The translations under genes were made by a program, and so were the position numbers. A DNA stretch of 56,492 nt from a virus. This document shows, piece by piece, positions 1 through 56,492 of the stretch (position 1 is the stretch's first letter; each line of letters opens with the position of its first letter). The stretch is taken from positions 1 through 56,492 of the IMG/VR virus record IMGVR_UViG_3300045996_001187; one strand, given 5' to 3'. The notes under the pieces were generated by a model. The model ran no database searches. It was given only the letters and a program-made list of their open reading frames with translations, and was not told the DNA's origin.

Positions 1-127
1 TTCTCTCCTTCCAGCGTGCCATGCTCGGCAATAGTTAGCGGCTACGGAATGGCACGGTATTCTGTTACAGAGTGGCCGTTCAGAATAGCTTGCCTTTTCT
101 CTAAATACCCCTTATTGCACAATGAAT
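1..127. repeat. Contig-end direct repeat, left copy
   Basis: Identical to bases 56366-56492. The simplest reading is an assembler overlap on a circular or circularly permuted molecule: 127 is a common maximum k-mer length in short-read assemblers. The join falls just upstream of the Lar-like gene (ends 56363) and inside the 3' part of the 42-266 gene, so coding continues smoothly across it. A true short terminal repeat is possible but less likely. Confidence 0.95.
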
Positions 128-266
128 TAATCGTTGCCGTGGGGCGAGGAAAGGCACAGCACAAATCCCTTTCTTGCACCCAGATCGTGTAGCCCCAGTT
201 CCGCTTGATATGCTCCAGGGCCTCCGCCTGATTCTCAGTTAATCCGCCTTCCCGCTTTGTAATCAC
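42..266 (-). CDS. Small winged-helix-like DNA-binding protein
   Basis: 74 residues. I chose the GTG at 266 because a strong AAAGGAGAG site lies just upstream; a longer TTG-started frame to 332 has no ribosome site. The sequence predicts helices followed by a beta-hairpin (around 'ATINSLCNKGYLEKR'), the pattern of a winged helix-turn-helix of MarR or replication-terminator type, so DNA binding is inferred. It is the seventh gene of the leftward small-gene operon that starts at the 2958-2986 promoter and continues through the contig junction into the Lar-like gene. Specific function unknown. Confidence 0.7.
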   Translation of the reverse strand: MITKREGGLTENQAEALEHIKRNWGYTIWVQERDLCCAFPRPTATINSLCNKGYLEKRQAILNGHSVTEYRAIP

Positions 267-355
267 AATCTTCTCTCCTTTGTCCCGGCGCTCCGGTCCT
301 AATCTTTTAAAACTTGCAACTTGGCCCGTCAATTGGTAGTCTATAGATTAGTTGC

Positions 356-392
356 GAGGGGGTCGGCCCAGGGGGTTGGCTCCCTCTTTTTT
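356..392 (+). terminator. Plus-strand rho-independent terminator, possible small RNA
   Basis: A 14-bp hairpin (arms 356-369 and 373-386, with several G.U pairs) has a 3-nt loop and is followed by six T. It points rightward, but no plus-strand gene lies upstream. A weak TATAGA box near 342 could start a very short transcript. It lies between two leftward genes (ends 468, starts 266), so it marks either a small antisense RNA or a terminator for stray transcription. Confidence 0.6.
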
Positions 393-467
393 AACTCTGT
401 AAATATGGTGCGACGCGTCACTCTCCCGCTCCTCCGCCCCCTTGTCTCTGGGGCCCGATGTGTGATG

Positions 468-845
468 TTAGGCAGCTTTTTGGCAGTCGGCAATGATACC
501 CTTTAGTGCGTTGTAAAGCATTGCTTTGCCCGCCCTGGAGCCACTCCTGCCGTCCGACTTGTCGAGCGAGTAAGCCGCACGCACCGCCTCGCTCTCCAAG
601 AGTAGTAAATGATGCTGAGCAACCCTTAGATTATTGGTAAGCGTATCTTCCCCTACCTGATAAGACATGGTCCGCAAGGCCCTGCACAAATAAGCGTTGT
701 CGAGATACCTTTTCGTGCCATTCTCGATTAGGTCTACGCATAGTTCATTCGTGGTCACCTTTTCGATATGGGCGAGTAGGTTCAGCTTTTTCTTTTCGGT
801 GTCTGCCTCCCACGCCTTTAATTCAGTTGCTATTGTCCGACCCAT
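468..845 (-). CDS. Hypothetical helical protein
   Basis: 125 residues, starting at the ATG at 845 behind GGAGG with an 8-nt spacer. The composition predicts an all-alpha protein with a charged N-terminal helix (many Lys and Glu) and a small Arg/Ser/Gly-rich patch near residue 100. No family recognised. It sits between the 39-residue Trp-rich peptide gene and the winged-helix gene in the leftward operon. The stop is followed by the plus-strand hairpin at 356-392. Confidence 0.75.
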   Translation of the reverse strand: MGRTIATELKAWEADTEKKKLNLLAHIEKVTTNELCVDLIENGTKRYLDNAYLCRALRTMSYQVGEDTLTNNLRVAQHHLLLLESEAVRAAYSLDKSDGRSGSRAGKAMLYNALKGIIADCQKAA

Positions 846-897
846 AAACCAAACCTCCAATTCTTCGCCCCCGCGCCCCAGGTGACAGGGCAGATGG

Positions 898-1017
898 TTA
901 GCTACGTCGGTTTGGCCAGCTCCCGATCATGCCGCCAAATATCCACGGTGCCAGCGGGCCGAGATTAATGTGGTTGTTCTCGGCCCAGCTCCAGATCATG
1001 CTGCAAAGCCAACTCAT
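898..1017 (-). CDS. Trp-rich 39-residue peptide
   Basis: A short reading frame beginning ATG AGT TGG. Its ATGA start overlaps the stop of the 1014-1319 gene, and GAGGTG lies six bases upstream, so translational coupling is clear. The peptide has five tryptophans and alternates hydrophobic and small residues (MSWLCSMIWSWAENN at the start, a Gly-Pro-Leu middle and an Asn-Arg-Arg end). That suits a peripheral or inserted membrane peptide. No family recognised. Being short and membrane-active in appearance, it could be a host-takeover or superinfection-exclusion peptide (inference). Confidence 0.6.
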   Translation of the reverse strand: MSWLCSMIWSWAENNHINLGPLAPWIFGGMIGSWPNRRS

Positions 1018-1319
1018 TTCTGACACCTCAATTCCCTTGCCATCTGCAACTGCTGCTCGGGCGTCGTGACGCGCAGTCGATTCGCTATTAATTCGCCCTT
1101 GAGAATGCGCAACTGTTTCTCCGTGGCTTGCACACCAGCCCGGTTTGCAGCGTCCCGCATGTTCTTGCCGCTCAAAAGTAACTCGGAGCCCAATGCAGTT
1201 TTAATCCTTGCCGCCCCGTCGCCTGCTAACGGCTCCTGAGGGCAAAGATGCTTTACCGCTAGTTCTGCAACTAAACTTTCCTGCGCACTTAATCTCGGCT
1301 TCTGCCAAAACTTTTCCAT
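1014..1319 (-). CDS. Hypothetical basic helical protein
   Basis: 101 residues, starting at the ATG at 1319 behind GGGAGGG. Mostly alpha-helical with a basic C-terminal half. A central stretch (near 'NMRDAANRAGVQATEKQLRI') could form a helix-turn-helix, so DNA binding is possible but unproven. Its stop overlaps the start of the 39-residue peptide by four bases. Confidence 0.75.
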   Translation of the reverse strand: MEKFWQKPRLSAQESLVAELAVKHLCPQEPLAGDGAARIKTALGSELLLSGKNMRDAANRAGVQATEKQLRILKGELIANRLRVTTPEQQLQMARELRCQK

Positions 1320-1381
1320 CACAATTTCCCTCCCATCCCTCACTCCCCCGCCCTGTGTGAAGAGCAGCGGAGGTTAAATTG

Positions 1382-1915
1382 CTATAGTACCAGCCCGTGT
1401 TTGCGAAGGGTGTCAGCGAAAAGCCTCAGTCCTGCCAGTGAGTCGATGTGGTACGTATCCACGAACCAATTGTCGTCCCTAGGGGCTTCGGTGATTCGCT
1501 TGTCCAACTCGTCGTAGAGTGGCTTCCAGTAATCGAAATTCTTTACGAAATGATCAGGGATAGCATCACCTAAAGGCAATCCAATTTCCGCGCGCCACTT
1601 ATCCGCTAAGTCAAGCGGAGGGTTTACCCATTCCTCAGGCGGCGGACACCCACAATGACCCGCCACACGCACGTCGTCATGCCCTAGCGGGTCAGCATAA
1701 AGCTCTTGAGCAACATTGAGCGGCACCTTGCCCTTAACGACCCAGTAATACCATGCGCGCTTGAAACGAAACTCGCCCAACTGTCCACAAATCGTGAATG
1801 GGACTTCGGTGTGCGAGATTTCATCGTGCGTCGCAGGGACCGCTGGGATAATGGCCTTCCTAAGCTCATCTGTCATAAACCGGTCTGCATCTGGTTTGCC
1901 TGCTAAATTCTGCAT
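1382..1915 (-). CDS. Hypothetical phage protein with CGCPPPEEW motif
   Basis: 177 residues from the ATG at 1915, preceded by GGAGAGAGG. Mixed alpha/beta with many Trp/Tyr residues and a conspicuous Gly-His-Cys-Gly-Cys-Pro-Pro-Pro segment near the middle that could hold a metal or a disulfide. It resembles hypothetical proteins of other phage early regions, but I cannot assign a function. A longer frame exists upstream, but it overlaps the 1998-2174 gene and lacks a ribosome site. Confidence 0.75.
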   Translation of the reverse strand: MQNLAGKPDADRFMTDELRKAIIPAVPATHDEISHTEVPFTICGQLGEFRFKRAWYYWVVKGKVPLNVAQELYADPLGHDDVRVAGHCGCPPPEEWVNPPLDLADKWRAEIGLPLGDAIPDHFVKNFDYWKPLYDELDKRITEAPRDDNWFVDTYHIDSLAGLRLFADTLRKHGLVL

Positions 1916-1997
1916 CGTTCCTCTCTCCTTTCCCACTCTCTCCGCCCCTGCACCGGGATTCTCCTCTGTAGTGATAAGTGCTATGAGGAGGAGTAGC

Positions 1998-2174
1998 TCA
2001 CCATTCGCAGTCGTCGTGTGCGTCAGGGTCCGGTTCGGCGTCCTCAATGGCCCGTTCTTCGGGCGTTAAGCTTGCCCTGCGTTCGCGCTCTCGCTGACGA
2101 GCCACCTCATTGCGTGCGAGACGTGCGGCAGTTTCGGCAGGGGTTTCGGTGAAGGGGTCAATTTGGAGATACAT
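1998..2174 (-). CDS. Hypothetical charged 58-residue protein
   Basis: Starts at the ATG at 2174, inside the last 17 bases of the 2158-2382 gene, a coupled overlap typical of this operon. Central Arg/Glu-rich helix (several Arg-Glu-Arg repeats), then an acidic Asp-rich tail ending in Cys-Glu-Trp. Likely soluble and helical; no family recognised. Confidence 0.6.
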   Translation of the reverse strand: MYLQIDPFTETPAETAARLARNEVARQRERERRASLTPEERAIEDAEPDPDAHDDCEW

Positions 2175-2382
2175 AGAATAAACCCCGTGCGCGAGCTCGC
2201 TTTAGTGCAACCGCTTCGGCATGCAGTTTCCTTACGCAGGGCGACATGGCTGCATACAGCTCGTCTTCCTTGCCATCTGTCATCGCACCGGCTAGGGCGA
2301 ACAAAACAGATTTAGCAGCCGTATTGCCAGATGCTTCGAACTCTTCAGCTAGCGCAACTACTTTCTTTACCGACTCGTTCAT
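2158..2382 (-). CDS. Hypothetical small helical protein
   Basis: 74 residues. Two adjacent ATG codons (2385, 2382); the second has the better spacing from AAGGAG. Ala/Val-rich helices with a basic Arg-Ala-Arg segment near the C-terminus. Second gene behind the 2958-2986 promoter. Function unknown. Confidence 0.7.
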   Translation of the reverse strand: MNESVKKVVALAEEFEASGNTAAKSVLFALAGAMTDGKEDELYAAMSPCVRKLHAEAVALKRARARGLFYVSPN

Positions 2383-2415
2383 CATCTTCTCCTTATTCCC
2401 TTATAAGACGGGACG

Positions 2416-2868
2416 TCACAAAAAGCGGCGACGGTGCACGCGAGGGTGGTTTTCGTCCAGCCGCTTGGCAAGTGCGTCCATCTCCGCCCTATAGGCTACC
2501 TTTACGGCGAGGTTATCGGGCAGAGGCGATGCGGTTAACGGACGTCGGCCTACCTCAGTGTCCTCCTCTTCGGTGTTCCACCCGCCGCTCAAGTCGTGCA
2601 ACTGCTGCCCATATTGCCAGCTGCCAACCATAATCAAATCGTAAAAAGCTGCTTCTTCATCACTGATAATTTGCTCTATTACCTTTTCGTTGAGGCTGTT
2701 CAAATACAACCCTATCTGGATGTTAATCCTAGCGGCGGCCATACAACCCGCGACATCCCGGCTGACCTTCGCGTGATAGTTATAAATTTCGTCTTTGATG
2801 TATTCGAACACGGCGGGCAAGTTATCTGGAGAAAGTTGCTTCATATCACTTATTGGGTTTATCGACAT
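2416..2868 (-). CDS. Hypothetical protein, first gene of leftward small-gene operon
   Basis: 150 residues, starting at the ATG at 2868 behind GAGGTGA. The first 110 residues look like an alpha-helical bundle (Ile/Asn/Tyr-rich); the last 40 are basic, ending in Arg-Val-His-Arg-Arg-Arg. As the promoter-proximal gene of an early operon it should be among the first made after derepression or infection. No homology recognised. Confidence 0.75.
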   Translation of the reverse strand: MSINPISDMKQLSPDNLPAVFEYIKDEIYNYHAKVSRDVAGCMAAARINIQIGLYLNSLNEKVIEQIISDEEAAFYDLIMVGSWQYGQQLHDLSGGWNTEEEDTEVGRRPLTASPLPDNLAVKVAYRAEMDALAKRLDENHPRVHRRRFL

Positions 2869-2957
2869 ACGTGTCACCTCTCTCGGTTCTGGTATTAGGG
2901 CGAATCCTTCAACTTTCCACGGATGGGGATTCGTCCTCTTTTGTTGCTCTATATGAA

Positions 2958-2986
2958 ATTTTATACAATTTTTCATAATATGTCAA
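2958..2986 (-). promoter_or_regulatory. Strong sigma70-type leftward promoter
   Basis: Read on the minus strand: TTGACA (2986-2981), a 17-base spacer, TAAAAT (2963-2958). The -35 is perfect and the -10 differs from consensus at one base. It drives 2416-2868 and the following genes through the contig junction. One copy of the 14-base repeat TTATAnAATTTTTC overlaps its spacer, suggesting control by the divergent gene at 3032. Confidence 0.85.
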
Positions 2987-3018
2987 GGGGCTACACTTGA
3001 TTTTTTATATAATTTTTC
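2961..3018. promoter_or_regulatory. Paired operator-like direct repeats between divergent promoters
   Basis: Two 14-base direct repeats differing at one base lie at 2961-2974 and 3005-3018 (TTATACAATTTTTC and TTATATAATTTTTC). The first sits between the -35 and -10 of the leftward promoter. The second covers a TATAAT -10 (3008-3013) facing the 3032 gene. Occupying both would shut both promoters, as expected for an autoregulated divergent switch. Confidence 0.6.
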
Positions 3019-3031
3019 GTAGCCTTAAATC

Positions 3032-3271
3032 ATGGTTCCACGTGGAGGCGCACGCGCTAATTCGGGTCGTAAAAAGAAAGACGGGGAGTTCGTCAGTAAC
3101 TACGTTGGCCGGGATATTCGGGCCAATTGGAAGCGGGCCAGTAAGGCGCTCGGTTTATCTCAAACGGCGATACTTGAAGCGGCACTACTCGCGTATTTCA
3201 AGCGCCACAAAATCCCACTCACCGAACCAGACAGCGAGATTTCCGCCGCCTCGCCAAACAGCATGGAATAG
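3032..3271 (+). CDS. Small basic regulator-like protein with GGAR-NSGRKKK N-terminus
   Basis: 79 residues. The N-terminus (Gly-Gly-Ala-Arg-x-Asn-Ser-Gly-Arg-Lys-Lys-Lys) nearly matches that of the terminase small subunit encoded at 28459-28785; the rest is unrelated. Residues 20-60 predict helices ending in 'SQTAILEAALLAYFKRHK', like the C-terminal helix of ribbon-helix-helix or other short repressors. With its divergent promoter and paired repeats I infer a transcriptional regulator. There is no clear Shine-Dalgarno; the TATAAT at 3008 would give a very short leader. Confidence 0.7.
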   Translation: MVPRGGARANSGRKKKDGEFVSNYVGRDIRANWKRASKALGLSQTAILEAALLAYFKRHKIPLTEPDSEISAASPNSME

Positions 3272-3284
3272 AGGTGCCTTAGAA

Positions 3285-3539
3285 ATGAACGAAGTTCAAG
3301 AAGCCATTGCAATCGCCGTAAGGTTCGGCGGTATCTCAGGCGCTCACCATAAGGCGTGGGTTATTGACCAGATGGTTCGGGCTCTTACTGGCTGCCAGCC
3401 AATCGCAAGTCCTGCGACTGAGATTGCGCCCTTCGGAGGATACGGGGAGTCGGAGCATTACACAGAGTTGGTGGCTAGGGCAAAAGTTGGATACGATGGC
3501 CCGGACACTTACTCTTGGGATACTGGTACTGCGCCATGA
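3285..3539 (+). CDS. Hypothetical phage protein
   Basis: 84 residues from the ATG at 3285, behind GAGGTG with an 8-base spacer; a longer frame from 2997 runs through the promoter region and is not credible. N-terminal helices with 'HKAWVIDQMVRALTG', a pattern seen in short hypothetical phage proteins, then an acidic Tyr-rich tail. It overlaps the next gene by four bases (ATGA), so the plus-strand genes 3032-4048 probably form one unit. Confidence 0.75.
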   Translation: MNEVQEAIAIAVRFGGISGAHHKAWVIDQMVRALTGCQPIASPATEIAPFGGYGESEHYTELVARAKVGYDGPDTYSWDTGTAP

Positions 3540-3670
3540 CCGCCATACCCGCCCCACAGCCCCTAGTTTGCACCCACTGCCGCCGCACATCCATCTGGGT
3601 CCGGTACAACGACCTGTGTATGGTGGCGCTGAGAAGGGGTGGGAGTTGGTGTGTGGGGAGGTTTAGGTGA
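3536..3670 (+). CDS. Very small Cys-containing protein, possible zinc knuckle
   Basis: 44 residues; start ATG overlaps the preceding stop (ATGA). Contains Cys-x2-Cys (Cys-Thr-His-Cys, residues 12-15) and two later cysteines, enough for one zinc site. Basic C-terminus. Its final codons contain GGGAGG, which likely serves as the ribosome site of the 3677 gene. Confidence 0.55.
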   Translation: MTAIPAPQPLVCTHCRRTSIWVRYNDLCMVALRRGGSWCVGRFR

Positions 3671-3676
3671 GCCCCC

Positions 3677-4048
3677 ATGAACCTATATCACGTCAGCAAG
3701 CACTATCACGGCGAGACTGTGCGCTTCGAACCCCGTGTTCCGCGCGCGCCAGCTCGGGGCGAAGATTTCACCACTCCGCGTATCTGCGTAGCGGCCACCA
3801 TCGGGCAATGCCTCGCCGGTATTACAAAGCGCCGCTGCGAGCCGGTAATGTATGTCTATCGGGCCGTGCGCCCTCGCGGCATTGATTGGGATTCGCCGCG
3901 TTACTACGTGCCGGATTGGGAAGAGACCGAAGAAGTTTGGATTAAAGAGCCGTGCGAGTTTAAGCTAGTCTGCATGGTGTTTGTTGAATGGCCCGGTGAA
4001 TGGGTGCCGAGGTTTAGGAAGAGGGCGCTGGCCGAGAGGTTTAGGTGA
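3677..4048 (+). CDS. Conserved-type phage protein (PRVP/TPRIC motifs), possibly ART-like
   Basis: 123 residues. Opens with a Leu-Tyr-His-Val-Ser strand followed by 'FEPRVPRAP', then 'GEDFTTPRICVA' and 'MYVYRAV'. I recall short phage proteins with the same order (YH-S, PRVP, ED-TPR-C). Their layout faintly resembles NAD-using transferases such as KptA or DarT, but I see no definite catalytic set, so the function stays open. Ends convergently with the 4041-4757 structural gene, overlapping by eight bases. Confidence 0.75.
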   Translation: MNLYHVSKHYHGETVRFEPRVPRAPARGEDFTTPRICVAATIGQCLAGITKRRCEPVMYVYRAVRPRGIDWDSPRYYVPDWEETEEVWIKEPCEFKLVCMVFVEWPGEWVPRFRKRALAERFR

Positions 4049-4757
4049 GCTCCCCGACTGTCGAGTCGACACTCACGCTCCCCTTAGCAAGCTTCTTCCG
4101 CAACGGTGCGCCGTCTGCCTTGGACTGCAACGCAAACCGGGTACTTACCGTCAATAGCTCCGTTTGCTCTGCCGTCAACGGCACCCGCACAGTGAGCCCG
4201 TCGTCGGTTTCCGTCACGTCGGTCACAACATCCAGCACGTCCTTGATAACGAAGTGAATTTCGTAGTCGCCCTCGGCCTTGAGTGCTTCGATATTCTCAT
4301 CGGATGGCAGGTTGAACTCCGGCACCGCGCCATAGCCAATCATGTAGTCGTCGCCCTGCACCAGACTGAGGGCCGTTCCGGTCTCATTGACAGGACTCGA
4401 TACTGTGACGTTGCCGGTCGTAATCAGGTCGGTTTTAGCTTTGATGGCGGCAATGTCTTCACGGTCATCATCTGTAAAGCTATCCGCCGGTTCCACATCC
4501 GCCCAATTCACCACCCTACTCCCCAGAGTCGACACAACTTCGCCGTCGTCATCCACCTGATACGTGAAGGGCAACCAGTCCGTATTCAGATTCGCTATCA
4601 CAGCCTCAAACTGGCCCGCCACATCCGTCTCCGCAAAGCCCGTAAAGCGTCCGCGATCGGTCAGCGTCTTGTCCTTTATCGTTATCCCAATATCGGCCTC
4701 GTGACCCGTGCGAGAGGCGGCTAAATCAAGTGTGAAGGCGTGCGAGAAGAGAGACAT
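4041..4757 (-). CDS. Minor tail or fibre-associated structural protein
   Basis: 238 residues, acidic, rich in Thr/Val/Asp and predicted mostly beta. Two repeated beta-rich halves separated by an acidic linker ('TDDDREDIAAIKAKTD') suggest a fibre-attachment or receptor-binding component. It lies eleven bases after the 349-residue fibre gene and is probably the last late gene of the tail block. No signal peptide or membrane segment. Assigned by position and composition. Confidence 0.65.
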   Translation of the reverse strand: MSLFSHAFTLDLAASRTGHEADIGITIKDKTLTDRGRFTGFAETDVAGQFEAVIANLNTDWLPFTYQVDDDGEVVSTLGSRVVNWADVEPADSFTDDDREDIAAIKAKTDLITTGNVTVSSPVNETGTALSLVQGDDYMIGYGAVPEFNLPSDENIEALKAEGDYEIHFVIKDVLDVVTDVTETDDGLTVRVPLTAEQTELLTVSTRFALQSKADGAPLRKKLAKGSVSVDSTVGELT

Positions 4758-4768
4758 GATAGGGTTCC

Positions 4769-5818
4769 TTATGGGGCGATACGATAGGCGATCTTAGGCC
4801 CGAGGTTCAGGCCAGAGGCAGCGCCGAATGTGGTAGGCAGAGCGGCTAAGCCGGATTGGTCATAGGACTCGGCCATGAATTGAAGGGCAAGCGTAGACGA
4901 TGACATGCCGGTGACGCCGCCTGAGCCAGTGAGCATCCGCATATTAACACTTCCGCTCGAAACCAACACGAGAGCGCCGAACCAATAGGTGTCGGGAGTA
5001 AACGTGTGGCTGATCGTAGCTTCCTTAACGCCCGTAGAATCCGCTGCAAGCGTGCCAAAGTCCTTAAGTAGTGTGTTCGGGTAATTGCTGACACTGGAAT
5101 AGATGCAGGGCCGCACTGTCCCCCCTGATGCTCCTGCCACAACGATGTCCATTGCGATGCGGTCGATGCTGAATGTCTCGTCCACAAACATCGGGGTCAG
5201 TATCAGGTGTCCGTTGGTAATGCCGCCGGATGTGGTCTGTGTATAGGCTGAGAATGGTGCGTACCATTGACCGGTCCGAAGCAAGGCGCGGCGGAGGTTG
5301 GTGCGTAGCGAGTAGCTGCCGACGGCTTCGACTGCCATCGAGCCCAGCCCGAGGTTGGAGCGCGCTGTGGTGGCGTTATTAAGGTCGCCCAGGTTGGATG
5401 CAATCTTAAGCTGTGCGTCATTGGTGACGCTTCCCAGGCCGATGTCACTTTTAGCCAGGCTCACATTGCCCGTCTGCCCATTCACGCTCTGCACAGGTGC
5501 GTCCGGCGTCAGCAATGCTACCCAATTCGTAATCTCGCTCGCAGGTTCCTGCAACAGTGTGTAGGTCTTGTTTTGGTCCACACGAAGCGCAATATCGCCT
5601 GCCTGCGCGTTCAGCAGCAACATGGCCGCCTGGCTCGCGACGTTCGGGAACGTGTCGCCTATGGCCAACGACGGGATATAGGCACTCGGTATCTTGCCGT
5701 CCACCCCAAGGGGTGCCACCCCAGACGCCGCGCCCTTCTGCGATGTTGGTATTTTGGCGTCGATTTCGTCCTGTAGACCGGAGATTATCTCGATTGCGGC
5801 TTCGGTTGCTTGGGCCAT
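4769..5818 (-). CDS. Tail fibre protein
   Basis: 349 residues. The N-terminal third has the repeat style of tail fibres: 'VDGKIPSAYIPSLAIGD', then 'VQSVNGQTGNVSLAKSDIGLGSVTNDAQ', a motif widespread in phage fibres. The C-terminal 170 residues are Gly/Ser/Thr-rich beta, probably the receptor-binding tip. A GGGTATACT late-type box lies 37 bases upstream of the ATG at 5818. Confidence 0.85.
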   Translation of the reverse strand: MAQATEAAIEIISGLQDEIDAKIPTSQKGAASGVAPLGVDGKIPSAYIPSLAIGDTFPNVASQAAMLLLNAQAGDIALRVDQNKTYTLLQEPASEITNWVALLTPDAPVQSVNGQTGNVSLAKSDIGLGSVTNDAQLKIASNLGDLNNATTARSNLGLGSMAVEAVGSYSLRTNLRRALLRTGQWYAPFSAYTQTTSGGITNGHLILTPMFVDETFSIDRIAMDIVVAGASGGTVRPCIYSSVSNYPNTLLKDFGTLAADSTGVKEATISHTFTPDTYWFGALVLVSSGSVNMRMLTGSGGVTGMSSSTLALQFMAESYDQSGLAALPTTFGAASGLNLGPKIAYRIAP

Positions 5819-5854
5819 AGTGGGTTCCTAATGACTAAAACGATTATCACTCTA

Positions 5855-5863
5855 AGTATACCC
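5855..5863 (-). promoter_or_regulatory. Late-type promoter box GGGTATACT (fibre gene)
   Basis: Minus-strand GGGTATACT followed by TAGA, matching the boxes at 24064 and 32459. No recognisable -35 at 16-18 bases. Predicted start near 5848, giving a 30-base leader with AGGA before the fibre ATG at 5818. Confidence 0.6.
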
Positions 5864-5898
5864 GTTGGAGGCCATTTTTAGTCAGGAATGAGACGTGC

Positions 5899-5973
5899 TA
5901 CAATCAAGTCGGAGATACACTCGTAAATCTCCGCTCTGGGGGCTCATGGCGAAAGCTGTGGGCCCTCTTTTTT
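5899..5973 (+). ncRNA. Candidate short plus-strand RNA with terminator
   Basis: TACAAT (5899-5904) could start a transcript near 5910. The next bases form a perfect 7-bp hairpin (5910-5916 with 5927-5933). A terminator follows: arms 5938-5945 and 5960-5967, an inner stem capped by a GAAA tetraloop, and six T. The product would be about 64 nt with two stems and no reading frame, like small phage regulatory RNAs. It could instead be an attenuator for the 6065 gene. No clear -35. Confidence 0.5.
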
Positions 5974-6064
5974 GATGGGGCGCAACGATGGGGGAGGCGG
6001 GGTGTCTGTACGTGCTTGTATGAGAGTCGTGGCGTGGTAGGAATCTACTTACTTGGAGAATCGA

Positions 6065-6325
6065 ATGATTATCAAGCTAAACGGCGAGGAACTAGAGACA
6101 CTTGACCAGCAGGACCCCGAAAAGGTTGCGGGAGGATTCCAGGGCTATATCGTAGACCTACAAAACCGAGTAAACCGAGAGACGAACGAACTCGATCTTA
6201 CCGACGATGACGTGGAAAAGATTAAGCGTTACGCTGGATATTTCGAGAAGCGCGGAGGCTGGGAGAGAAGATTTCAGTCAATCTTTCGCCGCACGCTTGG
6301 CGCGGACGTTGCAGACGACTCTTGA
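6065..6325 (+). CDS. Hypothetical acidic protein
   Basis: 86 residues from the ATG at 6065 behind GGAG (6-base spacer). Begins with a short beta-strand (Met-Ile-Ile-Lys-Leu), then charged helices rich in Asp/Glu/Arg. No family recognised. Lies downstream of the small RNA/attenuator and ends two bases from the convergent methyltransferase gene. Confidence 0.7.
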   Translation: MIIKLNGEELETLDQQDPEKVAGGFQGYIVDLQNRVNRETNELDLTDDDVEKIKRYAGYFEKRGGWERRFQSIFRRTLGADVADDS

Positions 6326-6327
6326 CA

Positions 6328-7185
6328 CTACCGACTGACGAAGTGCCCAGAGTGTTCTCGGAGCGGCACTCTGCGGCACTTGCTTTCGCACGGCTCGCAA
6401 GGTGATATTGACTCGATGCGCCGGTCGAGTCTGTGCTGGGCCATATCAACATAATCGGCGTTCTGATCGATACCTATCCACTGCCTGCTTGCAGTGTGAC
6501 AGACTACGGCGGTCGTCCCGGAACCGAGGAACGGGTCAACAACAAGGTCGCCAGGCAAGCTGCTGGAGCGCACAATACGATCAATAAGGGCTTCCGGCTT
6601 CTGGGAGGGATGTCCTACTTTTTCCTTCGAAGCGCCCTTTAGCGAGGGAATGCGCCACAAATTAGTGGCATATTTCCCCTTTCTTAGGTGCATCAGCCGC
6701 GCTGTGGTGTCTTTGTAGCGTTTATCCTTCGAATACGCAGAAATAACTTTCTTGGTGTAAGGCTCGCGAACTGCATCCTTATCAAAAACGACCTCACCTG
6801 TTTTTCTGAGCACATATATCATTTCATAAGCCGGAGTGAAGCTGTCACGACGGTCGTTATACCCAACAACCCGATCCCATATAATGAGATCGTGATATTC
6901 CCACTGCTTCGCGGCTCTGCCCATGAGATGCAAAAATGCATGTTCCCGCTTGCCAAGCTGCCCGAAGCAGTAAAGCAGGCCACCAGGGGCCAAGAGGCGC
7001 ATAGCCGAGGCTAACCAGCGGTCAGTCCATTCAAGGTATTCACTCTCATCGTTCCATTGGGTATCCCAGTCTTCTTTCACAAGGACGTTGTAATAAGGAG
7101 GATCAGCAACGACTAGGCGAGCGCAGTCACTGGGCAAGCGGTCCATCTCTTCTATGCAGTCACCATGAATAATCTCGTTAGCCAT
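6328..7185 (-). CDS. DNA methyltransferase, beta class (N6-A or N4-C)
   Basis: 285 residues from the ATG at 7185. Catalytic motif IV is Asp-Pro-Pro-Tyr (residues 28-31); the S-adenosylmethionine motif 'DPFLGSGTT' comes near the C-terminus (217-225), preceded by 'HPSQKP'. The IV-target domain-I order is the beta class (HinfI/CcrM-like). No restriction enzyme is adjacent, so this is an orphan methylase, most likely protecting phage DNA from restriction or changing its methylation for regulation. The ribosome site is weak. It stands between plus-strand genes of the moron block. Confidence 0.92.
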   Translation of the reverse strand: MANEIIHGDCIEEMDRLPSDCARLVVADPPYYNVLVKEDWDTQWNDESEYLEWTDRWLASAMRLLAPGGLLYCFGQLGKREHAFLHLMGRAAKQWEYHDLIIWDRVVGYNDRRDSFTPAYEMIYVLRKTGEVVFDKDAVREPYTKKVISAYSKDKRYKDTTARLMHLRKGKYATNLWRIPSLKGASKEKVGHPSQKPEALIDRIVRSSSLPGDLVVDPFLGSGTTAVVCHTASRQWIGIDQNADYVDMAQHRLDRRIESISPCEPCESKCRRVPLREHSGHFVSR

Positions 7186-7316
7186 GCTCACATCGTAACA
7201 CGTGACTTCCATTTGTACAAGTCTGCATTTTACAAATGAAACAGTGGATTATTCTCCCGAGGCTGGGCTTTCTTTTGCCCCGCAACAAGCCCCGGCCGGT
7301 GGTGTCTGTACGGGGC

Positions 7317-7793
7317 ATGAAAAAGGAAATCCCGCTCAAAGTTTTCTGGATCTGCATAGTTGTCGCCCTTCTCGGCTCCGCTCTAATAAATGAGCTTTGG
7401 AGTAGACGCCCTAAACCCAGTGGCTACGTGACAGCCAGCGCACCGGCCTTCGATGTCCCCTCGATGGTTGGAATGAACATTGACCAAGTGAAGGCGCTTC
7501 TGGGGCCACCTAAAGACGATAAGGAACAGGTTTGGTGGAATGGTAGCGACGAGAACGATAAGTCGTGGGAGCGGAATAACAAGGAATTGCTCGTTACCTT
7601 TCATTCACGCACCCGGCAAATAGTCGATTTCTTCATAAGCTGCGATTCATCATCAGGCGCGTGCGACGAAAAGCAGCATATGCTCGATATTGGCAACGTG
7701 CGCGAAGGCGATACCCGGTATCGGGTTGAGTTTGTCCAAGCGGGTGGAATGGTCGGGAAGTATACAGGCGTGAAAATTGTTCCGTTGCGATGA
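7317..7793 (+). CDS. Membrane-anchored protein with BamE/SmpA-like domain
   Basis: 158 residues from the ATG at 7317; the same frame extends to 7236 without a ribosome site. Residues 6-25 form one transmembrane helix or uncleaved signal, leaving the rest outside the cytoplasm. The segment 'VGMNIDQVKALLGPPKDD' followed by a Trp-rich strand resembles BamE/SmpA or lipoprotein folds (known pattern: G-M-xx-xx-V-xxLG-xP). There is no lipobox Cys. It precedes the GT-C gene by 29 bases and may share its transcript. Likely a lysogenic-conversion cargo protein. Confidence 0.65.
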   Translation: MKKEIPLKVFWICIVVALLGSALINELWSRRPKPSGYVTASAPAFDVPSMVGMNIDQVKALLGPPKDDKEQVWWNGSDENDKSWERNNKELLVTFHSRTRQIVDFFISCDSSSGACDEKQHMLDIGNVREGDTRYRVEFVQAGGMVGKYTGVKIVPLR

Positions 7794-7822
7794 GTTTTAC
7801 GGGATCGTGATAGAATCAGGCT

Positions 7823-9313
7823 ATGAAGTCGCACCGTAAAATCGCCCTTACCTATTTCAAGCATTCGTGGCCGTTCTGGATCACAATGCTTGCCAGCGTT
7901 GGCGCGTCGGTATTCTACTATCGCACATACTTACCGCTGCCATTTGTAACCGACGACTACCATTTTCTGGGCCTGCGTTACTGGAAGCCAATGGCCGGCT
8001 ATCAGATCAAGCTCGACACTCCATCCGATTTCTTTGCGCTGTTTAGCCCTTATCGCGGCTGGTTCTATCGTCCCTTAGCTTTACTTTACTTCCCCGCCGT
8101 CAAGTACGTGTTCGGTCCTGACCCGTTTGTTTTTCACCTGCTGAACCACGTCATCAACGGTATCGGGATCGGCCTTATGGCCTGGCTGCTATTCCGCCTC
8201 ACTAAATCCATGACGGCAGGAGTGTTAGCCGGCCTGTTCTTCCTGCGGTGGCCAGCCAAAGACGAGGCTATTTGGTGGGTGTCCTGCGTCACTACGCTGG
8301 CCTGTGCCGTCTTCTACCTTCTCACCCTGCATCTCTGGTTATCGTTCCGAGAGACCGGCAAGCGTCGCTACTACGCCGGTGCCTTAGCATCCTTCGTGGC
8401 TGCCCTGCTCTGGAAAAATGACGCTTTTACCTTGCCCGTCGCAATTCTGTTGCTCGACCTCGTTTGCCTAAAGGTTGGATTGAGCCAATGGCGCAAACTG
8501 ACGCTGAATTACTCGCTACCATTGGCGCTATTCGCGGCCTACGCGTGGCTCGAAAAGACGGCAAGCGCCTATTATGTAAGTCTGGAGCCGCGCCTTAATA
8601 AACCGTACGGCGAAACCTTGCAGGATCGGCTTGCCATTATTCCCAAATTCCGCAATCTCGTGTTCGATAACATGCACCAGGTATTCGATGCACGAGACTT
8701 TGCTTATTTGTGGATTCTCGCACCGCTGGCCATGTATTTCGCATGGAAGGCGTCGCCCGAACAACGACGCGCATTTGTCATGTTCGCGGTGCTTTCCGCC
8801 GTCTGTATTGCCGGATTCTCACTCATGGGCGGTAGTCACATCGTGAGTGAGCGCTTCGCCTACACGCCGATTCTGTTATCAGCCATCGCGGCCGCGTGCG
8901 TATGGCCGCGCTCTCCCTCGCCGGTTCCGGCGCTTGCTCTGGCATCGCTTATTCTCGCTCACTTCACCATTCAGGTATACGAGACGGCGTGGACTATGAT
9001 GTCGTACCATTCAACCTACGCAGCCCTACTTTATGGACTATGTGGGGCTTATGGCTATGGCCTCTATCGTTCTGGATGGTCTCAGACATCACAGAAACTC
9101 TACGGTGTGATTATCTGCGCATATTTCGCCCTGCCCTTAGTGCAGCGGTTCGGGCCGCATATCGCCATCGCGGCCTTGGTCGGTGTTGCGGTATGGCACT
9201 ATCGACAGAATATTGAGGTGCCTGCTAAGCCACAAGATCAGGACTCAAAGCTAAAGACCTTTATGTCTCCGTCAAAGTCCTTCCACACTAGCGCTAAAGC
9301 CTCCATAGAGTAG
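7823..9313 (+). CDS. Polytopic GT-C-type glycosyltransferase (seroconversion candidate)
   Basis: 496 residues with about ten to twelve hydrophobic helices. Asp44-Asp45 ('FVTDDYHF') follows the first helix, where GT-C enzymes carry their catalytic acidic pair; 'SERFAYTP' before a later helix is also typical of the family. These enzymes use polyprenyl-phosphate sugars at the membrane. Phage versions usually modify host surface polysaccharide and block superinfection. A TAGAAT box just upstream suggests a very short leader. The last 76 bases overlap the convergent fibre gene. Its orientation, opposite to the tail genes, marks it as cargo. Confidence 0.75.
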   Translation: MKSHRKIALTYFKHSWPFWITMLASVGASVFYYRTYLPLPFVTDDYHFLGLRYWKPMAGYQIKLDTPSDFFALFSPYRGWFYRPLALLYFPAVKYVFGPDPFVFHLLNHVINGIGIGLMAWLLFRLTKSMTAGVLAGLFFLRWPAKDEAIWWVSCVTTLACAVFYLLTLHLWLSFRETGKRRYYAGALASFVAALLWKNDAFTLPVAILLLDLVCLKVGLSQWRKLTLNYSLPLALFAAYAWLEKTASAYYVSLEPRLNKPYGETLQDRLAIIPKFRNLVFDNMHQVFDARDFAYLWILAPLAMYFAWKASPEQRRAFVMFAVLSAVCIAGFSLMGGSHIVSERFAYTPILLSAIAAACVWPRSPSPVPALALASLILAHFTIQVYETAWTMMSYHSTYAALLYGLCGAYGYGLYRSGWSQTSQKLYGVIICAYFALPLVQRFGPHIAIAALVGVAVWHYRQNIEVPAKPQDQDSKLKTFMSPSKSFHTSAKASIE

Positions 9314-11478
9314 TAGACGCAATTGTCCGGCGCTTCATCGTCGAGCATTTCCTGAGGCTGTAATAACATCTGAATGCCGGGGACCGTTAAGTCAGCGTCA
9401 GCAATATAGAGAAAATCAATATTGGTGATTGTGATACTGCCATTGTCGGTGCCGTACATGTTGAAGCTTAAGTGTTCGAACACATCAGATGCAGGGAAAT
9501 AGAATGCGTGGTGGCCTGTCGTGCTAACATCCATATCGACTGCAATAGCCTCATTATCCTCAGGGTCTCCTGTATGGTTTCCCGCGAGTCCAATCTTGGC
9601 TAGACCGGCGTCATTATCAACAGCAGCTACGGTAATGCGCATTCCAACAATAGAGCGCGGTGTGACCAGCTCAAGATTAACCAAATACGGCGTAAACTCA
9701 TCATCGCCATTTAAAAGCGTTCCCGTGGTGTCCGCGACATCATCAAAAATCAATTCGGCATCGGTGTTCCCGGCGTCCGCCGTGACTGTCGCCCCGGTTG
9801 TCGCGTCTTCCAGCAAGGCATGCGGATATTGAATGATATTCAAATCACTATCAACATCCCCCGGAATATCGAACTCGCCGCGGTCGTTCCAATACCGCTT
9901 CGGCCCAAGGCTCGCGCCAGGGTCACCAACCAGCCCCGGTGCATGCCCCGGCCCTGCGCCCTGCATTACCGGTATATCCGACACACTGATCGCCCCAAAA
10001 CTCACCACTCCGGCGTTAGTCGATTTTAGATACCCGTTCCCGCTGCCTGCCCAAGCAGCGATCTTGCCTAGCACGTTGGTAGCAGTTGCTACGATGAGTT
10101 CGCCGACTGCGAACGAAGTGATGCCAGTCCCGCCCTTCGTGGCAGGCAAGGTGCCGCCCATATTCGACAGAGTAAGGTTCGCCTCGTTAACGTCGATCGA
10201 CACTTCGTCCGTGCCCTGAGTAATCGTGAGTTTGTTGCTTCCAGCCACCAGTGACCGCAAGTAATTCACAGTGCCAGAGAGCGCCTTCCATATCTGTGCG
10301 CCGGTACCAACATTATCGATGCTATTCGGATCAACATTACTCCCCTGCCCGGTCAGCAGCCATTCTAAGGGGTCTGTGTCGACTGTAGCCCCATCGGTGG
10401 CCAGCGTGTAGCTCTTGCGCTTGTGGACCGTGCCGAACTCGATATAAATGCGCGTGCCTGCTTCCGTGGTAATGCCGGTATCGAAGTCGGCTGGCCGCTC
10501 CCACGCGCCCGCACGGACTATCCAGGGGCCGTTTTCGGACGTTGTGACCTGAAACGGCGCGAAGCACGTGTCGCCGTCGCCCAGAGCTACCCCGTCTTGC
10601 GTTTGCAGGCCACTGAGTGTCGCGTTGCCGGTCGCCATGGCCTTGGCGTTGCCGATGTCCTTATAGCCGGAAGCGACTACATTAACCTGCCCTACAGTCG
10701 CTACATCGTCATCTGCAACACCGTTGGCAACGTTGGTTATCTTGAACCCACCACCGTCAAAGTCGGCTGTCATGGGCTTCGAGCCGTCCACATCAAAATG
10801 TCCCGAGTGTGGAGAGGTGTCGTCCACATGCGCCTTTGCATCCGTCAAACTAATCGGAACAGCATCATAATAGTTTGTGGTGCCCTTAATAGCTTTGAGT
10901 GCGCCAGTGAACCATCCGAGGAATTGCGTATACAGTCCCGTTAGACTTGGCGAAGCCTCTGCGGGGTTGGCGACACGTTCCCCAATTTTCGCATCCGTCG
11001 CTCCACTATCAGCAATCCCCACCGTAACCGCCCCGGTGCCGCTGGTTTCAATTCCATCGCCCTCAACTATCGATGTAACGCCGCCGCTACTCGCCCCACC
11101 CAGACGGCGTGCATCTATCGAACTTGTGATCCCGCCGCCATTGGTTGTAATCTGCCGAACCCACCACGAGCCCTCCGTGAAGCCCGTGGTATTTACGGTC
11201 ACTTCGCCATCCAACTCTTCGACGTAGTTAATCGTGCTGGCTGTAAGTGCGACGGTGCCGTCTTCTATAACGGTAGGGTCTGCTGCGGTTGGACTGTTGC
11301 CGCCAAAATACCCCCATGTCAATCCCGTGGTGGTCGAGTCGTCCTGGCTGAACACCTTGGACAGTGCAGCCTCGGCGTCGATACGCTCCGTAAAGTGCGT
11401 CGTGGTCTGGTTGAGTTTGGCATTTGTAATGGCGTCCGGCGTATCAGTGCCACCGCCCCAGTTATAAAAATCAGTCAT
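9238..11478 (-). CDS. Large tail fibre protein
   Basis: 746 residues, Gly/Thr/Asp-rich and beta-predicted. The N-terminus ('MTDFYNWGGGTDTPDAITNAKLNQ') is typical of attachment domains. The middle has fibre-type segments ('PHSGHFDVDGSKPMTADFDGGG', 'GTLPATKGGTGI'), also common in phage fibres. The C-terminal 250 residues look like a carbohydrate-binding jelly-roll tip. Downstream of the tail hub genes. The C-terminus overlaps the GT-C gene. Confidence 0.85.
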   Translation of the reverse strand: MTDFYNWGGGTDTPDAITNAKLNQTTTHFTERIDAEAALSKVFSQDDSTTTGLTWGYFGGNSPTAADPTVIEDGTVALTASTINYVEELDGEVTVNTTGFTEGSWWVRQITTNGGGITSSIDARRLGGASSGGVTSIVEGDGIETSGTGAVTVGIADSGATDAKIGERVANPAEASPSLTGLYTQFLGWFTGALKAIKGTTNYYDAVPISLTDAKAHVDDTSPHSGHFDVDGSKPMTADFDGGGFKITNVANGVADDDVATVGQVNVVASGYKDIGNAKAMATGNATLSGLQTQDGVALGDGDTCFAPFQVTTSENGPWIVRAGAWERPADFDTGITTEAGTRIYIEFGTVHKRKSYTLATDGATVDTDPLEWLLTGQGSNVDPNSIDNVGTGAQIWKALSGTVNYLRSLVAGSNKLTITQGTDEVSIDVNEANLTLSNMGGTLPATKGGTGITSFAVGELIVATATNVLGKIAAWAGSGNGYLKSTNAGVVSFGAISVSDIPVMQGAGPGHAPGLVGDPGASLGPKRYWNDRGEFDIPGDVDSDLNIIQYPHALLEDATTGATVTADAGNTDAELIFDDVADTTGTLLNGDDEFTPYLVNLELVTPRSIVGMRITVAAVDNDAGLAKIGLAGNHTGDPEDNEAIAVDMDVSTTGHHAFYFPASDVFEHLSFNMYGTDNGSITITNIDFLYIADADLTVPGIQMLLQPQEMLDDEAPDNCVYYSMEALALVWKDFDGDIKVFSFES

Positions 11479-11724
11479 CTAAAAATCTCCCGAAGAGGTC
11501 AACACCCCTTGAGTTTCGGTTGAGTCAATTTCAGTAAGCGCGGTTACGATCGTATACACGTCGTCACCATCAATGCCCTGCACTGTCTGCGTAATAGGCG
11601 GGTCTCCGACATTGCCGCGGGGCCCCAGAGCGCCGCGCATGGCCAGCGCCTGCACCTCGGCCACAGCAGTCGAAACCGCATCGTCCTTGACCTTCTGCAA
11701 GGGACTCTTAACCTTCGCTCGCAC
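11479..11724 (-). CDS. Small tail-tip protein
   Basis: 81 residues, GTG start behind GGAGGTGG, overlapping the upstream tail-hub stop by one base. Helical N-terminus, a short 'GALGPRGNVGDPP' collagen-like stretch, then a beta C-terminus. Probably a connector between hub and fibre; function inferred from position. Confidence 0.65.
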   Translation of the reverse strand: MRAKVKSPLQKVKDDAVSTAVAEVQALAMRGALGPRGNVGDPPITQTVQGIDGDDVYTIVTALTEIDSTETQGVLTSSGDF

Positions 11725-13979
11725 TATGCCACCTCCCGCTCTGAAATCTGCGAGCGGTCGCTCTTGATGCTGCCCGAGTACCGCTCGTTGACCGCCTCCA
11801 GTCCATCGAGCGAAGTCTTGTCGCCCGGAAACAGGCCGACATGATAATACGACTCGTAGGAGTGATAACGTGGCGGTCGTCCGTAGCGCAGGCGCAGCGA
11901 GCGGCCCACCAGCGCCGCCTCAGATTGCGTTCTAATGCTGTCGTCCACAACAGTCGGGTATCGCTTCATCCGGCCAATGAAATAGCGCGACTGCGTGTTG
12001 CCGATACCGGCCACTGTGGCTGTCACCGACTCCCACAGCACCTCATCGTGCACGATGCGCTTGCCGTCCGGTCCCATCGCACCGACAACGCGAAACGCGT
12101 TATAGAATTCATCGGTCGAGCGCAAGAAATCGAGGGGCTTCAGCACAGCGCGCCTGCCGGGGTAGGTCGTCGGAGAGTGGCCGGGGCCGGTCAGGAATGT
12201 CGCATCACTGCCGCCTATCTGTGCGAGAGCATTCGACCGCACAGCGAAGGTCCACACACCCGTAGCACTGTTCTGGTAGAGCACCCAGCCCATGCCGTAG
12301 CGGTCGAGCTTTTCACGCAGGAAGTCTGCCGCGCTCTGTCCGTCACTCGATGCGTGCGCGTAGGTTTCGCCGATAGCTGCAGAAGAAAGCCGGACGCCTG
12401 CCGATGCCGACACGCCCGCAAGCTGAGCGCTATTGAAACCGACATAGGCCAGTACGCGGCGAATGAGAGCACCAAGCTTCAGGCCATCGCCAATAATCGC
12501 GCCCTCGGTCAGCAAGGTTTCTTCGAGCAGTGCCCACAAATCGCAAATAACCAGGTTCAAGCGGCTATCCGGGTTTAGGGCAGCATCCCCCAGAATATTT
12601 TCGGTGGCTTTGGCTGCGTTCGAAATCTGCGACTCTTTGACGATGCCCAGCGCCACGACCGTCGTACCGCCGATGTAGAGCCTGCAATATCTATTGGCGA
12701 GACCTTCGTTACGATTCTTAATCGAGGCAAAAGTACGCCCGTTTATGTCCCTTGACTCCACGAGATACTGCGACCGCCGCATGTCGCCCTCGAACTGCGG
12801 CTGTATCTCCATGATAGGTCCGTCGTCGTCCTCCAGGTCGTTGCTGTCGAAGTTGACATCCCCAAACTCCCCCAGTGGTTCCGGGTCCACATTGACATCG
12901 ACCGCATACAGGAATGGCGTCAGGCGCGGATTGGTGGTCGTGAGAGTCGCGTAGATTTTCGAGTTGGTGTATTCGGTGCCGCCTTCAAGTCCGACTCCCG
13001 GCTCGTCCTCGATATCGATTGTGATGTTGGTGCCGGTAGGCTTGTCGGCGATCATGCTTTTGGCTGCCGTTTGCCAGTCCTGGGACGCAGGGTGCCGGTA
13101 AGAGCCCAGATAGATGCGCCCCTGTACTGCGTGGCTTGGATATCCGACTTGCACCGCCCACGTCCCCTCAGAACTTGCGAGAGTGAGTGGCCCACTGCCC
13201 CAGACAGTACCGGCTGTCCGCGTCTTCAGGATGTCCGGCACCTCGATGGTTTGTTCCTGCCAGCGGGCATCTTCACCCAAAAACACCGAGAGGGCCCCAC
13301 GTGGCTCCGCGTAAAACGTGAGTTTCCATGGTTGTCCATACCAGCCATCTCCGCCGCCGGGCTCGATGCTGAGTGATTCGTGGATTGTATAAAGCTCTGC
13401 CTGGGCCGAATTGATTGCATCATTAACTTCGGTTGTCGACTCTTCTTCCGGTAGAGCTAAGAGGCCATTGTAGGCGTTTTCAAGCGCCTGGTTCCACGCG
13501 GGAGCCAGCTTCATTACGTATGCGCGACCTTTCTTTATTTGAAACTGCCACCCATTCCAACGCGCCGTCCAAATCGGAAATTCGCCGTTTGGCTTGTAAA
13601 CAAACCCCGATATCGTAAATGCCTCATTGGTCCCGATTCTATATTTGGCCGGATCGCTAATAAGCAGCGACGGCACACCATTGCCGCTCCAAACAATCGA
13701 ATATGAATCCCCTAGGGCGGCCTCATCGTACTGGTTGTTACCATTGGCACTGCCCCATGCATCGCGCCGATTAGCGACCGCCGGAAAGACAAGGGTCGGA
13801 GCTATAATAGTCGCTCCGGTGCCTTCGTCATCTTTGCGGATGCTGCGCACATTCTGCAGCGCGCCCGGTCGCCTTTTAGCTGCGTCCACGATATTCTGCG
13901 CCGTGAGCGAGATGTGTTGAGGCGGTTGGGCCACAGTGCCCACATGCCCATAAACCACGAGTCGTGCAGAAAGTCCCAT
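11724..13979 (-). CDS. Tail-tip hub / minor tail protein
   Basis: 751 residues. It follows the tape measure and 390-residue tail proteins, where siphophages encode the hub. The N-terminal 350 residues are beta-sandwich-like with many Trp; the C-terminal half carries alternating alpha/beta segments ('SDGQSAADFLREKLDRYGMGW', 'LRSTDEFYNAFRVVG') like gp27-type hub proteins. No peptidase or lysozyme motif seen. Adjacent genes abut exactly. Confidence 0.75.
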   Translation of the reverse strand: MGLSARLVVYGHVGTVAQPPQHISLTAQNIVDAAKRRPGALQNVRSIRKDDEGTGATIIAPTLVFPAVANRRDAWGSANGNNQYDEAALGDSYSIVWSGNGVPSLLISDPAKYRIGTNEAFTISGFVYKPNGEFPIWTARWNGWQFQIKKGRAYVMKLAPAWNQALENAYNGLLALPEEESTTEVNDAINSAQAELYTIHESLSIEPGGGDGWYGQPWKLTFYAEPRGALSVFLGEDARWQEQTIEVPDILKTRTAGTVWGSGPLTLASSEGTWAVQVGYPSHAVQGRIYLGSYRHPASQDWQTAAKSMIADKPTGTNITIDIEDEPGVGLEGGTEYTNSKIYATLTTTNPRLTPFLYAVDVNVDPEPLGEFGDVNFDSNDLEDDDGPIMEIQPQFEGDMRRSQYLVESRDINGRTFASIKNRNEGLANRYCRLYIGGTTVVALGIVKESQISNAAKATENILGDAALNPDSRLNLVICDLWALLEETLLTEGAIIGDGLKLGALIRRVLAYVGFNSAQLAGVSASAGVRLSSAAIGETYAHASSDGQSAADFLREKLDRYGMGWVLYQNSATGVWTFAVRSNALAQIGGSDATFLTGPGHSPTTYPGRRAVLKPLDFLRSTDEFYNAFRVVGAMGPDGKRIVHDEVLWESVTATVAGIGNTQSRYFIGRMKRYPTVVDDSIRTQSEAALVGRSLRLRYGRPPRYHSYESYYHVGLFPGDKTSLDGLEAVNERYSGSIKSDRSQISEREVA

Positions 13980-15152
13980 TTAAATCTCTTCCCAGGTGCG
14001 TCCCAGGTCTGTCGATCGCCAACTGTTCCCTGCTAAAATCTCCAGTTTCCCGTCGCGATAAATCAGGTTCAGTGGCTCTTTGCTGTCAGACGGAAGATCA
14101 CCGACGTAGACCATGAATGAAGGCTGTGAAGCGCTGTAACTCGGTGCGGCATCGCCCCAACTCACGCTGTCGTATGAGAACTTGAAATAAACCTGAGAAG
14201 GCGTAGAGCCGGTCTTAATTGCCGCACTGCAGGAAAGGTCCGGGGCCAGCGGATTCCCGATGTTGATTGTGGCCGCGCCACGATAATTGCCGTCCCAGAT
14301 TTCTGCCACCTTTTCAACGCTCCCTAATCGGTCATCACTGCGCCAAAGTTCGGTTGTTTCGTTGGGTCTACCTATCTCCCCTTTCGTAATAGCGATATAG
14401 ACCTGCCCGGTCACTGACTCCCAAACATAGGGCGACTTGTAGCCGGGAAACAGTTGCCGGTCTACCTCGCCACTTAAAAAAGCCACTTTCGTCCCATTCG
14501 GCTGCATGACCTGCGGCATCACCTGCGCATGCTGAACCGTTTGTAGCGCGTTGAATTCCAGATTTCGGTTCGATCTCGATATGGCGCTGCGGACGCCGTT
14601 ATCTTCATCAATCGAAACGCCGCCGACCAATACGAAAGACTCTCCCCCGAACGAATCCTGAATTATCAGCCGCACGTTATAAATTCCGGGGTCGGGGAAC
14701 TCGTAATTTAAGACTGGTCCGGTTGCGAATGGCACATACTCCGATTCAATAACAGTTCGATGCTTCTCCCACGTGAAGGTCTGCGTGCCCATCAAAAACT
14801 CTTCGCTTGGCATGTCGCCATACGAGTGGCTGCGCGTGTACTTGTCCGGTGCCTGAAACTCAACGATCTGTGTCGGATTCACGGAAACGTCAACATAACG
14901 GATATCTGTTGGAGTCAACCGATAACTAACACGGTAATAGCTGCCTCCTGTCGACGGGTTGAGGCGAACCTTTAGCTGATCGCCACCATATTCGAACGTC
15001 GACCCCGCTGTACTGATGTTGGTGCCTGAGCCGGAGCCGTTGAAGGCAGCAAGGAAATATTGCCCTACTAATCCGGGACGAGGCACCGGATCAACGGCGC
15101 TTTGCGTTGGGAATCGATAGGTCAGGTCGCGCAAGACGGGATAGGTTGGCAT
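13980..15152 (-). CDS. Distal/minor tail protein with PKD-like domain
   Basis: 390 residues, beta-rich. Residues 130-180 contain 'FPDPGIYNVRLIIQDSFGGESF', a PKD/Ig-like motif common on phage tail surfaces where it aids cell adhesion. Near the C-terminus is 'YRDGKLEILAGNSWRSTDLGRTWEEI', a BNR-like Trp repeat. Starts at the base where the tape measure gene ends, so coupled. Confidence 0.75.
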   Translation of the reverse strand: MPTYPVLRDLTYRFPTQSAVDPVPRPGLVGQYFLAAFNGSGSGTNISTAGSTFEYGGDQLKVRLNPSTGGSYYRVSYRLTPTDIRYVDVSVNPTQIVEFQAPDKYTRSHSYGDMPSEEFLMGTQTFTWEKHRTVIESEYVPFATGPVLNYEFPDPGIYNVRLIIQDSFGGESFVLVGGVSIDEDNGVRSAISRSNRNLEFNALQTVQHAQVMPQVMQPNGTKVAFLSGEVDRQLFPGYKSPYVWESVTGQVYIAITKGEIGRPNETTELWRSDDRLGSVEKVAEIWDGNYRGAATINIGNPLAPDLSCSAAIKTGSTPSQVYFKFSYDSVSWGDAAPSYSASQPSFMVYVGDLPSDSKEPLNLIYRDGKLEILAGNSWRSTDLGRTWEEI

Positions 15153-17479
15153 TAGTAGAGCCTGGCCGCCTGCTGGCCTAGTTCGTCCGGCATAATCAGT
15201 TCGACAGTGAACTTACGGTTACCATTTGGCATCTGTCCTGCGTCTTGAGCCCTCGCGCTCGTCGGAAAACGAAGTAAACCGCCGCTACCGTATTTCAGCG
15301 ATTCGGGCGAGCCGCCAGCCCCACGGTTACGAAGCCTCGCGAGGGCCGCAATGGCCGTCTGACGAGCATTTGCAATAGCACCGCCCCCTGATTCCACACC
15401 AGCCTCATCCGCGTCACGTCCGTAGCGCAACGCCCTTGCGCTCGCACGCGTTGCAGCACGCAACCGGCTTGCCGCCTTCTCCCTGGCCTCATTCAATGTC
15501 GCCGTTTGCTCCGCGCCTTCCTGTGTGGCCGCTACGGTCCGGGCTTCGGCCATAATAGCCTCTGCCTCGATACGCGCGATCTGTGCGTCAGTGCTCGCAT
15601 CGATGGCCTTCTGGCGTTTATCGAAAGCATCCTGCAGCCGGTCTATTTTAGCCTGTCCTGCGTCTTTGCCCATGCCGCCGCTTTTCATGGCCTTACGAAT
15701 GGCATCTATCTGGACTTCGAGCGCATCGGCGGCGATTTCCTTATTTTCAGAAAGCGACTCGCGCAGCTCATCAACCTTGGCCTTGGCACGAATCCCGGCA
15801 ATTTCACCGATGGACTTGGCGGCAATTTCGGTCTGCCTGTCTTCCTCGCGCTTCTCCTTCTCGTTGGCACGCGCCATCTTATCGGCATCGCGCTTGGCAC
15901 GTTGTAGCGAACGGAGTTGGATCTGCAACTCCGCCTTCTTGTTCTTGTCTTTCGTGCGTGTGATGGTGTCCTGCAAGGCATCGATTTGCGACTGAGTAAC
16001 GTCGGTATCCTCTCCCGCGACTGTGCCAGCAACGACCCCTGCTACGGAAGTGATAGCGGCAGGGTTAAAGTTCGATGCTGCCGCCATCTGCTTTTTAAGA
16101 TCGGCGTCCAACTTTCCCTGTTGCGCCTTGGCCGCCTGCTCCTCGGCATATTCCTTCTGGATGCGCTCGTCGTAGGAACTGGAGCGCCCCGTCGAAAAGA
16201 AAGCTCCAATGCGGCCCATCGTGTTGCTAACAGCTTCGCCCAGTCCCGGCGCATCCTTCCCTAGAACACCCGTAGATTGCAGGGCCGCATAGCCGAGACC
16301 ACCAGCGATAAGCCCGCCTGCAATGATGCCGCCGGGGCCCGTTGCGAACGCGCGCGCCCTCGCGAGAATGCCTACCTTCGTAGCAGCCGCCACCGCCGCA
16401 TTACCATTCGCTACAACTGCGATTGTGTTGGCATTGGTAGCTATGGTGTTTGAAGTCGTGGCAATCGTGCCCGCGCCTTCGGCTATGGTGGCAAGATTGC
16501 GGAAGTTTCGATACTGCATCCACGCACCTGCAGCAGGACCAACTACGTCGGCTATCTTGGTTCCGAACTCCATTACGCCGCCGACATTCATCAGCAGACC
16601 TTGATGCGAGTCGTTCAGTCCCTTGATGAAAGGAGTCAAGAAACCCATCCATGCCGCGCGTGCATTAGCGGCACCTGCGCCCATAATTTCGGTAGCGTTT
16701 CCTACCTGCGTGGTAAAGTATCCAATCGTCTTTGCGGCTTCCGTTGTCCCTTCTCCAGCCTTAGTTGCATACTGCGCATAGGACTGTAAAACCTGATTAA
16801 ACAGTTCGGTTTGGCCGGCTGCTTCACTAGTGGCTTTAGCGGCCTCAATAGAGTCTTTGGCGGCCTGAGAAAGAACTACACCCGAACGGGTGAGCGCGCC
16901 GGCATTACCGGAAGCGAAGGCACGGCCAAAGCTATCGGCAACGCTTTCCAGCGACTGCCCCATAGTATCGGCCTGGCCGGTGAGACCCGGCATAATCTGG
17001 CTGATCTGCTGAGCATTTAGCCCGAAGGAGAGAAGGTGAGAGGCGGCATCCTTAAACAGGTCATCATCTTTACCCGTCATCTGGCTAAGACGGTCGGCCA
17101 TTTCGTTTATTTCGTCTAGCGCGCCACTCTCCCCGCGCGTGCGAAGCATGGCCGTAAGCTTTGCGTCGACGTTGCCCGCCTCTACACCGGCAGTCACGAG
17201 GCCATTGGCCATCATGTTCAGTCCAGCGAGTGCGGTACCTGCTCCCAGTGTTTGCAGTGTGGAACGCAAAGCCGCGCCCCTGGTGTCAGTGTCGGACAGT
17301 ATCTTGCCGAACTGCTGCATCTTTGACGATGCGGTGGTCGCGCCATTGTTCGAACCAATCCCAGACAGCGACTTATCCAGACCCTTAACTGCATCCTGCG
17401 TCTTGCCGACCTCAGACCTGACCTGATCGGCCCCTCGCGCACGTATGAGAATATCAATAATGTTGGCTATCGAAGTCAC
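15152..17479 (-). CDS. Tape measure protein
   Basis: 775 residues, the longest coding frame, placed right after the G/GT chaperones as in lambdoid siphophages. Long charged coiled-coil stretches (Lys/Glu/Ala/Gln-rich around 430-640) flank a central hydrophobic Gly-rich region ('IIAGGLIAGGLGYAAL') suited to membrane insertion during DNA ejection. GTG start overlapping the 3' end of the GT frame by 26 bases. Its length implies a tail of roughly 115 nm by the usual 0.15 nm per residue rule (estimate). Confidence 0.92.
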   Translation of the reverse strand: MTSIANIIDILIRARGADQVRSEVGKTQDAVKGLDKSLSGIGSNNGATTASSKMQQFGKILSDTDTRGAALRSTLQTLGAGTALAGLNMMANGLVTAGVEAGNVDAKLTAMLRTRGESGALDEINEMADRLSQMTGKDDDLFKDAASHLLSFGLNAQQISQIMPGLTGQADTMGQSLESVADSFGRAFASGNAGALTRSGVVLSQAAKDSIEAAKATSEAAGQTELFNQVLQSYAQYATKAGEGTTEAAKTIGYFTTQVGNATEIMGAGAANARAAWMGFLTPFIKGLNDSHQGLLMNVGGVMEFGTKIADVVGPAAGAWMQYRNFRNLATIAEGAGTIATTSNTIATNANTIAVVANGNAAVAAATKVGILARARAFATGPGGIIAGGLIAGGLGYAALQSTGVLGKDAPGLGEAVSNTMGRIGAFFSTGRSSSYDERIQKEYAEEQAAKAQQGKLDADLKKQMAAASNFNPAAITSVAGVVAGTVAGEDTDVTQSQIDALQDTITRTKDKNKKAELQIQLRSLQRAKRDADKMARANEKEKREEDRQTEIAAKSIGEIAGIRAKAKVDELRESLSENKEIAADALEVQIDAIRKAMKSGGMGKDAGQAKIDRLQDAFDKRQKAIDASTDAQIARIEAEAIMAEARTVAATQEGAEQTATLNEAREKAASRLRAATRASARALRYGRDADEAGVESGGGAIANARQTAIAALARLRNRGAGGSPESLKYGSGGLLRFPTSARAQDAGQMPNGNRKFTVELIMPDELGQQAARLY

Positions 17480-18226
17480 CCCCTTCTGTCAGGTCGAGGT
17501 ATTCCAGGCAGTCGCCCATCAGGTGAGTTACCTCACGCACCGCCCACTGTTCACGTTTGAGGTAGGGGCGCAAGATGCCTAATTTATCGGCCACGCGTGC
17601 GGCCTGTCGCTGTAGAGGGGCTACGAAGCGTCCGCAGTAGTAGTCCGTCCCATAGCCCCCTGCAGCAAAGGGATAAGGGACTCGTTTTCGTTCGAGATAA
17701 GAGCGAACAGGTTGGCACACAGCCCCATAGTTCCAGGCTCCTCCACGTACTCGCGAGCGATAGCGTCGTCCTCGAAGTAGGGAGTCGAGTCGTCGGGACC
17801 AGAAACGACTGCTGCGCGCATCATTGCCACCATGATCGCAGTCATGACTTCGGGATTCTTGAGTTCGAAGGGCTGGCCATTGCAAAGTTCGCTGGCAGCA
17901 TGGGCCGCTTCAACTGCGTGGGGTAAATCAAGCCTGAGAATATACCACTTTTCGCCGCCCAGGTCATGCTCGACAATATGGCTTCCGCGCCGGACCTTGA
18001 TCTCTTCAAGCCGGGCACGTGCGGCCGATTGCTCGGCCATAGTCTCTTCCGCCACTTTCGCCGGATTCGGATACGTAGCTTGCTTGCCATCCGGCCCCGT
18101 AACAGTCGTTGTGCCGTCCGGGTTCTGCACGAAATTAACACGCGGCTTATCCGTCTGCTTTTCTTCCGCCGCTTTCTCTGCGGCGTCATCATGGTACACA
18201 CTGACGAAGTTTGAAACGTCTACCAT
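17454..18226 (-). CDS. Tail assembly chaperone GT fusion by -1 frameshift
   Basis: Ribosomes slipping -1 on C CCT TTG (17672-17666) leave the G frame after about residue 186 and read the overlapping frame to 17454, adding about 70 residues ('AAGGYGTDYYCGRFVAP' onward to '...FDSQHY'). This is the standard gpG/gpGT arrangement: the T part recruits tail tube subunits to the tape measure during assembly. The T extension has no start codon of its own near the slip, and it overlaps the tape measure start, as in other phages. Confidence 0.8.
17621..18226 (-). CDS. Tail assembly chaperone G
   Basis: 201 residues from the ATG at 18226 behind AGGGGGA. An N-terminal acidic/lysine-rich part, then a helical domain ('HAVEAAHAASELCNG', 'EVMTAIMVAMMRAAV'). 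Stop at 17621. It lies between the tail tube gene and the tape measure, the universal siphophage position for this chaperone. Most translation should stop here; a fraction continues as GT. Confidence 0.85.
   Translation of the reverse strand: MVDVSNFVSVYHDDAAEKAAEEKQTDKPRVNFVQNPDGTTTVTGPDGKQATYPNPAKVAEETMAEQSAARARLEEIKVRRGSHIVEHDLGGEKWYILRLDLPHAVEAAHAASELCNGQPFELKNPEVMTAIMVAMMRAAVVSGPDDSTPYFEDDAIAREYVEEPGTMGLCANLFALISNENESLIPLLQGAMGRTTTADAS
17666..17672 (-). other. Programmed -1 frameshift slippery site CCCTTTG
   Basis: Minus-strand heptamer C CCT TTG in the G frame fits X XXY YYZ with X=C, Y=T, Z=G. After a one-base backward slip both tRNAs re-pair with CCC TTT. It lies 15 codons before the G stop and opens the only frame that continues to the tape measure. 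Confidence 0.75.
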
Positions 18227-18303
18227 ACATCCCCCTGTTAGTTGTTTTGACCGTCAGCCGCTTTGCGCACAGGGGAGCACGCCGCGCTCTGACGGTCGCC
18301 TGG

Positions 18304-18687
18304 TTAGTTGAGCATTCCGCTCTCAAAGTCGAATGACCATTTAGCCGGTCCGGCGCTAAAATCGTATTTGGTATTAGTAACTTTGATGTTGGTGTATGCC
18401 GTGAGAGAAGGCAGAACAGTGTCGGCACCGACCGCCACAGCAAGGTCGCTGATAGTGTCGCCAACGTCCGGCAATGTGCCGCCATTGTTCACACTGCCCA
18501 GCCATCCGGAGATGGTGCCGGTCAGCTTCTTATTGGTAAACACGCCCTCTTCAAGCGTCGAATCGGATGCGGTGGCATCGACCTTATTCTTGGTCAGGTT
18601 GAGGCTAATCGTGTCCCAGATGGTTTTGCCGCCGTCCGCCGTTACTGCGAGCTGCGGCCCAATGATTCTAGGTGTGGTAAGCGCCAT
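18304..18687 (-). CDS. Major tail tube protein (small)
   Basis: 127 residues, beta-rich ('KLTGTISGWLGSVNN', 'TNIKVTNTKYDFSAGP'), compatible with the tail tube fold, and positioned between the tail completion genes and chaperone G. Shorter than most tube proteins (usually 140-250). No competing candidate exists in the block. Confidence 0.7.
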   Translation of the reverse strand: MALTTPRIIGPQLAVTADGGKTIWDTISLNLTKNKVDATASDSTLEEGVFTNKKLTGTISGWLGSVNNGGTLPDVGDTISDLAVAVGADTVLPSLTAYTNIKVTNTKYDFSAGPAKWSFDFESGMLN

Positions 18688-18941
18688 TATTTATCCTCCG
18701 GAACAAATGTAGTGGAAGGCGCACCCGGAGCCACCGGCACCTCTGCCTTCTTTCCCTTGCTCTCTTTGGCTTTCTCGCGCTCCTCGATAACTTCGTCGGG
18801 AAACGTGATTCGCCCCTCGCGCTTCACATCGTCACCTCGCATTTTGTCTGCGGTTTCCTCACTGACAAAATACTCGCCGGCATCGTACTGCTTGCCGTTG
18901 ATTTCGACGTGGCGCTTTATGTTGACCTTGACTTTCGCCAT
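18687..18941 (-). CDS. Small basic/acidic connector-region protein
   Basis: 84 residues from the ATG at 18941 behind AGGAG. N-terminal beta 'KVKVNIKRHVEINGKQYDAGE', then a charged helix and a Pro/Ala tail. Overlaps the start of the tail tube gene by one base. Resembles small hypothetical proteins often found between tail terminator and tube genes; role unknown. Confidence 0.65.
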   Translation of the reverse strand: MAKVKVNIKRHVEINGKQYDAGEYFVSEETADKMRGDDVKREGRITFPDEVIEEREKAKESKGKKAEVPVAPGAPSTTFVPEDK

Positions 18942-18951
18942 TGGATTGCTC

Positions 18952-19428
18952 CTAATATGCTGATTCATAGCGGAAGGTGATACGGTGCGTCACAATCTGC
19001 GTCACCCCGCCGCCTTCCTTGGTTTCGATGGACTTGCGCGGCTCATCGATTTCGATGCCCTGCACGCCCAGAGCGTTGAATGTGTCGTAGTTGGAGCGGA
19101 TATAGGCGGTCAGCTTGCGAGACAGCAGCGTATGGCTGCCGATGTCGTTTGCTATGCCCTTCCGCGCTCCGTTGAAATCCGTCGCCTTGCATTGCGCCAC
19201 TACCCTCACTTCCTGCGCCCCCCACGTCTCCGAATATTCGGATGCTTCGGGAACTAGCAGGACATAGGGCTTTCCAACGCGCTCGGCTTCGGTCGGCTCG
19301 TCGTCGGACAGGATGCAGTCAGCGCCGCCGTAAGGCTCGAAATCACTCAAGTAGTCATCGTTCAAGGCTTCTTGAAAGCGATCCCGAATGATCGTGAGTC
19401 CTGCATGGGCATCAATGAGAGTCGCCAT
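18952..19428 (-). CDS. Tail terminator / completion protein
   Basis: 158 residues. Alpha/beta with a central 'KPYVLLVPEASEYSETWGAQEVRVVAQC' strand pair and a C-terminal 'QIVTHRITFRYE', the pattern of gpU-like tail terminators that cap the tube and join it to the head. Adjacent to an HK97-gp10-like gene, as expected. Confidence 0.7.
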   Translation of the reverse strand: MATLIDAHAGLTIIRDRFQEALNDDYLSDFEPYGGADCILSDDEPTEAERVGKPYVLLVPEASEYSETWGAQEVRVVAQCKATDFNGARKGIANDIGSHTLLSRKLTAYIRSNYDTFNALGVQGIEIDEPRKSIETKEGGGVTQIVTHRITFRYESAY

Positions 19429-19847
19429 TATCGTATCGCTTCCCTAATCGCCTGCTCCATAATCGCCTTGATCTGGGGCTCGATGATACGCGCCGCATTC
19501 TCCGATGCCTTATTGGTCCGGTTGATGCCATCAGGGCCAGTCGGCAGGTCTGCCAAGCGACCCTCATACACTTCCGCCGGTCCTGTCGTCACGATGGTGC
19601 GCTCCAGTTCTCCGGTGCGCCGCACTTCCTGCCCCCGCAACCAATTGCCCCGCCTGCGCCACCTTGGACGGCCTGTAGATGAACGCGGGATGGAGCGCCG
19701 GTACGTGACCTCAACCTGCTTCACCTTCTGGTTGAGAGTCACATCGCCGCCCCGGTCCAGCCCGTTCTCAGCGCCTTGTCTGATACGGTCCGGCAGGGCA
19801 TTCAGGTCACGGGTAAAGGCGGCGGAGTCGAATTGAATCTCAATCAT
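19428..19847 (-). CDS. HK97 gp10-like head-tail joining protein
   Basis: 139 residues. Helical N-terminus ('FTRDLNALPDRIRQGAENGLDRGG'), a basic Arg/Pro/Trp-rich middle, 'RRTGELERTIV', and a C-terminal helix ('ENAARIIEPQIKAIMEQAIREAI'), the layout of gp10/minor capsid joining proteins. Start overlaps the next stop by one base. Position supports the assignment. Confidence 0.7.
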   Translation of the reverse strand: MIEIQFDSAAFTRDLNALPDRIRQGAENGLDRGGDVTLNQKVKQVEVTYRRSIPRSSTGRPRWRRRGNWLRGQEVRRTGELERTIVTTGPAEVYEGRLADLPTGPDGINRTNKASENAARIIEPQIKAIMEQAIREAIR

Positions 19848-19850
19848 GGA

Positions 19851-20333
19851 TTAGCCCCACATCGACCGCACCGTGACGGCCTGAGACCTTGGCACACTGT
19901 CGTCTGTCTCTTGCCGCGTCACCTCGGCAATGCTGCTTTTCAGCAGCTTCAGGTACTCCGCACCCTCTTCCCGATACTCTGCCGCCCGTTCCCAGTAGTC
20001 CCGGTTGAGGTAGCCGGCGCGACCGTATAGCGAAGCAAGTGCGTAGGCTTCTACGGCCTGCCTTGCCAGCGATTTTTGCCGGTCCACCTTCTCCGTCCGT
20101 TTCTCCTCGCTCCAGTCCGGGTAGCGCGCCGCCATGACTTCATCGGACGGCGGCCACAGGATTTCACCAGATACATCACTAATGGCTTCCGCCACCACGT
20201 CGTATTTGTCGGTGATAATGCCCTGCACCGCCGTCACGACATCGCTTTCGGTGAACAGGGTGTTAAGCTGTTCGGGCCGGAGCTTCGATGTCGTGGTGAT
20301 GGCGGCTGCCGTAGGGAGTTCAAAGAGAGGCAT
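19851..20333 (-). CDS. Head-tail connector (adaptor) protein
   Basis: 160 residues, mostly alpha-helical, with 'LARQAVEAYALASLYGRAGYLNRDYWERAAEYREEGAEYLK' like gp6-type adaptors that dock on the portal. Located directly after the head genes and before the joining protein. Confidence 0.65.
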   Translation of the reverse strand: MPLFELPTAAAITTTSKLRPEQLNTLFTESDVVTAVQGIITDKYDVVAEAISDVSGEILWPPSDEVMAARYPDWSEEKRTEKVDRQKSLARQAVEAYALASLYGRAGYLNRDYWERAAEYREEGAEYLKLLKSSIAEVTRQETDDSVPRSQAVTVRSMWG

Positions 20334-20341
20334 GGGGATGG

Positions 20342-20647
20342 TTAGGAATCTGCGCCGGGGGTGCCGTCATTGTCCTGCGCATCTTCATCGCCTTGCGAAT
20401 CGTCTGCGGCCTTGGACTTGCCACGGGCCGGACGGCGGAGAGCGTCTGCGGCTTTGGACTCGGTATCGGTAGCATCTTCGTCCGATGCTTCCTTGATACC
20501 CCAGTCGCCTTCCAGTGAGCCATTTTTGACGAAGCGGGCGATATCAGCCTTCGAGTATCGCTTTGCCACTTCATCCTCCTGGCCCGACTTATATCTTTTG
20601 TCGCCGTCCCGAATGGCTCGCACGATATTCCGATTGTCTCTTGCCAT
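20342..20647 (-). CDS. Hypothetical head-region protein
   Basis: 101 residues. The basic N-terminal half contains 'YSKADIARFVKNGSLEGDW'; the C-terminal half is low-complexity Asp/Ala/Ser/Lys and probably disordered. Between capsid and connector genes; possibly a head completion or packaging accessory. No family recognised. Confidence 0.65.
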   Translation of the reverse strand: MARDNRNIVRAIRDGDKRYKSGQEDEVAKRYSKADIARFVKNGSLEGDWGIKEASDEDATDTESKAADALRRPARGKSKAADDSQGDEDAQDNDGTPGADS

Positions 20648-20658
20648 GATGGTGTCCT

Positions 20659-21096
20659 TTAGGTGATGGTCGTGTGGTAGATAACCAGTTCGGTTTCGCC
20701 GGCTACGCGGTCAATCCAGATTCCGGCGGCGGCTGCGATGCCGTTTGGGCCGAACCAGCGGGTTACAGCGCCATCAGCGGCGATTTCTTCGGCGGCGAGC
20801 ATACCGCCCGCGTTCGATGTGCCGTTGCGGATAATTACGGTCGCAACCGCAGCAGAGGATGCGCTTTCATGGATGCTGTAACCCAAAAGGCGGAGCCCTG
20901 TGCCTGCTGCCACGCCCGCCACATCGGTTGTGCCGGAAGCAACTGCGGTCGCCGTAGCCGCGACATGCGGGATGCTGAAATCGGTGCCGTCTGCATTTTT
21001 GCCGGATGCAATGGTCGCCAGAGATTTGGCGGTATTGCTATGGAAGTTGGTAGAGTTACCGGCGGTTTTAAGACTGTCGTATGTTGCTCTTGCCAT
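20659..21096 (-). CDS. Ala/Gly/Thr-rich capsid-associated protein
   Basis: 145 residues, beta-predicted, rich in Ala/Gly/Thr, with 'VATVIIRNGTSNAGG' and 'TRWFGPNGIAAAAG' strands. This composition is typical of virion surface or decoration proteins. It starts eleven bases after the major capsid gene. Possibly a second decoration protein. Confidence 0.7.
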   Translation of the reverse strand: MARATYDSLKTAGNSTNFHSNTAKSLATIASGKNADGTDFSIPHVAATATAVASGTTDVAGVAAGTGLRLLGYSIHESASSAAVATVIIRNGTSNAGGMLAAEEIAADGAVTRWFGPNGIAAAAGIWIDRVAGETELVIYHTTIT

Positions 21097-21107
21097 TAGT
21101 AACTCCT

Positions 21108-22160
21108 TTAAACTCCGGCATCGATGGTCCAGATAACAGACTTGTTCGGCACCGGCAGGGCGTTAAGCTGGCACTCGATGTCCAGCTGGCGGCCACCGTT
21201 GCTGGCTTCCATGTAAACCGTGTTGCCGTTCACGTCGATACCGGCGTCCCCGGCCGTGCGAGCGATGTCCATGGCGCGGACAACGGGCGCAAAGGCGGTA
21301 ACACCCACGCGGTTTCCAGCCGGAATCATCAGGACTTTTTCGGCCGGCAATACCTTGGTGCGTGTATAAGCCGTGCCGCCATCGTTGAAAATGTCCAGGC
21401 TGTTTTCGTTGACGAAGAATCGGAAAGCGCTTCCAATATCCTGGGTCAGGCGATCCTCAAGTTGGGTGCGGGTCATCTTGACGCCGTTGGCAAGGTCCGG
21501 CGCATCGGCCAGAATCGCGTTCAAGGTGGCGCGGCGCAGCATGACTCCCTCGGCTGCCCCAATGGTATCCAGACCTTCGATATACCAGGCCAAGAACTCG
21601 TCGTAAGCGTTCAGGCTAGCATCGTTCCAGGCGGTACCTGCGGTCTGCTGCTGGCCCGAATCGATACCGAACGAGGTGGAAAGCGTACGACCCGCTTCCG
21701 GCTCCTTCTGCACGATAGAGCCGGTCGACCAGATGGTGTAGGCGTCAACTTCGATACGGCGATAATTCGCCATTGCGAGCGACTCCACGCGGTCCTGCAA
21801 ACGGACACCCATCTCGTTTTGAATGATGGACTCGTTGCCCCGCGTCTCTTCCGTGATCTTATTCATTTCCTGCTCGGAAAGAGCGTCACGGGTTTCGATG
21901 GGGATAATCGAGTAATCGTTCTTGGCGGGTGTCTGCAAGGGCACCAGGCGGCCACGAGCGTTCCACTCGCGACGGTCAGCAACCGGGCGAAAGTCGATGG
22001 TCGACAATTCGCTGATTTTGGTGCTGGTGACGTTCTTACGCGGGAAAAACACATCCCACGACAGCCGGCCGGTATCGTTGAGCGACACCGCCTGCGCGCG
22101 CACCGTCAGGGCGGCGGCGGAAATTTCGTTTTGTGCGACAAGCCATGAATATGTAGGCAT
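21108..22160 (-). CDS. Major capsid protein (lambda gpE type)
   Basis: 350 residues, the usual size for gpE-type HK97-fold capsid proteins. Order matches: an N-terminal arm, 'DFRPVADRREWNARGRLVP', a long helix region ('LQDRVESLAMANYRRIEVDAYTIW'), and a C-terminal 'GVTAFAPVVRAMDIARTAG'. It follows the scaffold and gpD-like genes, the classic head order. Confidence 0.9.
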   Translation of the reverse strand: MPTYSWLVAQNEISAAALTVRAQAVSLNDTGRLSWDVFFPRKNVTSTKISELSTIDFRPVADRREWNARGRLVPLQTPAKNDYSIIPIETRDALSEQEMNKITEETRGNESIIQNEMGVRLQDRVESLAMANYRRIEVDAYTIWSTGSIVQKEPEAGRTLSTSFGIDSGQQQTAGTAWNDASLNAYDEFLAWYIEGLDTIGAAEGVMLRRATLNAILADAPDLANGVKMTRTQLEDRLTQDIGSAFRFFVNENSLDIFNDGGTAYTRTKVLPAEKVLMIPAGNRVGVTAFAPVVRAMDIARTAGDAGIDVNGNTVYMEASNGGRQLDIECQLNALPVPNKSVIWTIDAGV

Positions 22161-22191
22161 TGTTTGTAATCCTCCGTAGCGTTCCGCCCTC

Positions 22192-22635
22192 TTAGGTGGT
22201 GGTCAGAACGATGTGCGAACCCGCAGCCGCGAAAGCGGCGACTTCGTTTGCGTGCAGAGCGCGTCCCAGGTTGTCCTCCAGGATGTCGCGGTTGATGACG
22301 CCGTGCGTTGCGAGCGCGATGAACGGGTCGATTGTGACGGCCGCAAGAATGGCGTTGGTCACAGTCGGACTCGACGGCACGATCTGGGTGGCCTCAACCA
22401 CGCAACCATGGACGAATTCGTCCGCAGTGCCGTCCAGGGGCACCGCTGCACCGCTAACGAGCTTGAACGGAGTCCCCGGCTTCAAGTAGCCTTTAAGGTC
22501 CACCTGCGCTCCATACGCCCCGTCGATGAGCAAAGTGCTCACATCGACCTTGGCGTGCACCGTGTGGTCGATAGGGCCGATAAAGGGGCTTGCATAAACT
22601 GCATTCCCATCAGTTGATGTAACTGTAATTGGCAT
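22192..22635 (-). CDS. Head decoration protein (gpD-like)
   Basis: 147 residues, with 'TATVTIDPFIALATHGVINRDIL'-like content near the C-terminus and 'YLKPGTPFKLVSG' near the middle. This 'LKPGTPF' motif is characteristic of gpD-like decoration proteins, which trimerise on the expanded capsid. Directly precedes the major capsid gene. Confidence 0.85.
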   Translation of the reverse strand: MPITVTSTDGNAVYASPFIGPIDHTVHAKVDVSTLLIDGAYGAQVDLKGYLKPGTPFKLVSGAAVPLDGTADEFVHGCVVEATQIVPSSPTVTNAILAAVTIDPFIALATHGVINRDILEDNLGRALHANEVAAFAAAGSHIVLTTT

Positions 22636-22656
22636 TGTAGTGTTCTCCTGGCAAAG

Positions 22657-23379
22657 CTAGCTGATGCCCGCGCGTGACAGATCGCGGCCCTCTACGCTCT
22701 GCGCTTCCTGCTTTGCTTTGACTTCCTGCCGGATGGCGTCATAGGTGTTGGTCACTTTGCCCTCACCTACGCCCATCTTGGCCGCTCTGAGCCCGGTTTC
22801 CTGCTGCTGCGCCTTGGCAAGCGTCGGAAAGGCTTCATGGGCCCATTCAGAGAGCGGCTTGGTTTCGGTTTTACCGTCCGCCTGGCGGGTGATATACGGC
22901 ACCTTGACCGCCTTCCCGTCTTTGGTTTCGGTCTTGACCTCGTAGCTCACATCGTCCACACCTTTGCGGCTGGAGAAGTCCTCGAAGTCAATCCCGGCGG
23001 CCTCGCACGCTTCGCGCATGGCCTGAGAACGCTCCAGATTGGCAAGCTTGGTAGTTGCCTTCTCTGCGTCCTCGATTTGCTTCTTCACGGCTTTGGGTTC
23101 GCCCAATTCGGTGTAGGCTGTCCACTTCGCGGCATCTTCGCCGGTCAGAACGACCGCACCTTCGGGCGCTTGGTTTTTCTTGAGCTGGCGCTTATCCTCG
23201 CGGAGGTCGGCGTTCTCAGCTAAGAGCTGTGCGGCGAGCGCCATGGCATCGCCGTTCTTCTTGGCGAGTAGGTTTTGCAGGTTGCGCGTTTCCTTGTCGC
23301 CATCCCCTGCGCCACCGTCTCCCCCACCAGCGCCTTCTTCACCGAAAAACCATTGAATCCCAAATCTATCGCGTTGCAT
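22657..23379 (-). CDS. Capsid scaffolding protein
   Basis: 240 residues from the ATG at 23379 behind AAGGAGCATCA. A Gly/Asp/Glu-rich flexible N-terminus is followed by long charged coiled-coil (about 45-150) and a basic C-terminal helix ('YDAIRQEVKAKQEAQSVEGRDLSR'), the typical scaffold layout: coiled-coil spacer plus capsid-binding tail. Head order scaffold-decoration-capsid is conserved. Confidence 0.8.
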   Translation of the reverse strand: MQRDRFGIQWFFGEEGAGGGDGGAGDGDKETRNLQNLLAKKNGDAMALAAQLLAENADLREDKRQLKKNQAPEGAVVLTGEDAAKWTAYTELGEPKAVKKQIEDAEKATTKLANLERSQAMREACEAAGIDFEDFSSRKGVDDVSYEVKTETKDGKAVKVPYITRQADGKTETKPLSEWAHEAFPTLAKAQQQETGLRAAKMGVGEGKVTNTYDAIRQEVKAKQEAQSVEGRDLSRAGIS

Positions 23380-23430
23380 TGATGCTCCTTGAGCTATTGG
23401 CCGGACCTTGCCGGACGGGTTATAAAAACG

Positions 23431-23456
23431 AAAAAGCCCCACACCTCGCAGGGCTT
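23431..23456 (-). terminator. Leftward rho-independent terminator before scaffold gene
   Basis: On the minus strand AAGCCC (23456-23451) pairs with GGGCTT (23439-23434) around an 11-base loop, followed by five T. It lies 70 bases beyond the 23528-23686 structured RNA and upstream of the scaffold start at 23379. Read-through or regulated antitermination would be needed for capsid gene expression from upstream promoters. Confidence 0.7.
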
Positions 23457-23527
23457 TCGCGTCTGCGTGATATGGGGCGTAATTAGCGTGTGTCTGTGCT
23501 AAGTGGCCTGTATTTGGTTGTTAGGTG

Positions 23528-23686
23528 TGTTCAGGTGAAGGTATCGCACCTTCCTCACGCGTTATAGATTCATTTCGGTGGTACCGTCCTACTGTGAATC
23601 TCCTGGGCGTTCTCGCAAAGGTCTTTCAGTAGGAGCAAGCCCTACCTATCCTCTTTGCGCGCTAATCTATCTCGCTACCCTGAACA
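23528..23686. ncRNA. Candidate cloverleaf-like structured RNA
   Basis: A 158-base gene-free stretch closed by a perfect 8-bp helix (23528-23535 with 23679-23686). Inside are three arms: GAAGGT hairpin (23537-23542/23548-23553), a 7-bp stem (23566-23572/23595-23601) containing CGGT/ACCG, and a 7-bp stem (23614-23620/23653-23659) containing a 5-bp stem with a 7-nt loop (23629-23633/23641-23645). An alternative 7-bp pairing (23564-23570 with 23664-23670) competes with the middle arm. No known class recognised. Minus-strand transcription is favoured by context: it follows the 23692 stop and precedes a terminator. Confidence 0.55.
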
Positions 23687-23691
23687 TGTGG

Positions 23692-23901
23692 TTACTTAGA
23701 AAAAACCTTCTCAGCCGCCTCATTAAAAACAGTGTCGGTCGTCGGTTCACCATCCCTGTAATAGAATGTTACCGACTTAACTCGAACTGGAGCGTAATCA
23801 CTCGCAACTCCGAGAAAAGTGCCCTCGACCGTTGCAGTTGGTATCTGAGTCACACAAGAATACCTCCTGCCATCAGTACCGGTGAATGCCATTGATTTCA
23901 T
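23692..23901 (-). CDS. Hypothetical small beta-rich protein
   Basis: 69 residues. ATG at 23901 overlaps the previous stop (ATGA), with AAGGTGAAGGT upstream. Strands around 'VKSVTFYYRDGEPT' suggest a small beta domain. Downstream of the second late-type promoter; followed directly by the structured RNA element. Function unknown. Confidence 0.7.
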   Translation of the reverse strand: MKSMAFTGTDGRRYSCVTQIPTATVEGTFLGVASDYAPVRVKSVTFYYRDGEPTTDTVFNEAAEKVFSK

Positions 23902-24059
23902 ACCTTCACCTTAGCCTGTCTCAACTCCACCTGCAACTGCTGAGCTGCCAACCTCTGACGCTCCGGGTCCGATGTTCCGGCCACTCGCCCCGCGTAGGAC
24001 GAAAGCGCCTGCCACATCATGCTCACGTTTATGGTTGTCGATTTCTCGTTGCTTGCCAT
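23898..24059 (-). CDS. Hypothetical small helical protein, leaderless candidate
   Basis: 53 residues from the ATG at 24059. TATACT ends only five bases before this ATG, so a transcript starting there would be leaderless, which fits the missing Shine-Dalgarno. Helical, Gln/Arg-rich C-terminus ('QQLQVELRQAKVKV'). Function unknown. Confidence 0.6.
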   Translation of the reverse strand: MASNEKSTTINVSMMWQALSSYAGRVAGTSDPERQRLAAQQLQVELRQAKVKV

Positions 24060-24063
24060 ATCC

Positions 24064-24072
24064 AGTATACCC
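24064..24072 (-). promoter_or_regulatory. Late-type promoter box GGGTATACT (head region)
   Basis: Second of three identical minus-strand nonamers. It lies between the MuF-like gene end (24107) and the 24059 start codon. No -35 at standard spacing. Confidence 0.6.
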
Positions 24073-24106
24073 GAAAACAAATAGCTACTAACAGGGAAGG
24101 CGATTA

Positions 24107-24907
24107 TTAGCCTTTCTCACTCATCCCAATACAATTACAGCCGTTCCCGCAAGCACACTCCCCAATCTCCACAAACTCGTCGCGGCTTACCTTGCCCATT
24201 GCAGCCGCCTCCACGCATCCAATACCGCCCTTACCGGTGTGGCAATGGTCAGAGGCACCCAGAACGCGCCAGAACAGGTCGTGCCCCAACTTCTCCTGCC
24301 TGTCATCGAGCCGAGTATTCTCGTAAACCGAACGAAACGAATTGGTATATGAACCTGCATGTTGCAGCAAGCGCCCACTACTCAAATCGCCACCATACTC
24401 ACCAGTTAAAATCCGCTGCTCGAACCCTGCACGATATTCCAACTGCACCTGTGCCCGCCCTGCTAGCGCCCGCCAGTTGTCCGGCGTCATTTCATCGAAC
24501 CCGCCATGCCCCAGCACCCCTGCCGCTCCCACGCCACGCCTGATTCCTGAATCAAACAGGTCTCGCCATGTGCTCAGCGCCGCCGGTTCGACACGCTTGG
24601 CCATCTGTGCGGCTTGCTGAAGCTTCAGGGTCGCATCCAACATCTGAAACCGCGCATCGAGGCTGATGGCATTTACAACTTGCTTGACTGTCGCAGGTGG
24701 CACCGGTGTGCCCCGAAACTCAAACGCCAACACCTGCCGATTCCAACTAAATCCGTTCCGATGCGTCCACAGATTGCGATAGAGCGCCATATCGACGCTT
24801 CGGGTGCGCTCGCCCCGCTGATAGCGAAACAAGGTGCGAGAGGACGCCACGAAGGCCACTATGGCCTTTATCTCGGATGGGGTGTAGTCTTCGGGTGAGT
24901 TAGCCAT
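24107..24907 (-). CDS. MuF-like minor head protein
   Basis: 266 residues. The central 'WRDLFDSGIRRGVGAAGVLG' and C-terminal 'LFWRVLGASDHCHTGKGGIGCVEAAAMG' match the head-morphogenesis (Mu gpF/SPP1 gp7) pattern, in which a D-x-C motif and nearby cysteines follow a helical domain. Several Cys/His near the C-terminus may bind zinc. Position after portal supports this. Such proteins are ejected or help capsid assembly. Confidence 0.8.
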   Translation of the reverse strand: MANSPEDYTPSEIKAIVAFVASSRTLFRYQRGERTRSVDMALYRNLWTHRNGFSWNRQVLAFEFRGTPVPPATVKQVVNAISLDARFQMLDATLKLQQAAQMAKRVEPAALSTWRDLFDSGIRRGVGAAGVLGHGGFDEMTPDNWRALAGRAQVQLEYRAGFEQRILTGEYGGDLSSGRLLQHAGSYTNSFRSVYENTRLDDRQEKLGHDLFWRVLGASDHCHTGKGGIGCVEAAAMGKVSRDEFVEIGECACGNGCNCIGMSEKG

Positions 24908-25234
24908 TTACGCAGGTTTTACGAGGCGATACGGCGCAGAGTCTCCTTCAGGATCGCCGACCTTCTCTAGTTCAATCTCTCCGAACCACGCTCGGTCAGG
25001 AAATATCCCCGCTGGTGAATCACACCACTCGTGCTTGGTCATAAAACGAAGAAAACGAATGTTAACTTTCACATTCTTGCTCTCATCTCCGAACCATTGA
25101 GCGCCGGTCGGTAGATTGACGATAGTAGCTTCACCCGTTTCTAGTGCTTTCTTTACCGATGGGTGATGATTCAGTGCCCACTCTCGGCACTTCTCCGGTG
25201 TCGACAAGTCGTTAACTGTGATTCTCTCACTCAT
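24908..25234 (-). CDS. Hypothetical protein between portal and MuF genes
   Basis: 108 residues, overlapping the portal end by eight bases. Mixed alpha/beta, with 'NVKVNIRFLRFMTKHEWCDSP' and a C-terminal 'YRLVKPA'. No family recognised; a head-completion role is possible by location only. Confidence 0.65.
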   Translation of the reverse strand: MSERITVNDLSTPEKCREWALNHHPSVKKALETGEATIVNLPTGAQWFGDESKNVKVNIRFLRFMTKHEWCDSPAGIFPDRAWFGEIELEKVGDPEGDSAPYRLVKPA

Positions 25235-26957
25235 CTTCGCCCCCTATAACTCCAACCTTCGCCCCCACAACCCGCCGGGCCGTCGCTTCGTCACTCCCCT
25301 GCTCGACCAACAAGGCCACAACCTCGTCATCGGTCATCACCGGGGCCAGGCCGTCAGTCTGCTTGGGCAGCTTTGCAAGTTGCTTGGCAGTCTTCTTATC
25401 GAATCCCGCCACCTCATACGCCGTCTGAGGTTCGGTGCCGTTGAGAATGAACTGGCCCGCCAGTGTCGCGCGCTCCATAAGAACCGCCAGGTTGTTCTCG
25501 GCCTCGCGCTCCAGCTTATTCAACTCACCAGACACATCCTCGATGCCCTGCAACACCATCGCAGTTTCTTTGCTCACCTGACCGGCGGCAGCAAGCTCGA
25601 TTAGCGCGCGCCGCTCCTCGGGCGTCAATGGTCCGGCATCGGGCTTGACATCGACCCGCACCCGATAGTTCTTCTTGAACCGCTCCAGGAGTCCCGTGTC
25701 GTTAGCAGTCTTGCACGCCATGCAAATAACTGTCGTTAACAAGTCGCGCATCACCTTCTCGACCTTCGGCTTGGTTTTGAGAAGGGAGTCCGCAAACTCG
25801 CCGCGCGCCTGCACCCTCGAAACAGCGGAAACCGTTGCATCGCCACTAATCAGCACGTGGAGCTGATTACACGATTCTAAAAGCTGGAACTTCATGTGCA
25901 TAATATCGGCGCGTATCGGCGAAGAGTCGACGGGCTCTTCGATAACGAGCTGCCCCGCGCCCGGCCGCCGGTTTCCATCCTTATCGACATAGCTGGTGGA
26001 CTGCCACTGCATGATGGAAGACGGCCCAACGGTCGGGTCGGTCGGCGCTCCCGTATCCGGGTCGGTGGCGCGTTCGATGTTGACGGTATGGCGGGCTCTG
26101 AAACCGGCGTAAGCGGCATTCTTGGGCAGGATGAAGTTCAGGAAGTTCAATTTGCGCTGCAGGGCGATTTGCGGCTTGCCGATGAGCGGCTTATTGGTTG
26201 TCGCCTGATAAATCCATATCCGGCCATTACAGTCGTCCCGACGCTCGCTATCTTCCTCGATGACATCGTCTACAAAGGTTCTAAAGACTGTCTGCCCATC
26301 GGTGTCAACGAATGTCACATCGGCCTTACTCACCGTCTTGGTGCCGGTATCTTCAGCATAGAGATAGATCCCGTAAGGCTTCATCGATCCCTTATCGACA
26401 TACACCCCAGCGGCTTCCCATGAGGGCGCTTCGAAGTAGAAGTAATCGACAGCCTTCCGCACATCGCTTGCAGTGAGGATGCCGGTATCCGGGATGGTGT
26501 CAGGCGGGATTAGGAAACGAAGCACACCGCGGCCGGAACAGTAGTTGGTCACATAGTCATACATGACGCTCTGGCCATCGTTATTGTCATAGAACGCCCC
26601 CAGCGCCTCGTTAAGAATAGCCAGGTCGCTTTCCTCCTCAGCGCTCAACTTCTGCCCCTCCTTGAGTTCCCGATTCAGTTCCACTTCGAACGCCATTTCG
26701 CGGCCAATCACGCCGGTCACGTGCCGGTCGGTGATTTCCTCGATAAGTGGGATGGGTACTTGGTCCTTTTCAAGACTGACCAGCGTTGGGCCATAGCCTT
26801 CCATGTCGGTTGGAATGGCTGGCCCGCCCCACTGCGTCCCGCCTTGCCAGTGGTCGCCCTCCCCGAACCTGCGACTCACAACCATAGTTGGGCGGTCGGC
26901 ATCGAGAGCGTCCACGAGAGCTTTTGCGTCTGAGTATTTGGTGATTTCGGTAGCCAT
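25227..26957 (-). CDS. Portal protein
   Basis: 576 residues, six bases after the large terminase gene. Contains 'RHVTGVIGREMAFEVELNREL', a long central beta/alpha core and 'CNQLHVLISGDATVSAVSRVQARGEFADSLLKT', similar to portals that carry the stem and crown helices; C-terminal helices are Glu/Lys-rich. Forms the dodecameric DNA channel at the capsid vertex. No good ribosome site; probably coupled to terL. Confidence 0.85.
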   Translation of the reverse strand: MATEITKYSDAKALVDALDADRPTMVVSRRFGEGDHWQGGTQWGGPAIPTDMEGYGPTLVSLEKDQVPIPLIEEITDRHVTGVIGREMAFEVELNRELKEGQKLSAEEESDLAILNEALGAFYDNNDGQSVMYDYVTNYCSGRGVLRFLIPPDTIPDTGILTASDVRKAVDYFYFEAPSWEAAGVYVDKGSMKPYGIYLYAEDTGTKTVSKADVTFVDTDGQTVFRTFVDDVIEEDSERRDDCNGRIWIYQATTNKPLIGKPQIALQRKLNFLNFILPKNAAYAGFRARHTVNIERATDPDTGAPTDPTVGPSSIMQWQSTSYVDKDGNRRPGAGQLVIEEPVDSSPIRADIMHMKFQLLESCNQLHVLISGDATVSAVSRVQARGEFADSLLKTKPKVEKVMRDLLTTVICMACKTANDTGLLERFKKNYRVRVDVKPDAGPLTPEERRALIELAAAGQVSKETAMVLQGIEDVSGELNKLEREAENNLAVLMERATLAGQFILNGTEPQTAYEVAGFDKKTAKQLAKLPKQTDGLAPVMTDDEVVALLVEQGSDEATARRVVGAKVGVIGGEDE

Positions 26958-26963
26958 GGTTAA

Positions 26964-28544
26964 TTAACTGAAGAACTTCTTTTTAACGACGGTCGATTGA
27001 GCGGCCGGCGGTGCTTCTGCCTTTAACATCAAATCCGTCAAAATCCACACCGCTGCATCCAATCGGTTCGGCGACGGCTCCCCGGGCACCCAGGAGCACA
27101 TCTCAGACTCAAGCGCCACGAACTCGCCCACATGATGCACTCTGCCGTCCTCGTAAAGCTTCTGAACCGGTTCTGCCCGGGTGAGCTTGCCCCGACTCGC
27201 ATGAACCAACTTCACCCGTGGCGCATTCGGTATCGTGCCAATCGTGATCTCCACCATCTCGCCGCCATTATTCGACTCCGCAACCAACACATCACCGCCA
27301 TGCTGGTGGTACCCATCGACTGCTGCACTAGCCCAGACCTTCGGGCTCCCCTGCACTGACTTGTCATCGAAGACATAGCCGTGGATCACGTCGTTTACCT
27401 TGGCAATGCCCGCCACGATTACGCCGGCTTCATCTCCGGTCGAAGTTGCGGACGGGTCCACCCCGACCCCGACACGTATCAGGTCCGGCATCTCTGACCA
27501 CGAAATTCGATGTGCCTCAATATCCCGCTTGCGGTCCCATAGCCCGTTTTCATCGTCGTCAACTTCCTGTTGCGCCTCTCGTAGAAACGCCGCCCTGCCC
27601 CATTCATTTAACTGTTTCTCGCACGTCTCAAGGCTCTGTCCCTGCCAGGTCGGAGTGCCTGCCGTGATCCGGTAATAGGTCAAACCATTCTCGCCTGTGG
27701 TTGGCTCGAACTCCAGTCCGACCACCGCAGCCTCTACGGTCGGCACTTCCCGGGTGAGGAGGAAATCAGCGCGGCCATCGGCCAGTTGTGAAACGATGCC
27801 ATCCTTGTGTATTTTGTTCTGCACAAATAAAATGGCGCAGTCGCTCGAACCTGCCGGAAGTATCGACTCCGTAATTGTTTCGATCTTCTTTTGGACTTGC
27901 TCCGGTTTTTCATGGCGTTTATCGATGTCATCAAAAATAATCAGGTCCGGCCGGTAGTCGTCCAGCTTAACGCCGCGACTAGCCGCATCCAAACCGAGAG
28001 CCAACACATTAAACCCTGTCTCGCATCGAATCAGGTCAACGCTCCAGCCCTTCGAGTGCCCATACTTGCCGACCGCCCGCCCAATATTCAGGTCTTCTAA
28101 CTTCCCGGCTACGGCCTGAACGTGCGTGTTGGCCCGGTCCTGAGTCTCAGAGACATAGAGCACGAAACGCCGCGCCGGCCGCTTCTCGCCGTTCACTTCT
28201 ACGATGCGGGTGCCGATGCGCACACATCCCAGTTCCGCTGTGCTCGACTTGGCCCCGCCACGAGGCCACACATCCACCCTGGGACGCGGGCGGACTCCCG
28301 GGGTTAGGGCTTCGAACCACTCCCATAGCCGCACATGGCGATCCGCAAACGGGTGCTCCGTTGCCCGAGGGAAACGTTCCTTAAGCCACTGCCGCCACCC
28401 TGCCGAATTATCAATGTACTTGCCCGTTGCCTTAATGCCCCGGTGCCTGCCAGCTACTTTAGCCGCCGTGGAAGATGGAGTCGATAACTTGGTCCGCTGT
28501 GTCCGGCGGGCAAACTTCCCTAATTTTACGGATGACGATATCAA
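26964..28544 (-). CDS. terL: Terminase large subunit
   Basis: 526 residues. ATPase: Walker A-like 'PRGGAKSS' (about 94-101), Walker B 'DLIIFDDID' (200-208). Nuclease: 'GVDPSAT' with Asp363 and later 'ESNNGGEM' and 'NRLDAAVW', the RNase H-like acidic triad. No ATG/GTG is available early; TTG at 28544 has AAGGTGG nine bases upstream, so I use it, giving an 86-base overlap with the small subunit. It packages DNA into the prohead through the portal. Confidence 0.92.
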   Translation of the reverse strand: MISSSVKLGKFARRTQRTKLSTPSSTAAKVAGRHRGIKATGKYIDNSAGWRQWLKERFPRATEHPFADRHVRLWEWFEALTPGVRPRPRVDVWPRGGAKSSTAELGCVRIGTRIVEVNGEKRPARRFVLYVSETQDRANTHVQAVAGKLEDLNIGRAVGKYGHSKGWSVDLIRCETGFNVLALGLDAASRGVKLDDYRPDLIIFDDIDKRHEKPEQVQKKIETITESILPAGSSDCAILFVQNKIHKDGIVSQLADGRADFLLTREVPTVEAAVVGLEFEPTTGENGLTYYRITAGTPTWQGQSLETCEKQLNEWGRAAFLREAQQEVDDDENGLWDRKRDIEAHRISWSEMPDLIRVGVGVDPSATSTGDEAGVIVAGIAKVNDVIHGYVFDDKSVQGSPKVWASAAVDGYHQHGGDVLVAESNNGGEMVEITIGTIPNAPRVKLVHASRGKLTRAEPVQKLYEDGRVHHVGEFVALESEMCSWVPGEPSPNRLDAAVWILTDLMLKAEAPPAAQSTVVKKKFFS

Positions 28545-28785
28545 GTTCAGCGTCCACCTTTTCTTGAATCAAAATGTCATCGCCGCTCTTGGGAGTGCCA
28601 TAGATGCGGTCGAAAATGAAAGCAGCGCATCGGACATCAGCGGCTTTTGCCCGGGCCACAATCGCATTGATAATCTGCTTGCGGTCTTCGTCCGGGCACG
28701 CCTCATCCAACAGGGATTTAAGCTCATCGGATACCGATTTCTTTTTACGCCCTGAGTTATTTCGTGCTCCACCATGACTTGCCAT
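28459..28785 (-). CDS. terS: Terminase small subunit
   Basis: 108 residues, opening with 'GGARNNSGRKKK', the signature start of many phage small terminases, followed by helical DNA-binding and oligomerisation segments. Overlaps terL by 86 bases. Recognises the packaging site. Shares its N-terminal motif with the regulator-like protein at 3032. Confidence 0.85.
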   Translation of the reverse strand: MASHGGARNNSGRKKKSVSDELKSLLDEACPDEDRKQIINAIVARAKAADVRCAAFIFDRIYGTPKSGDDILIQEKVDAELDIVIRKIREVCPPDTADQVIDSIFHGG

Positions 28786-28839
28786 TTAACTCAACTTGAA
28801 AAAACTTGAAAAAATCAAGTGGGTTCTCACCCCCGCCCC

Positions 28840-29031
28840 TCAACCGCCTCCAACCCTCTGCCAGGGTTCCGGTTTGAATGTCCCTGCCCCTCGGTCAACT
28901 GCGTCTTCAATCATGGATTGAATCTCCGAATACCACAGTGACTCGCGGGGTACCGCACCAGTCACATTGACCCAATCCTCTAGCTCTGCAACCGCCTCAG
29001 ACTTCTGTTTTTTAATTTCATCCTCGGTCAT
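28840..29031 (-). CDS. Hypothetical small protein upstream of terminase
   Basis: 63 residues; charged N-terminal helix, then 'ESLWYSEIQSMIEDAVDRGAGTF' and a Gly-rich end. Lies between the lysis genes and terS. Function unknown. Confidence 0.65.
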   Translation of the reverse strand: MTEDEIKKQKSEAVAELEDWVNVTGAVPRESLWYSEIQSMIEDAVDRGAGTFKPEPWQRVGGG

Positions 29032-29052
29032 GCTTCAACCGCCTCCAACAAC

Positions 29053-29478
29053 TCAACAACTACCAGGGCTACGCGCCTTCGCCTCAACTGTATGAGGCAT
29101 CACGCCCTTAATCTGCTCGATAATCTCGTGTCCGTGCCGCTTGAGTTTCGCTATCTCTTTACGCCTGGCCGGGTCGTCATTCCCAATGTCTTCGATAAGC
29201 GCTAAGGCATCCTGAACGAAGGTCACGAAGAACGACATCAAGTACAACTCTGTCGCCCGCTTTTCTGCGTCTTGCGCCTCCTTAGCAACGAACTTTCGTT
29301 CCATCGAAACAACTTCGCGCTCCAGGGCGTCTATGCGAGCATCGCGGGCCGCTATGGCATCCTCTAGCTTGGTTAGGCGATTGAATCGATTGTTGACCCA
29401 CGCAACGATAAGAGAAGCCGCCAGGGTAAGAATAGCGCCCAAAATAAGATTGAGAGTTTCTTTACCCACATCGTGCAT
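29053..29478 (-). CDS. Membrane-anchored coiled-coil protein (spanin/holin-like)
   Basis: 141 residues; GTG at 29469 may be the better start because GAGGGG touches the upstream ATG. One N-terminal transmembrane helix ('LNLILGAILTLAASLIVAWV'), then a long Arg/Glu/Asp heptad region, and a second weak hydrophobic patch. This is the shape of an inner-membrane spanin or accessory holin. Located directly after the endolysin, so a lysis role is likely. No separate lipoprotein spanin was found. Confidence 0.65.
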   Translation of the reverse strand: MHDVGKETLNLILGAILTLAASLIVAWVNNRFNRLTKLEDAIAARDARIDALEREVVSMERKFVAKEAQDAEKRATELYLMSFFVTFVQDALALIEDIGNDDPARRKEIAKLKRHGHEIIEQIKGVMPHTVEAKARSPGSC

Positions 29479-29595
29479 CCCCTCGGTTCGTTAAGCAAGT
29501 CATTGTTATAATTTCGGTCATCGTCATATCCTAGCTCTTCAGGTGTGGCGTTAGTCTCCGGCACTAGTGGACGCTGGTGTCGGAGGCGTCTTCTG

Positions 29596-30363
29596 TTATC
29601 GACTTACTGTTATTTCTCCCGGCTTGACATCCAGCCTCAGCCCCGAAAACTCCGCCAGTGCCCTTACCGGCAGCAGTGCGTGTTCGCCCATAAACTTCGG
29701 CTGCACTGATACTTCCCGGCCATTCAGGGTCACAGCCTGTGCGTCCTGATTCCATCCGACCTCAAGCCCCAGAGAGTTCCCCCAGTCCCGAGCGCCTACC
29801 CATGCAGTACCGTTCTGAATGACGGCGCGTATCTTTTTCGCGCCAATAGCAACGTCCCAGGACTTCTCCTTGGCTTCCTCGCACAGATTGCCCCACCGAA
29901 CGAACACATAGCGTTCACTCATGGTGCGCGATAGCGAATAGACGCCGTTGCCGTTGGCACTCCCGTTGTCGTTCGTATTGCCTTCGACTGTCTTGAACTT
30001 CCCGGCCGCCACGGAGGCCACAAAGCCGGTATGGATAGCGTCGTTGCGGCTCGACTTGCTCAGCAGCAAAAAAACGTCCCCCGCTTTCGGTGACGTATCG
30101 AGAATCTTATTGCGCCGCGCCCAATCGAGAATGAAGTCGCAAGAGGCAGTGGGGATCCACGGGTATTCCTTCAGTAAACCCACAGTGATGGAGTGCGCGA
30201 TACACCAATTGACGAACGCTGCGCACCAGGGCCATCCAGAGCCACCCAGCGTTGTGGTGGCCTGATACTCCTGGACGCGCTTGCCCCGGTTGGACGAACC
30301 AATTTCACGGACGCCAATCTCGCCTACTGCGATACCGATAGCGTCTCTGACAATGGGATTCAC
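29596..30363 (-). CDS. CHAP endolysin with copper-amine-oxidase-like C-terminal domain
   Basis: 255 residues, GTG start behind GAGGTGG, overlapping the holin-like stop by four bases. CHAP amidase/endopeptidase domain at 1-160: catalytic Cys47 in 'GWPWCAAF', His111 in 'AIHTGFV', and 'VEGNTNDNG' after it. The last 80 residues ('AWVGARDWGNSLGLEVGWNQDAQAV', 'LLPVRALAEF') match the copper-amine-oxidase N-terminal-like wall-binding domain. No signal peptide, so release depends on the holin. Confidence 0.9.
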   Translation of the reverse strand: MNPIVRDAIGIAVGEIGVREIGSSNRGKRVQEYQATTTLGGSGWPWCAAFVNWCIAHSITVGLLKEYPWIPTASCDFILDWARRNKILDTSPKAGDVFLLLSKSSRNDAIHTGFVASVAAGKFKTVEGNTNDNGSANGNGVYSLSRTMSERYVFVRWGNLCEEAKEKSWDVAIGAKKIRAVIQNGTAWVGARDWGNSLGLEVGWNQDAQAVTLNGREVSVQPKFMGEHALLPVRALAEFSGLRLDVKPGEITVSR

Positions 30364-30812
30364 AGAACCACCTCGCGGTCAATGGGCAGCATGTCTGGAA
30401 TGTCAGCCACGGTTTTTCGATCGACGCGCCTATCCACTACTCCAATCTTTGCCAGTTCGGTACCGACGATACCCTTAGCGACCGCTTCGAAGTCCACGGA
30501 CTCAACAGCACCCAGAGGGGGCAGGCAATCGGCTACCGACGGGTTGGAGGCATTGATTGCAGCCGTAGATACTGCCGCGTCCTTTTTCTTCTCGCTATGG
30601 TTCCACGAGCCAACAACGGCAGCGATCGCTACAAATGCGCCGATCGTAACTTGAACTTTACTGTCGATCGACACGCCCTCAGTGCGCCAAGTTGCGACAG
30701 CCGCACCAGCGGCACCCACCGCTGTAGTCACCATCGAAATAAAAGTGCGATCGGTCAGTCGAGCCCACCATGGAGGGCGTACCATGCTTTCAGCGTGTTG
30801 TAAGACGTCCAT
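30360..30812 (-). CDS. Holin-like protein
   Basis: 150 residues with two hydrophobic helices near the N-terminus ('FISMVTTAVGAAGAAVATW' and 'VQVTIGAFVAIAAVVGSW') and an unusually long polar C-terminal tail. Directly upstream of, and coupled to, the endolysin gene, the classical holin-lysin order. Assigned from topology and position. Confidence 0.75.
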   Translation of the reverse strand: MDVLQHAESMVRPPWWARLTDRTFISMVTTAVGAAGAAVATWRTEGVSIDSKVQVTIGAFVAIAAVVGSWNHSEKKKDAAVSTAAINASNPSVADCLPPLGAVESVDFEAVAKGIVGTELAKIGVVDRRVDRKTVADIPDMLPIDREVVL

Positions 30813-30870
30813 AACTTTTTAGACTCCCTCAATCTCCCACCGTGCCAACTCGCGATTACAACTCAATCCG

Positions 30871-31293
30871 TTACGATTGCAACGCCAAAAAAGCGGCTTC
30901 GACGCGACTTTCGACATCATTCATAATGCCGGACGGCACTTCAAGATAAAGCGCTTTGATAGCTTTCCGCGCTTCGGCAACCTCTGGACACTGATCATCC
31001 TCGGCAGGACCGTATGTTGCTTCGAAAATATCAGGCTTGCACGGGTAAATCTCACCCTGCACGCCTTGAATGATGTAATCGCCCCACGAGACCAGAAGCG
31101 GCCCTTCCAGAGTGCCGATTGAAATAGTACCGTCGCCGGTCCCTTCAATGGTCGGATACAGCGATCCAACTTCGCCGCGTTCCTTTTGCCATGCCTGCCC
31201 CATCCAACCGGGCCAATCCCGGTTATCAGTGCGTCGCTCCTGCGTCATCTGAAATGCTTCAACTACAATCGGCTTTTTCTTGAATTTTGGCAT
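30871..31293 (-). CDS. Conserved phage protein (GDYIIQGVQGEIYPCKPDIFEATY)
   Basis: 140 residues. The C-terminal part has the widespread phage motif 'GDYIIQGVQGEIYPCKPDIF', and the N-terminus 'KFKKKPIVVEAFQMT' also belongs to that family. Function is unknown even though the family is common near lysis or early genes. ATG overlaps the preceding stop by one base (TGATG). Confidence 0.8.
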   Translation of the reverse strand: MPKFKKKPIVVEAFQMTQERRTDNRDWPGWMGQAWQKERGEVGSLYPTIEGTGDGTISIGTLEGPLLVSWGDYIIQGVQGEIYPCKPDIFEATYGPAEDDQCPEVAEARKAIKALYLEVPSGIMNDVESRVEAAFLALQS

Positions 31294-31508
31294 CAGTAAT
31301 CAATCTCCCACTTCGCAATCGCCCGGTTACACCATTCGCACGAATACCCCGTATCTGTCTCCAACAACATCCCAGTCGTCAAACATCTCGGACACCTGGG
31401 CCTTAGCTTCGAATACGAACCGGATTCCATCTCTCTTTGTCCTAGCCATTCGTCATGGCGGCACAGCGATTCGACTGCCCGTTCGAGTTCATTCAGGCTA
31501 TCGGCCAT
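31293..31508 (-). CDS. Small zinc-ribbon protein
   Basis: 71 residues from the ATG at 31508 behind AGGTCA. Helical N-terminus and a C-terminal zinc ribbon: Cys-Pro-Arg-Cys then Cys-Glu-Trp-Cys about 15 residues later. A nucleic-acid or protein adaptor is likely. Confidence 0.7.
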   Translation of the reverse strand: MADSLNELERAVESLCRHDEWLGQREMESGSYSKLRPRCPRCLTTGMLLETDTGYSCEWCNRAIAKWEIDY

Positions 31509-31604
31509 GACGTGACCTGGTTGCCCCGAGCCGGTAAAGCCATGCCCCAACGGAAGCTCCACAGAGAAACCCGAACATAGTGCCCCAGAGGAACGCCTCA
31601 AACA

Positions 31605-31847
31605 TCACTCTGTATCCTCCCGGTAACAGGTGCCGTCTGTGTCAGGGCGCGGCTTGCTCAGTTCGGCCTTTATATCTTCGAGGTCGCCATCAGAAAATCC
31701 TTCAAGGTCACGGGCAGTCAGTAGTGGCTTGGCCGGACCAGATTCAGCTAACATTCGGTCAAATTCAGACATGTCTCCGAAGTCATCCGGAAGTTCCATT
31801 TCGCCATGCGACCAGGCGTTTTCTGATTGTTTCGGTGTGATGCTCAT
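31605..31847 (-). CDS. Hypothetical acidic protein, first late gene
   Basis: 80 residues from the ATG at 31847 (the frame extends to a TTG at 31868). Acidic, probably disordered, with Met/Glu/Asp-rich segments. It is the first gene after the structured late leader and terminator, so any leader-based control acts first here. Confidence 0.65.
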   Translation of the reverse strand: MSITPKQSENAWSHGEMELPDDFGDMSEFDRMLAESGPAKPLLTARDLEGFSDGDLEDIKAELSKPRPDTDGTCYREDTE

Positions 31848-31912
31848 AAAAGGTGCCTGTCTCTCCAAGCTGTCAAGCCTCTGGGCTCTCTTGTTGTCCC
31901 TGCGATCAGGCC

Positions 31913-31997
31913 CCCGGCTTTCAGGTCACATTCTGTCGTCCGTGTGATACGCCTACCTTCATTGGGTAGTAGGCCCCGCCTTTAATCCAAAGCCGGT
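31913..31997. ncRNA. Compact multi-stem element in late leader
   Basis: Closed by a perfect 8-bp helix (CCGGCTTT at 31914-31921 region with AAAGCCGG near 31989-31996). Inside are a TCACA/TGTGA hairpin and a GCCTAC/GTAGGC hairpin whose loop can alternatively pair CTACC/GGGTAG. About 85 nt, between the late-leader terminator and the first late gene. Could be an antiterminator-recruiting RNA (like HK022 put) or a riboswitch; no class recognised. Confidence 0.45.
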
Positions 31998-32004
31998 GCG
32001 ACGA

Positions 32005-32022
32005 AAAGCCCCTCAGGGCGTT
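32005..32022 (-). terminator. Leftward terminator after tRNA-like module
   Basis: Minus strand GCCC-TGAG-GGGC followed by TTTT, starting just after the CCA-like end of the tRNA-like element. The stem is short (4-5 bp), so termination may be partial. It separates the leader RNA from the late genes. Confidence 0.5.
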
Positions 32023-32130
32023 GGCAGCCATGGTAGGAATCGAACCTACTTCGCCGATAGTTGCGGCCCTGTCGCGCCAACCGGTGTTGCTTCAGGACTA
32101 TCGACCGCTTTGCCATTAAGCTACCAGGCT
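32022..32130 (-). tRNA. tRNA-like element with enlarged anticodon arm
   Basis: Minus strand carries a canonical T-arm (GTAGG-TTCGATT-CCTAC), an acceptor 3' strand CATGGCT plus GCCA, and a clear D-arm (GCTT-AATGGCA-AAGC). The paired 5' acceptor strand AGCCTGG has two mismatches. Where the anticodon arm belongs, CGATAGT...ACTATCG pair around a 36-base insert. If the stem is CGATA/TATCG, the first loop bases read GTCCTGA (possible CCU anticodon) and the variable loop is a normal 5 nt. So it is an intron-like insertion, a degenerate tRNA, or the 3' end of a longer RNA. A 7-bp alternative acceptor partner (AGCCGTG) exists at 32285-32279. Confidence 0.4.
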
Positions 32131-32458
32131 AATTGTGCGAGGATACGTTCACTCTACCCCGCGTTACCCTCTCCCTGAACGCTATGACAGGAACTTAACC
32201 CTGACCACCCAGAGGGATATAAGACAACCATGCCCCCGAAGGAACATAGTGGAACATCTGCGCCCTACCATGCACTAACACGGCTCGGACTTCCACACCT
32301 CTCGCGTGTGGCGGGGTCGGCTCCCTGAATCGCTAATGGTTTTGCAAAGCACTATGAGCAACAGGTCTCACCATTCGGAGGTGCCAGGGCAGGTTTATGA
32401 GTCCTACCCCGGCTCCAGGGGACGATGAGGGGCACGCAGGGAGCGACGTGCAATCTAA
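32131..32458 (-). ncRNA. Gene-free structured late leader, 5' part
   Basis: No credible reading frame. Hairpins: GCACG/CGTGC (32432-32451), GGGCAGG/CCTACCC (32387-32409), AATGGT/ACCATT (32335-32340 with 32370-32375), CCACAC/GTGTGG (32293-32311). Together with the tRNA-like end and terminator it would form a leader RNA of about 440 nt from the 32459 promoter box. Confidence 0.5.
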
Positions 32459-32467
32459 AGTATACCC
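32459..32467 (-). promoter_or_regulatory. Late-type promoter box GGGTATACT (main late leader)
   Basis: Third copy of the nonamer, followed by TTAGA, which makes it most like the 5855 copy. Start predicted near 32452, just before the first leader hairpin. A TTGACG lies 21 bases upstream of TATACT, too far for a normal -35. Confidence 0.6.
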
Positions 32468-32525
32468 ATCAGCAAATAAAAATCGCGTCAATTACTAGCA
32501 ATTCATACAACTATGAAATAACTAT

Positions 32526-32762
32526 TCAAAACCTTTTCCATAATCCACTCTTGGAATCCGGTTTTTGACGCACTTCTTTGATATAGGCATCCAATTTTAG
32601 AGCTTGTTCGAAAGTGATTTTTCTTCGCTTGCCCTTGCGGAATCGCCCAAGAAAGCTCCGCATGTGGTGATGAACGGCCCCGCTCGAAATACCGTAGCGT
32701 GCGGCGAAGTAAGCGGCATCCCAGAAAGGTCTATCGTCGGTTATGGGGGGGAGGTTAGGCAT
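32526..32762 (-). CDS. Small HTH-like protein, candidate late-gene activator
   Basis: 78 residues from the ATG at 32762 behind GGAGG. Residues 15-40 ('DAAYFAARYGISSGAVHHHMRSF') look like a helix-turn-helix, followed by a basic 'RKGKRRKITF' strand and a C-terminal helix. It is the last gene of the early operon and lies directly upstream of the late promoter, the place of lambda Q or of RinA/ArpU-type activators. Function inferred from location and fold. Confidence 0.6.
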   Translation of the reverse strand: MPNLPPITDDRPFWDAAYFAARYGISSGAVHHHMRSFLGRFRKGKRRKITFEQALKLDAYIKEVRQKPDSKSGLWKRF

Positions 32763-33231
32763 TTTGGGTGGCCTCCGGTTCGTAGATAAACACGTTGTCC
32801 GGCAAGCACTCCAAAAGCGGTAGAACATCCTCGCGATTCAACTGGCCCGCACCGATGCCGGGGAAGTTGAGGGCGATGCGGGTGTAGTGAATCGAAGTCT
32901 CGGCAAGCCCCTTGAGACTGAGTTCAATCAATGACAACCGCGCAGGTTCATGCCAGTGAATTTTGACTTGCAAAATACCGATGTCGGTGTCGGGAGCATC
33001 AAGTCGAGGCGGGAACGCCAATGCTCCATAATACGTACCAGAGCCGCCCTTTGCCCTGATTGCACGCCCTGCCTCGCCGGGCAACCACGGATACCGTTGT
33101 TTAGCCTCCAGCGCCGCACCCTTGCCCATCACGAGCTCACCGCGACTATTCAGGGTGCTGTTAGCGGTCACGAGTATCAGGTCAGCCCGGCCTACTTCGT
33201 CCCACAGATTTCCCTTAACGAATGTTGGCAT
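32755..33231 (-). CDS. Macro-domain protein
   Basis: 158 residues from the ATG at 33231 behind GGAGGGG. Macro-domain features: 'VKGNLWD', 'ILVTANSTLNSRGELVMGKGAAL', and a later 'NFPGIGAGQLNREDV' ADP-ribose loop. It resembles single-domain TARG1/DarG-like macro proteins that bind or remove ADP-ribose. In a phage this could counter ADP-ribosylating toxins or NAD-derived signalling defence (inference). Confidence 0.8.
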   Translation of the reverse strand: MPTFVKGNLWDEVGRADLILVTANSTLNSRGELVMGKGAALEAKQRYPWLPGEAGRAIRAKGGSGTYYGALAFPPRLDAPDTDIGILQVKIHWHEPARLSLIELSLKGLAETSIHYTRIALNFPGIGAGQLNREDVLPLLECLPDNVFIYEPEATQNA

Positions 33232-33682
33232 CTCTCCCCTCCCCTTCGGCCCTCGATAGAGCCGCAAGCAAATATCGGCCGTTTTCAGTCGCGTGTTTGA
33301 GATGGACGGACACACCTTTGCCCCGCCCTTGCTCAATTAGCCAAACTCGCTCACCTTCATCGCAAAGCGAGAAAACAGCCTTTTTCAGCGCATTGATGAC
33401 CTCACGGTCACTCTCTACCTCTGCCACCAGCGCATCGATGTCGGTGCGGGCGTTGTTCATGAAATCGGTATCAGCTCGAACCTGTTCAATAACCCGCTCA
33501 CACGCCGCTTGGTCATTCTTGTCCATCGCTCGCACGGTCGGGCCGACGGACTGCATTTGAAATTCGTCGTAGTGCGTCTGTCCCGGTTCGTAGTTGATAT
33601 GCTCCCAGTCTGCCTCCCACGGTTTCGTCGCCTTCCCTGCCCGCGCTTTGATTGGTTCGAGGTCTAAAATTGGTTTGCTCAT
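33215..33682 (-). CDS. Hypothetical helical protein
   Basis: 155 residues from the ATG at 33682 behind GGGAG. A flexible N-terminus with 'WEADWEHINYEPGQTHYDEF', a coiled-coil-like centre, and a C-terminal 'SLCDEGERVWLIEQGRGKGVSVHLKHATENGRYLLAAL'. Overlaps the macro-domain start by 17 bases. Function unknown. Confidence 0.7.
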   Translation of the reverse strand: MSKPILDLEPIKARAGKATKPWEADWEHINYEPGQTHYDEFQMQSVGPTVRAMDKNDQAACERVIEQVRADTDFMNNARTDIDALVAEVESDREVINALKKAVFSLCDEGERVWLIEQGRGKGVSVHLKHATENGRYLLAALSRAEGEGRDANIR

Positions 33683-33888
33683 CACTGCACTCCCTGATAA
33701 ATCGGTTTCGGTTTCCTGACCTTCACCCTCACACGTGGCGACGAACGCGCATAGAATCGCCGCTGTGGGGCGTTTGGGGGCTTGGGCATAGATATTCTCA
33801 TTGCGGCCCATGGCGAAGCACTGAGGCGGCGTTGGATGAGGCGCTCGTGGGCTTCGAGATAGTGTTGGTAGTCAGTTTTGCGTTTCAT
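33682..33888 (-). CDS. Small basic protein
   Basis: 68 residues, strongly basic (many Arg/Lys/Pro), with 'HYLEAHERLIQRRL' helix and an extended C-terminus. ATG at 33888 behind GGAG; stop overlaps the next start. Nucleic-acid binding is likely from charge. Confidence 0.65.
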   Translation of the reverse strand: MKRKTDYQHYLEAHERLIQRRLSASPWAAMRISMPKPPNAPQRRFYARSSPRVRVKVRKPKPIYQGVQ

Positions 33889-34226
33889 GGGCTTAACTCC
33901 AAAACCTCAACTTCGACTCGCGGATTGGTTTTGTCATCGAATTGCCGCGCGTGAATCTCGACAATCTGACTGTCGTTCAGGTAAGCCACGCCCTGTAAAC
34001 AATCCAGGATTTGTTTTAAGCGGTTATCGAGGTCGCCGGATTTACGGGGGCGGTAGTAGTCCAGACTGATCGCAACTCGACCGTCCAAGGGTTTGACTTG
34101 CGCAAGCGCTTTGTCTTCCAGCAATGTGGCTTTATACTTTTTTGCCTCGCCGGAGAGAAATACTATCCCCCGGCAACTTCTCCAATAGCGGTTCGCGCTC
34201 GGAGGGAACGGCAACGTGAGTTTCAT
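33885..34226 (-). CDS. rusA: RusA-family Holliday junction resolvase
   Basis: 113 residues. Family signatures: N-terminal 'LPFPPSANRYWR', then 'GDLDNRLKQILDCLQG' with Asp65/Asp67, and 'YLNDSQIVEI' with Asp85, the three acidic metal ligands. It cuts four-way junctions arising during phage recombination/replication and can resolve branches before packaging. Overlaps the next gene by four bases. Confidence 0.9.
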   Translation of the reverse strand: MKLTLPFPPSANRYWRSCRGIVFLSGEAKKYKATLLEDKALAQVKPLDGRVAISLDYYRPRKSGDLDNRLKQILDCLQGVAYLNDSQIVEIHARQFDDKTNPRVEVEVLELSP

Positions 34227-34257
34227 AGGTTCCTTTAGTCGTAGGTGTGACCGGCCA

Positions 34258-34662
34258 TTACTCGGGTTGGTTTTCGCAATCTCTTGTCACTACCCGTCTG
34301 TTTTTGTCTAGTCCGCCGTAAACTTGAGCATCACAGAGGACACACTTATATCTGTGCAGTGTTGAGCCGTCTTCAATCGTCGTGATTTCGGGCCTCCGCA
34401 ACATGCGGGACGGCAACGCGCTAAAACAGTTTGTGTGCCACACGTCGCGCCAAAAGTTCTCAGGAAGAATCTCCACGGGCGTCGCCGGGGCAATGGGTGG
34501 AGAAGAAGCCGCAAAGGTCAATGCTTCTCTAATCAGTCGTTTAGCCGTATCGAGTTCGCCTATTCGTTCGATATAGCCGCCATGCCTGTAAACCAAAATG
34601 GAAAGCAGCCCGTCCACTTCGCGCAGAAACTCCCGGCTCACGAGTACATTTTCGCTATCCAT
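34258..34662 (-). CDS. Hypothetical protein with C-terminal Cys pair
   Basis: 134 residues from the ATG at 34662 behind AAAGGAG. Helical N-terminal half ('FLREVDGLLSILVYRHGGYIERI'), C-terminal 'YKCVLCDAQVYGG' with Cys-x2-Cys and a further Cys, likely a zinc site. Function unknown. Confidence 0.7.
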   Translation of the reverse strand: MDSENVLVSREFLREVDGLLSILVYRHGGYIERIGELDTAKRLIREALTFAASSPPIAPATPVEILPENFWRDVWHTNCFSALPSRMLRRPEITTIEDGSTLHRYKCVLCDAQVYGGLDKNRRVVTRDCENQPE

Positions 34663-34849
34663 GATTCTCCTTTGGTTCGGGTATCGGCCCCGCCCACACG
34701 TTGTCAATCCCCGCATAAATGCCCCGTTCGATATCTCCAGAATGCACTTCGATAATCTGCCAATAGCGCCTGTCTGGAAATCTTTCAGGATGAAACCAGT
34801 ACCACCCCGGCACAGTCGGTAATTTTGTCGTCCAAACTAATTCATCCAT
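34655..34849 (-). CDS. Hypothetical Trp-rich phage protein
   Basis: 64 residues with 'VPGWYWFHPERFPDRRYWQIIEVH', a motif seen in small phage hypothetical proteins ('GWYW...'), predicted small beta domain. Overlaps neighbours on both sides by eight bases. Confidence 0.7.
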   Translation of the reverse strand: MDELVWTTKLPTVPGWYWFHPERFPDRRYWQIIEVHSGDIERGIYAGIDNVWAGPIPEPKENHG

Positions 34850-34952
34850 ATTTCACCTTCTCTAAATAACTCGGGTGCGTCCGAAATGCCCCGCACTTCA
34901 CACACTTCCAGCCTGCGTAGGCCAGGCGCCAGGAATGGGTATGTCGTTTCAT
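34842..34952 (-). CDS. 36-residue Cys-containing peptide
   Basis: Starts at the ATG at 34952 (GGAAGGAG upstream), overlapping the 34949-35560 stop by four bases and the 34849 start at its own end. Contains 'WKCVKCGAFRTHPSYL', one Cys-x2-Cys knuckle. A likely real small gene because of tight coupling on both sides. Confidence 0.6.
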   Translation of the reverse strand: MKRHTHSWRLAYAGWKCVKCGAFRTHPSYLEKVKYG

Positions 34953-35560
34953 GGCTTCTCCTTCCGCTCCCGCGCGGACTCTATCTCTGCGACGGCCTCG
35001 AAAAGGACATTTCGCCTCGCCGTGAAGCCCTCAGGCACACCGCGCTGATAGCCGTCGTACCCTCGGAACGTATCCGTCAGGGCTATAAAGTCCTTTACTT
35101 CTTTAAGCAGGATCTTTAGAAGTTCATCCATGCTCGCCTTCTCCATAATCTGAGCACGCTCCCAGTCTGGGTCATTTTGATACTCTTCGGCAGCAAGGGC
35201 ATCATGGACTGCCTTCCTCACTTCTACCGGCAAGACCTCCGTGCCATCGTCAACACGGTCAGCCCTTTCACTCCAGTCCCTAACCAAGCGGAGTGCACTT
35301 AGAGCCATTTCGACAGCGACGCCGTAGGTGTCGCACTCAGCGTCATCATCCAGATCGGAATCATCGGACATCGTAGCAATCATCTGTTTAGTCTCAGCAA
35401 CTAGGGCGCGATGACCCCTACCTAGCTCCTCGTGGGACTCAGCAAAGCGACTGTGCCGGTTCACGAATTCTTCAAGTGCCTCAATTGCTGATTTACCATC
35501 GGCACACGGCACAAGATTCACCTTACATCCATCGTCAATGATCGCAAATTTATTGTTCAT
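34949..35560 (-). CDS. Hypothetical acidic helical protein
   Basis: 203 residues from the ATG at 35560 behind GGAAGGAG. Long helices with acidic patches ('DDSDLDDDAECD'). The C-terminal 'RGYDGYQRGVPEGFTARRNVLFEAVAEIESARERKEKP' carries an embedded GGAGAAG ribosome site for the next gene. No family recognised. Confidence 0.7.
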   Translation of the reverse strand: MNNKFAIIDDGCKVNLVPCADGKSAIEALEEFVNRHSRFAESHEELGRGHRALVAETKQMIATMSDDSDLDDDAECDTYGVAVEMALSALRLVRDWSERADRVDDGTEVLPVEVRKAVHDALAAEEYQNDPDWERAQIMEKASMDELLKILLKEVKDFIALTDTFRGYDGYQRGVPEGFTARRNVLFEAVAEIESARERKEKP

Positions 35561-35801
35561 TCTCTTTCTCCTTCCGCTCCCGCGTTGCCAGAGCATCAGC
35601 GTCTTGCTGTGACCATGTGGCAGTGACCTCGAAGTCATATTTGCGCGGCACTACATCAACCTGTATTGGCGTGCCATCAGGGACGCCGTTTTTCTTCAGC
35701 GCGGCATTGACTGCCTTAGCAAAGGCAACCCGTTCACCTTCCATTATCGTGATCACGATAGGGACAAAAACCGTGAGGCATTGTTTAATCTGTGATGCCA
35801 T
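35550..35801 (-). CDS. Hypothetical protein
   Basis: 83 residues from the ATG at 35801 behind GAAGGAAGG. N-terminal hydrophobic strand ('CLTVFVPIVITIM'), helix, strand 'KYDFEVTATW', then a charged tail. Small alpha/beta fold; unknown role. Confidence 0.65.
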   Translation of the reverse strand: MASQIKQCLTVFVPIVITIMEGERVAFAKAVNAALKKNGVPDGTPIQVDVVPRKYDFEVTATWSQQDADALATRERKEKENEQ

Positions 35802-36048
35802 GACCTTCCTTCTTTTCCCGCGCTGCCCCATCGGTTCGCATACCGATTAAGTCACAGACTCCCCATATCCCTGTGTCACACTGGTGGCCCTGTAGCGGCC
35901 TTGCGCGTGGTTCGCCGGGGTTCTTATTGTTCAGGCCATTGGCTAGCATGATTAGAGCAGGCGTGGTTTCTGTCGGTTTCTCAAACTCAACTGACTTACC
36001 ACAACGACGGCACTTGTATTCCAGAACTACAATTTTTGTCTCGTTCAT
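35785..36048 (-). CDS. Hypothetical zinc-finger-like protein
   Basis: 87 residues from the ATG at 36048. 'YKCRRCGKSVEFEKP' is a zinc knuckle, with later 'QGHQCDTGIWGVCDL' giving additional His/Cys ligands. Common layout of phage small zinc proteins. Overlaps the downstream gene by 17 bases. Confidence 0.65.
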   Translation of the reverse strand: MNETKIVVLEYKCRRCGKSVEFEKPTETTPALIMLANGLNNKNPGEPRARPLQGHQCDTGIWGVCDLIGMRTDGAAREKKEGHGITD

Positions 36049-36050
36049 TT

Positions 36051-36251
36051 TCAATCACTCTCCGTTAAATTCTTTTTCCGCGCTGCTAGACGGCGCTCGC
36101 AGGCTTTGCACTTTGGGCCGGTCGTGATGTGCCATTTGCGGCGCTGGAATGCCGTGGAATAAGGTGCTTCACCACAAAGCCCTGAATTGTTGCTGTCATC
36201 GAAATAATGCTGAACACGGCTGAACATTATGTCGCGGCTCCAGTCACCCAT
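36051..36251 (-). CDS. Small protein with Cys pair
   Basis: 66 residues from the ATG at 36251 behind GGAGG, overlapping the ABA-sandwich-like gene by eight bases. Contains 'KWHITTGPKCKACERRLAARKK', a Cys-x2-Cys in a basic C-terminus. Function unknown. Confidence 0.6.
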   Translation of the reverse strand: MGDWSRDIMFSRVQHYFDDSNNSGLCGEAPYSTAFQRRKWHITTGPKCKACERRLAARKKNLTESD

Positions 36252-36660
36252 CAGAACCTCCGGTTCCTTCCCCCACCACAGCCAGGAGCGCCGTGAGGAG
36301 TTGTTCGGGTGTGGCAAGCAGTGCGGTTGCAGCTATTTCAATTGGCGACATATCTTCGTGAAAAAGATGGCCTAGCAGATTAAAGGCAAAACAACTCCAT
36401 TCGTCGGAGTAAAAGCAATTTGGCCCAGACCCCAACCACTTCTCCATCAGCCGGTGGGCGTCGTTGTAGTTGAAGGGGTTGTAATCGGTAGCCGAGGGAG
36501 TCAGCAAGCAATTCCCGTCATCGACAAGCGTATTTGGCCCGATCAGCGACAAGTCGTGCCCTGACTTACGCCATACCATCACATCGAGCAGTTCCTTTCC
36601 ATCCAGTTCAGTTGCCACCTGTCGCAGCAGGGGCAGGTTGAGTTCAGGTGGTTGTGTCAT
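36244..36660 (-). CDS. Phage ABA-sandwich-like hypothetical protein
   Basis: 138 residues. The order LLR-VATEL..., 'PFNYNDAHRLMEKW', aromatic strand 'CFYSDEWSCFAF', 'SPIEIAATALLATPEQLLTALLA' resembles the ABA-sandwich family found in many phages, whose function is unknown. No catalytic residues seen. Confidence 0.65.
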   Translation of the reverse strand: MTQPPELNLPLLRQVATELDGKELLDVMVWRKSGHDLSLIGPNTLVDDGNCLLTPSATDYNPFNYNDAHRLMEKWLGSGPNCFYSDEWSCFAFNLLGHLFHEDMSPIEIAATALLATPEQLLTALLAVVGEGTGGSDG

Positions 36661-36687
36661 TGTTGCTCCAGAAGTTGATTAGATTTC

Positions 36688-37122
36688 CTAGCAGCCTTTG
36701 CGCTTGAAAAACTCTTGAAAGTGCATCCAGCCTTGCGCTGTGTAAAATCCCCATTCGCGTTTCCTGCCTGTCACCCAGACCAAACTAAGCGACTCCCCGC
36801 CGTTGATGGTCTCGACACGATGGGCGTACTTCGCAGGTCGCCATAGCGGAACCAGCGGCCAGCGGCGGAAGCGTCCCCGTTCGGTTTGCTCGATGTACCC
36901 CGGCCATATTGGAATGGTTAGGAAACTCCAGGGGTGGTCATGCAGCTCACGGTCTGCATCAGGCCGGTGGAAGATATGCAGGTAAAGGTTTCCGAATCGC
37001 TCCGACCTAAACAGAAAATAGCGAGTCAGTAAACAACTGTCCTGCGTCCCATCGGCCTCACAGCCCAAAATATACCGGCGCTCGATTTTCAGGCGGTCCA
37101 TCAGGTTTTCGACAAGTCTCAT
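36688..37122 (-). CDS. Phage cupin-like protein
   Basis: 144 residues. 'LHIFHRPDADRELHDHPWSFLTIPIWPGYIE' carries a His-x-His metal motif, and 'HRVETINGGESLSLVW' a second cupin strand pair. The family occurs in many phages and is thought to be a small metal-binding cupin without an assigned substrate. Start at 37122 behind GAAGGAGAAAG. Confidence 0.75.
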   Translation of the reverse strand: MRLVENLMDRLKIERRYILGCEADGTQDSCLLTRYFLFRSERFGNLYLHIFHRPDADRELHDHPWSFLTIPIWPGYIEQTERGRFRRWPLVPLWRPAKYAHRVETINGGESLSLVWVTGRKREWGFYTAQGWMHFQEFFKRKGC

Positions 37123-37276
37123 CGTTCTCTTTCTCCTTCTCTCCCACTTCGCTCTGTGGCCTCAGAACGGGGGTGAATAGTCGTTTATTTTCGTCGCTAT
37201 GGCCCCAAATCTTGGCGCTGGGGGCGGGTTCGCTCGTTTTAGGTAGTCGTGGACCCCTGAAACGCTCTGTGGCGAT

Positions 37277-37453
37277 TTAACGCAGTTTCTGGCGGGGTCT
37301 GCGTCCGAATGTCGCCGCCCACCGGTTCTCTTCGCGCTGAGCGTCCGACATCGGTTTTTCGTCGCTCAGCTTTTTGTCCTGCGTCTCGCGGGTAACTCTG
37401 TCCTGCCGGTGCGTCTTGTCGATTGCTTTGGTCTGACTTTGTTTTCTTGGCAT
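37277..37453 (-). CDS. Small basic helical protein
   Basis: 58 residues from the ATG at 37453, GAGG upstream. Highly charged (Lys/Arg/Glu/Gln), C-terminal 'RRPRQKLR'. Between dnaB and cupin genes. 37123-37276 beyond it shows no gene. Possibly nucleic-acid binding; unknown. Confidence 0.55.
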   Translation of the reverse strand: MPRKQSQTKAIDKTHRQDRVTRETQDKKLSDEKPMSDAQREENRWAATFGRRPRQKLR

Positions 37454-37462
37454 GATGGTCCT

Positions 37463-38827
37463 CTAATAATTTCGCTGTAGGTTTTCGAAGCGGGCGAACT
37501 CGCTAATAAAAACGAGCTTTGCGACTCCAGTAGGCCCGTTGCGGTTCTTGCCGAAAATAATCTCGGCGGTGTTGTCGGTATCATCTTCCACCGGCCCCCA
37601 TTGCGCGGCCTGGGGGATATGCACTTTCTTTTTGTAGTAGGCAGGGCGGTAGATGAACGAAACGATATCGGCGTCTTCTTCAATGGTGCCTGAGTCACGT
37701 AAGTCTGAAAGTACGGGCCGCTTGTCTTCGCGCTGTTCGACGGCTCGTGAAAGCTGAGAAAGGCAAAGTACCGGACACTTCATTTCCTTGGCCAGAGCTT
37801 TTAGTGACTTGCCAATTTTGGACAGCTCTTCGACTCGATTGCCCGACTTCTCGGCAGTCTTTGCGAGCTGAATGTAATCGACCACGATAAGCGCCAGGTG
37901 GCCGCGCTGCTGTGCGAGACGGCGACATTGAGCGCGCATGTCGAAGGTTGTCATCTGCGGGGTGTCGATTATTTCAAGGGGCACTCGCGTCAGGCGTTCG
38001 CTCGCGCGGTTAAAAGCGTCCCACTCGTCGTCATTCAGTGAACCGTTGGCCAGGGCGTGCGAATCAACCCTGGCTTCACTTGACAGTAACCGACGGGTCA
38101 GTTCGTCTCGGCTCATTTCAAGCGAGAAGACGGCGACCGGCTTTTGCATGTCCCATGCGACGTTATGGGCGATTTGCAGGGCCAGAGCGGTTTTGCCTTG
38201 CGAAGGGCGTGCGGCTAGGATAATCAGGTTTGCAGGCTGCAGCCCGTTGGTCAGTTGGTCGATTTCATCAAAGCCCGTTGCGACACCGTTGAACTGTCCG
38301 GGATTCTCAGCGGCCAGCACGACGCGCTGCACTTCCTTGCGCACCAGCTCGGGTAACGGTGTGAATGAGTCTCCGCCCCGACGCTCGCTCAATGCGAGCA
38401 CTTCACGCTCGGCGAAGTCCAGAATCTCTTCTTCGGTTTCGGCACCACCATAGGCCAAACCACTCACCTTATCGGCGTAGCTGATGGCTTTGCGGCGGAG
38501 CGACTTCTCCCGCACGGTTTTGGTGTAGGTGCCAATGGCAACCGACGACGGGCATTCTTCGAGGCAGGCCGACAAATACGCACTGCCGCCGATTTGCTCC
38601 AACTGCCCGCGGCGGCGTAGTTCATCAACGACCGTCGAGATATTTACATCGTCGCCCCGCTCATCGAGCGAAACCAAGGCGGAGAAAATCAGTCGGTGTC
38701 CTTCACGGTAGAAGTCGTCGGCTGTCACGATTTCAGCGGCCGCGCTTATTGCCGTGCGGCTCATCAGCATGGCACCGAGAGTACTCATTTCCGCTTCGGT
38801 CGATTGCGGCGTTACCTTCATGCTCAC
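37463..38827 (-). CDS. dnaB: DnaB-type replicative helicase
   Basis: 454 residues, normal for DnaB. N-terminal helical domain (1-150), then the RecA-like ATPase with Walker A 'ARPSQGKTAL' (206-215), Walker B 'LIVVDYIQL' and 'LSQLSR', and C-terminal 'IIFGKNRNGPTG' arginine-finger region. GTG start overlaps the upstream stop by four bases, AAGGGG upstream. Unwinds phage DNA at the origin with the O-like initiator. Confidence 0.95.
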   Translation of the reverse strand: MSMKVTPQSTEAEMSTLGAMLMSRTAISAAAEIVTADDFYREGHRLIFSALVSLDERGDDVNISTVVDELRRRGQLEQIGGSAYLSACLEECPSSVAIGTYTKTVREKSLRRKAISYADKVSGLAYGGAETEEEILDFAEREVLALSERRGGDSFTPLPELVRKEVQRVVLAAENPGQFNGVATGFDEIDQLTNGLQPANLIILAARPSQGKTALALQIAHNVAWDMQKPVAVFSLEMSRDELTRRLLSSEARVDSHALANGSLNDDEWDAFNRASERLTRVPLEIIDTPQMTTFDMRAQCRRLAQQRGHLALIVVDYIQLAKTAEKSGNRVEELSKIGKSLKALAKEMKCPVLCLSQLSRAVEQREDKRPVLSDLRDSGTIEEDADIVSFIYRPAYYKKKVHIPQAAQWGPVEDDTDNTAEIIFGKNRNGPTGVAKLVFISEFARFENLQRNY

Positions 38828-39234
38828 AGCCAGCCCCTTTCTTTGAACGCTTCGAGAGCGGCCTGTTTACCAGGTGTCAATACACCCGCCGGGACGGCGT
38901 TCTCCCGCTCGGACCTGAATCGCTTGGTCTGACGGCGGTGCAGTTCTTCGAACGCTTCGGCCTGCACGCGGGCCAGGTAACGCGTTAAGAACTCTTGCGC
39001 ATTGCGGCAACCAAGCTCCAAGCCTTCGGTACGCACGCGCTCCAGCTCTTGCGTTGGTATCGAGCGAAACGACTCCAGCCAGCCAGGGAGTATCTGCTCA
39101 GCCTGGGAGTCCGTAAGGGTGCGGCCCTGTGCGCCAAAAGCTTGCGTCATGGTCTCGAAGATTTTAGAAACCCGGTAAGGGTCGCTGTGATATTCCGCGT
39201 TGCGCTCTGCGTTTGTTTTTCTATCGCTGTTCAT
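38824..39234 (-). CDS. Putative helicase loader / primosome accessory
   Basis: 136 residues from the ATG at 39234 behind GGGAG. Helical with 'ETMTQAFGAQGRTLTDSQAEQILPGWLESF' (DnaD/loader-like helices). Lies between the O-like initiator and dnaB, where lambda places gene P, so a helicase loader role is inferred from order only; no AAA+ motif. Confidence 0.6.
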   Translation of the reverse strand: MNSDRKTNAERNAEYHSDPYRVSKIFETMTQAFGAQGRTLTDSQAEQILPGWLESFRSIPTQELERVRTEGLELGCRNAQEFLTRYLARVQAEAFEELHRRQTKRFRSERENAVPAGVLTPGKQAALEAFKERGWL

Positions 39235-40081
39235 GCTGTGCTCCCTTGCCATAGGCTCGTATCGCGGCAATGTTCAATTTGCCGTCAGCGGTTCGTATGT
39301 CACCGGGGTTGCCCGGTGGCGGTCCGGCTCGTTCGAGTAACTTGTCAATCTGAGAGCCAAGCTGCTGGGGGGTCGGTGCGTCATCCAATTTCCATGCGGT
39401 GCGGGCGTGGCGTATCTGCTCCGGGGTATAGCCGTTCTCCGCCAAGGCTTCGGCGGTGGCGGCGGCGCGGATACGAGCGCGGTTGTCCAGCGATATCAAT
39501 TTTGCGTTGAGCCCGCAGGCTTCGAGAACCGCTGAAAAATGGGCTGAGTGATAGCGTTTGTCGTCTGCACCGTCCATGTCGTAAGGTTCACGTTTTGGCT
39601 TCGATTTTGGTGGAGAATTTTCGTGTGCGCGTACACACACTGATGGTTCATATATTAAACCTGACGGTTCATCCTTATATAGGCCCTCATCCACAAAAGG
39701 GTTTTCTCCATTAGGTTTTGCATCCACAAAAGGGTTTTCTAAATTAGGTTTTACGAAAACCTTTTTCTTAAAAGGGTTTTCTCCATTAGGTTTTACGGGC
39801 TCAATCTCAGCTTTCCCACGCGAGATATGGAGCCTGTAACCGTTGGATTTCCCCCGGCCCGAATGCTGTTCTATTGTCAGAAAACCCCGGTCGGACAATC
39901 TCTTAATTACCGCCCGCGCACCACCTTCCGAAAGGTTGCACTTACGCGCGACGGTCTCAACTTTAGGCCAGCATTCGCCCTCGTCGTTGGCGAAGTCGGC
40001 AAGACAAACGAGTACTAACTTTTCGGCATGGTTCGACAGGTTTGGATTGTCCCATGCTTCGGACATTCTCTTTATGCTCAT
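39221..40081 (-). CDS. O-like replication initiator with internal iterons
   Basis: 286 residues. N-terminal winged helix (20-75: 'CWPKVETVARKCNLSEGGARAVIKRLSDRGFLTI'). A linker holds three copies of the octapeptide KPN-x-ENPF (97-104, 111-118, 122-129), encoded by the DNA iterons 39695-39796. The C-terminal helical domain ('YTPEQIRHARTAWKLDD') may bind the helicase. This matches lambda O, whose gene contains its own origin. ATG overlaps the upstream stop. Confidence 0.8.
   Translation of the reverse strand: MSIKRMSEAWDNPNLSNHAEKLVLVCLADFANDEGECWPKVETVARKCNLSEGGARAVIKRLSDRGFLTIEQHSGRGKSNGYRLHISRGKAEIEPVKPNGENPFKKKVFVKPNLENPFVDAKPNGENPFVDEGLYKDEPSGLIYEPSVCVRAHENSPPKSKPKREPYDMDGADDKRYHSAHFSAVLEACGLNAKLISLDNRARIRAAATAEALAENGYTPEQIRHARTAWKLDDAPTPQQLGSQIDKLLERAGPPPGNPGDIRTADGKLNIAAIRAYGKGAQHEQR
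39695..39796. other. Origin candidate: three 27-base iterons inside the initiator gene
   Basis: Near-identical 27-base direct repeats start at 39695, 39728 and 39770 (AAAAGGGTTTTCT...TTAGGTTTT). On the lower-coordinate side (the 3' side in the initiator gene) lies an AT-rich stretch with two TGAnGGTTCAT repeats and a GTGTG/CACAC hairpin (39620-39690). The order iterons then AT-rich duplex in the gene's 5' to 3' direction copies lambda ori. Confidence 0.7.
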
Positions 40082-40617
40082 TGCGGCCTCACCACCTGAG
40101 ACCTCATTGCGCGCACAACGGCGTTTAAAACAACATTTATTGGAACGGCTAGGCCGTGCGTGTTATAGCCGTGGTTTTCAATAGGCGGCTTCTTATATCT
40201 CTCCATCCATGCCGCACCACTCTGCATCCACGCCAGCCGTAGCGGTACCCACGGAAGGAAGAAGCATATATCGTGCTTTATGAAGCCATAAGCAATGAAG
40301 TCGCAGGCCAGACTCTTATTAATCCAACCGGGAGCCCGGGTGGTATCCGCAGAAGAATATTCAATAAAGAAATTATTCGGTTCGTGGTAATCACCTTTTT
40401 CATCGACTCTCCACTCTTTGTCAATCCCATCAAAAACCACCGCATCAACTCCCCGGCGCTGCGCAACATTGTCAGCAGAATTACGCAGGACGTTAACCAT
40501 ATCAGGCCACTGGCGGCGATAGTGGCGGAGCCAGAACTCTTGAACTTCTGGACTCTCGCTCATACGCAGGTCGTTTGAGAAGTTACGCACGGTCCGCACC
40601 TCCTCGCACGGCTGCAT
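40078..40617 (-). CDS. PD-(D/E)XK-like nuclease
   Basis: 179 residues. 'QRRGVDAVVFDGIDKEWRVDEKGDY' supplies an Asp followed by Val-Asp-Glu-Lys, the D...ExK pattern, and the helix-strand 'PGWINKSLACDFIAYGFI' and 'CFFLPWVPLRLAW' complete a layout I recall from plasmid and phage nuclease-like families. May process replication or recombination intermediates. Target unknown. Confidence 0.65.
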   Translation of the reverse strand: MQPCEEVRTVRNFSNDLRMSESPEVQEFWLRHYRRQWPDMVNVLRNSADNVAQRRGVDAVVFDGIDKEWRVDEKGDYHEPNNFFIEYSSADTTRAPGWINKSLACDFIAYGFIKHDICFFLPWVPLRLAWMQSGAAWMERYKKPPIENHGYNTHGLAVPINVVLNAVVRAMRSQVVRPQ

Positions 40618-41704
40618 AGGTGTCCCCTAGCCCTTCGAATACGTCAGCCAGTAGTTCGGCTTCAACGCCAAGCGCGACGACAACTGACGGGAAGGTGGCG
40701 CTGTTGCCGTTCTCGCCTGGGCCACCGAATTTCAACCGACCATGCAGGAAACAACGAGGGTATTCTCGCAGCGCCCTAAACCAGGTTGTGTCAGTTCTCG
40801 CAGGAAGTAAGGCGACAGCCTGGGTAGTGCGCCCCGCATAGAACTCTTCAACGAGCTTGCGCGCCCACTCCCCGATAACGTCACCGTATGGCGGGTTCAT
40901 ATACACGCGCCCGTGCCATTCTTTAAGTAAGCCACTATCTTCTGCGGTGCATATCTCGGCGGCTTTCACAACGGCGTTGGCGGCGATAGAAGTGCAGGGG
41001 TCTATATCTATATTCCCGAGAAGAGAGTGAATGCGCTCCATGATATGAGGCGGCGTGTACCACTCGAAGCTATCGCTCGTCATCATCGGTGCCAAGCGGT
41101 TAGCGTTGCTTGCGTATAGAGTTTTGTTGGCTTCATGAATGACTTCACCGGCGGTGGTGGTATCGCCCTTACCCGTTTCCCATCCTGAAATCTCCAGGCA
41201 TTTCACGGCGGCGTCGGCTTGCTGGGGGGACGTGGCGATAATGGTTTTAGGTGCGCGCTGGGCAGGGCGTGACCTTCCATCGGCACCAACGGTTTTATCC
41301 AACTGGGCAATAATGCCCAGTTGCTCCAACTTCTCTCGGACCGCGCCAACCGTGTGATGACTCACGCCCACAACGTCAGCTATTCGCCTATTACTCCAAT
41401 TCGCAGCCTGCTGTACAAGCTTCTCAAGCTGAGAGTCAAACTGTTTTGCGGTCATGTGCCGTCGTAACGAATTTAACTTTTGCAGATGCTCGTACTTTTC
41501 TTCTTCGGTCAAGCCGGCGCGAATCGTGACCGGGTACTCTTTAATGCCTAGTTCGACGCAAATCTTTTCTCTGTGGTGTCCGTCCAGCGTGTTGCCCTGT
41601 TCATCACGTTCAATGGGCACGAGAACGCCGCGTGCGGCTATATCAGCCTTTAGGGCCTCGTAGGTAAGCGGGTCCATCGGGTCAAACTCTTGGTATTTAC
41701 TCAT
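40583..41704 (-). CDS. ParB-like / phage Dam methyltransferase fusion
   Basis: 373 residues from the ATG at 41704. N-terminal ParB/sulfiredoxin-type domain (1-75, 'DGHHREKICVELGI' nucleotide-binding box) and an HTH (104-130, 'SNRRIADVVGVSHHTVGAV'). C-terminal phage-type N6-adenine methylase with 'NIDIDPCTS' and catalytic 'YMNPPYG' (268-274). The fusion occurs in phages; it probably methylates the phage genome in a sequence- or context-dependent way. Different from the ParB at 51673. Confidence 0.88.
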   Translation of the reverse strand: MSKYQEFDPMDPLTYEALKADIAARGVLVPIERDEQGNTLDGHHREKICVELGIKEYPVTIRAGLTEEEKYEHLQKLNSLRRHMTAKQFDSQLEKLVQQAANWSNRRIADVVGVSHHTVGAVREKLEQLGIIAQLDKTVGADGRSRPAQRAPKTIIATSPQQADAAVKCLEISGWETGKGDTTTAGEVIHEANKTLYASNANRLAPMMTSDSFEWYTPPHIMERIHSLLGNIDIDPCTSIAANAVVKAAEICTAEDSGLLKEWHGRVYMNPPYGDVIGEWARKLVEEFYAGRTTQAVALLPARTDTTWFRALREYPRCFLHGRLKFGGPGENGNSATFPSVVVALGVEAELLADVFEGLGDTYAAVRGGADRA

Positions 41705-42284
41705 CTTTGTATTCCCTCGCATTTTTGCGTATAAAATCAAGTAACTTGTCTGATTCACTAAACCATTCGCCATGGTCTCGCTGGTCATGAAACATAATAT
41801 GAATATTACGCTCATCCTGATGAGTCCCTTCGCGAATGCCAAGTAGCTTTAACTGGAAAGGGCACATAGCCTGAATAGTCTCAAGGCGCGCGTGAACGTT
41901 GGTTGCGAAGCCAATCTTTACAGGGCCACCAAGGACGCTTTGGAAGAAGTAGATATACCCCATCCGAGGGCCGGTTTTTTGTAACACTGCGTCGAAAGGA
42001 TTTCCCTCTGAGGGCTCGCACTCATATACCCGCCAATCGTTTGGCTGTGGCTGCACCTTCTCGGAGGTCCAACAATATGAAACGTGATGTTTGTGAACTG
42101 GCCTTTTTGTGTAAACCTGCTCACCGCCACCTATCACGCGGCAATACCAATACGTGGAATCCTCGTATGGCATCAACGTGACAAGCTTCTCTGAGGAAAA
42201 AGCTTCATACCGGAAACCTTGAATTAGATTGTCTGGCGTTACGCCTTCTGAGGCCACTCGTTCTTGTAAATCTTCTAATGTCAT
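41697..42284 (-). CDS. T5orf172 / GIY-YIG-like protein
   Basis: 195 residues. C-terminal domain 'GYIYFFQSVLGGPVKIGFATNVHARLETIQAMCP' plus 'ERNIHIMFHDQRDHGEWF' is the T5orf172 (MUG113) version of the GIY-YIG fold, with Tyr/Tyr, Arg and Glu in the right order. The N-terminal half is unique. Possible nuclease or DNA-binding partner of the downstream methylase gene. Confidence 0.75.
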   Translation of the reverse strand: MTLEDLQERVASEGVTPDNLIQGFRYEAFSSEKLVTLMPYEDSTYWYCRVIGGGEQVYTKRPVHKHHVSYCWTSEKVQPQPNDWRVYECEPSEGNPFDAVLQKTGPRMGYIYFFQSVLGGPVKIGFATNVHARLETIQAMCPFQLKLLGIREGTHQDERNIHIMFHDQRDHGEWFSESDKLLDFIRKNAREYKDE

Positions 42285-42649
42285 TAGTCATTCCTTCTAT
42301 GTCTGCTTTTCATCCATCCAAGGGCGTGCGCTTCGCCAGGGTGCCCATGCATCCATTCGTGACAGTAGGCGCATACCGCTAAAAAGTCGCTGTCGTCCAG
42401 CAGGGCGTCTCCGTCACGACCCCGCGCATGATGAATCTGTGTAGCAGGTGTGACGACGCCCAAAGACTCACACCGCACGCAATTCGGGTTAGCTTCTAAG
42501 TGCATAGCACGGCGGGCCGAATACTCCCGATTAGCCGCCGCCTGTTTCTTTGAAACCTTGCGGAGCGGAGAACGGGGTTTAGGGTTGTCGCGTTGCTTTT
42601 GGCGGCTACGCTGCTGCCATTGCCGCAACTTTTCGGGGTCTCGATTCAT
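42284..42649 (-). CDS. HNH endonuclease
   Basis: 121 residues from the ATG at 42649. Basic N-terminus, then 'CVRCESLG' zinc pair, 'QIHHARGRDGD' catalytic His-His, 'FLAVCAYCHEWMHGHPGE' second Cys pair with final His. The domain is often near packaging or recombination genes. Here it starts the segment downstream of the CATTACA operator and may be transcribed from its own repressed promoter (TTGCAA/TAAACT). Confidence 0.85.
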   Translation of the reverse strand: MNRDPEKLRQWQQRSRQKQRDNPKPRSPLRKVSKKQAAANREYSARRAMHLEANPNCVRCESLGVVTPATQIHHARGRDGDALLDDSDFLAVCAYCHEWMHGHPGEAHALGWMKSRHRRND

Positions 42650-42662
42650 GGGATTTATGTGT

Positions 42663-42679
42663 TGTAATGTTTCATTACA
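42663..42679. promoter_or_regulatory. Palindromic operator TGTAATG-TTT-CATTACA
   Basis: Perfect 7-bp inverted repeat with a TTT spacer between the divergent HNH and RHH genes. A further half site CATTACA lies at 42713-42719. Possible promoters flank it: leftward TTGCAA-17-TAAACT (about 42680-42708) and rightward TTGCCT-17-TACACT (42693-42721). The half site resembles CATTACGTAATG at 50226. Confidence 0.65.
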
Positions 42680-42751
42680 GTTTACCGTTATCTTGCCTAT
42701 ATTGCAATTATTCATTACACTTAGGCGCGATATATTTTCTGGTGAAAAATC

Positions 42752-42937
42752 ATGGCAAACCGCAAGAAACCCGAAGGCAAAAAACTCAGCACTCCTATTC
42801 AGCTTCGCGTGCAAGAGCAGTTGCGCGACGACCTGAATGCTCTCGCCGAAGAGACGGGCGTTTCGACTTCGGAGCGGGCACGTCAATGCTTGGAGCAGGT
42901 TGTGGCCGACTGGCGAGCGGGCAAGCTGAAAGAATAG
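42752..42937 (+). CDS. Ribbon-helix-helix repressor
   Basis: 61 residues. 'TPIQLRVQEQLRDDLNALAEETGVSTSERARQCLEQVV' is a ribbon-helix-helix fold: a basic strand then two helices. Divergent from the HNH gene across the CATTACA operator, hence likely its repressor and autoregulated. Ribosome site GGTGA. Terminated by the hairpin at 42957. Confidence 0.85.
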   Translation: MANRKKPEGKKLSTPIQLRVQEQLRDDLNALAEETGVSTSERARQCLEQVVADWRAGKLKE

Positions 42938-43103
42938 GACCACCGTCAGCAGCACGAGCCGCCCCCATATCGGGAGCGGCTTTTTCTTTAGGTGCCCATA
43001 CTGCCCTGACTTGCTCCCATGTATACGGCTGCGAGTATTCAGGGTCTCTGTCCGGGTCCGGAGCGTAATTCAAGGCGTCTTCATCTTCGAAGTATCTACC
43101 CAT
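42795..43103 (-). CDS. Hypothetical protein overlapping the RHH gene antisense
   Basis: 102 residues from the ATG at 43103 behind GGAGG. The first 50 residues ('MGRYFEDEDALNYAPDPDRDPEYSQPYTWEQV') look genuine; the C-terminal half is Pro/Ala/Arg-rich and is read through the plus-strand terminator and the antisense RHH gene. The true protein may be real but with an unconserved tail. Confidence 0.55.
   Translation of the reverse strand: MGRYFEDEDALNYAPDPDRDPEYSQPYTWEQVRAVWAPKEKAAPDMGAARAADGGPILSACPLASRPQPAPSIDVPAPKSKRPSLRREHSGRRATALAREAE
42957..42985 (+). terminator. Rho-independent terminator of the RHH gene
   Basis: AGCCGC/GCGGCT outer stem with inner CCC/GGG and an ATAT loop, followed by TTTTT. 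Stops rightward transcription before the convergent early-operon genes. The minus-strand frame passes through it. Confidence 0.85.
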
Positions 43104-43302
43104 GCGTTTCCTCCAAATACTTCTGATACTGCTCAGCCCATTCGGCATCGAAACACTCATGACGTGTGTGTAGTCCGTGCATAAGGCAACGCCCCGGCAT
43201 GCAGCACTCCCATTCATCCTCGTCGTCTAAGGTCCGGTCAAAGTACTCTGTATCGTCAAATCCATCGTCATCGTTCTCGTCATCGTACCAATCGGTGCCC
43301 AT
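43096..43302 (-). CDS. Highly acidic protein (possible DNA mimic)
   Basis: 68 residues from the ATG at 43302 behind GAGGTGA. The first 30 residues are mostly Asp/Glu with Tyr/Phe/Trp, then 'CCMPGRCLMHGLHTRHECF' Cys/His cluster. Acidic-aromatic stretches are seen in DNA-mimic anti-restriction or anti-CRISPR proteins, but this one has a metal-like motif too. Function unknown. Confidence 0.7.
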   Translation of the reverse strand: MGTDWYDDENDDDGFDDTEYFDRTLDDEDEWECCMPGRCLMHGLHTRHECFDAEWAEQYQKYLEETHG

Positions 43303-43380
43303 ACATCACCTCGTAAAAGCCGTGTTTCCTGCCTCTTCTAGACAACCGTAGTCTGCGAACGCCTGCTGAACGTACCGTTA

Positions 43381-44100
43381 CTATTGCGGGGCATCGGAGG
43401 CCACATGGTCCGGCAACATTGCGCGAAGACGGTCAATCAATGCGCTTGCCTCGGATTTCGAAAGCTGCGTAATGGGCTTATCCAGTAGCTTCGCCATTTC
43501 TTCACGGCTATTACGCCCGAACACTTTGTTTGCAATCGCGACAAGTGCCCCGCGTTGAGCCTCGGTGAGTAGATTACCGCTGTGTTCCTGCCTGGGACGC
43601 TGGGAGCCATTCTGGTGCACTGTAGGCTGCCGTGGCGCTCCCTGTGACTGTGGGGCGTCTAGGTGGGCGCGGTCTGTTGATTCGTCGGCTTCCGGGTCGT
43701 CGCCGGTGCTGATATTAAGTGCGAGCATCCACGCGTACTTAATCGCCATCGTCTGAGCTTTGGCGACAGCCTTATCGCCGGGGTCCGCGCCCTGCCCGAG
43801 CGCAGAGACCGTTAGGCGCTCCCCGCTTGGCGCGTGAACCAGCGTCATAGTCACCCGTACGGTCGCCAGGTTGGTTTGACCGTTGCGCGTCGGGACTTGG
43901 ATGCAATCGAGCAAGTCTGCACTCGGAAAGCTCGCCACGCTGTTTTCGCAAGCGGCGGCGTTCACATGACGCAGGACATCGGCGGCGCTCGCGTAGTTGT
44001 AGCCTTGCGATTGGTTTCGACCACCCTTATAAACATAACTGCAAGCGTCCTGCATCTTGACAAGCGCCGCAGCTAAGTTGCTTTGATTCTGTTCACTCAT
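43381..44100 (-). CDS. ERF-family single-strand annealing recombinase
   Basis: 239 residues. Diagnostic segments: 'YNYASAADVLRHVN', 'VTMTLVHAPSGERLTV', 'GADPGDKAVAKAQTMAIKYAWMLALNISTGDDPEAD', as in P22 Erf-like and other ERF proteins. A flexible Gln/Pro-rich linker and a C-terminal helical domain ('EAQRGALVAIANKVFG') may contact SSB. Acts in recombination and circularisation. Confidence 0.9.
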   Translation of the reverse strand: MSEQNQSNLAAALVKMQDACSYVYKGGRNQSQGYNYASAADVLRHVNAAACENSVASFPSADLLDCIQVPTRNGQTNLATVRVTMTLVHAPSGERLTVSALGQGADPGDKAVAKAQTMAIKYAWMLALNISTGDDPEADESTDRAHLDAPQSQGAPRQPTVHQNGSQRPRQEHSGNLLTEAQRGALVAIANKVFGRNSREEMAKLLDKPITQLSKSEASALIDRLRAMLPDHVASDAPQ

Positions 44101-44157
44101 AAATAAATCCTCTGCCTCTCCCCCTGCCCCACCACGACGGCGAGTAGGGAGAGAGAA

Positions 44158-44574
44158 TTAGGCGGCCTTTATCTCCAAACTATCAAGTCGGTCCGAATAA
44201 GCCGAAACCAGCGACCAGCACTTGGCAAGGTGTGTTTTCAGACTGTTAGCAACTTTTTGATAGTGAAGTGCATTCACAGCGAAGTCATCGTCAAGACTGC
44301 CGAGAATGTCCTGCTTCTGACTTTGGAGGGCGTTGGCTCGATCAACTGCCTTGCGCGCATCGAGCATCTTCTCGTACAGCTTAGGTGGGCAGTAGCGGTC
44401 CTTAACCGAGCCCCATAGTGCGTTAAGGCGGTCTATTTTGTCGGACGAGAATGCACAGTCCTTTTTGATGGTATCTGCGGTCCATTCGGGGTCGAGCTCC
44501 GTGTGTCCTTCTGGAGCGTCAAAGAATGTTATTTGGTCTTTACTTGGCCCTCTTTTTTTGGTTATTGCTGTCAT
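44158..44574 (-). CDS. Hypothetical protein upstream of ERF gene
   Basis: 138 residues, ATG at 44574 behind GGAGG. Helical, with basic 'AITKKRGPSKDQ' N-terminus and Lys/Asp-rich long helices. Located where phages often encode an accessory to the annealase. No nuclease motif recognised. Confidence 0.65.
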   Translation of the reverse strand: MTAITKKRGPSKDQITFFDAPEGHTELDPEWTADTIKKDCAFSSDKIDRLNALWGSVKDRYCPPKLYEKMLDARKAVDRANALQSQKQDILGSLDDDFAVNALHYQKVANSLKTHLAKCWSLVSAYSDRLDSLEIKAA

Positions 44575-44589
44575 GGCTCGCCTCCGTAG

Positions 44590-44874
44590 TCATTTTCTGG
44601 TTCTGGGACCAAATTGGCCCCGCTTCCCCTCCGGCAGACGATATATGCTGCCTGGGCCGTAGCGCGTACGAACTTCGTTCATCAGCGCAGCGCGTTGTGA
44701 CTCAAGGTACCTGTCCCTAAGTGACAATGGGTCATCCTTCCCGGCTCTCTCACTCGGCCTCTCGTTTCCTCTACCTGCGGCAATTAATTCGTCACAGAGC
44801 CTTGACTGATCGGCCACAACTTTATCAAGAGCGCGGTTAATTTCTCGTGCCGACATTTGCGATACGTCTTTCAC
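44590..44874 (-). CDS. Hypothetical charged protein
   Basis: 94 residues, GTG start coupled (overlap 4 bases) to the preceding stop; ATG at 44856 is an alternative. Arg/Glu/Asp-rich helices, C-terminal 'GPGSIYRLPEGKRGQFGPRTRK'. Function unknown. Confidence 0.6.
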   Translation of the reverse strand: MKDVSQMSAREINRALDKVVADQSRLCDELIAAGRGNERPSERAGKDDPLSLRDRYLESQRAALMNEVRTRYGPGSIYRLPEGKRGQFGPRTRK

Positions 44875-45107
44875 GCCGCCACCCCCAATTCATCCTCACC
44901 ATCGGAATCACGCGTAAATCCTGTCCACAGATACGGACACTCAATAGTGTGTGGCCCCTTATCTCGCGCCCTGAGCCAGCGTAGCGCCCTGTAGACGGCA
45001 AAGAGGAAGACGAGGGCAATAATCACGCTCATGGTGTCCCAAGCCATTTGTGCGGCGTGGGCGTCGGCTTGGATTTGGGCTAGTTGTCTGTCTAGTTGGG
45101 TGTTCAT
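44871..45107 (-). CDS. Single-pass membrane protein
   Basis: 78 residues from the ATG at 45107. Helical Gln/Ala N-terminus, transmembrane segment 'MSVIIALVFLFAVYRAL', then a basic charge cluster and a cytoplasmic acidic tail. ATGA overlap with the methyltransferase stop. May be an exclusion or membrane regulator protein. Confidence 0.65.
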   Translation of the reverse strand: MNTQLDRQLAQIQADAHAAQMAWDTMSVIIALVFLFAVYRALRWLRARDKGPHTIECPYLWTGFTRDSDGEDELGVAA

Positions 45108-45781
45108 GGGGTTGTTGTCTCCATGGCAGCGGTAAGTTGTGAGCCGGTAAGGTGCTGCATCAACTGCCTGCCTATAAATTCGGTGTACGCCGGTGGGATG
45201 GCTTGTGCGAGCTCCTTGCGTGTCATCCAGTCGATGTCCATAGCATCCGGCCAATACTCCGCGCCTTTGCCGCCACCGCTTCCAAAAACATGGACGGTGC
45301 CGGTGTCGAACCATTTGCCATGATCGTAGATCTGGAAACATTTATCGGCATCCTGCCACTCGTGCCGGCAATTCGGAGCCGTGAGCGGGAAGTTGCTTTC
45401 AAATAAACGGTGGCGCCGGACCCTTAAGCCGAACATCGAACCGCACAACGTGACTGGTTGAATGAGAGGTGAACCGATCACGTTTTCGATGACGAATAGC
45501 TTGCCGGACTTTTCGAGCCAAAAGCGTGTCGGGCCGACGTAATCCCGATGTTTACTCTTGTCCCGCGTTTTACTTGAAAAGACCTGACATGGCGGGCTCG
45601 CGTGAATGGCATCAAACAAGTGCCCGAACTCACGCACGTATTCCAGCGCGTCTCCCTGCACAAACTCGAAGGGATAGCGCGGCTGCGGCTGAATATCAAC
45701 GCCCACTATTTCAGTGAACCCGGCTCTATGGTAGCCCATCGCAGCGCCACCGGCACAGCAGTAAAGGTCAAGTAATCTCAC
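45104..45781 (-). CDS. Compact C5-cytosine DNA methyltransferase
   Basis: 225 residues, GTG start with GGAG upstream. Motif I 'DLYCCAGGAAMGYHRAGF' (5-22), motif IV 'ASPPCQ' with catalytic Cys65, motif VI 'IENVIG' (98-103), motif VIII 'GLRVRRHRLFESNF'. At 225 residues it is short for the family: after motif VIII little target-recognition domain and no clear motif X remain, as in some phage versions. Orphan enzyme, likely anti-restriction. Confidence 0.88.
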   Translation of the reverse strand: MRLLDLYCCAGGAAMGYHRAGFTEIVGVDIQPQPRYPFEFVQGDALEYVREFGHLFDAIHASPPCQVFSSKTRDKSKHRDYVGPTRFWLEKSGKLFVIENVIGSPLIQPVTLCGSMFGLRVRRHRLFESNFPLTAPNCRHEWQDADKCFQIYDHGKWFDTGTVHVFGSGGGKGAEYWPDAMDIDWMTRKELAQAIPPAYTEFIGRQLMQHLTGSQLTAAMETTTP

Positions 45782-45981
45782 GTTGTTGTCTCCGATTCTT
45801 GCGCCTCTCTCGCTCGCGCAGCACTGCGTTCAATTGAAATTTTCTGTTCATCCTTGCAGTCGCCGCACAGGTATTTGACACACTTCCGGGAGCCAGCGAT
45901 GGACCAGCCCTGCGGCATGCCTGACGACTTGGCGAAGGTCTCGCAGCGAGCACAGGTCCACCAAACGGCGCGGCGGCTCAT
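45778..45981 (-). CDS. Small zinc-ribbon protein
   Basis: 67 residues. 'WTCARCETFAKSSG' and 'CVKYLCGDCKDEQ' give two Cys pairs. Overlaps both neighbours by ATGA. C-terminus basic. Function unknown. Confidence 0.7.
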   Translation of the reverse strand: MSRRAVWWTCARCETFAKSSGMPQGWSIAGSRKCVKYLCGDCKDEQKISIERSAARAREAQESETTT

Positions 45982-46457
45982 GGGGAGACCTCAGGCAAAT
46001 TCAGCGACTTGCGCGCGAACTCCTCGCAGTGCTTCATAGCCGCCGCCCGGTCGGAGTACTTCCCATAGGCGTTGTGGTTCTGACAAACACCGTTTTGAAT
46101 GTATTTACCAGTCCACCTAAAATACCCCTGATGCTCCGTAACCGCTCCCACCTCGCGCGCCTTCTCCGGTTCGTCAGGGTTGCCGTAGAGGAGGGTGTTG
46201 TGGTGCCAGAACAGTTGTAAGGTGTCGCGGTCGTACCATTGTTGGATGGTGTTGGTGGCGGAGAGGACTTCGGCCCAACCGCTCGCATTTAGCCAAAGTG
46301 ACTTGCTGCAAAACGCCTCGCATGTCCATGCTCTGAACGTTTCATGGTCGTGTAGTAAATGGTCGAGATTATATTCACTATCTCCGACATATTTTCGGAC
46401 AAGCATCTCCGCCGCCTCTCTCACCTCTTCCGGCACCGTTGTCATTGTTTCGCTCAT
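45978..46457 (-). CDS. Hypothetical early protein ending EVSP
   Basis: 159 residues. Helical N-terminus, aromatic middle ('NTIQQWYDRDTLQLFWHHNTLLYGN') and a strand 'YFRWTGKYIQNG'. The final codons Glu-Val-Ser-Pro (GAG GTC TCC CCA) supply the ribosome site of the next gene. No family recognised. Confidence 0.7.
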   Translation of the reverse strand: MSETMTTVPEEVREAAEMLVRKYVGDSEYNLDHLLHDHETFRAWTCEAFCSKSLWLNASGWAEVLSATNTIQQWYDRDTLQLFWHHNTLLYGNPDEPEKAREVGAVTEHQGYFRWTGKYIQNGVCQNHNAYGKYSDRAAAMKHCEEFARKSLNLPEVSP

Positions 46458-46840
46458 GGTTGCACCTCGTCAGTGTGTTGCTCGATGAAATAGTCGATGT
46501 AGGAGGCGACTATGTTGGCGCGTTCTTGGGGCGTCTTGGCATTCCAGTAGTTGGTTCGATACGGCTCATCCCATGCACCCACAACGAGCAGTTCTGCCCA
46601 TAGATAGTCATGGTCTGTGCCGGTCAGTTCTGCGGCCTGCGAAATCTCCCAGCCATCCTCAGTGACTTCGCCACTTGCCGTAAGCACCGCGCGCGCGATG
46701 TCATCTTCATCGCACAGTCCCGGCTTCGCCCTTATCACATCCCGAACCTTGCGCAACAATTCAACATTCAGGCGCGGCTTCTCGCTCGGCACCGGGTCCA
46801 CGGTCAGGGTGATGTCGGTGTTTGGGGTGGGGTGGGTCAT
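46454..46840 (-). CDS. Hypothetical early protein ending DEVQP
   Basis: 128 residues from the ATG at 46840. A Pro/Thr-rich N-terminus, helical 'LRKVRDVIRAKPGLCDEDDIARAVL', and 'YWNAKTPQERANIVASYIDYFIEQH'. Stop overlaps the next start (ATGA) with GAGGTG embedded. Function unknown. Confidence 0.7.
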   Translation of the reverse strand: MTHPTPNTDITLTVDPVPSEKPRLNVELLRKVRDVIRAKPGLCDEDDIARAVLTASGEVTEDGWEISQAAELTGTDHDYLWAELLVVGAWDEPYRTNYWNAKTPQERANIVASYIDYFIEQHTDEVQP

Positions 46841-47184
46841 GGGGACACCTCGAAAATATCCGCAGCGTCTTCCTGCGCTGCTCTGTCTAAGCAGATTTCG
46901 CACGTGTCATTGCACATCTCGCAGGAGCACTTACCATGCTCGCACCGCGCGTTCTCGACCTTTAAACCCGCGAACGGATTGGCTCCGTCGCTGCGCTGCT
47001 GCTCGACCCATTTAGCCATGTGCCGATGATTTATGGCCGCTACCTTTGCCGCCTGTTTATTCGGCGCCTCGACGGAACAGACGGCGCAAAAGTACTCTTT
47101 TGGCCCCTGCCCATAATCGAGCACCGGCACGGTTTCAGACATTTCGGGACTTGTCACCCAGTAGTGATTCAGGGTTTGGGTCAT
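46837..47184 (-). CDS. Cys-rich zinc-binding hypothetical protein
   Basis: 115 residues. 'YFCAVCSVEAPNKQAAKVAAINHRHMAKW' is zinc-finger-like with a C2H2 pattern, then 'CEHGKCSCEMCNDTCEICLDRA', a dense cluster of seven cysteines that may bind two more metals. Ends 'EVSP'. Unknown role. Confidence 0.7.
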   Translation of the reverse strand: MTQTLNHYWVTSPEMSETVPVLDYGQGPKEYFCAVCSVEAPNKQAAKVAAINHRHMAKWVEQQRSDGANPFAGLKVENARCEHGKCSCEMCNDTCEICLDRAAQEDAADIFEVSP

Positions 47185-47735
47185 GGGGATGTCACCGCCT
47201 CAGTGTCGAAGATGCCAGCCGGGAACTCCGACGCAGGAACATTAAAGAATCCTTGAGAGCCTTTCCACGGCAACGGCTCAGGTAATGCCACAATGTCCTC
47301 AAGAATCCATCCGAAGCGTCCCGGTAAATAATTCCCAAAGTCGCGCTCCCGCCATGAGTCCAACGTATCGTTCAGATTAAGCGCGCCTTCACGATACCGC
47401 CGAGTGTCAAGCTCACCAACAGTAAATGATTCAGTGGGTCGGCAATCGACCAGATTTGCTACGGCGATAATCGCACCGAACGGCAGCACATCCGCCAAAA
47501 ACTGCCTGTCCGCCATTTTCTTGATTGGATGCAACCCAGCGCAGAAATTCCAGCAGCACCCATAATGGATTAGCTCGCTCTGATTCTTCCGCTTTGCTGC
47601 GTGAATCGCTATCGGTCCTCTATGGTTCGTCGGCCAGTGCCGGGTTTCAATTCGTTTTGAGCCAAGAGCCACCAGTGTTGCCCACGGCTGCCATAAGCTT
47701 ATTGTTCTGACCATTCCGTCATCAGGTATTCTCAT
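47181..47735 (-). CDS. ASCH-domain protein
   Basis: 184 residues. 'TISLWQPWATLVALGSKRIETRHWPTNHRGPIAIHAAK' is the ASCH (PUA-like) core, followed by 'GAIIAVANLVDC', 'FGNYLPGRFGWILEDIVALPEPLPWKGSQGFF'. ASCH proteins bind RNA or modified nucleotides. May act on phage or host RNA. Start ATG at 47735 behind GGAGAG. Confidence 0.85.
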   Translation of the reverse strand: MRIPDDGMVRTISLWQPWATLVALGSKRIETRHWPTNHRGPIAIHAAKRKNQSELIHYGCCWNFCAGLHPIKKMADRQFLADVLPFGAIIAVANLVDCRPTESFTVGELDTRRYREGALNLNDTLDSWRERDFGNYLPGRFGWILEDIVALPEPLPWKGSQGFFNVPASEFPAGIFDTEAVTSP

Positions 47736-47790
47736 CGCCTTCTCTCCCTCTCATCCAATTTCACGCCCCTGCTCCCAAACCAACAAAGTT

Positions 47791-47967
47791 CTATCTTCTT
47801 GCCGTCAATGAAATAAATTCAAAAGCCATTAGGCTATCACTCTCCCAGTTCCCGAAGTCCATAACGCCTTGACAGATTTCCTCTATCTAGCATCTGAGTT
47901 TTTTCTCCAAAGCATGAGCCGTATGGTCTACGCCGTACTGGCCACGCCGTTTATTCCGTTTCCTCAT
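47791..47967 (-). other. Two micro reading frames in a 350-base gap
   Basis: 47887-47967 encodes 26 residues, very basic at its start, behind GAGAGG with an 8-base spacer; 47791-47862 encodes 23 residues. Both face along the operon between the 48089 and 47735 genes. The rest of 47736-48088 shows a strong AAGGAGGTGA near 48070 followed only by a 7-codon frame. Translation is uncertain; they may be leader peptides or chance frames. Confidence 0.3.
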
Positions 47968-48088
47968 CGTTGGTGCCTCTCTGCATCGTCTGCGATTCTT
48001 GGTGCGTGGTTCGTGTGTGTGGGTCGTTACCTTCTGGTTGTCATTTTCATGGTATCGCTACTTGCTCACCTCCTTAAGGTGCGACTGA

Positions 48089-48829
48089 TTACACGGACGG
48101 TGACTTATAAACATCAATCATCGCATCAAGTAATTGGAAGGCAGATGCCTGTAAATCCGTGACAGTGGGCTGTAGAGCTTCAACTGCTGCCGACCATGCT
48201 GCCGACCTTGCTGCCGACTCTGCTGCCGACCTTGCTGCCGACTCTGCTGCCGACTCTGCTGCCGACCTTGCTGCCGACCTTGCTGCCGACCATGCTGCCG
48301 ACCTTGCTGCCGACTCTGCTGCCGACTCTGCTGCCGACCTTGCTGCCGACCCTGCTGCCGACCTTGCTGCCGACCTTGCTGCCGACCATGCTGCCGACCT
48401 TGCTGCCGACCTTGCTGCCTCTAAAGCGGACTGTCCAGCTTTAGCACTCATGTCATCTAAAATAGGTGCAAGGTCGAGCAGCTTATCGGCGTGCTCTTGC
48501 AGTTCGGCGGCCCGTAGCCATGCCGGGGCGCATACGCGGGCCAGCCAGTCGGTTGCCATCCATGCGCGCCTTTCCTCGGCCTCATCACTACCGGCAGTAT
48601 TAAGAACCTTCTCGGCATAAGGCTTTAGTTTTTGCCGGGTTTCGTCGTCCAGCGAGTCGTTCCAATTGCGCATGAAAGCCGCAATTACTGACGATACGCA
48701 CTGAGGGCTATCGGACCACGGCTCACGTGCCAAGTAGCTGCTGAGTTCCATCACGCAAGCAGCGCCGCTATCAGGGCTATGCCCACCGCTACCCAGTCTC
48801 AAGCTTTCAATGTCAAGTGTTGTATTCAT
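48089..48829 (-). CDS. Ala-Ala-x-Ser tetrapeptide repeat protein
   Basis: 246 residues from the ATG at 48829 behind GGAG. N-terminal 140 residues are a globular helical domain ('SSVIAAFMRNWNDSLDDETRQKLKPYAEKVL', 'ATDWLARVCAPAWLRAAELQEHA') related to proteins with this repeat in other phages and bacteria. Then 19 copies of Ala-Ala-x-Ser (x = Arg 10, Glu 5, Trp 3, Gly 1) and a C-terminal helix. The repeat likely forms a long helix with one variable face. Function unknown. Confidence 0.8.
   Translation of the reverse strand: MNTTLDIESLRLGSGGHSPDSGAACVMELSSYLAREPWSDSPQCVSSVIAAFMRNWNDSLDDETRQKLKPYAEKVLNTAGSDEAEERRAWMATDWLARVCAPAWLRAAELQEHADKLLDLAPILDDMSAKAGQSALEAARSAARSAAWSAARSAARSAAGSAARSAAESAAESAARSAAWSAARSAARSAAESAAESAARSAAESAARSAAWSAAVEALQPTVTDLQASAFQLLDAMIDVYKSPSV
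48184..48419 (-). repeat. 12-base tandem repeat array with 96-base higher order
   Basis: About 19 tandem 12-base units (GCAGCAnnGTCG type) within the repeat protein gene. Only the x codon varies (AGG, TGG, GAG, GGG). The Trp units are 3, 11 and 19, exactly eight units apart. The 12-base period leaves other frames free of stops, which produces false reading frames on both strands. Confidence 0.9.
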
Positions 48830-48883
48830 AATCTTCTCCATTTTTCATCCGCCACCCATCGCCGGGCGTGGGGGATAGGGGCG

Positions 48884-49126
48884 TTACTTGCAGCATTTCT
48901 CCACTAGGTCGTCCATAGAGACAACAAAGCTGTCTTTCTGCAACTCGACCTCAAGGGCATTCATTAAGTCCATAAATTCTCCGTAGTGAATGTCGCTGAC
49001 CAATGCAACACTCGCGCTATCGGCAGTGCAAGCTCGCAAGGCGTAAGGGTCGGACATTTGGTCGAATGTAAAAGCGCATATTTGAGACACCTGCACTAGA
49101 TTGCCGTCGACTGTTCTAATCCACAT
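48884..49126 (-). CDS. Hypothetical small early protein
   Basis: 80 residues, ATG at 49126 behind TAGGAG. 'MWIRTVDGNLVQVSQICAFTF' opens a small alpha/beta fold, helical 'GEFMDLMNALEVEL' follows. Ends Lys-Cys-Cys-Lys. Unknown. Confidence 0.7.
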   Translation of the reverse strand: MWIRTVDGNLVQVSQICAFTFDQMSDPYALRACTADSASVALVSDIHYGEFMDLMNALEVELQKDSFVVSMDDLVEKCCK

Positions 49127-49134
49127 GGTTGCTC

Positions 49135-49929
49135 CTAAGCTGCCCTCTCACACACTTCGCTCGAAAATGCGGAGAAGTCGTATTCGTTGTAATCTTCGTC
49201 CTCACCAGCACGCGGCGCGTCCATAAATTCCTCCGCGAACTGCTGGGCGGTCCAGGTGGCATCCGTCAGGATTTCCCACTCGCCGCCGATGTCACCGCGC
49301 CTCATCGCATCAGACACGCTGATAAGTTCTTCGGCGGTCATGTCGGACGCAGAGGAGACATAGTGGCCGATCCAGCCAATGAGGCAAGTGATTCGCTTTT
49401 TCCGCCGCGCCTTATCTTCCTTCTCCAGCCCAAGTAACCGCGCCTCAGACCAAAACCTGCGAAGAGCATTCTTATGGGTCGTTGGGTCAATCTGATACAC
49501 GTTGGATTGAGATTCTCGAACCATCGGCAACGCCTGACTCTCCGGCACTTCGAGCGGCAACGTGTCCTGCTCGTCAGGCCGCAGATCCTGGACAGCTTCT
49601 GCGGCAATCAACGGGGCACCCTGAGACGCAATTAAATTGAGTCTTCTTTGGACTGCCCCAATCATATCGAGTCGCGTCACAGCAATATCGAGCGCGACTT
49701 GGTTGTCGGCCCGTGAATACCAATATTGCCAGTTGTCTTCGGCGTCCCGGTATGCAACGCGGGTTTTAACGATGGCTTCTTCGAGGGTGCAGTCGGTGAG
49801 CGCCTTGACGGTTGCGAGGGCTTCATCGAGTTCGGCAACTGGTCTGCCTGCGATGTTCTCGGGTGTGGGGCCAGCGGGGATGCTGGCTGAGGGTCTTCTG
49901 CGGGGCAGAGTAGGGGAGTCTGATTTCAT
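49135..49929 (-). CDS. Hypothetical early protein
   Basis: 264 residues from the ATG at 49929. Pro/Arg-rich N-terminus, helical centre, 'HKNALRRFWSEARLLGLEKEDKARRKKRITCLIGWIGHYV' basic helix, acidic tail. Second gene of the early operon. No family recognised. DNA or replication role possible. Confidence 0.7.
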   Translation of the reverse strand: MKSDSPTLPRRRPSASIPAGPTPENIAGRPVAELDEALATVKALTDCTLEEAIVKTRVAYRDAEDNWQYWYSRADNQVALDIAVTRLDMIGAVQRRLNLIASQGAPLIAAEAVQDLRPDEQDTLPLEVPESQALPMVRESQSNVYQIDPTTHKNALRRFWSEARLLGLEKEDKARRKKRITCLIGWIGHYVSSASDMTAEELISVSDAMRRGDIGGEWEILTDATWTAQQFAEEFMDAPRAGEDEDYNEYDFSAFSSEVCERAA

Positions 49930-50001
49930 GGTGCGTTTCCTTCGGGTTGGGTAAAATTGTGTCGGTGCCCTTTCGGGCAAGGTCGTCTAGTTTTCTGAGA
50001 A

Positions 50002-50214
50002 CTAGGCGGCCTTTTCTTTCTCTGCGGTAGCGATTTGCTCTTGGCTTTTTAGAAATTCGTCTATCGCACTCTGACGAAGCAATATATTTCTCCCGCGTCT
50101 TATGTGGCTGATCTTGCCATCGTTCACAAGCCTGTAGACAGATGCAACGTTCGTGTATCTCAATCTATCTTTAGCCTCTTCCGGGGTTAGCAATGCTTCG
50201 TTGGCGTTGCTCAT
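50002..50214 (-). CDS. Excisionase-type HTH protein
   Basis: 70 residues from the ATG at 50214 behind GGAGGGAAG. 'LLTPEEAKDRLRYTNVASVYRLVNDGKISHIRRGRNILLRQSAIDEFLKSQ' is the excisionase/MerR-like HTH_17 fold: HTH then a wing with 'RRGRNILL'. First gene of the early operon; since no integrase exists, it is probably a Cro- or activator-like regulator rather than an excisionase. Confidence 0.85.
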   Translation of the reverse strand: MSNANEALLTPEEAKDRLRYTNVASVYRLVNDGKISHIRRGRNILLRQSAIDEFLKSQEQIATAEKEKAA

Positions 50215-50225
50215 AATCTTCCCTC

Positions 50226-50334
50226 CATTACGTAATGAACGCCCTATAACCTGTAATAGGCCTCTTATTAGGGTGCTATGTGAATAATATACAGTTATAT
50301 AATTCACTAGTCAAGGGGAATTATATAAAATAGT
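50226..50334. promoter_or_regulatory. Early operon control region with several palindromes
   Basis: Leftward promoter: TTGACT (50314-50309), 17-base spacer, TATATT (50291-50286). GTGAAT...ATTCAC (50280-50285 with 50302-50307) covers -10 and spacer, a natural operator. Downstream are CATTACGTAATG (50226-50237, perfect) and CCTAT/ATAGG. On the other side TATAAA (50325) and TATAGA may serve the repressor gene. AGCACC...GGTGCT flanks 50360-50390. Confidence 0.7.
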
Positions 50335-50405
50335 ATAGAATCTAGTAGAATAATGTTAAGTCAGCACCAAGAACAGTTTACACGGTGCTAAGAACAGGTG
50401 AAAAA

Positions 50406-51005
50406 GTGGCACGTGCGGGACGCCCCTCGACAGGGCGGGAAACTAAAACTCAGCGGTTTACCTCTTACTTCAAGCCCTCTCTGATGTCTCGTATGGAGGA
50501 GTTGGCGGCTGAAGAATACAGCAGCGTGAATGCTGTGCTGGAGAGGGCGGTTGAGCGGCTTTTGGAGTATGGCGAAGCCAGGCCGCTAACAGTCAAGCTC
50601 TACCACACCGCCCCTTGCGGAGAATGGCAGGATGCCAACGACGCCGACGCCACAGACTTCGAGCTGTCACCTGATCTCGTGAACCTCTGGGGCGTGCATC
50701 CGACCGACCATCTCATTCACACGCGCGGAGCCAGTATGTGCGAAGAGGGGATACCGGACGAGGCCATATTACACATCCGGCCCTTCGGTTTTCGCGCCCC
50801 GCGTAGCGGCCAAATCTGCGTCGTGACCGCCGTAAACAGGGAAACCAACGAATCCTGGGGCACAGTCAAGAAATGGATGCACGACGGGCAGAAGGCGGTC
50901 CTGAAGGACGGCAAGGGCGATACCCTCGAAATGCCCGAAGGGGCCAACGAAGTGCACGCGGTCGGATATTGGACAGGTAATGTGATTGGGGTTTCGAGCG
51001 GCTGA
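50406..51005 (+). CDS. RHH-S24 (LexA/UmuD-like) self-cleaving repressor
   Basis: 199 residues from the GTG at 50406 behind AGGTGA (another in-frame GTG is at 50385). Residues 12-55: ribbon-helix-helix ('QRFTSYFKPSLMSRMEELAAEEYSSVNAVLERAVERLLE'). Residues 60-199: S24 peptidase fold with Cys71-Gly72 cleavage site (as in UmuD), Ser110 in 'GASMCEEG' and Lys155 in 'WGTVKKW'. An RHH instead of an HTH on a LexA fold is unusual. DNA-damage-triggered self-cleavage would relieve early-operon repression. Confidence 0.8.
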   Translation: MARAGRPSTGRETKTQRFTSYFKPSLMSRMEELAAEEYSSVNAVLERAVERLLEYGEARPLTVKLYHTAPCGEWQDANDADATDFELSPDLVNLWGVHPTDHLIHTRGASMCEEGIPDEAILHIRPFGFRAPRSGQICVVTAVNRETNESWGTVKKWMHDGQKAVLKDGKGDTLEMPEGANEVHAVGYWTGNVIGVSSG

Positions 51006-51056
51006 AAATCTTTGTCAAGTTTCGTTGCTAATGTAGAGTAGGGGATAAGCCCGTCA

Positions 51057-51683
51057 ATGATCATTTCTGTAATCAACCAAAAGGGTGGGGTCGGTAAGAG
51101 CACGGCGCTCATCAATCTAGCAGCAGCTTTGCGCGAGTCGGGCCATAAGGTCGCGGTCATCGATACCGACGACCAGGAGACCGCCTACGGCTACAGGGCC
51201 GCCGTCAAGGGCGTTAAATTCTCCCTGGCGACCCTAGTCAACCTGGCCGAGGTACTAGGTAAGCAAAAGGCCGATTTCGTCCTGGTGGACAGCCCGCGCA
51301 GCCTGAACGACGACGAAGCCGCCATCATCCTAAAACTTGTCGACCTCGCCATAATTGCCACCGAAAACGAAATCGACTCCTATGTGGCTTTGCTCCGCAC
51401 GGTGCAGGTGGCGAAACAGATACAGGCAGACGGACGGCCCGATTTACAGTATCGGGTGTTGCTCAGCAAAAACTCAGGCGCGGACCATCGCAAAGAGATT
51501 AGGGCCGATATTAAAAACAACTGCGGGCCACAGATGCTCAAGGCCGCACTACCCAATAGCACCGTGTTTGGCCGTGCGGCCTTTCATGGTGAAACTGTGC
51601 TCGACCATGCGCCGGACTCAACCGCGGCCAAGGCGTGCCGCAAGCTGGCCGTAGAAGTGGAGAAGATGAAAAATGGCGCTTAG
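51057..51683 (+). CDS. parA: ParA partition ATPase (type Ib, small)
   Basis: 208 residues, no N-terminal HTH. Walker A 'KGGVGKST' (9-16) with the deviant Lys, 'VIDTDDQETA' and 'FVLVDSPRS' (A'/B). Drives plasmid segregation by ATP-dependent nucleoid binding. Overlaps parB by 11 bases. Confidence 0.93.
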   Translation: MIISVINQKGGVGKSTALINLAAALRESGHKVAVIDTDDQETAYGYRAAVKGVKFSLATLVNLAEVLGKQKADFVLVDSPRSLNDDEAAIILKLVDLAIIATENEIDSYVALLRTVQVAKQIQADGRPDLQYRVLLSKNSGADHRKEIRADIKNNCGPQMLKAALPNSTVFGRAAFHGETVLDHAPDSTAAKACRKLAVEVEKMKNGA

Positions 51684-52803
51684 TGCAACACAGATCGCGC
51701 AGCAGCGGGTGGGCAGGGCAGGGACGCCCAAAGCCGACGCCGTGAAGGTGAATCCGAACTCTCGCATCGTGCACCGTGACCGGCTGCACTTCATGCCGGG
51801 ACAGCCACGCACTTACTTTGACCCCAAAAAGGGCGAAGAGTTGCGCGCGTCCCTGAAAGCCAAGGGTCAGCTGCAGGCGCTCATCGTGCGGCCATGGAAG
51901 GACCATACCGGCCACGTAGCCGAAGGTCACTATGAAGTGGTGGGCGGCGAGCGGCGCGTCCGCTATTCGGAGCCGGCGCGCGACTGGAAGGGGCTGTCAG
52001 AGTTCATCGTTGAAGTGCGCCAGATGTCGGATGTCGAGGCGTTCCTCGCGTCCCTCGCCGAAAACCTCGACCGGCACGATCTCACCACCTACGACGAAGT
52101 CAGGGCCGTGGCGCGTCTCAGGGACGACTTCAACATGTCAATGGCCGACATCCAGACGCAATTGCACCAGGAGCGCGGCTGGGTGCAAAACCGGTGGAAT
52201 GCTTCGAAAATGACCGAGGCACTACAGAACCATCTCAAAAAACCGGATTCACTTTCCAAGGCGCTCGAAATCGCCAAGGCACCCAATGCCAAGCTGATGG
52301 ACCAACTCACCGAAGAGTTCGACAGCCTGACGGTGCAGGACGTGAAACAGCGCATCACCGAATACAAGCTGATGCACGCGCCGCACCTGGTGAGCAAACC
52401 AAAAGAGCCCGCGCCGTCTCTCGACTTTGACGGGCAGGGGAGTGACGAGCGCATCAATGGCTATGAGCCAGCGGCCCAATATCGAGCCAGCGGCTATGAA
52501 TCCAACGCCGGCATCACGACGGGCCGCACATCCAGCCGCGACCGCTTCATTCAGTCGCCCCAGGGCAGCAAGCGGGTTTACAGTGCGCCCGAAGTGCTGC
52601 CATCGGCTCTGCCGGCCATGCTGGAACGCACCGAGGAAGGGCTACAATATTTCGCACAGCAATACGAGCGGTTATCTTCCAATGGCTCCTATGATGTGCT
52701 GACACAGAACCAGATGCTGACCAGGCTCGAAAACATCCTGCGCTATGCCGAGGCGGGTATCGAGGCTATCCACGCTGGACAGCAGGGCAGGCGGAAACGA
52801 TAG
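51673..52803 (+). CDS. parB: ParB partition protein
   Basis: 376 residues. N-terminal ParB CTPase with 'KAKGQLQALIVRP', 'YEVVGGERRVRYSEPAR' and 'LAENLDRHDLTTYDEVRAVARL', then HTH ('MSMADIQTQLHQERGWVQNRW'). C-terminal helices after a disordered Ser/Gly/Pro linker dimerise. No evident parS seen; search near 51010-51056 and downstream. Confidence 0.92.
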   Translation: MALSATQIAQQRVGRAGTPKADAVKVNPNSRIVHRDRLHFMPGQPRTYFDPKKGEELRASLKAKGQLQALIVRPWKDHTGHVAEGHYEVVGGERRVRYSEPARDWKGLSEFIVEVRQMSDVEAFLASLAENLDRHDLTTYDEVRAVARLRDDFNMSMADIQTQLHQERGWVQNRWNASKMTEALQNHLKKPDSLSKALEIAKAPNAKLMDQLTEEFDSLTVQDVKQRITEYKLMHAPHLVSKPKEPAPSLDFDGQGSDERINGYEPAAQYRASGYESNAGITTGRTSSRDRFIQSPQGSKRVYSAPEVLPSALPAMLERTEEGLQYFAQQYERLSSNGSYDVLTQNQMLTRLENILRYAEAGIEAIHAGQQGRRKR

Positions 52804-53020
52804 GGCAGGGGAGTGCGACCACAAAGGGGCCGGAGCCATAGGGTCGGGCAGTGCACTTGCAGGCACGGTCCCATATTTTTGACATCTCGAACAGCCATGG
52901 TGTCGGCTCGTTTTCGAGGAAGTAGTCAATGTCGATCGGTTCGCCGGTTATCGGGTGTATAAATGGGTTCAATTCGTAAATCTCCCAGAATCTGTCGCCG
53001 CCGTAAACTCCTCTCAGCAT
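52766..53020 (-). CDS. Hypothetical protein convergent with parB
   Basis: 84 residues from the ATG at 53020, AGGTAAGATGG upstream. 'GGDRFWEIYELNPFIHPITGEPIDIDYFLENEPTPWLFEMSKIWDRACKC' has credible composition and secondary structure. It overlaps the parB end by 38 bases in the opposite direction. The overlapping 52926-53183 frame is unlikely. Function unknown. Confidence 0.5.
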   Translation of the reverse strand: MLRGVYGGDRFWEIYELNPFIHPITGEPIDIDYFLENEPTPWLFEMSKIWDRACKCTARPYGSGPFVVALPCPIVSACPAVQRG

Positions 53021-53189
53021 CCATCTTACCTGTCATCCTTTCGCTTTTCGGCCCCCACCGCCAAAGCGTCAAAATCGCCACATTATCGGTACGTCTGACA
53101 GGTACCTTAACAGGAAAGTTCTGCGCCGGACAAATAGAAAATTCCGAGAAATCAAAGTTTGTCACCAGCGTCAGTGAAATCATACAGAG

Positions 53190-53334
53190 TTATACCCATA
53201 ATCCCCGGAGTTATGCACAGGCAGGGTATTTTGTTGTGCTTGAAAGGGCAGGGGAGGCGGGTAGGGTAGGGTAGGGCGACTATTCGGGATTTCCGAACAG
53301 TTGAGTTGGTACGATTTGTTAAATCTGGTATAAG
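53190..53334 (+). promoter_or_regulatory. Plasmid-origin candidate: DnaA boxes and rep promoter
   Basis: TTATGCACA (53211-53219) is a perfect DnaA box; TTATACCCA (53190-53198) is a near match exactly 21 bases upstream in the same orientation. Then a run of four GGGTA units (53259-53278), and a promoter TTGGTA-17-TATAAG (53306-53334) whose spacer holds the palindrome GATTTgttAAATC (53313-53325). The replication gene follows at 53415. Confidence 0.6.
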
Positions 53335-53414
53335 TACGGCACACAAAAAAACAACGCCGCAGCATCACTATATTTTCTTGGCGGAAAATGATGCAACGGC
53401 GTCGAAAGGTAGCC

Positions 53415-54383
53415 ATGAGTATAGAGACCGGCGCCGATGGCGTCAAGGTGGTCATTACACGAGACCACCTGTATCACCTCCTAAAGCGCCCGGTGGCGTT
53501 TTATCCCATATTCTCAGTCATTGCAGGCGGCGCCAAGGCTGGCCTTTTCCTCTCCCAGGCGTTCTACTGGGACGAGCGCACCAGCGACCCGGACGGATGG
53601 TTCTACAAGAAACAGACCGAATGGGAAGAGGAAACAACCCTCAACGAGGAAGAGCAAAAAACCGCACGGCGCCACCTCATCAAACGTAAGTTGCTGGAAG
53701 AGAAGCGGATCGGCGTTCCCGCAAAGCTCCACTACCGAATCAATAAGGAAAAAATACTCGAAGCCATAGGAGAAGCCATTGGCGCCAATGTCCTAGCCGC
53801 GCCCCAGATTCCGGGAAAGTCGGAATCTAGTTCCGGGGAAAGTCCGAACCAAGATTCCGGCAATGGCGGGAGCATGCCTCCGACTAATTCGGAATCTCTT
53901 AGTACAGAGAGTACACACGAGAGTACTTCAGAGAGCACACACACAGCCGATGCGCGTGTCGAAGATAAATCTTCCTCTCTCGAAGCCATCACAACGCAAC
54001 TTACTGCCGCCGGTCTCTCCCCAAGGGATGCCGCGCGACTGGTGGCCGAAGTCGGTGCCGACCAATGCACCCGCAACCTCAACCCGCCAGGCATCGGTGG
54101 CGCCAAGAATCGAGTCGCCTATCTAAAATCCGCGATCCGTGGCGACTATGCGGCAGGATTGACCTCTGAGTTGTCGCAGGCAGCCCAGGGCACACCTGTG
54201 GCCCCAGTGCGCGAATTATGGCAGCAGGAAGCGTGCGAGCGCGTCTATGAGTCCCTGCACCCTAATGCACAGAAGAGTGCTGACGCCAGCAGTCTGGGGC
54301 GCTATGGCTATGTGGAGCGCTTCCACGGGGAGGAATTGAAAAAGGCGGTTGCGGAGATGCGGCAGGAGGGGTTAATAACTTGA
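53415..54383 (+). CDS. Plasmid-type replication initiation protein
   Basis: 322 residues from the ATG at 53415 behind AAAGG (frame extends to 53388). Residues 1-110: winged helix of plasmid/phage initiators ('LFLSQAFYWDERTSDPDGWFYKKQTEWEEETTLNEEEQKTARRHLIKRKLLEEKRIG'). A Ser/Thr/Glu linker (130-190) leads to a C-terminal helical domain ('LTAAGLSPRDAARLVAEVGA'). With ParA/ParB and DnaA boxes it forms a rep-par module separate from the O/DnaB module. Confidence 0.75.
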   Translation: MSIETGADGVKVVITRDHLYHLLKRPVAFYPIFSVIAGGAKAGLFLSQAFYWDERTSDPDGWFYKKQTEWEEETTLNEEEQKTARRHLIKRKLLEEKRIGVPAKLHYRINKEKILEAIGEAIGANVLAAPQIPGKSESSSGESPNQDSGNGGSMPPTNSESLSTESTHESTSESTHTADARVEDKSSSLEAITTQLTAAGLSPRDAARLVAEVGADQCTRNLNPPGIGGAKNRVAYLKSAIRGDYAAGLTSELSQAAQGTPVAPVRELWQQEACERVYESLHPNAQKSADASSLGRYGYVERFHGEELKKAVAEMRQEGLIT

Positions 54384-54475
54384 CACATTGACAGCGAAAT
54401 ATTAGGTATGATAACGTGGATTATGTAAATAAGCGCATAGAATGGCATTATTGTTGTAGGTGCCTTGCGCAGAAA

Positions 54476-54784
54476 TCACCGCGTCCCCTCGCGTCCTGAC
54501 GCGTCCCTAAACCCCACCTTCCGAAACCGCTCCACCGAATACTCCGCCTCCGTGCTGTCCATCACACACTCAACTAACCCGCCGTCCCGAGTCTCGTAGA
54601 GTCTGACCATTTCAGCGCCCAAATCGGTGTATTGCTCGTCGAGCCCATGAGCGCCGGCCACAATCTCGAAAACCGCATAAGCTACGTCCGCCAGTTTCTC
54701 TCGATTAGGGCTCAGTAGCTTCGCCGCCCGCTCCCGATAAATCCTCATGGCGTGGCGGTTTAGGGCTTGGATAAGGGCGTCCAC
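54476..54784 (-). CDS. Hypothetical protein
   Basis: 102 residues from a GTG at 54784, no clear ribosome site (ATG at 54748 also possible). Helical 'REKLADVAYAVFEIVAGAHGLDEQYTDLGAEM', C-terminal charged. Isolated on the minus strand between plasmid genes. Function unknown. Confidence 0.5.
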   Translation of the reverse strand: MDALIQALNRHAMRIYRERAAKLLSPNREKLADVAYAVFEIVAGAHGLDEQYTDLGAEMVRLYETRDGGLVECVMDSTEAEYSVERFRKVGFRDASGREGTR

Positions 54785-54875
54785 GCAGGTAGTTTAGCGA
54801 GAATTGTTATGAGTTTATTTAGACCTCCAAGGCCGCCCATTCCCACGCCACGCACCCACCACCAAACTCCGCTCC

Positions 54876-55253
54876 ATGCCCGTCCTCACCATGTCATTGA
54901 ATCAGGCGCGTATCATTCGTCCAGGACGCATCTATTACCTGATTCAGCGCCACCAATGGATAAGCGGCAAAACCTACCACGAGGTCAGCACCGGCCCCCT
55001 CAGCCTCAATATGCCCGACTATCTGCGGACCCCATACAAAGCGTTCCATGCGCCTGTGGGACGACGATTGATGTGGGACGAGTATGCACTCGGTGCGGCG
55101 CGGGTCGTGTCTGTGGAAGGCGACGATGTTCATTATCGCGAGCTGTCGAGCACGGGGCCGGAAGTTTTGGAGTGGCTGGCCGGTCAGGGGCTGGAATTGG
55201 TAGGCTTGCGAACCGGTCTATTTTTTGTGCAAGATGTACCCGCCAGAGCGTGA
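54876..55253 (+). CDS. Hypothetical protein paired with an S24-fold gene
   Basis: 125 residues; second Met at 54891 may be the start. Mixed alpha/beta with Tyr/Arg-rich 'PGRIYYLIQRHQWISGKTYHEVSTG' and 'VVSVEGDDVHYRELSSTGPEVLEWL'. No ribosome site of note. Separated by only three bases from the S24-like gene, so a functional pair is likely. Confidence 0.6.
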   Translation: MPVLTMSLNQARIIRPGRIYYLIQRHQWISGKTYHEVSTGPLSLNMPDYLRTPYKAFHAPVGRRLMWDEYALGAARVVSVEGDDVHYRELSSTGPEVLEWLAGQGLELVGLRTGLFFVQDVPARA

Positions 55254-55256
55254 CCC

Positions 55257-55598
55257 GTGGAGGTTGTGGGATATGATTGGAGGCCCGAAATCTGTTTGCC
55301 TGAAATGAACCCCGCGACGTGCTTCAACTATCAGCTCATGGACAACACATTCGCCCCTGAGCATCCCGCTGGCTCCTGGCTCTGCATCGACAAGGCGCTA
55401 GAGGTCGAAGACGGCGACACAGTTCTGGCGGCTATCGACGGTGAGATGTGGCTGGGCGAGCGGAAATGGGACGAAGACAAGAATAGTTACTGGCTACTAA
55501 GACCGGATGGGCAGAGGATTTGGCCGGCGTTGGAGTTTCGGGTTGTGGGTGTGGTGCGGTGGGAGGTTAACTGTCAATCCAGCGGTGACGCGAAGTAG
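55257..55598 (+). CDS. S24/UmuD-fold protein lacking the catalytic dyad
   Basis: 113 residues (GTG start). 'CFNYQLMDNTFAPEHPAGSWLCIDKALEVEDGDTVLAAIDGEMWLGERKW' follows the S24 fold (binding strand, 'P..GS..', 'EDGD.V.A..DGE'). The Ser of the usual D-S-M is Thr in 'MDNTF', and the expected Lys is Gly/Glu. 'LEFRVVGVVRWEV' is the final strand. Probably not catalytic; could pair with the S24 repressor or mimic its substrate. Confidence 0.7.
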   Translation: MEVVGYDWRPEICLPEMNPATCFNYQLMDNTFAPEHPAGSWLCIDKALEVEDGDTVLAAIDGEMWLGERKWDEDKNSYWLLRPDGQRIWPALEFRVVGVVRWEVNCQSSGDAK

Positions 55599-55791
55599 GA
55601 CGCTCAAGGCGCTCTGACGGGTCTGCCCAATGCTGATCGCACCACGCATAATAGCCGTCGCCTTGATAGCAGTATTTTTGCTCGATATAGGCGAACTCCA
55701 GCCATCGAGTCTCGCCGTCCAACTCCCAAGGCCATAGGAGGAAGACGCGTTTGATTCTTGTCTCACCTTCGGGGCGTCGAGTCCATTTCAT
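55567..55791 (-). CDS. Hypothetical Trp-rich protein
   Basis: 74 residues from the ATG at 55791. 'RIKRVFLLWPWELDGETRWLEFAYIEQKYCYQ' is a beta sheet pattern seen in many phage small proteins. Overlaps the S24-like gene end by 32 bases, convergent. Last well-supported gene of the leftward operon that runs from 2868 across the junction. Confidence 0.65.
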   Translation of the reverse strand: MKWTRRPEGETRIKRVFLLWPWELDGETRWLEFAYIEQKYCYQGDGYYAWCDQHWADPSERLERPTSRHRWIDS

Positions 55792-55800
55792 AGCTTCGGT

Positions 55801-56163
55801 TCATCCTTTCGGAGCAATGGGCTGCGGCCACTTCCGCCGATTTGCCCTCATGTCTATATCGCCACCGCACTCCTTGCAGAGTTTATGCGCCATCGCGCAG
55901 TCAAGGCAGAGAGCGTCTGTAGCGGTCGATGGATAAATGCGAATAGCACCACAGCACATGCAGGGCTGGCTTCTCGTAACAGCGCACCCTTGGCGTCCGT
56001 CGCGATAGAAGCACGCGATACACTTGCATGCGTGGAGCCTCTCAATCTTTCTAGAATCGCACTCCATTTGCCGCGCTTTATCTATAGCGGCCTCAACGCA
56101 TTGCTTGGCAAAAAAGGACGCCTGAGCCATTGTTACGGGGTCCATTACTTTGGTGCATTTCAT
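55801..56163 (-). CDS. Cys-rich zinc-binding protein
   Basis: 120 residues from the ATG at 56163 behind GGAGAGG. 'CKCIACFYRDGRQGCAVTRSQPCMCCGAIRIY' and 'CLDCAMAHKLCKECGGD' contain ten or more Cys, suggesting two or three zinc sites, as in GcrA- or rubredoxin-like phage proteins. Function unknown. Confidence 0.7.
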   Translation of the reverse strand: MKCTKVMDPVTMAQASFFAKQCVEAAIDKARQMECDSRKIERLHACKCIACFYRDGRQGCAVTRSQPCMCCGAIRIYPSTATDALCLDCAMAHKLCKECGGDIDMRANRRKWPQPIAPKG

Positions 56164-56363
56164 AATTCCTCTCCATCCTGGGGCAAGGGGGCAGGGGCCG
56201 TGCGGGTGTTCCATTTTTCAGGCAACGACTTTTTATCGGCTGCAACCGGTCCATCTGCCCAGCAGTCAAGGCATTTATAAAACGGCTTAAAATGCAGGTT
56301 CGTTTTACGGAATTGTAAGTTCCTGCCGCCACAAAACGGACACGGCAATAATTCAGTCTCCAT
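56160..56363 (-). CDS. Lar-like restriction-alleviation protein
   Basis: 67 residues from the ATG at 56363 (another Met at 56366); GGAAGGAGAG upstream. 'LLPCPFCGGRNLQFRK' plus 'YKCLDCWADGPVAADKKSLPEKWNTR' is the Lar family signature (zinc ribbon, 'LPCPFCGG' and 'W-NTR'). Lar-like proteins alleviate type I restriction in Rac prophage; here that role is inferred from family. Confidence 0.8.
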   Translation of the reverse strand: METELLPCPFCGGRNLQFRKTNLHFKPFYKCLDCWADGPVAADKKSLPEKWNTRTAPAPLPQDGEEL

Positions 56364-56365
56364 CA

Positions 56366-56492
56366 TTCTCTCCTTCCAGCGTGCCATGCTCGGCAATAGT
56401 TAGCGGCTACGGAATGGCACGGTATTCTGTTACAGAGTGGCCGTTCAGAATAGCTTGCCTTTTCTCTAAATACCCCTTATTGCACAATGAAT
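56366..56492. repeat. Contig-end direct repeat, right copy
   Basis: Same 127 bases as 1-127; delete one copy to close the circle. Confidence 0.95.

Follow-up and report, generated by a model that had tools for sequence, protein, structure and literature searches.

Phage tRNA arrays are usually taken as codon-usage supplements. The RNAs already known in their surroundings include the tRNA-associated phage ribozymes of the theta type, which are HDV-like, small and pseudoknotted (PMC10879173), and the tRNA-island RNAs GOLLD and ROOL, phage noncoding RNAs of unknown function that also contain pseudoknots (PMC12286853). The locus described here had been likened, in a sequence-only reading, to yet another system, the pR′/6S/tR′ leader of lambda, on the basis of a promoter box, a gene-free and hairpin-rich stretch with a tRNA-like 3′ module, a terminator and the first late gene, in this order. 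At the core of the locus we found a conserved, covarying and phage-restricted RNA fold, present in single copy and associated with tRNAs, which in this phage is paired with a tRNA mimic.

The element is located in the window, i.e. the whole stretch of 56,492 nucleotides of the IMG/VR virus record IMGVR_UViG_3300045996_001187 that was analysed. The minus strand is ORF-poor between about 31869 and 32525, with replication/RusA genes on one side and lysis/packaging genes on the other. The features are as follows:

33885–34226, minus strand: RusA Holliday junction resolvase, upstream of the element (Pfam PF05866, E 1.7e-18)
32459–32464, minus strand: −10-like hexamer TATACT, read from the sequence, with TTGACG at 32491–32486 (spacing 21 nt)
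32217–32458, minus strand: ORF-free 5′ segment, with a strong GC hairpin within 32340–32445
32137–32216, minus strand: kissing-loop pseudoknot RNA domain (PK) of ~80 nt, with four helices, A, B, C and D
PK helix A: CCCTC from the 32216–32212 region with GAGGG 32171–32167
PK hairpin B: CAGG...CCTG
PK helix C (the pseudoknot, 7 bp): GCGTTCA 32182–32176 with TGAACGT 32151–32145
PK helix D: GCGGGG 32162–32157 with CCTCGC 32142–32137
32022–32130, minus strand: tRNA-like module (Rfam RF00005, 33.5 bits, gathering score 29)
32004–32019, minus strand: weak intrinsic-terminator-like hairpin GCCC-TGAG-GGGC-TTTT, directly 3′ of the CCA
31605–31868, minus strand: 87-aa ORF without a family match, the first one past the element
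29596–30812, minus strand: downstream lysis genes, holin-like (30360–30812) and endolysin (29596–30363) by PHROGs
26964–28544: terminase, downstream of the element
21108–22160: major head protein, downstream of the element

The idea of a gene-free leader before the late genes was correct as to position, the minus strand being ORF-poor ahead of the lysis and packaging genes in a lambda-like gene order, in which the upstream genes comprise, besides RusA, a DnaB-like helicase and O-like replication genes; it has to be qualified, however, by a 60-aa antisense frame, the only ORF of at least 60 aa within 31996–32525. Along the minus strand, from 5′ to 3′, TATACT is followed by ~240 nt without ORF, the pseudoknot block, the tRNA-like with its CCA and the weak hairpin, and between the latter (32019–32004) and the 87-aa ORF there are a further ~135 nt without a sense ORF. 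Here, past the terminator, the segment 31913–31996 (minus strand) can be drawn with a closing stem CCGGCTTT/AAAGCCGG and the inner hairpins GCCTAC/GTAGGC and TCACA/TGTGA, with a stability no greater than that of shuffled sequences. A reading of the element on the plus strand was rejected, because the tRNA-like, the CCA and all the relatives are on the minus strand, and the folding of the plus strand gave a z of 0.13. In the same phage, two more ORF-free gaps of ~350 nt each were observed (window 47736–48088 and 37123–37462), as well as, at 36688–37122 (minus strand), a protein that matches with E 5e-36 the family which PHROGs calls cysteine dioxygenase, an odd cargo for a 56-kb phage.

Other parts of the leader proposal fared less well. 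TATACT is a lone hexamer, with a sequence of 20 nt around it that is unique in the window, and a scan, which does not cover phage- or host-specific promoters, called no sigma-70-type promoter at this site. The richness in hairpins does not exceed what composition would give, the folding of the element as a whole showing no excess of stability over shuffled sequence (z = −0.27), and 32340–32445 is the only part that folds unusually well (z = −3.0). The 5′ segment 32217–32458 had no significant relatives in phages. It contains, at 32335–32321 (minus strand), the sequence TAGCGATTCAGGGAG, which closely resembles the PK core but has one extra base and no evident partner strand, and which is possibly a degenerate duplicate of that core; a 9-bp complement near 32504–32496 was rejected as its partner, because it had been picked out after the fact and lies 5′ of the presumed start. 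As for the terminator, a hairpin with TTTT is indeed present after the CCA, but it is weak (4 GC pairs, −6.8 kcal/mol) and the consensus terminator scan did not flag it. Among the genes tested from RusA to the element, Pfam and PHROGs revealed neither a Q family nor another antitermination family, Q proteins being diverse.

The pseudoknot domain has the topology A5′-B-C5′-A3′-D5′-C3′-D3′, and across its members helix C is formed by the internal-loop strand GCGNNCA of helix A and the strand TGNNCGT of the D hairpin loop; in the window the two are complementary. Among the unpaired letters, TAGAG is invariant in the set and GGGA nearly so (GGAA in locus L076), an invariance to be read together with the fact that most loci were retrieved with patterns that fixed those letters. 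Over 73 nt, the block 32216–32144 shares 85% identity with Myxococcus phage Mx1 (E 3e-13), and the PK of the window, itself a member of the covariance model, scores 92.5 bits with it; this match and this score show that the block is not due to chance.

Compensatory changes in relatives, which the earlier reading had named as a check, were found for the PK domain, with covariation in all four helices. The counts come from a 15-sequence alignment; the alignment with L076, in which the variable arms were misaligned, was left out. Standard pairs make up 93.4% of the cells, compared to 36–51% when the partners are slid by 1–3 columns, and this percentage was reached by none of 500 shuffles. Changes on both sides were observed in 16 of the 25 pairs (shuffle mean 9.2) and the covariation score was 0.466 (shuffle mean 0.168), in both cases with 0/500 shuffles reaching the observed value; the number of further pair types was unexceptional, being reached by 58 of the 500. 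Helix C covaries as TT/AA, TG/CA and CG/CG: L019 has GCGTGCA/TGCACGT and L020 has GCGCGCA/TGCGCGT, both loci having been retrieved with a pattern that left two helix C positions free on both strands. The covariation thus establishes the GCGNNCA/TGNNCGT pairing.

The domain is present in about 12 phage groups (49–485 kb), including BE-type Streptomyces phages, Myxococcus Mx1 and several uncultured large phages, where each group stands for a distinct locus not near-identical to the others, irrespective of kinship. Pattern scans of IMG/VR gave 18 further PK loci, and a pattern with the junctions freed added L076 as its one real case, all its other matches being rejected, while BLAST revealed a type II version of the domain in 62 Streptomyces phage records. 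With the covariance model one strong copy per genome was found in 13 of 13 records, the two extra matches both being weak. On the other side, the exact pattern had no match in 84,980 bacterial and archaeal genomes, and the only match of a relaxed pattern in the same genomes (L067, Gallionellaceae) was attributed to chance at 5.6 bits; no PK domain was found in plasmids, and it is absent from all the terminase-related contigs retrieved by homology. The PK RNA had no family match in Rfam 15 (cmscan, 4227 families) and belongs to none of the families tested. No published description of it was found in the open literature by a search that excluded the 2017 set of 224 candidate structured RNAs, and this set might already include it.

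Most copies of the PK domain lie within or beside tRNA arrays of the same strand, and in every locus with tRNAs the PK strand is the tRNA strand. In Mx1 it is inside an array that also contains a tmRNA, 5 nt after tRNA-Asn; the gaps to the flanking tRNAs are 7 and 7 nt in L019 and −1 and 5 nt in L010; moreover, in L006 PK follows tRNA-Thr at 4 nt, in L015 and L016 it precedes tRNA-Met by 3 nt, and in L076 it lies ~4 nt ahead of a tRNA-like gene. Between PK and tRNA-Met, the Streptomyces phages L007, L008, L012, L014, L017 and L018 have a ~110-nt spacer with a conserved AAGAGGTGGAGCGAAAGC-like sequence, absent in L015 and L016, which is possibly another RNA element.

The window has no tRNA array, and PK is followed 6 nt later by the tRNA-like. 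L020, a phage of 485 kb, has no canonical tRNA in the 10 kb examined. In L011, a contig of 363 kb, no tRNA lies within ~1.2 kb of PK, and only ~11 nt separate the domain from a strong intrinsic terminator, beyond which there is a same-strand ORF; this is the only locus in which the scan placed a terminator within 500 nt downstream of PK. The same contig encodes, at 8153–8517 (minus strand), a complete RNase P RNA of the bacterial class A (299.5 bits), which directly adjoins its tRNA genes and is no more than ~1 kb from PK. In L009, PK is in a 5′-UTR position, between a promoter-like TTGACA-TATACT with a permuted tRNA-like segment and a gene start. This segment (1930–2020, 5′ of PK and directly after TTGACA-TATACT) is a circularly permuted tRNA-like with a T arm, an acceptor closed by a short loop and a D-like arm, and has a weak match to YrlA, the bacterial Y RNA.

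The tRNA-like 3′ module of the window, noticed already from the letters, was confirmed by Rfam. Its D arm GCTT(AATGGCA)AAGC, its T arm GTAGG(TTCGATT)CCTAC and its encoded CCA, preceded by the discriminator G, are canonical, and its acceptor AGCCTGG/CATGGCT is 5/7 paired. The anticodon arm is anomalous: it is an extended stem GUCGAUAGU/ACUAUCGGC of 9 bp closed by a 35-nt loop, so that the module cannot decode. A normal tRNA was rejected, as there is no decodable 7-nt anticodon loop and ARAGORN was negative on the window; allowing introns, ARAGORN gave only an implausible tRNA-Ala with a 172-nt intron, and an archaeal-type tRNA intron was dismissed by eye, given the lack of a bulge-helix-bulge and the continuous 9-bp stem. 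A tmRNA was also rejected, with ARAGORN and the Rfam tmRNA search negative, the tRNA-like contiguous and no tag frame detected.

A scan of ~1.5 Mb of strand sequence gave this extended architecture twice in compact form, in the window and at L020 5365–5472, and 24 Mb of random sequence (first-order Markov) gave none. The case of L020 has 7/7 acceptor pairs, a 13-bp anticodon arm and G-CCA. Both are on the same strand as PK and downstream of it, at ~420 nt in L020. Since the scan criteria were set after the module of the window had been seen, it is the L020 case that represents independent evidence. With regard to the 3′ module, what is chiefly new is that a rare tRNA-like form recurs beside PK in two phages that lack a tRNA array close by, and we infer that the extended tRNA-like stands in for the tRNAs flanking PK elsewhere.

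We give about an even chance to the explanation that PK is a phage noncoding RNA, which tRNA-processing enzymes would normally free from transcripts with tRNAs, and which is here provided with its own tRNA-like and probably acts in trans. The 7-bp kissing pseudoknot would put the near-invariant unpaired GGGA and TAGAG around it. PK RNA would be transcribed together with the tRNAs, and its location on the tRNA strand in arrays, often few nt from tRNA ends, suggests that 3′-end processing of the upstream tRNA and RNase P acting downstream would excise a small RNA. In the window, the tRNA-like would most likely serve as a processing and end-protection module, setting the 3′ end of the PK RNA ahead of the terminator. 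The freed RNA would then most likely have a trans target, a factor of the host or of the phage; this is the least certain step, argued from the one copy per genome, the compact boundaries and the changing neighbours. Some loci do not fit easily: L011 lacks a tRNA close to PK, the 5′-UTR position in L009 would also suit a cis-acting element, and direct 3′-end processing fails to explain the ~420-nt gap in L020, which weakens a simple processing account.

The HDV fold has a nested double-pseudoknot order with a catalytic C, and the covariation-backed helix order of PK differs from that order. This counts against PK being a small, putatively self-cleaving ribozyme that would process tRNA-containing transcripts in the manner of the HDV-like theta RNAs, even if such a precedent exists (PMC10879173) and the near-invariant unpaired nucleotides around a pseudoknot, the variable stems and the tight association with phage tRNAs speak for it. 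Without a match to Rfam ribozymes, with a single copy in genomes that have dozens of tRNAs, and with gaps to the neighbouring tRNAs ranging from ~0 to >1 kb, a ribozyme appears unlikely. The rival closest to the idea of the earlier reading is an RNA-only processive antiterminator acting in cis on long untranslated tRNA or late transcripts, similar to put of HK022 or to EAR, which are structured cis RNAs. This putative role is kept alive by the window, where PK, tRNA-like, terminator-like hairpin and late genes follow one another, and by L011, where PK also precedes a terminator and a same-strand gene; the L009 copy, which a promoter-like site precedes and a gene follows, would fit as well. However, in most phages PK is placed mid-array with many tRNAs upstream, which disfavours a general leader role; moreover, the scan found a terminator close downstream in L011 only and no Q-like protein was recognised, so that we regard this role, too, as improbable.

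That the locus is a lambda-type pR′/6S/tR′ leader under a Q protein, as first proposed, we now consider very unlikely. The position in the genome between replication/RusA and lysis genes and the succession of tRNA-like, weak terminator and late genes speak for it; against it are the lack of a convincing promoter and of a Q family match, the weakness of the hairpin, the absence of PK from terminase-related contigs, and the distribution of the conserved part, which in unrelated phages is mostly mid-array rather than ahead of late operons. The likeness to lambda would be a positional analogy only. Decay was also considered, with the tRNA-like as a degenerate tRNA and PK as a passenger relic of a former array. 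The 5/7 paired acceptor, the second, imperfect copy of the PK core upstream and ORF-free surroundings without relatives would agree with it, but PK retains all its helices and invariant positions, D arm, T arm and CCA are intact, and the tRNA-like of L020 has full acceptor pairing and 13 pairs in the anticodon arm, making a relic quite unlikely. Compared with these alternatives, the processed noncoding RNA remains our preferred explanation.

A broader proposal is more tentative, and we hold it with somewhat less than even confidence: PK may define a new class of phage RNA, a single-copy kissing-loop pseudoknot with a near-invariant core in the tRNA arrays of unrelated phages, to which phages without a suitable array add a tRNA mimic that ends in CCA and has a closed hairpin for an anticodon arm, and PK could be a trans-acting RNA or a ribozyme with a role in translation, in the processing of tRNAs or in defence against or by the host. 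That an RNA in single copy and under strong constraint travels with the arrays of Streptomyces phages, of a Myxococcus phage and of several uncultured large phages suggests that such arrays also carry another RNA function. The ~60 cultured Streptomyces phage records with PK, together with Mx1, make deletion and RNA-seq experiments practical, and the extended-anticodon tRNA mimic that accompanies PK is a second testable novelty.

Compared to the systems described so far, the element has with the lambda pR′-6S-tR′ leader a common position before lysis and packaging genes, whereas the RNA is different, with no Q family recognised among the genes tested and no promoter called by the scan. Similarly to HK022 put and EAR, PK is structured and could be placed ahead of terminators; it differs in being usually mid-array and in having no Rfam covariance match to them. 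The tRNA-like domain of tmRNA, like the module of the window, has a CCA and an elongated anticodon-side helix, while the module has a normal D arm, contiguous halves and no detected tag frame; a separate tmRNA is present in Mx1 and in several Streptomyces phages. With YrlA (RF02553) and phage Ro60/TROVE, the common trait is tRNA mimicry, and the weak YrlA match is just 5′ of PK in L009; by contrast, the tRNA-like of the window is not permuted and PK is outside the YrlA model. TROVE matches were found in 6 of 14 PK records (L061–L066: Mx1, the L006 phage and four Streptomyces phages), five of them above the family cut-off and Mx1 below it, and the window had no TROVE match and no YrlA match by Rfam; an obligate PK-Ro60 link was therefore rejected, and a link with phage Ro60 is a lead only. 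GOLLD and ROOL are, as PK, pseudoknotted noncoding phage RNAs near tRNAs, but they measure several hundred nt against ~80 nt, and PK matches neither in Rfam. Finally, PK differs from the theta ribozymes in its helix order, in having no Rfam HDV-like match, in its single copy and in not being fixed to tRNA 3′ ends, while both are small, pseudoknotted RNAs that adjoin phage tRNAs.

Follow-up and report, generated by a model that had tools for sequence, protein, structure and literature searches.

A plus-strand gene in the virus record IMGVR_UViG_3300045996_001187 raises the question of whether the S24 domain of LexA and CI can be carried by a protein with a ribbon-helix-helix (RHH) DNA-binding domain, and of what such a protein would do for the phage that encodes it. 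An earlier note on this DNA had read the product as a LexA/UmuD-like repressor with an RHH domain and had supposed the architecture to be rare. The whole record of 56,492 bases is called the window below.

Source Genome and Extent of the Gene

The first and last 127 bases of the window were identical (1-127 and 56366-56492), so the genome is probably complete and either circular or terminally redundant. Genes for terminase, major head and tail proteins, DnaB helicase, an Erf-like annealing protein and an endolysin were located on the minus strand. The plus strand near the end of the window carried the RHH-S24 gene, the partition ATPase ParA (51057-51683; NF041546 E 4e-32, below its cut-off; phrog_164 E 6e-29), the partition protein ParB (51673-52803; TIGR00180 above cut-off; ParB_N) and an O-like replication initiator (53388-54383; phrog_9773 E 2.7e-36). 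Phage genes on the minus strand together with a ParAB/initiator set on the plus strand suggest a phage-plasmid, and the features by which phage-plasmids are defined were all found, namely structural genes, replication and partition genes, and the 127-bp end repeats. The gene content thus suggests that the window virus is a putative phage-plasmid that may be maintained as a plasmid. The PHROGs scan, which covered 36 ORFs of the window, reported no integrase. In the host search, terminase, ParB, ParA, the initiator and the major head protein gave distant matches or none, and no tRNA was found.

A second, different O-like initiator was present at 39221-40081 (minus strand), beside the DnaB helicase gene on the phage side; possibly one of the two initiators serves lytic replication and the other, by parAB, plasmid replication. 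Three further minus-strand products were recorded: a cysteine-dioxygenase-like protein in this phage (36688-37122; phrog_4786 E 5e-36), a single ORF combining a ParB-like N-terminal part with a DNA methyltransferase (40583-41842; phrog_111 E 5e-37), and a protein with an extended run of short alanine-rich repeats resembling AARSAAWSAARSAAESAA (48089-48841).

The RHH-S24 gene had two possible starts, GTG at 50385 (206 aa) and GTG at 50406 (199 aa), with the stop codon ending at 51005. The start at 50406 was used, where the alignment with the sole relative found (L001, 69% identical, on a 51.5-kb IMG/VR contig) begins and where AGGTGA lies just 5' of the codon. The gene therefore occupies 50406-51005 and encodes 199 aa, as assigned from the ORF, the profiles and the structure model.

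The C-terminal S24 Domain

Residues 58-199 aligned with the C-terminal domains of E. coli LexA and UmuD, and with that of L065, a CI-like repressor of HTH-S24 architecture on a contig from a spirochete endosymbiont (Pfam S24 E 3.8e-19, plus HTH_19). Ten residues were invariant in this comparison (G72, G108-x-S110-M111, G115-I116, G135, T153-x-K155, and G187), and the same ten were unchanged across a 10-row S24 alignment. The predicted self-cleavage site, Cys71-Gly72 (50616-50621), aligned with the Ala-Gly site of LexA and the Cys-Gly site of UmuD. The predicted nucleophile Ser110 (50733-50735) lay in a G-x-S-M motif, and the predicted general base Lys155 (50868-50870) in a T-V-K motif. The Ala/Cys-Gly dipeptide and the Ser-Lys dyad had the order and spacing of the S24 superfamily (LexA/UmuD/CI). 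These three features had been named in the earlier note, and they were found where it placed them, lined up with those of E. coli LexA, of UmuD and of the CI-like repressor.

Smith-Waterman scores were 52 against the LexA domain (matched by 1 of 1000 shuffles), 40 against UmuD (7 of 1000), and 90 against the L065 domain (0 of 1000), the last being inflated because L065 was chosen through a motif from the RHH-S24 family. For the relative L001, the LexA and L065 scores exceeded all 1000 shuffles, and the UmuD score was at chance level (204 of 1000). An HMM built from 10 S24 domains, with no window row, ranked the ORF first of 710 (E 1.6e-7) and L001 second; when L065 was left out of the HMM, the E value of the window ORF was 4.9e-5.

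Curated profiles gave weaker results. Pfam Peptidase_S24 (PF00717), whose gathering score is an operational cut-off and not a biological feature, was unreported for the full protein at E<=1 and for the C-terminal domain alone at E<=10, and TIGR00498 (LexA) reached 12 bits against a cut-off of 110.95. Such scores would suit a reading in which the S24 resemblance is a relic of the fold and the domain a non-cleaving dimerisation module. However, the cleavage dipeptide, the Ser and the Lys were all kept in both relatives despite their 69% identity, and this reading is highly improbable.

The first structure model, whose rows were the two relatives only, reached a pLDDT of 36.6 and was discarded. 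An AlphaFold2 model from ten rows reached 73.6, and its residues 57-199 showed the lambda-CI/LexA fold with Z up to 13.8. The best match was the RecA-bound lambda repressor (model residues 61-195; Z 13.8, rmsd 2.5, 120 aligned), and LexA also matched (model residues 62-195; Z 13.5, rmsd 2.7, 118 aligned). The structure prediction proposed in the earlier note as a check on S24 thus returned the fold over residues 57-199 with distant S24 rows in the input; as 8 of the 10 rows were S24 domains, which favours an S24 fold, the model shows compatibility and is no standalone proof of the fold.

The protein shared with LexA of E. coli and P. aeruginosa the C-terminal S24 domain with its cleavage dipeptide, GxSM and TVK motifs and fold, while short insertions flanked the GQI strand on both sides in comparison with LexA. 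LexA has a winged HTH, whereas this protein has a probable RHH domain instead. E. coli UmuD has the same Cys-Gly dipeptide, but it is without a DNA-binding domain, unlike the RHH-S24 protein. The S24 halves of L065 and the RHH-S24 protein were 33% identical, and the N-terminus of L065 was HTH, not RHH. According to PMC11332147, the UmuD-like protein UmuDAb represses DNA-damage genes, and its DNA-binding domain is given there as a putative HTH.

The Probable N-terminal RHH Domain

The RHH domain was placed at about residues 14-56 (50445-50573). Over residues 19-54 the best Pfam match was Antitox_RHH (E 2e-4), followed by RHH_7 and RHH_1, all below cut-off, and Antitox_RHH was again the best family for L001 (E 0.021, sub-threshold). 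No HTH family was present in the Pfam listing for the protein, which together with the TIGR00498 score places it outside LexA proper. PHROGs matches to the RHH half were Arc-like repressors (E 0.03-0.4). A two-protein profile searched against whole genomes retrieved two CopG-like genes, both RHH-only and both flanked by traG- and trbB-like genes (neighbours identified by eye). Of the two, L098 matched RHH_1 above cut-off. The N-terminal RHH motif is probably shared with Arc/CopG-type regulators (Antitox_RHH; L098), and L098 is without an S24 domain.

In the ten-row model, helices at 24-36 and 41-55 were placed as RHH requires. The RHH strand was absent from the monomer model, in which residues 1-20 had a pLDDT of about 40. 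The fold search, which barely tested residues 1-56, had no RHH chain among its matches, and the N-terminal half, when its sequence was compared with PDB, had a single weak match that was taken as chance. Residues of about 14-56 very likely form an RHH domain, less strongly supported than the S24 half. The combination of RHH and S24 put forward in the earlier note found support in the sequence profiles and the model, and the RHH-S24 architecture is well supported.

Relatives in the Databases

Besides L001, no relatives were found in IMG/VR (three queries and a corrected motif) or genome_contigs, nor in 50,697 phage and 72,556 plasmid records. In IMG/VR, 12 loci matched a degenerate DNA pattern written for the VGxWxGNVIG motif of the C-terminus, 11 of them unrelated and one the known relative; the corrected pattern, spanning M to GI, returned the known relative only. 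A slightly shortened M-to-GI pattern gave 79 loci in genome_contigs, of which 76 were by eye unrelated TMxxPGIP[ED]-like ORFs. Of the remainder, L032 crossed a stop, L029 was unrelated by eye, and L065 was a true S24 repressor according to the domain scan. Profile A3 (window row first) confirmed the known relative only, and profile A4 (L065 first) kept 80 loci of 230 confirmed, mostly UmuD.

The two-relative profile matched 1 of 9, 1 of 398 (phylum of G001, taken as Pseudomonadota), 0 of 296 and 0 of 5 whole genomes. A second 398-genome sample with a different centre also gave 1 of 398 with the identical match, so the two samples overlap. Of 398 genomes, 347 had a match to the S24 profile, and by eye each of its best-scoring 30 loci resembled LexA or UmuD; being best-scoring, these form a biased sample and give little information on rare architectures. 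The supposed rarity of the architecture held in the database scans, with one relative found.

The Putative Divergent Switch Region

The RHH-S24 gene stands where the genes read leftward diverge from the repressor-parA-parB set read rightward, and lambda CI-type repressors (e.g., L065, HTH_19 plus S24) are likewise sited at a divergent switch. The first leftward gene (50002-50214, minus strand, ATG at 50214) encodes an HTH_17/excisionase-like DNA-binding protein (Pfam HTH_17 E 7.7e-10; phrog_66 E 4.7e-4), and the second (49135-49980, minus strand), assigned from the ORF and the comparison, is kept in L001 at 46.6% identity. The L001 neighbourhood matched that of the window, with the HTH_17-like gene and the second conserved gene leftward and RHH-S24, ParA and ParB rightward, so that each RHH-S24 gene lies between a leftward HTH gene and parA-parB. 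Identities between the window and L001 were 46% for RHH, 32% for the HTH_17-like protein, 73% for S24, 69% for ParA, and 64% for ParB. Divergence of the RHH half and the HTH_17 gene with the S24 half, ParA and ParB better kept would be expected if DNA specificity shifts between immunity groups.

The stretch between the divergent genes had 34% G+C, compared with 55% in the genome. It contained a 28-bp palindrome, GTGAATAATATACAGTTATATAATTCAC, at 50280-50307, a candidate operator with 11 of 14 pairs (33 of 2000 shuffles were as good). The best palindrome in L001 also had 11 of 14 pairs (69 of 2000 shuffles as good), and by coordinates the distance from the palindrome centre to the start codon downstream was 112.5 bp in both. 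Taken singly, the palindromes are mildly unusual; as the two intergenic regions share descent, they do not count as independent draws. The half-site GAATWATATA occurred three times in the window, always in the switch region: at 50282-50291 (plus), at 50296-50305 (minus), and as a third half-site at 50318-50327 (plus). The expected number was 0.10 and none of 100 shuffles had three copies, figures that are after the fact because the motif was first read off the switch region.

The palindrome overlapped a leftward sigma70-like promoter sequence, TTGACT-17-TATATT (50286-50314, minus strand). The counterpart in L001, TTGAAA-18-TATAAT, was also leftward and overlapped the L001 palindrome; about 0.8 promoter-like sites per region are expected by chance. 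The operator region proposed in the earlier note, 50226-50334, includes the palindrome. In the reading of the protein as a LexA/UmuD-like RHH repressor, architecture and rarity were supported, and the term 'repressor' is backed by the genome position and by the palindrome, whose location over a leftward promoter-like site is common to both relatives.

The position of the gene could also point to plasmid maintenance. Small RHH proteins commonly adjoin ParA, and regulators of the ParG/Omega/CopG type are the model for such a role. Here parA immediately follows the RHH-S24 gene after a gap of 51 bp, with parB next, all on one strand, and the protein could be mainly an RHH regulator of its own repressor-parA-parB operon whose S24 domain serves oligomerisation or copy control and not lysogeny. 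However, this role would not require the cleavage site and dyad to be intact, the palindrome is not confined to the rightward promoter-like site but overlaps the leftward one, and no alternative repressor candidate was present among the window ORFs scanned. Plasmid maintenance as the role of the protein is rather unlikely.

Proposed Mechanism of the Lysogeny Repressor

The RHH-S24 protein is probably the lysogeny repressor, released by RecA-stimulated self-cleavage, of a temperate phage that persists as a partitioned plasmid. From the domains and the switch region we infer operator binding, cleavage and SOS coupling, as follows. RHH dimers would bind the palindrome at 50280-50307 and the third half-site at 50318-50327, both candidate sites, and S24 domains would pair adjacent RHH dimers. 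The bound repressor would shut the leftward promoter and tune its own. After DNA damage, the RecA filament would stimulate self-cleavage at Cys71-Gly72, and cleavage would free the DNA mainly through loss of the S24-mediated dimer-dimer contact, or through proteolysis of the fragments.

The RHH domains of Arc and CopG form their own intertwined dimer, while LexA and CI need their S24 domain for dimerisation. Since RHH is a dimer by itself, cleavage should affect the contacts between dimers at two or three half-sites, or fragment stability. Cleavage of LexA or CI undoes the dimer, whereas in the RHH-S24 protein the dimer itself would persist.

A solo UmuD-like S24 domain was encoded at 55257-55598 (plus strand; Pfam S24 E 6e-4; phrog_811 E 4.6e-7), and its Ser and Lys positions were apparently replaced in the alignment. 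A second S24 domain with a degenerate dyad in the same genome would fit a lysogeny repressor induced by an antirepressor and not by RecA, in which the solo protein could pair with the S24 domain of the repressor. However, the solo gene was broken in the related phage, where an 18-residue match lay beside a stop (G407:48880-48933), and the repressor dyad is intact though this route would not require one. Induction by an antirepressor is very unlikely. The fuller scheme, in which an SOS-cleavable RHH prophage repressor loses its inter-dimer contacts on cleavage and is also modulated in trans by the catalytically dead UmuD-like S24 protein, is unlikely.

Comparison with the Literature and Meaning

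The portions available of PMC8565304 and PMC13148647 describe S24 regulators as using HTH variants. In the available text on P2TF (PMC3532121), 1978 S24 transcription factors are of LexA or Xre type, and the part of cTFbase that was accessible gives CopG fusions and Peptidase_S24 separately. No description of an RHH-S24 repressor was found in the literature as covered by titles and the start of abstracts, a coverage that mostly excludes subscription papers.

RHH-S24 would be a new form of self-cleaving repressor, so far in two metagenomic phages only. If this is true, the self-cleaving module can join an unrelated DNA-binding fold. As the RHH dimer is stable alone, the protein would make it possible to test directly which effect of cleavage inactivates a repressor, the loss of dimerisation or the loss of higher-order contacts.
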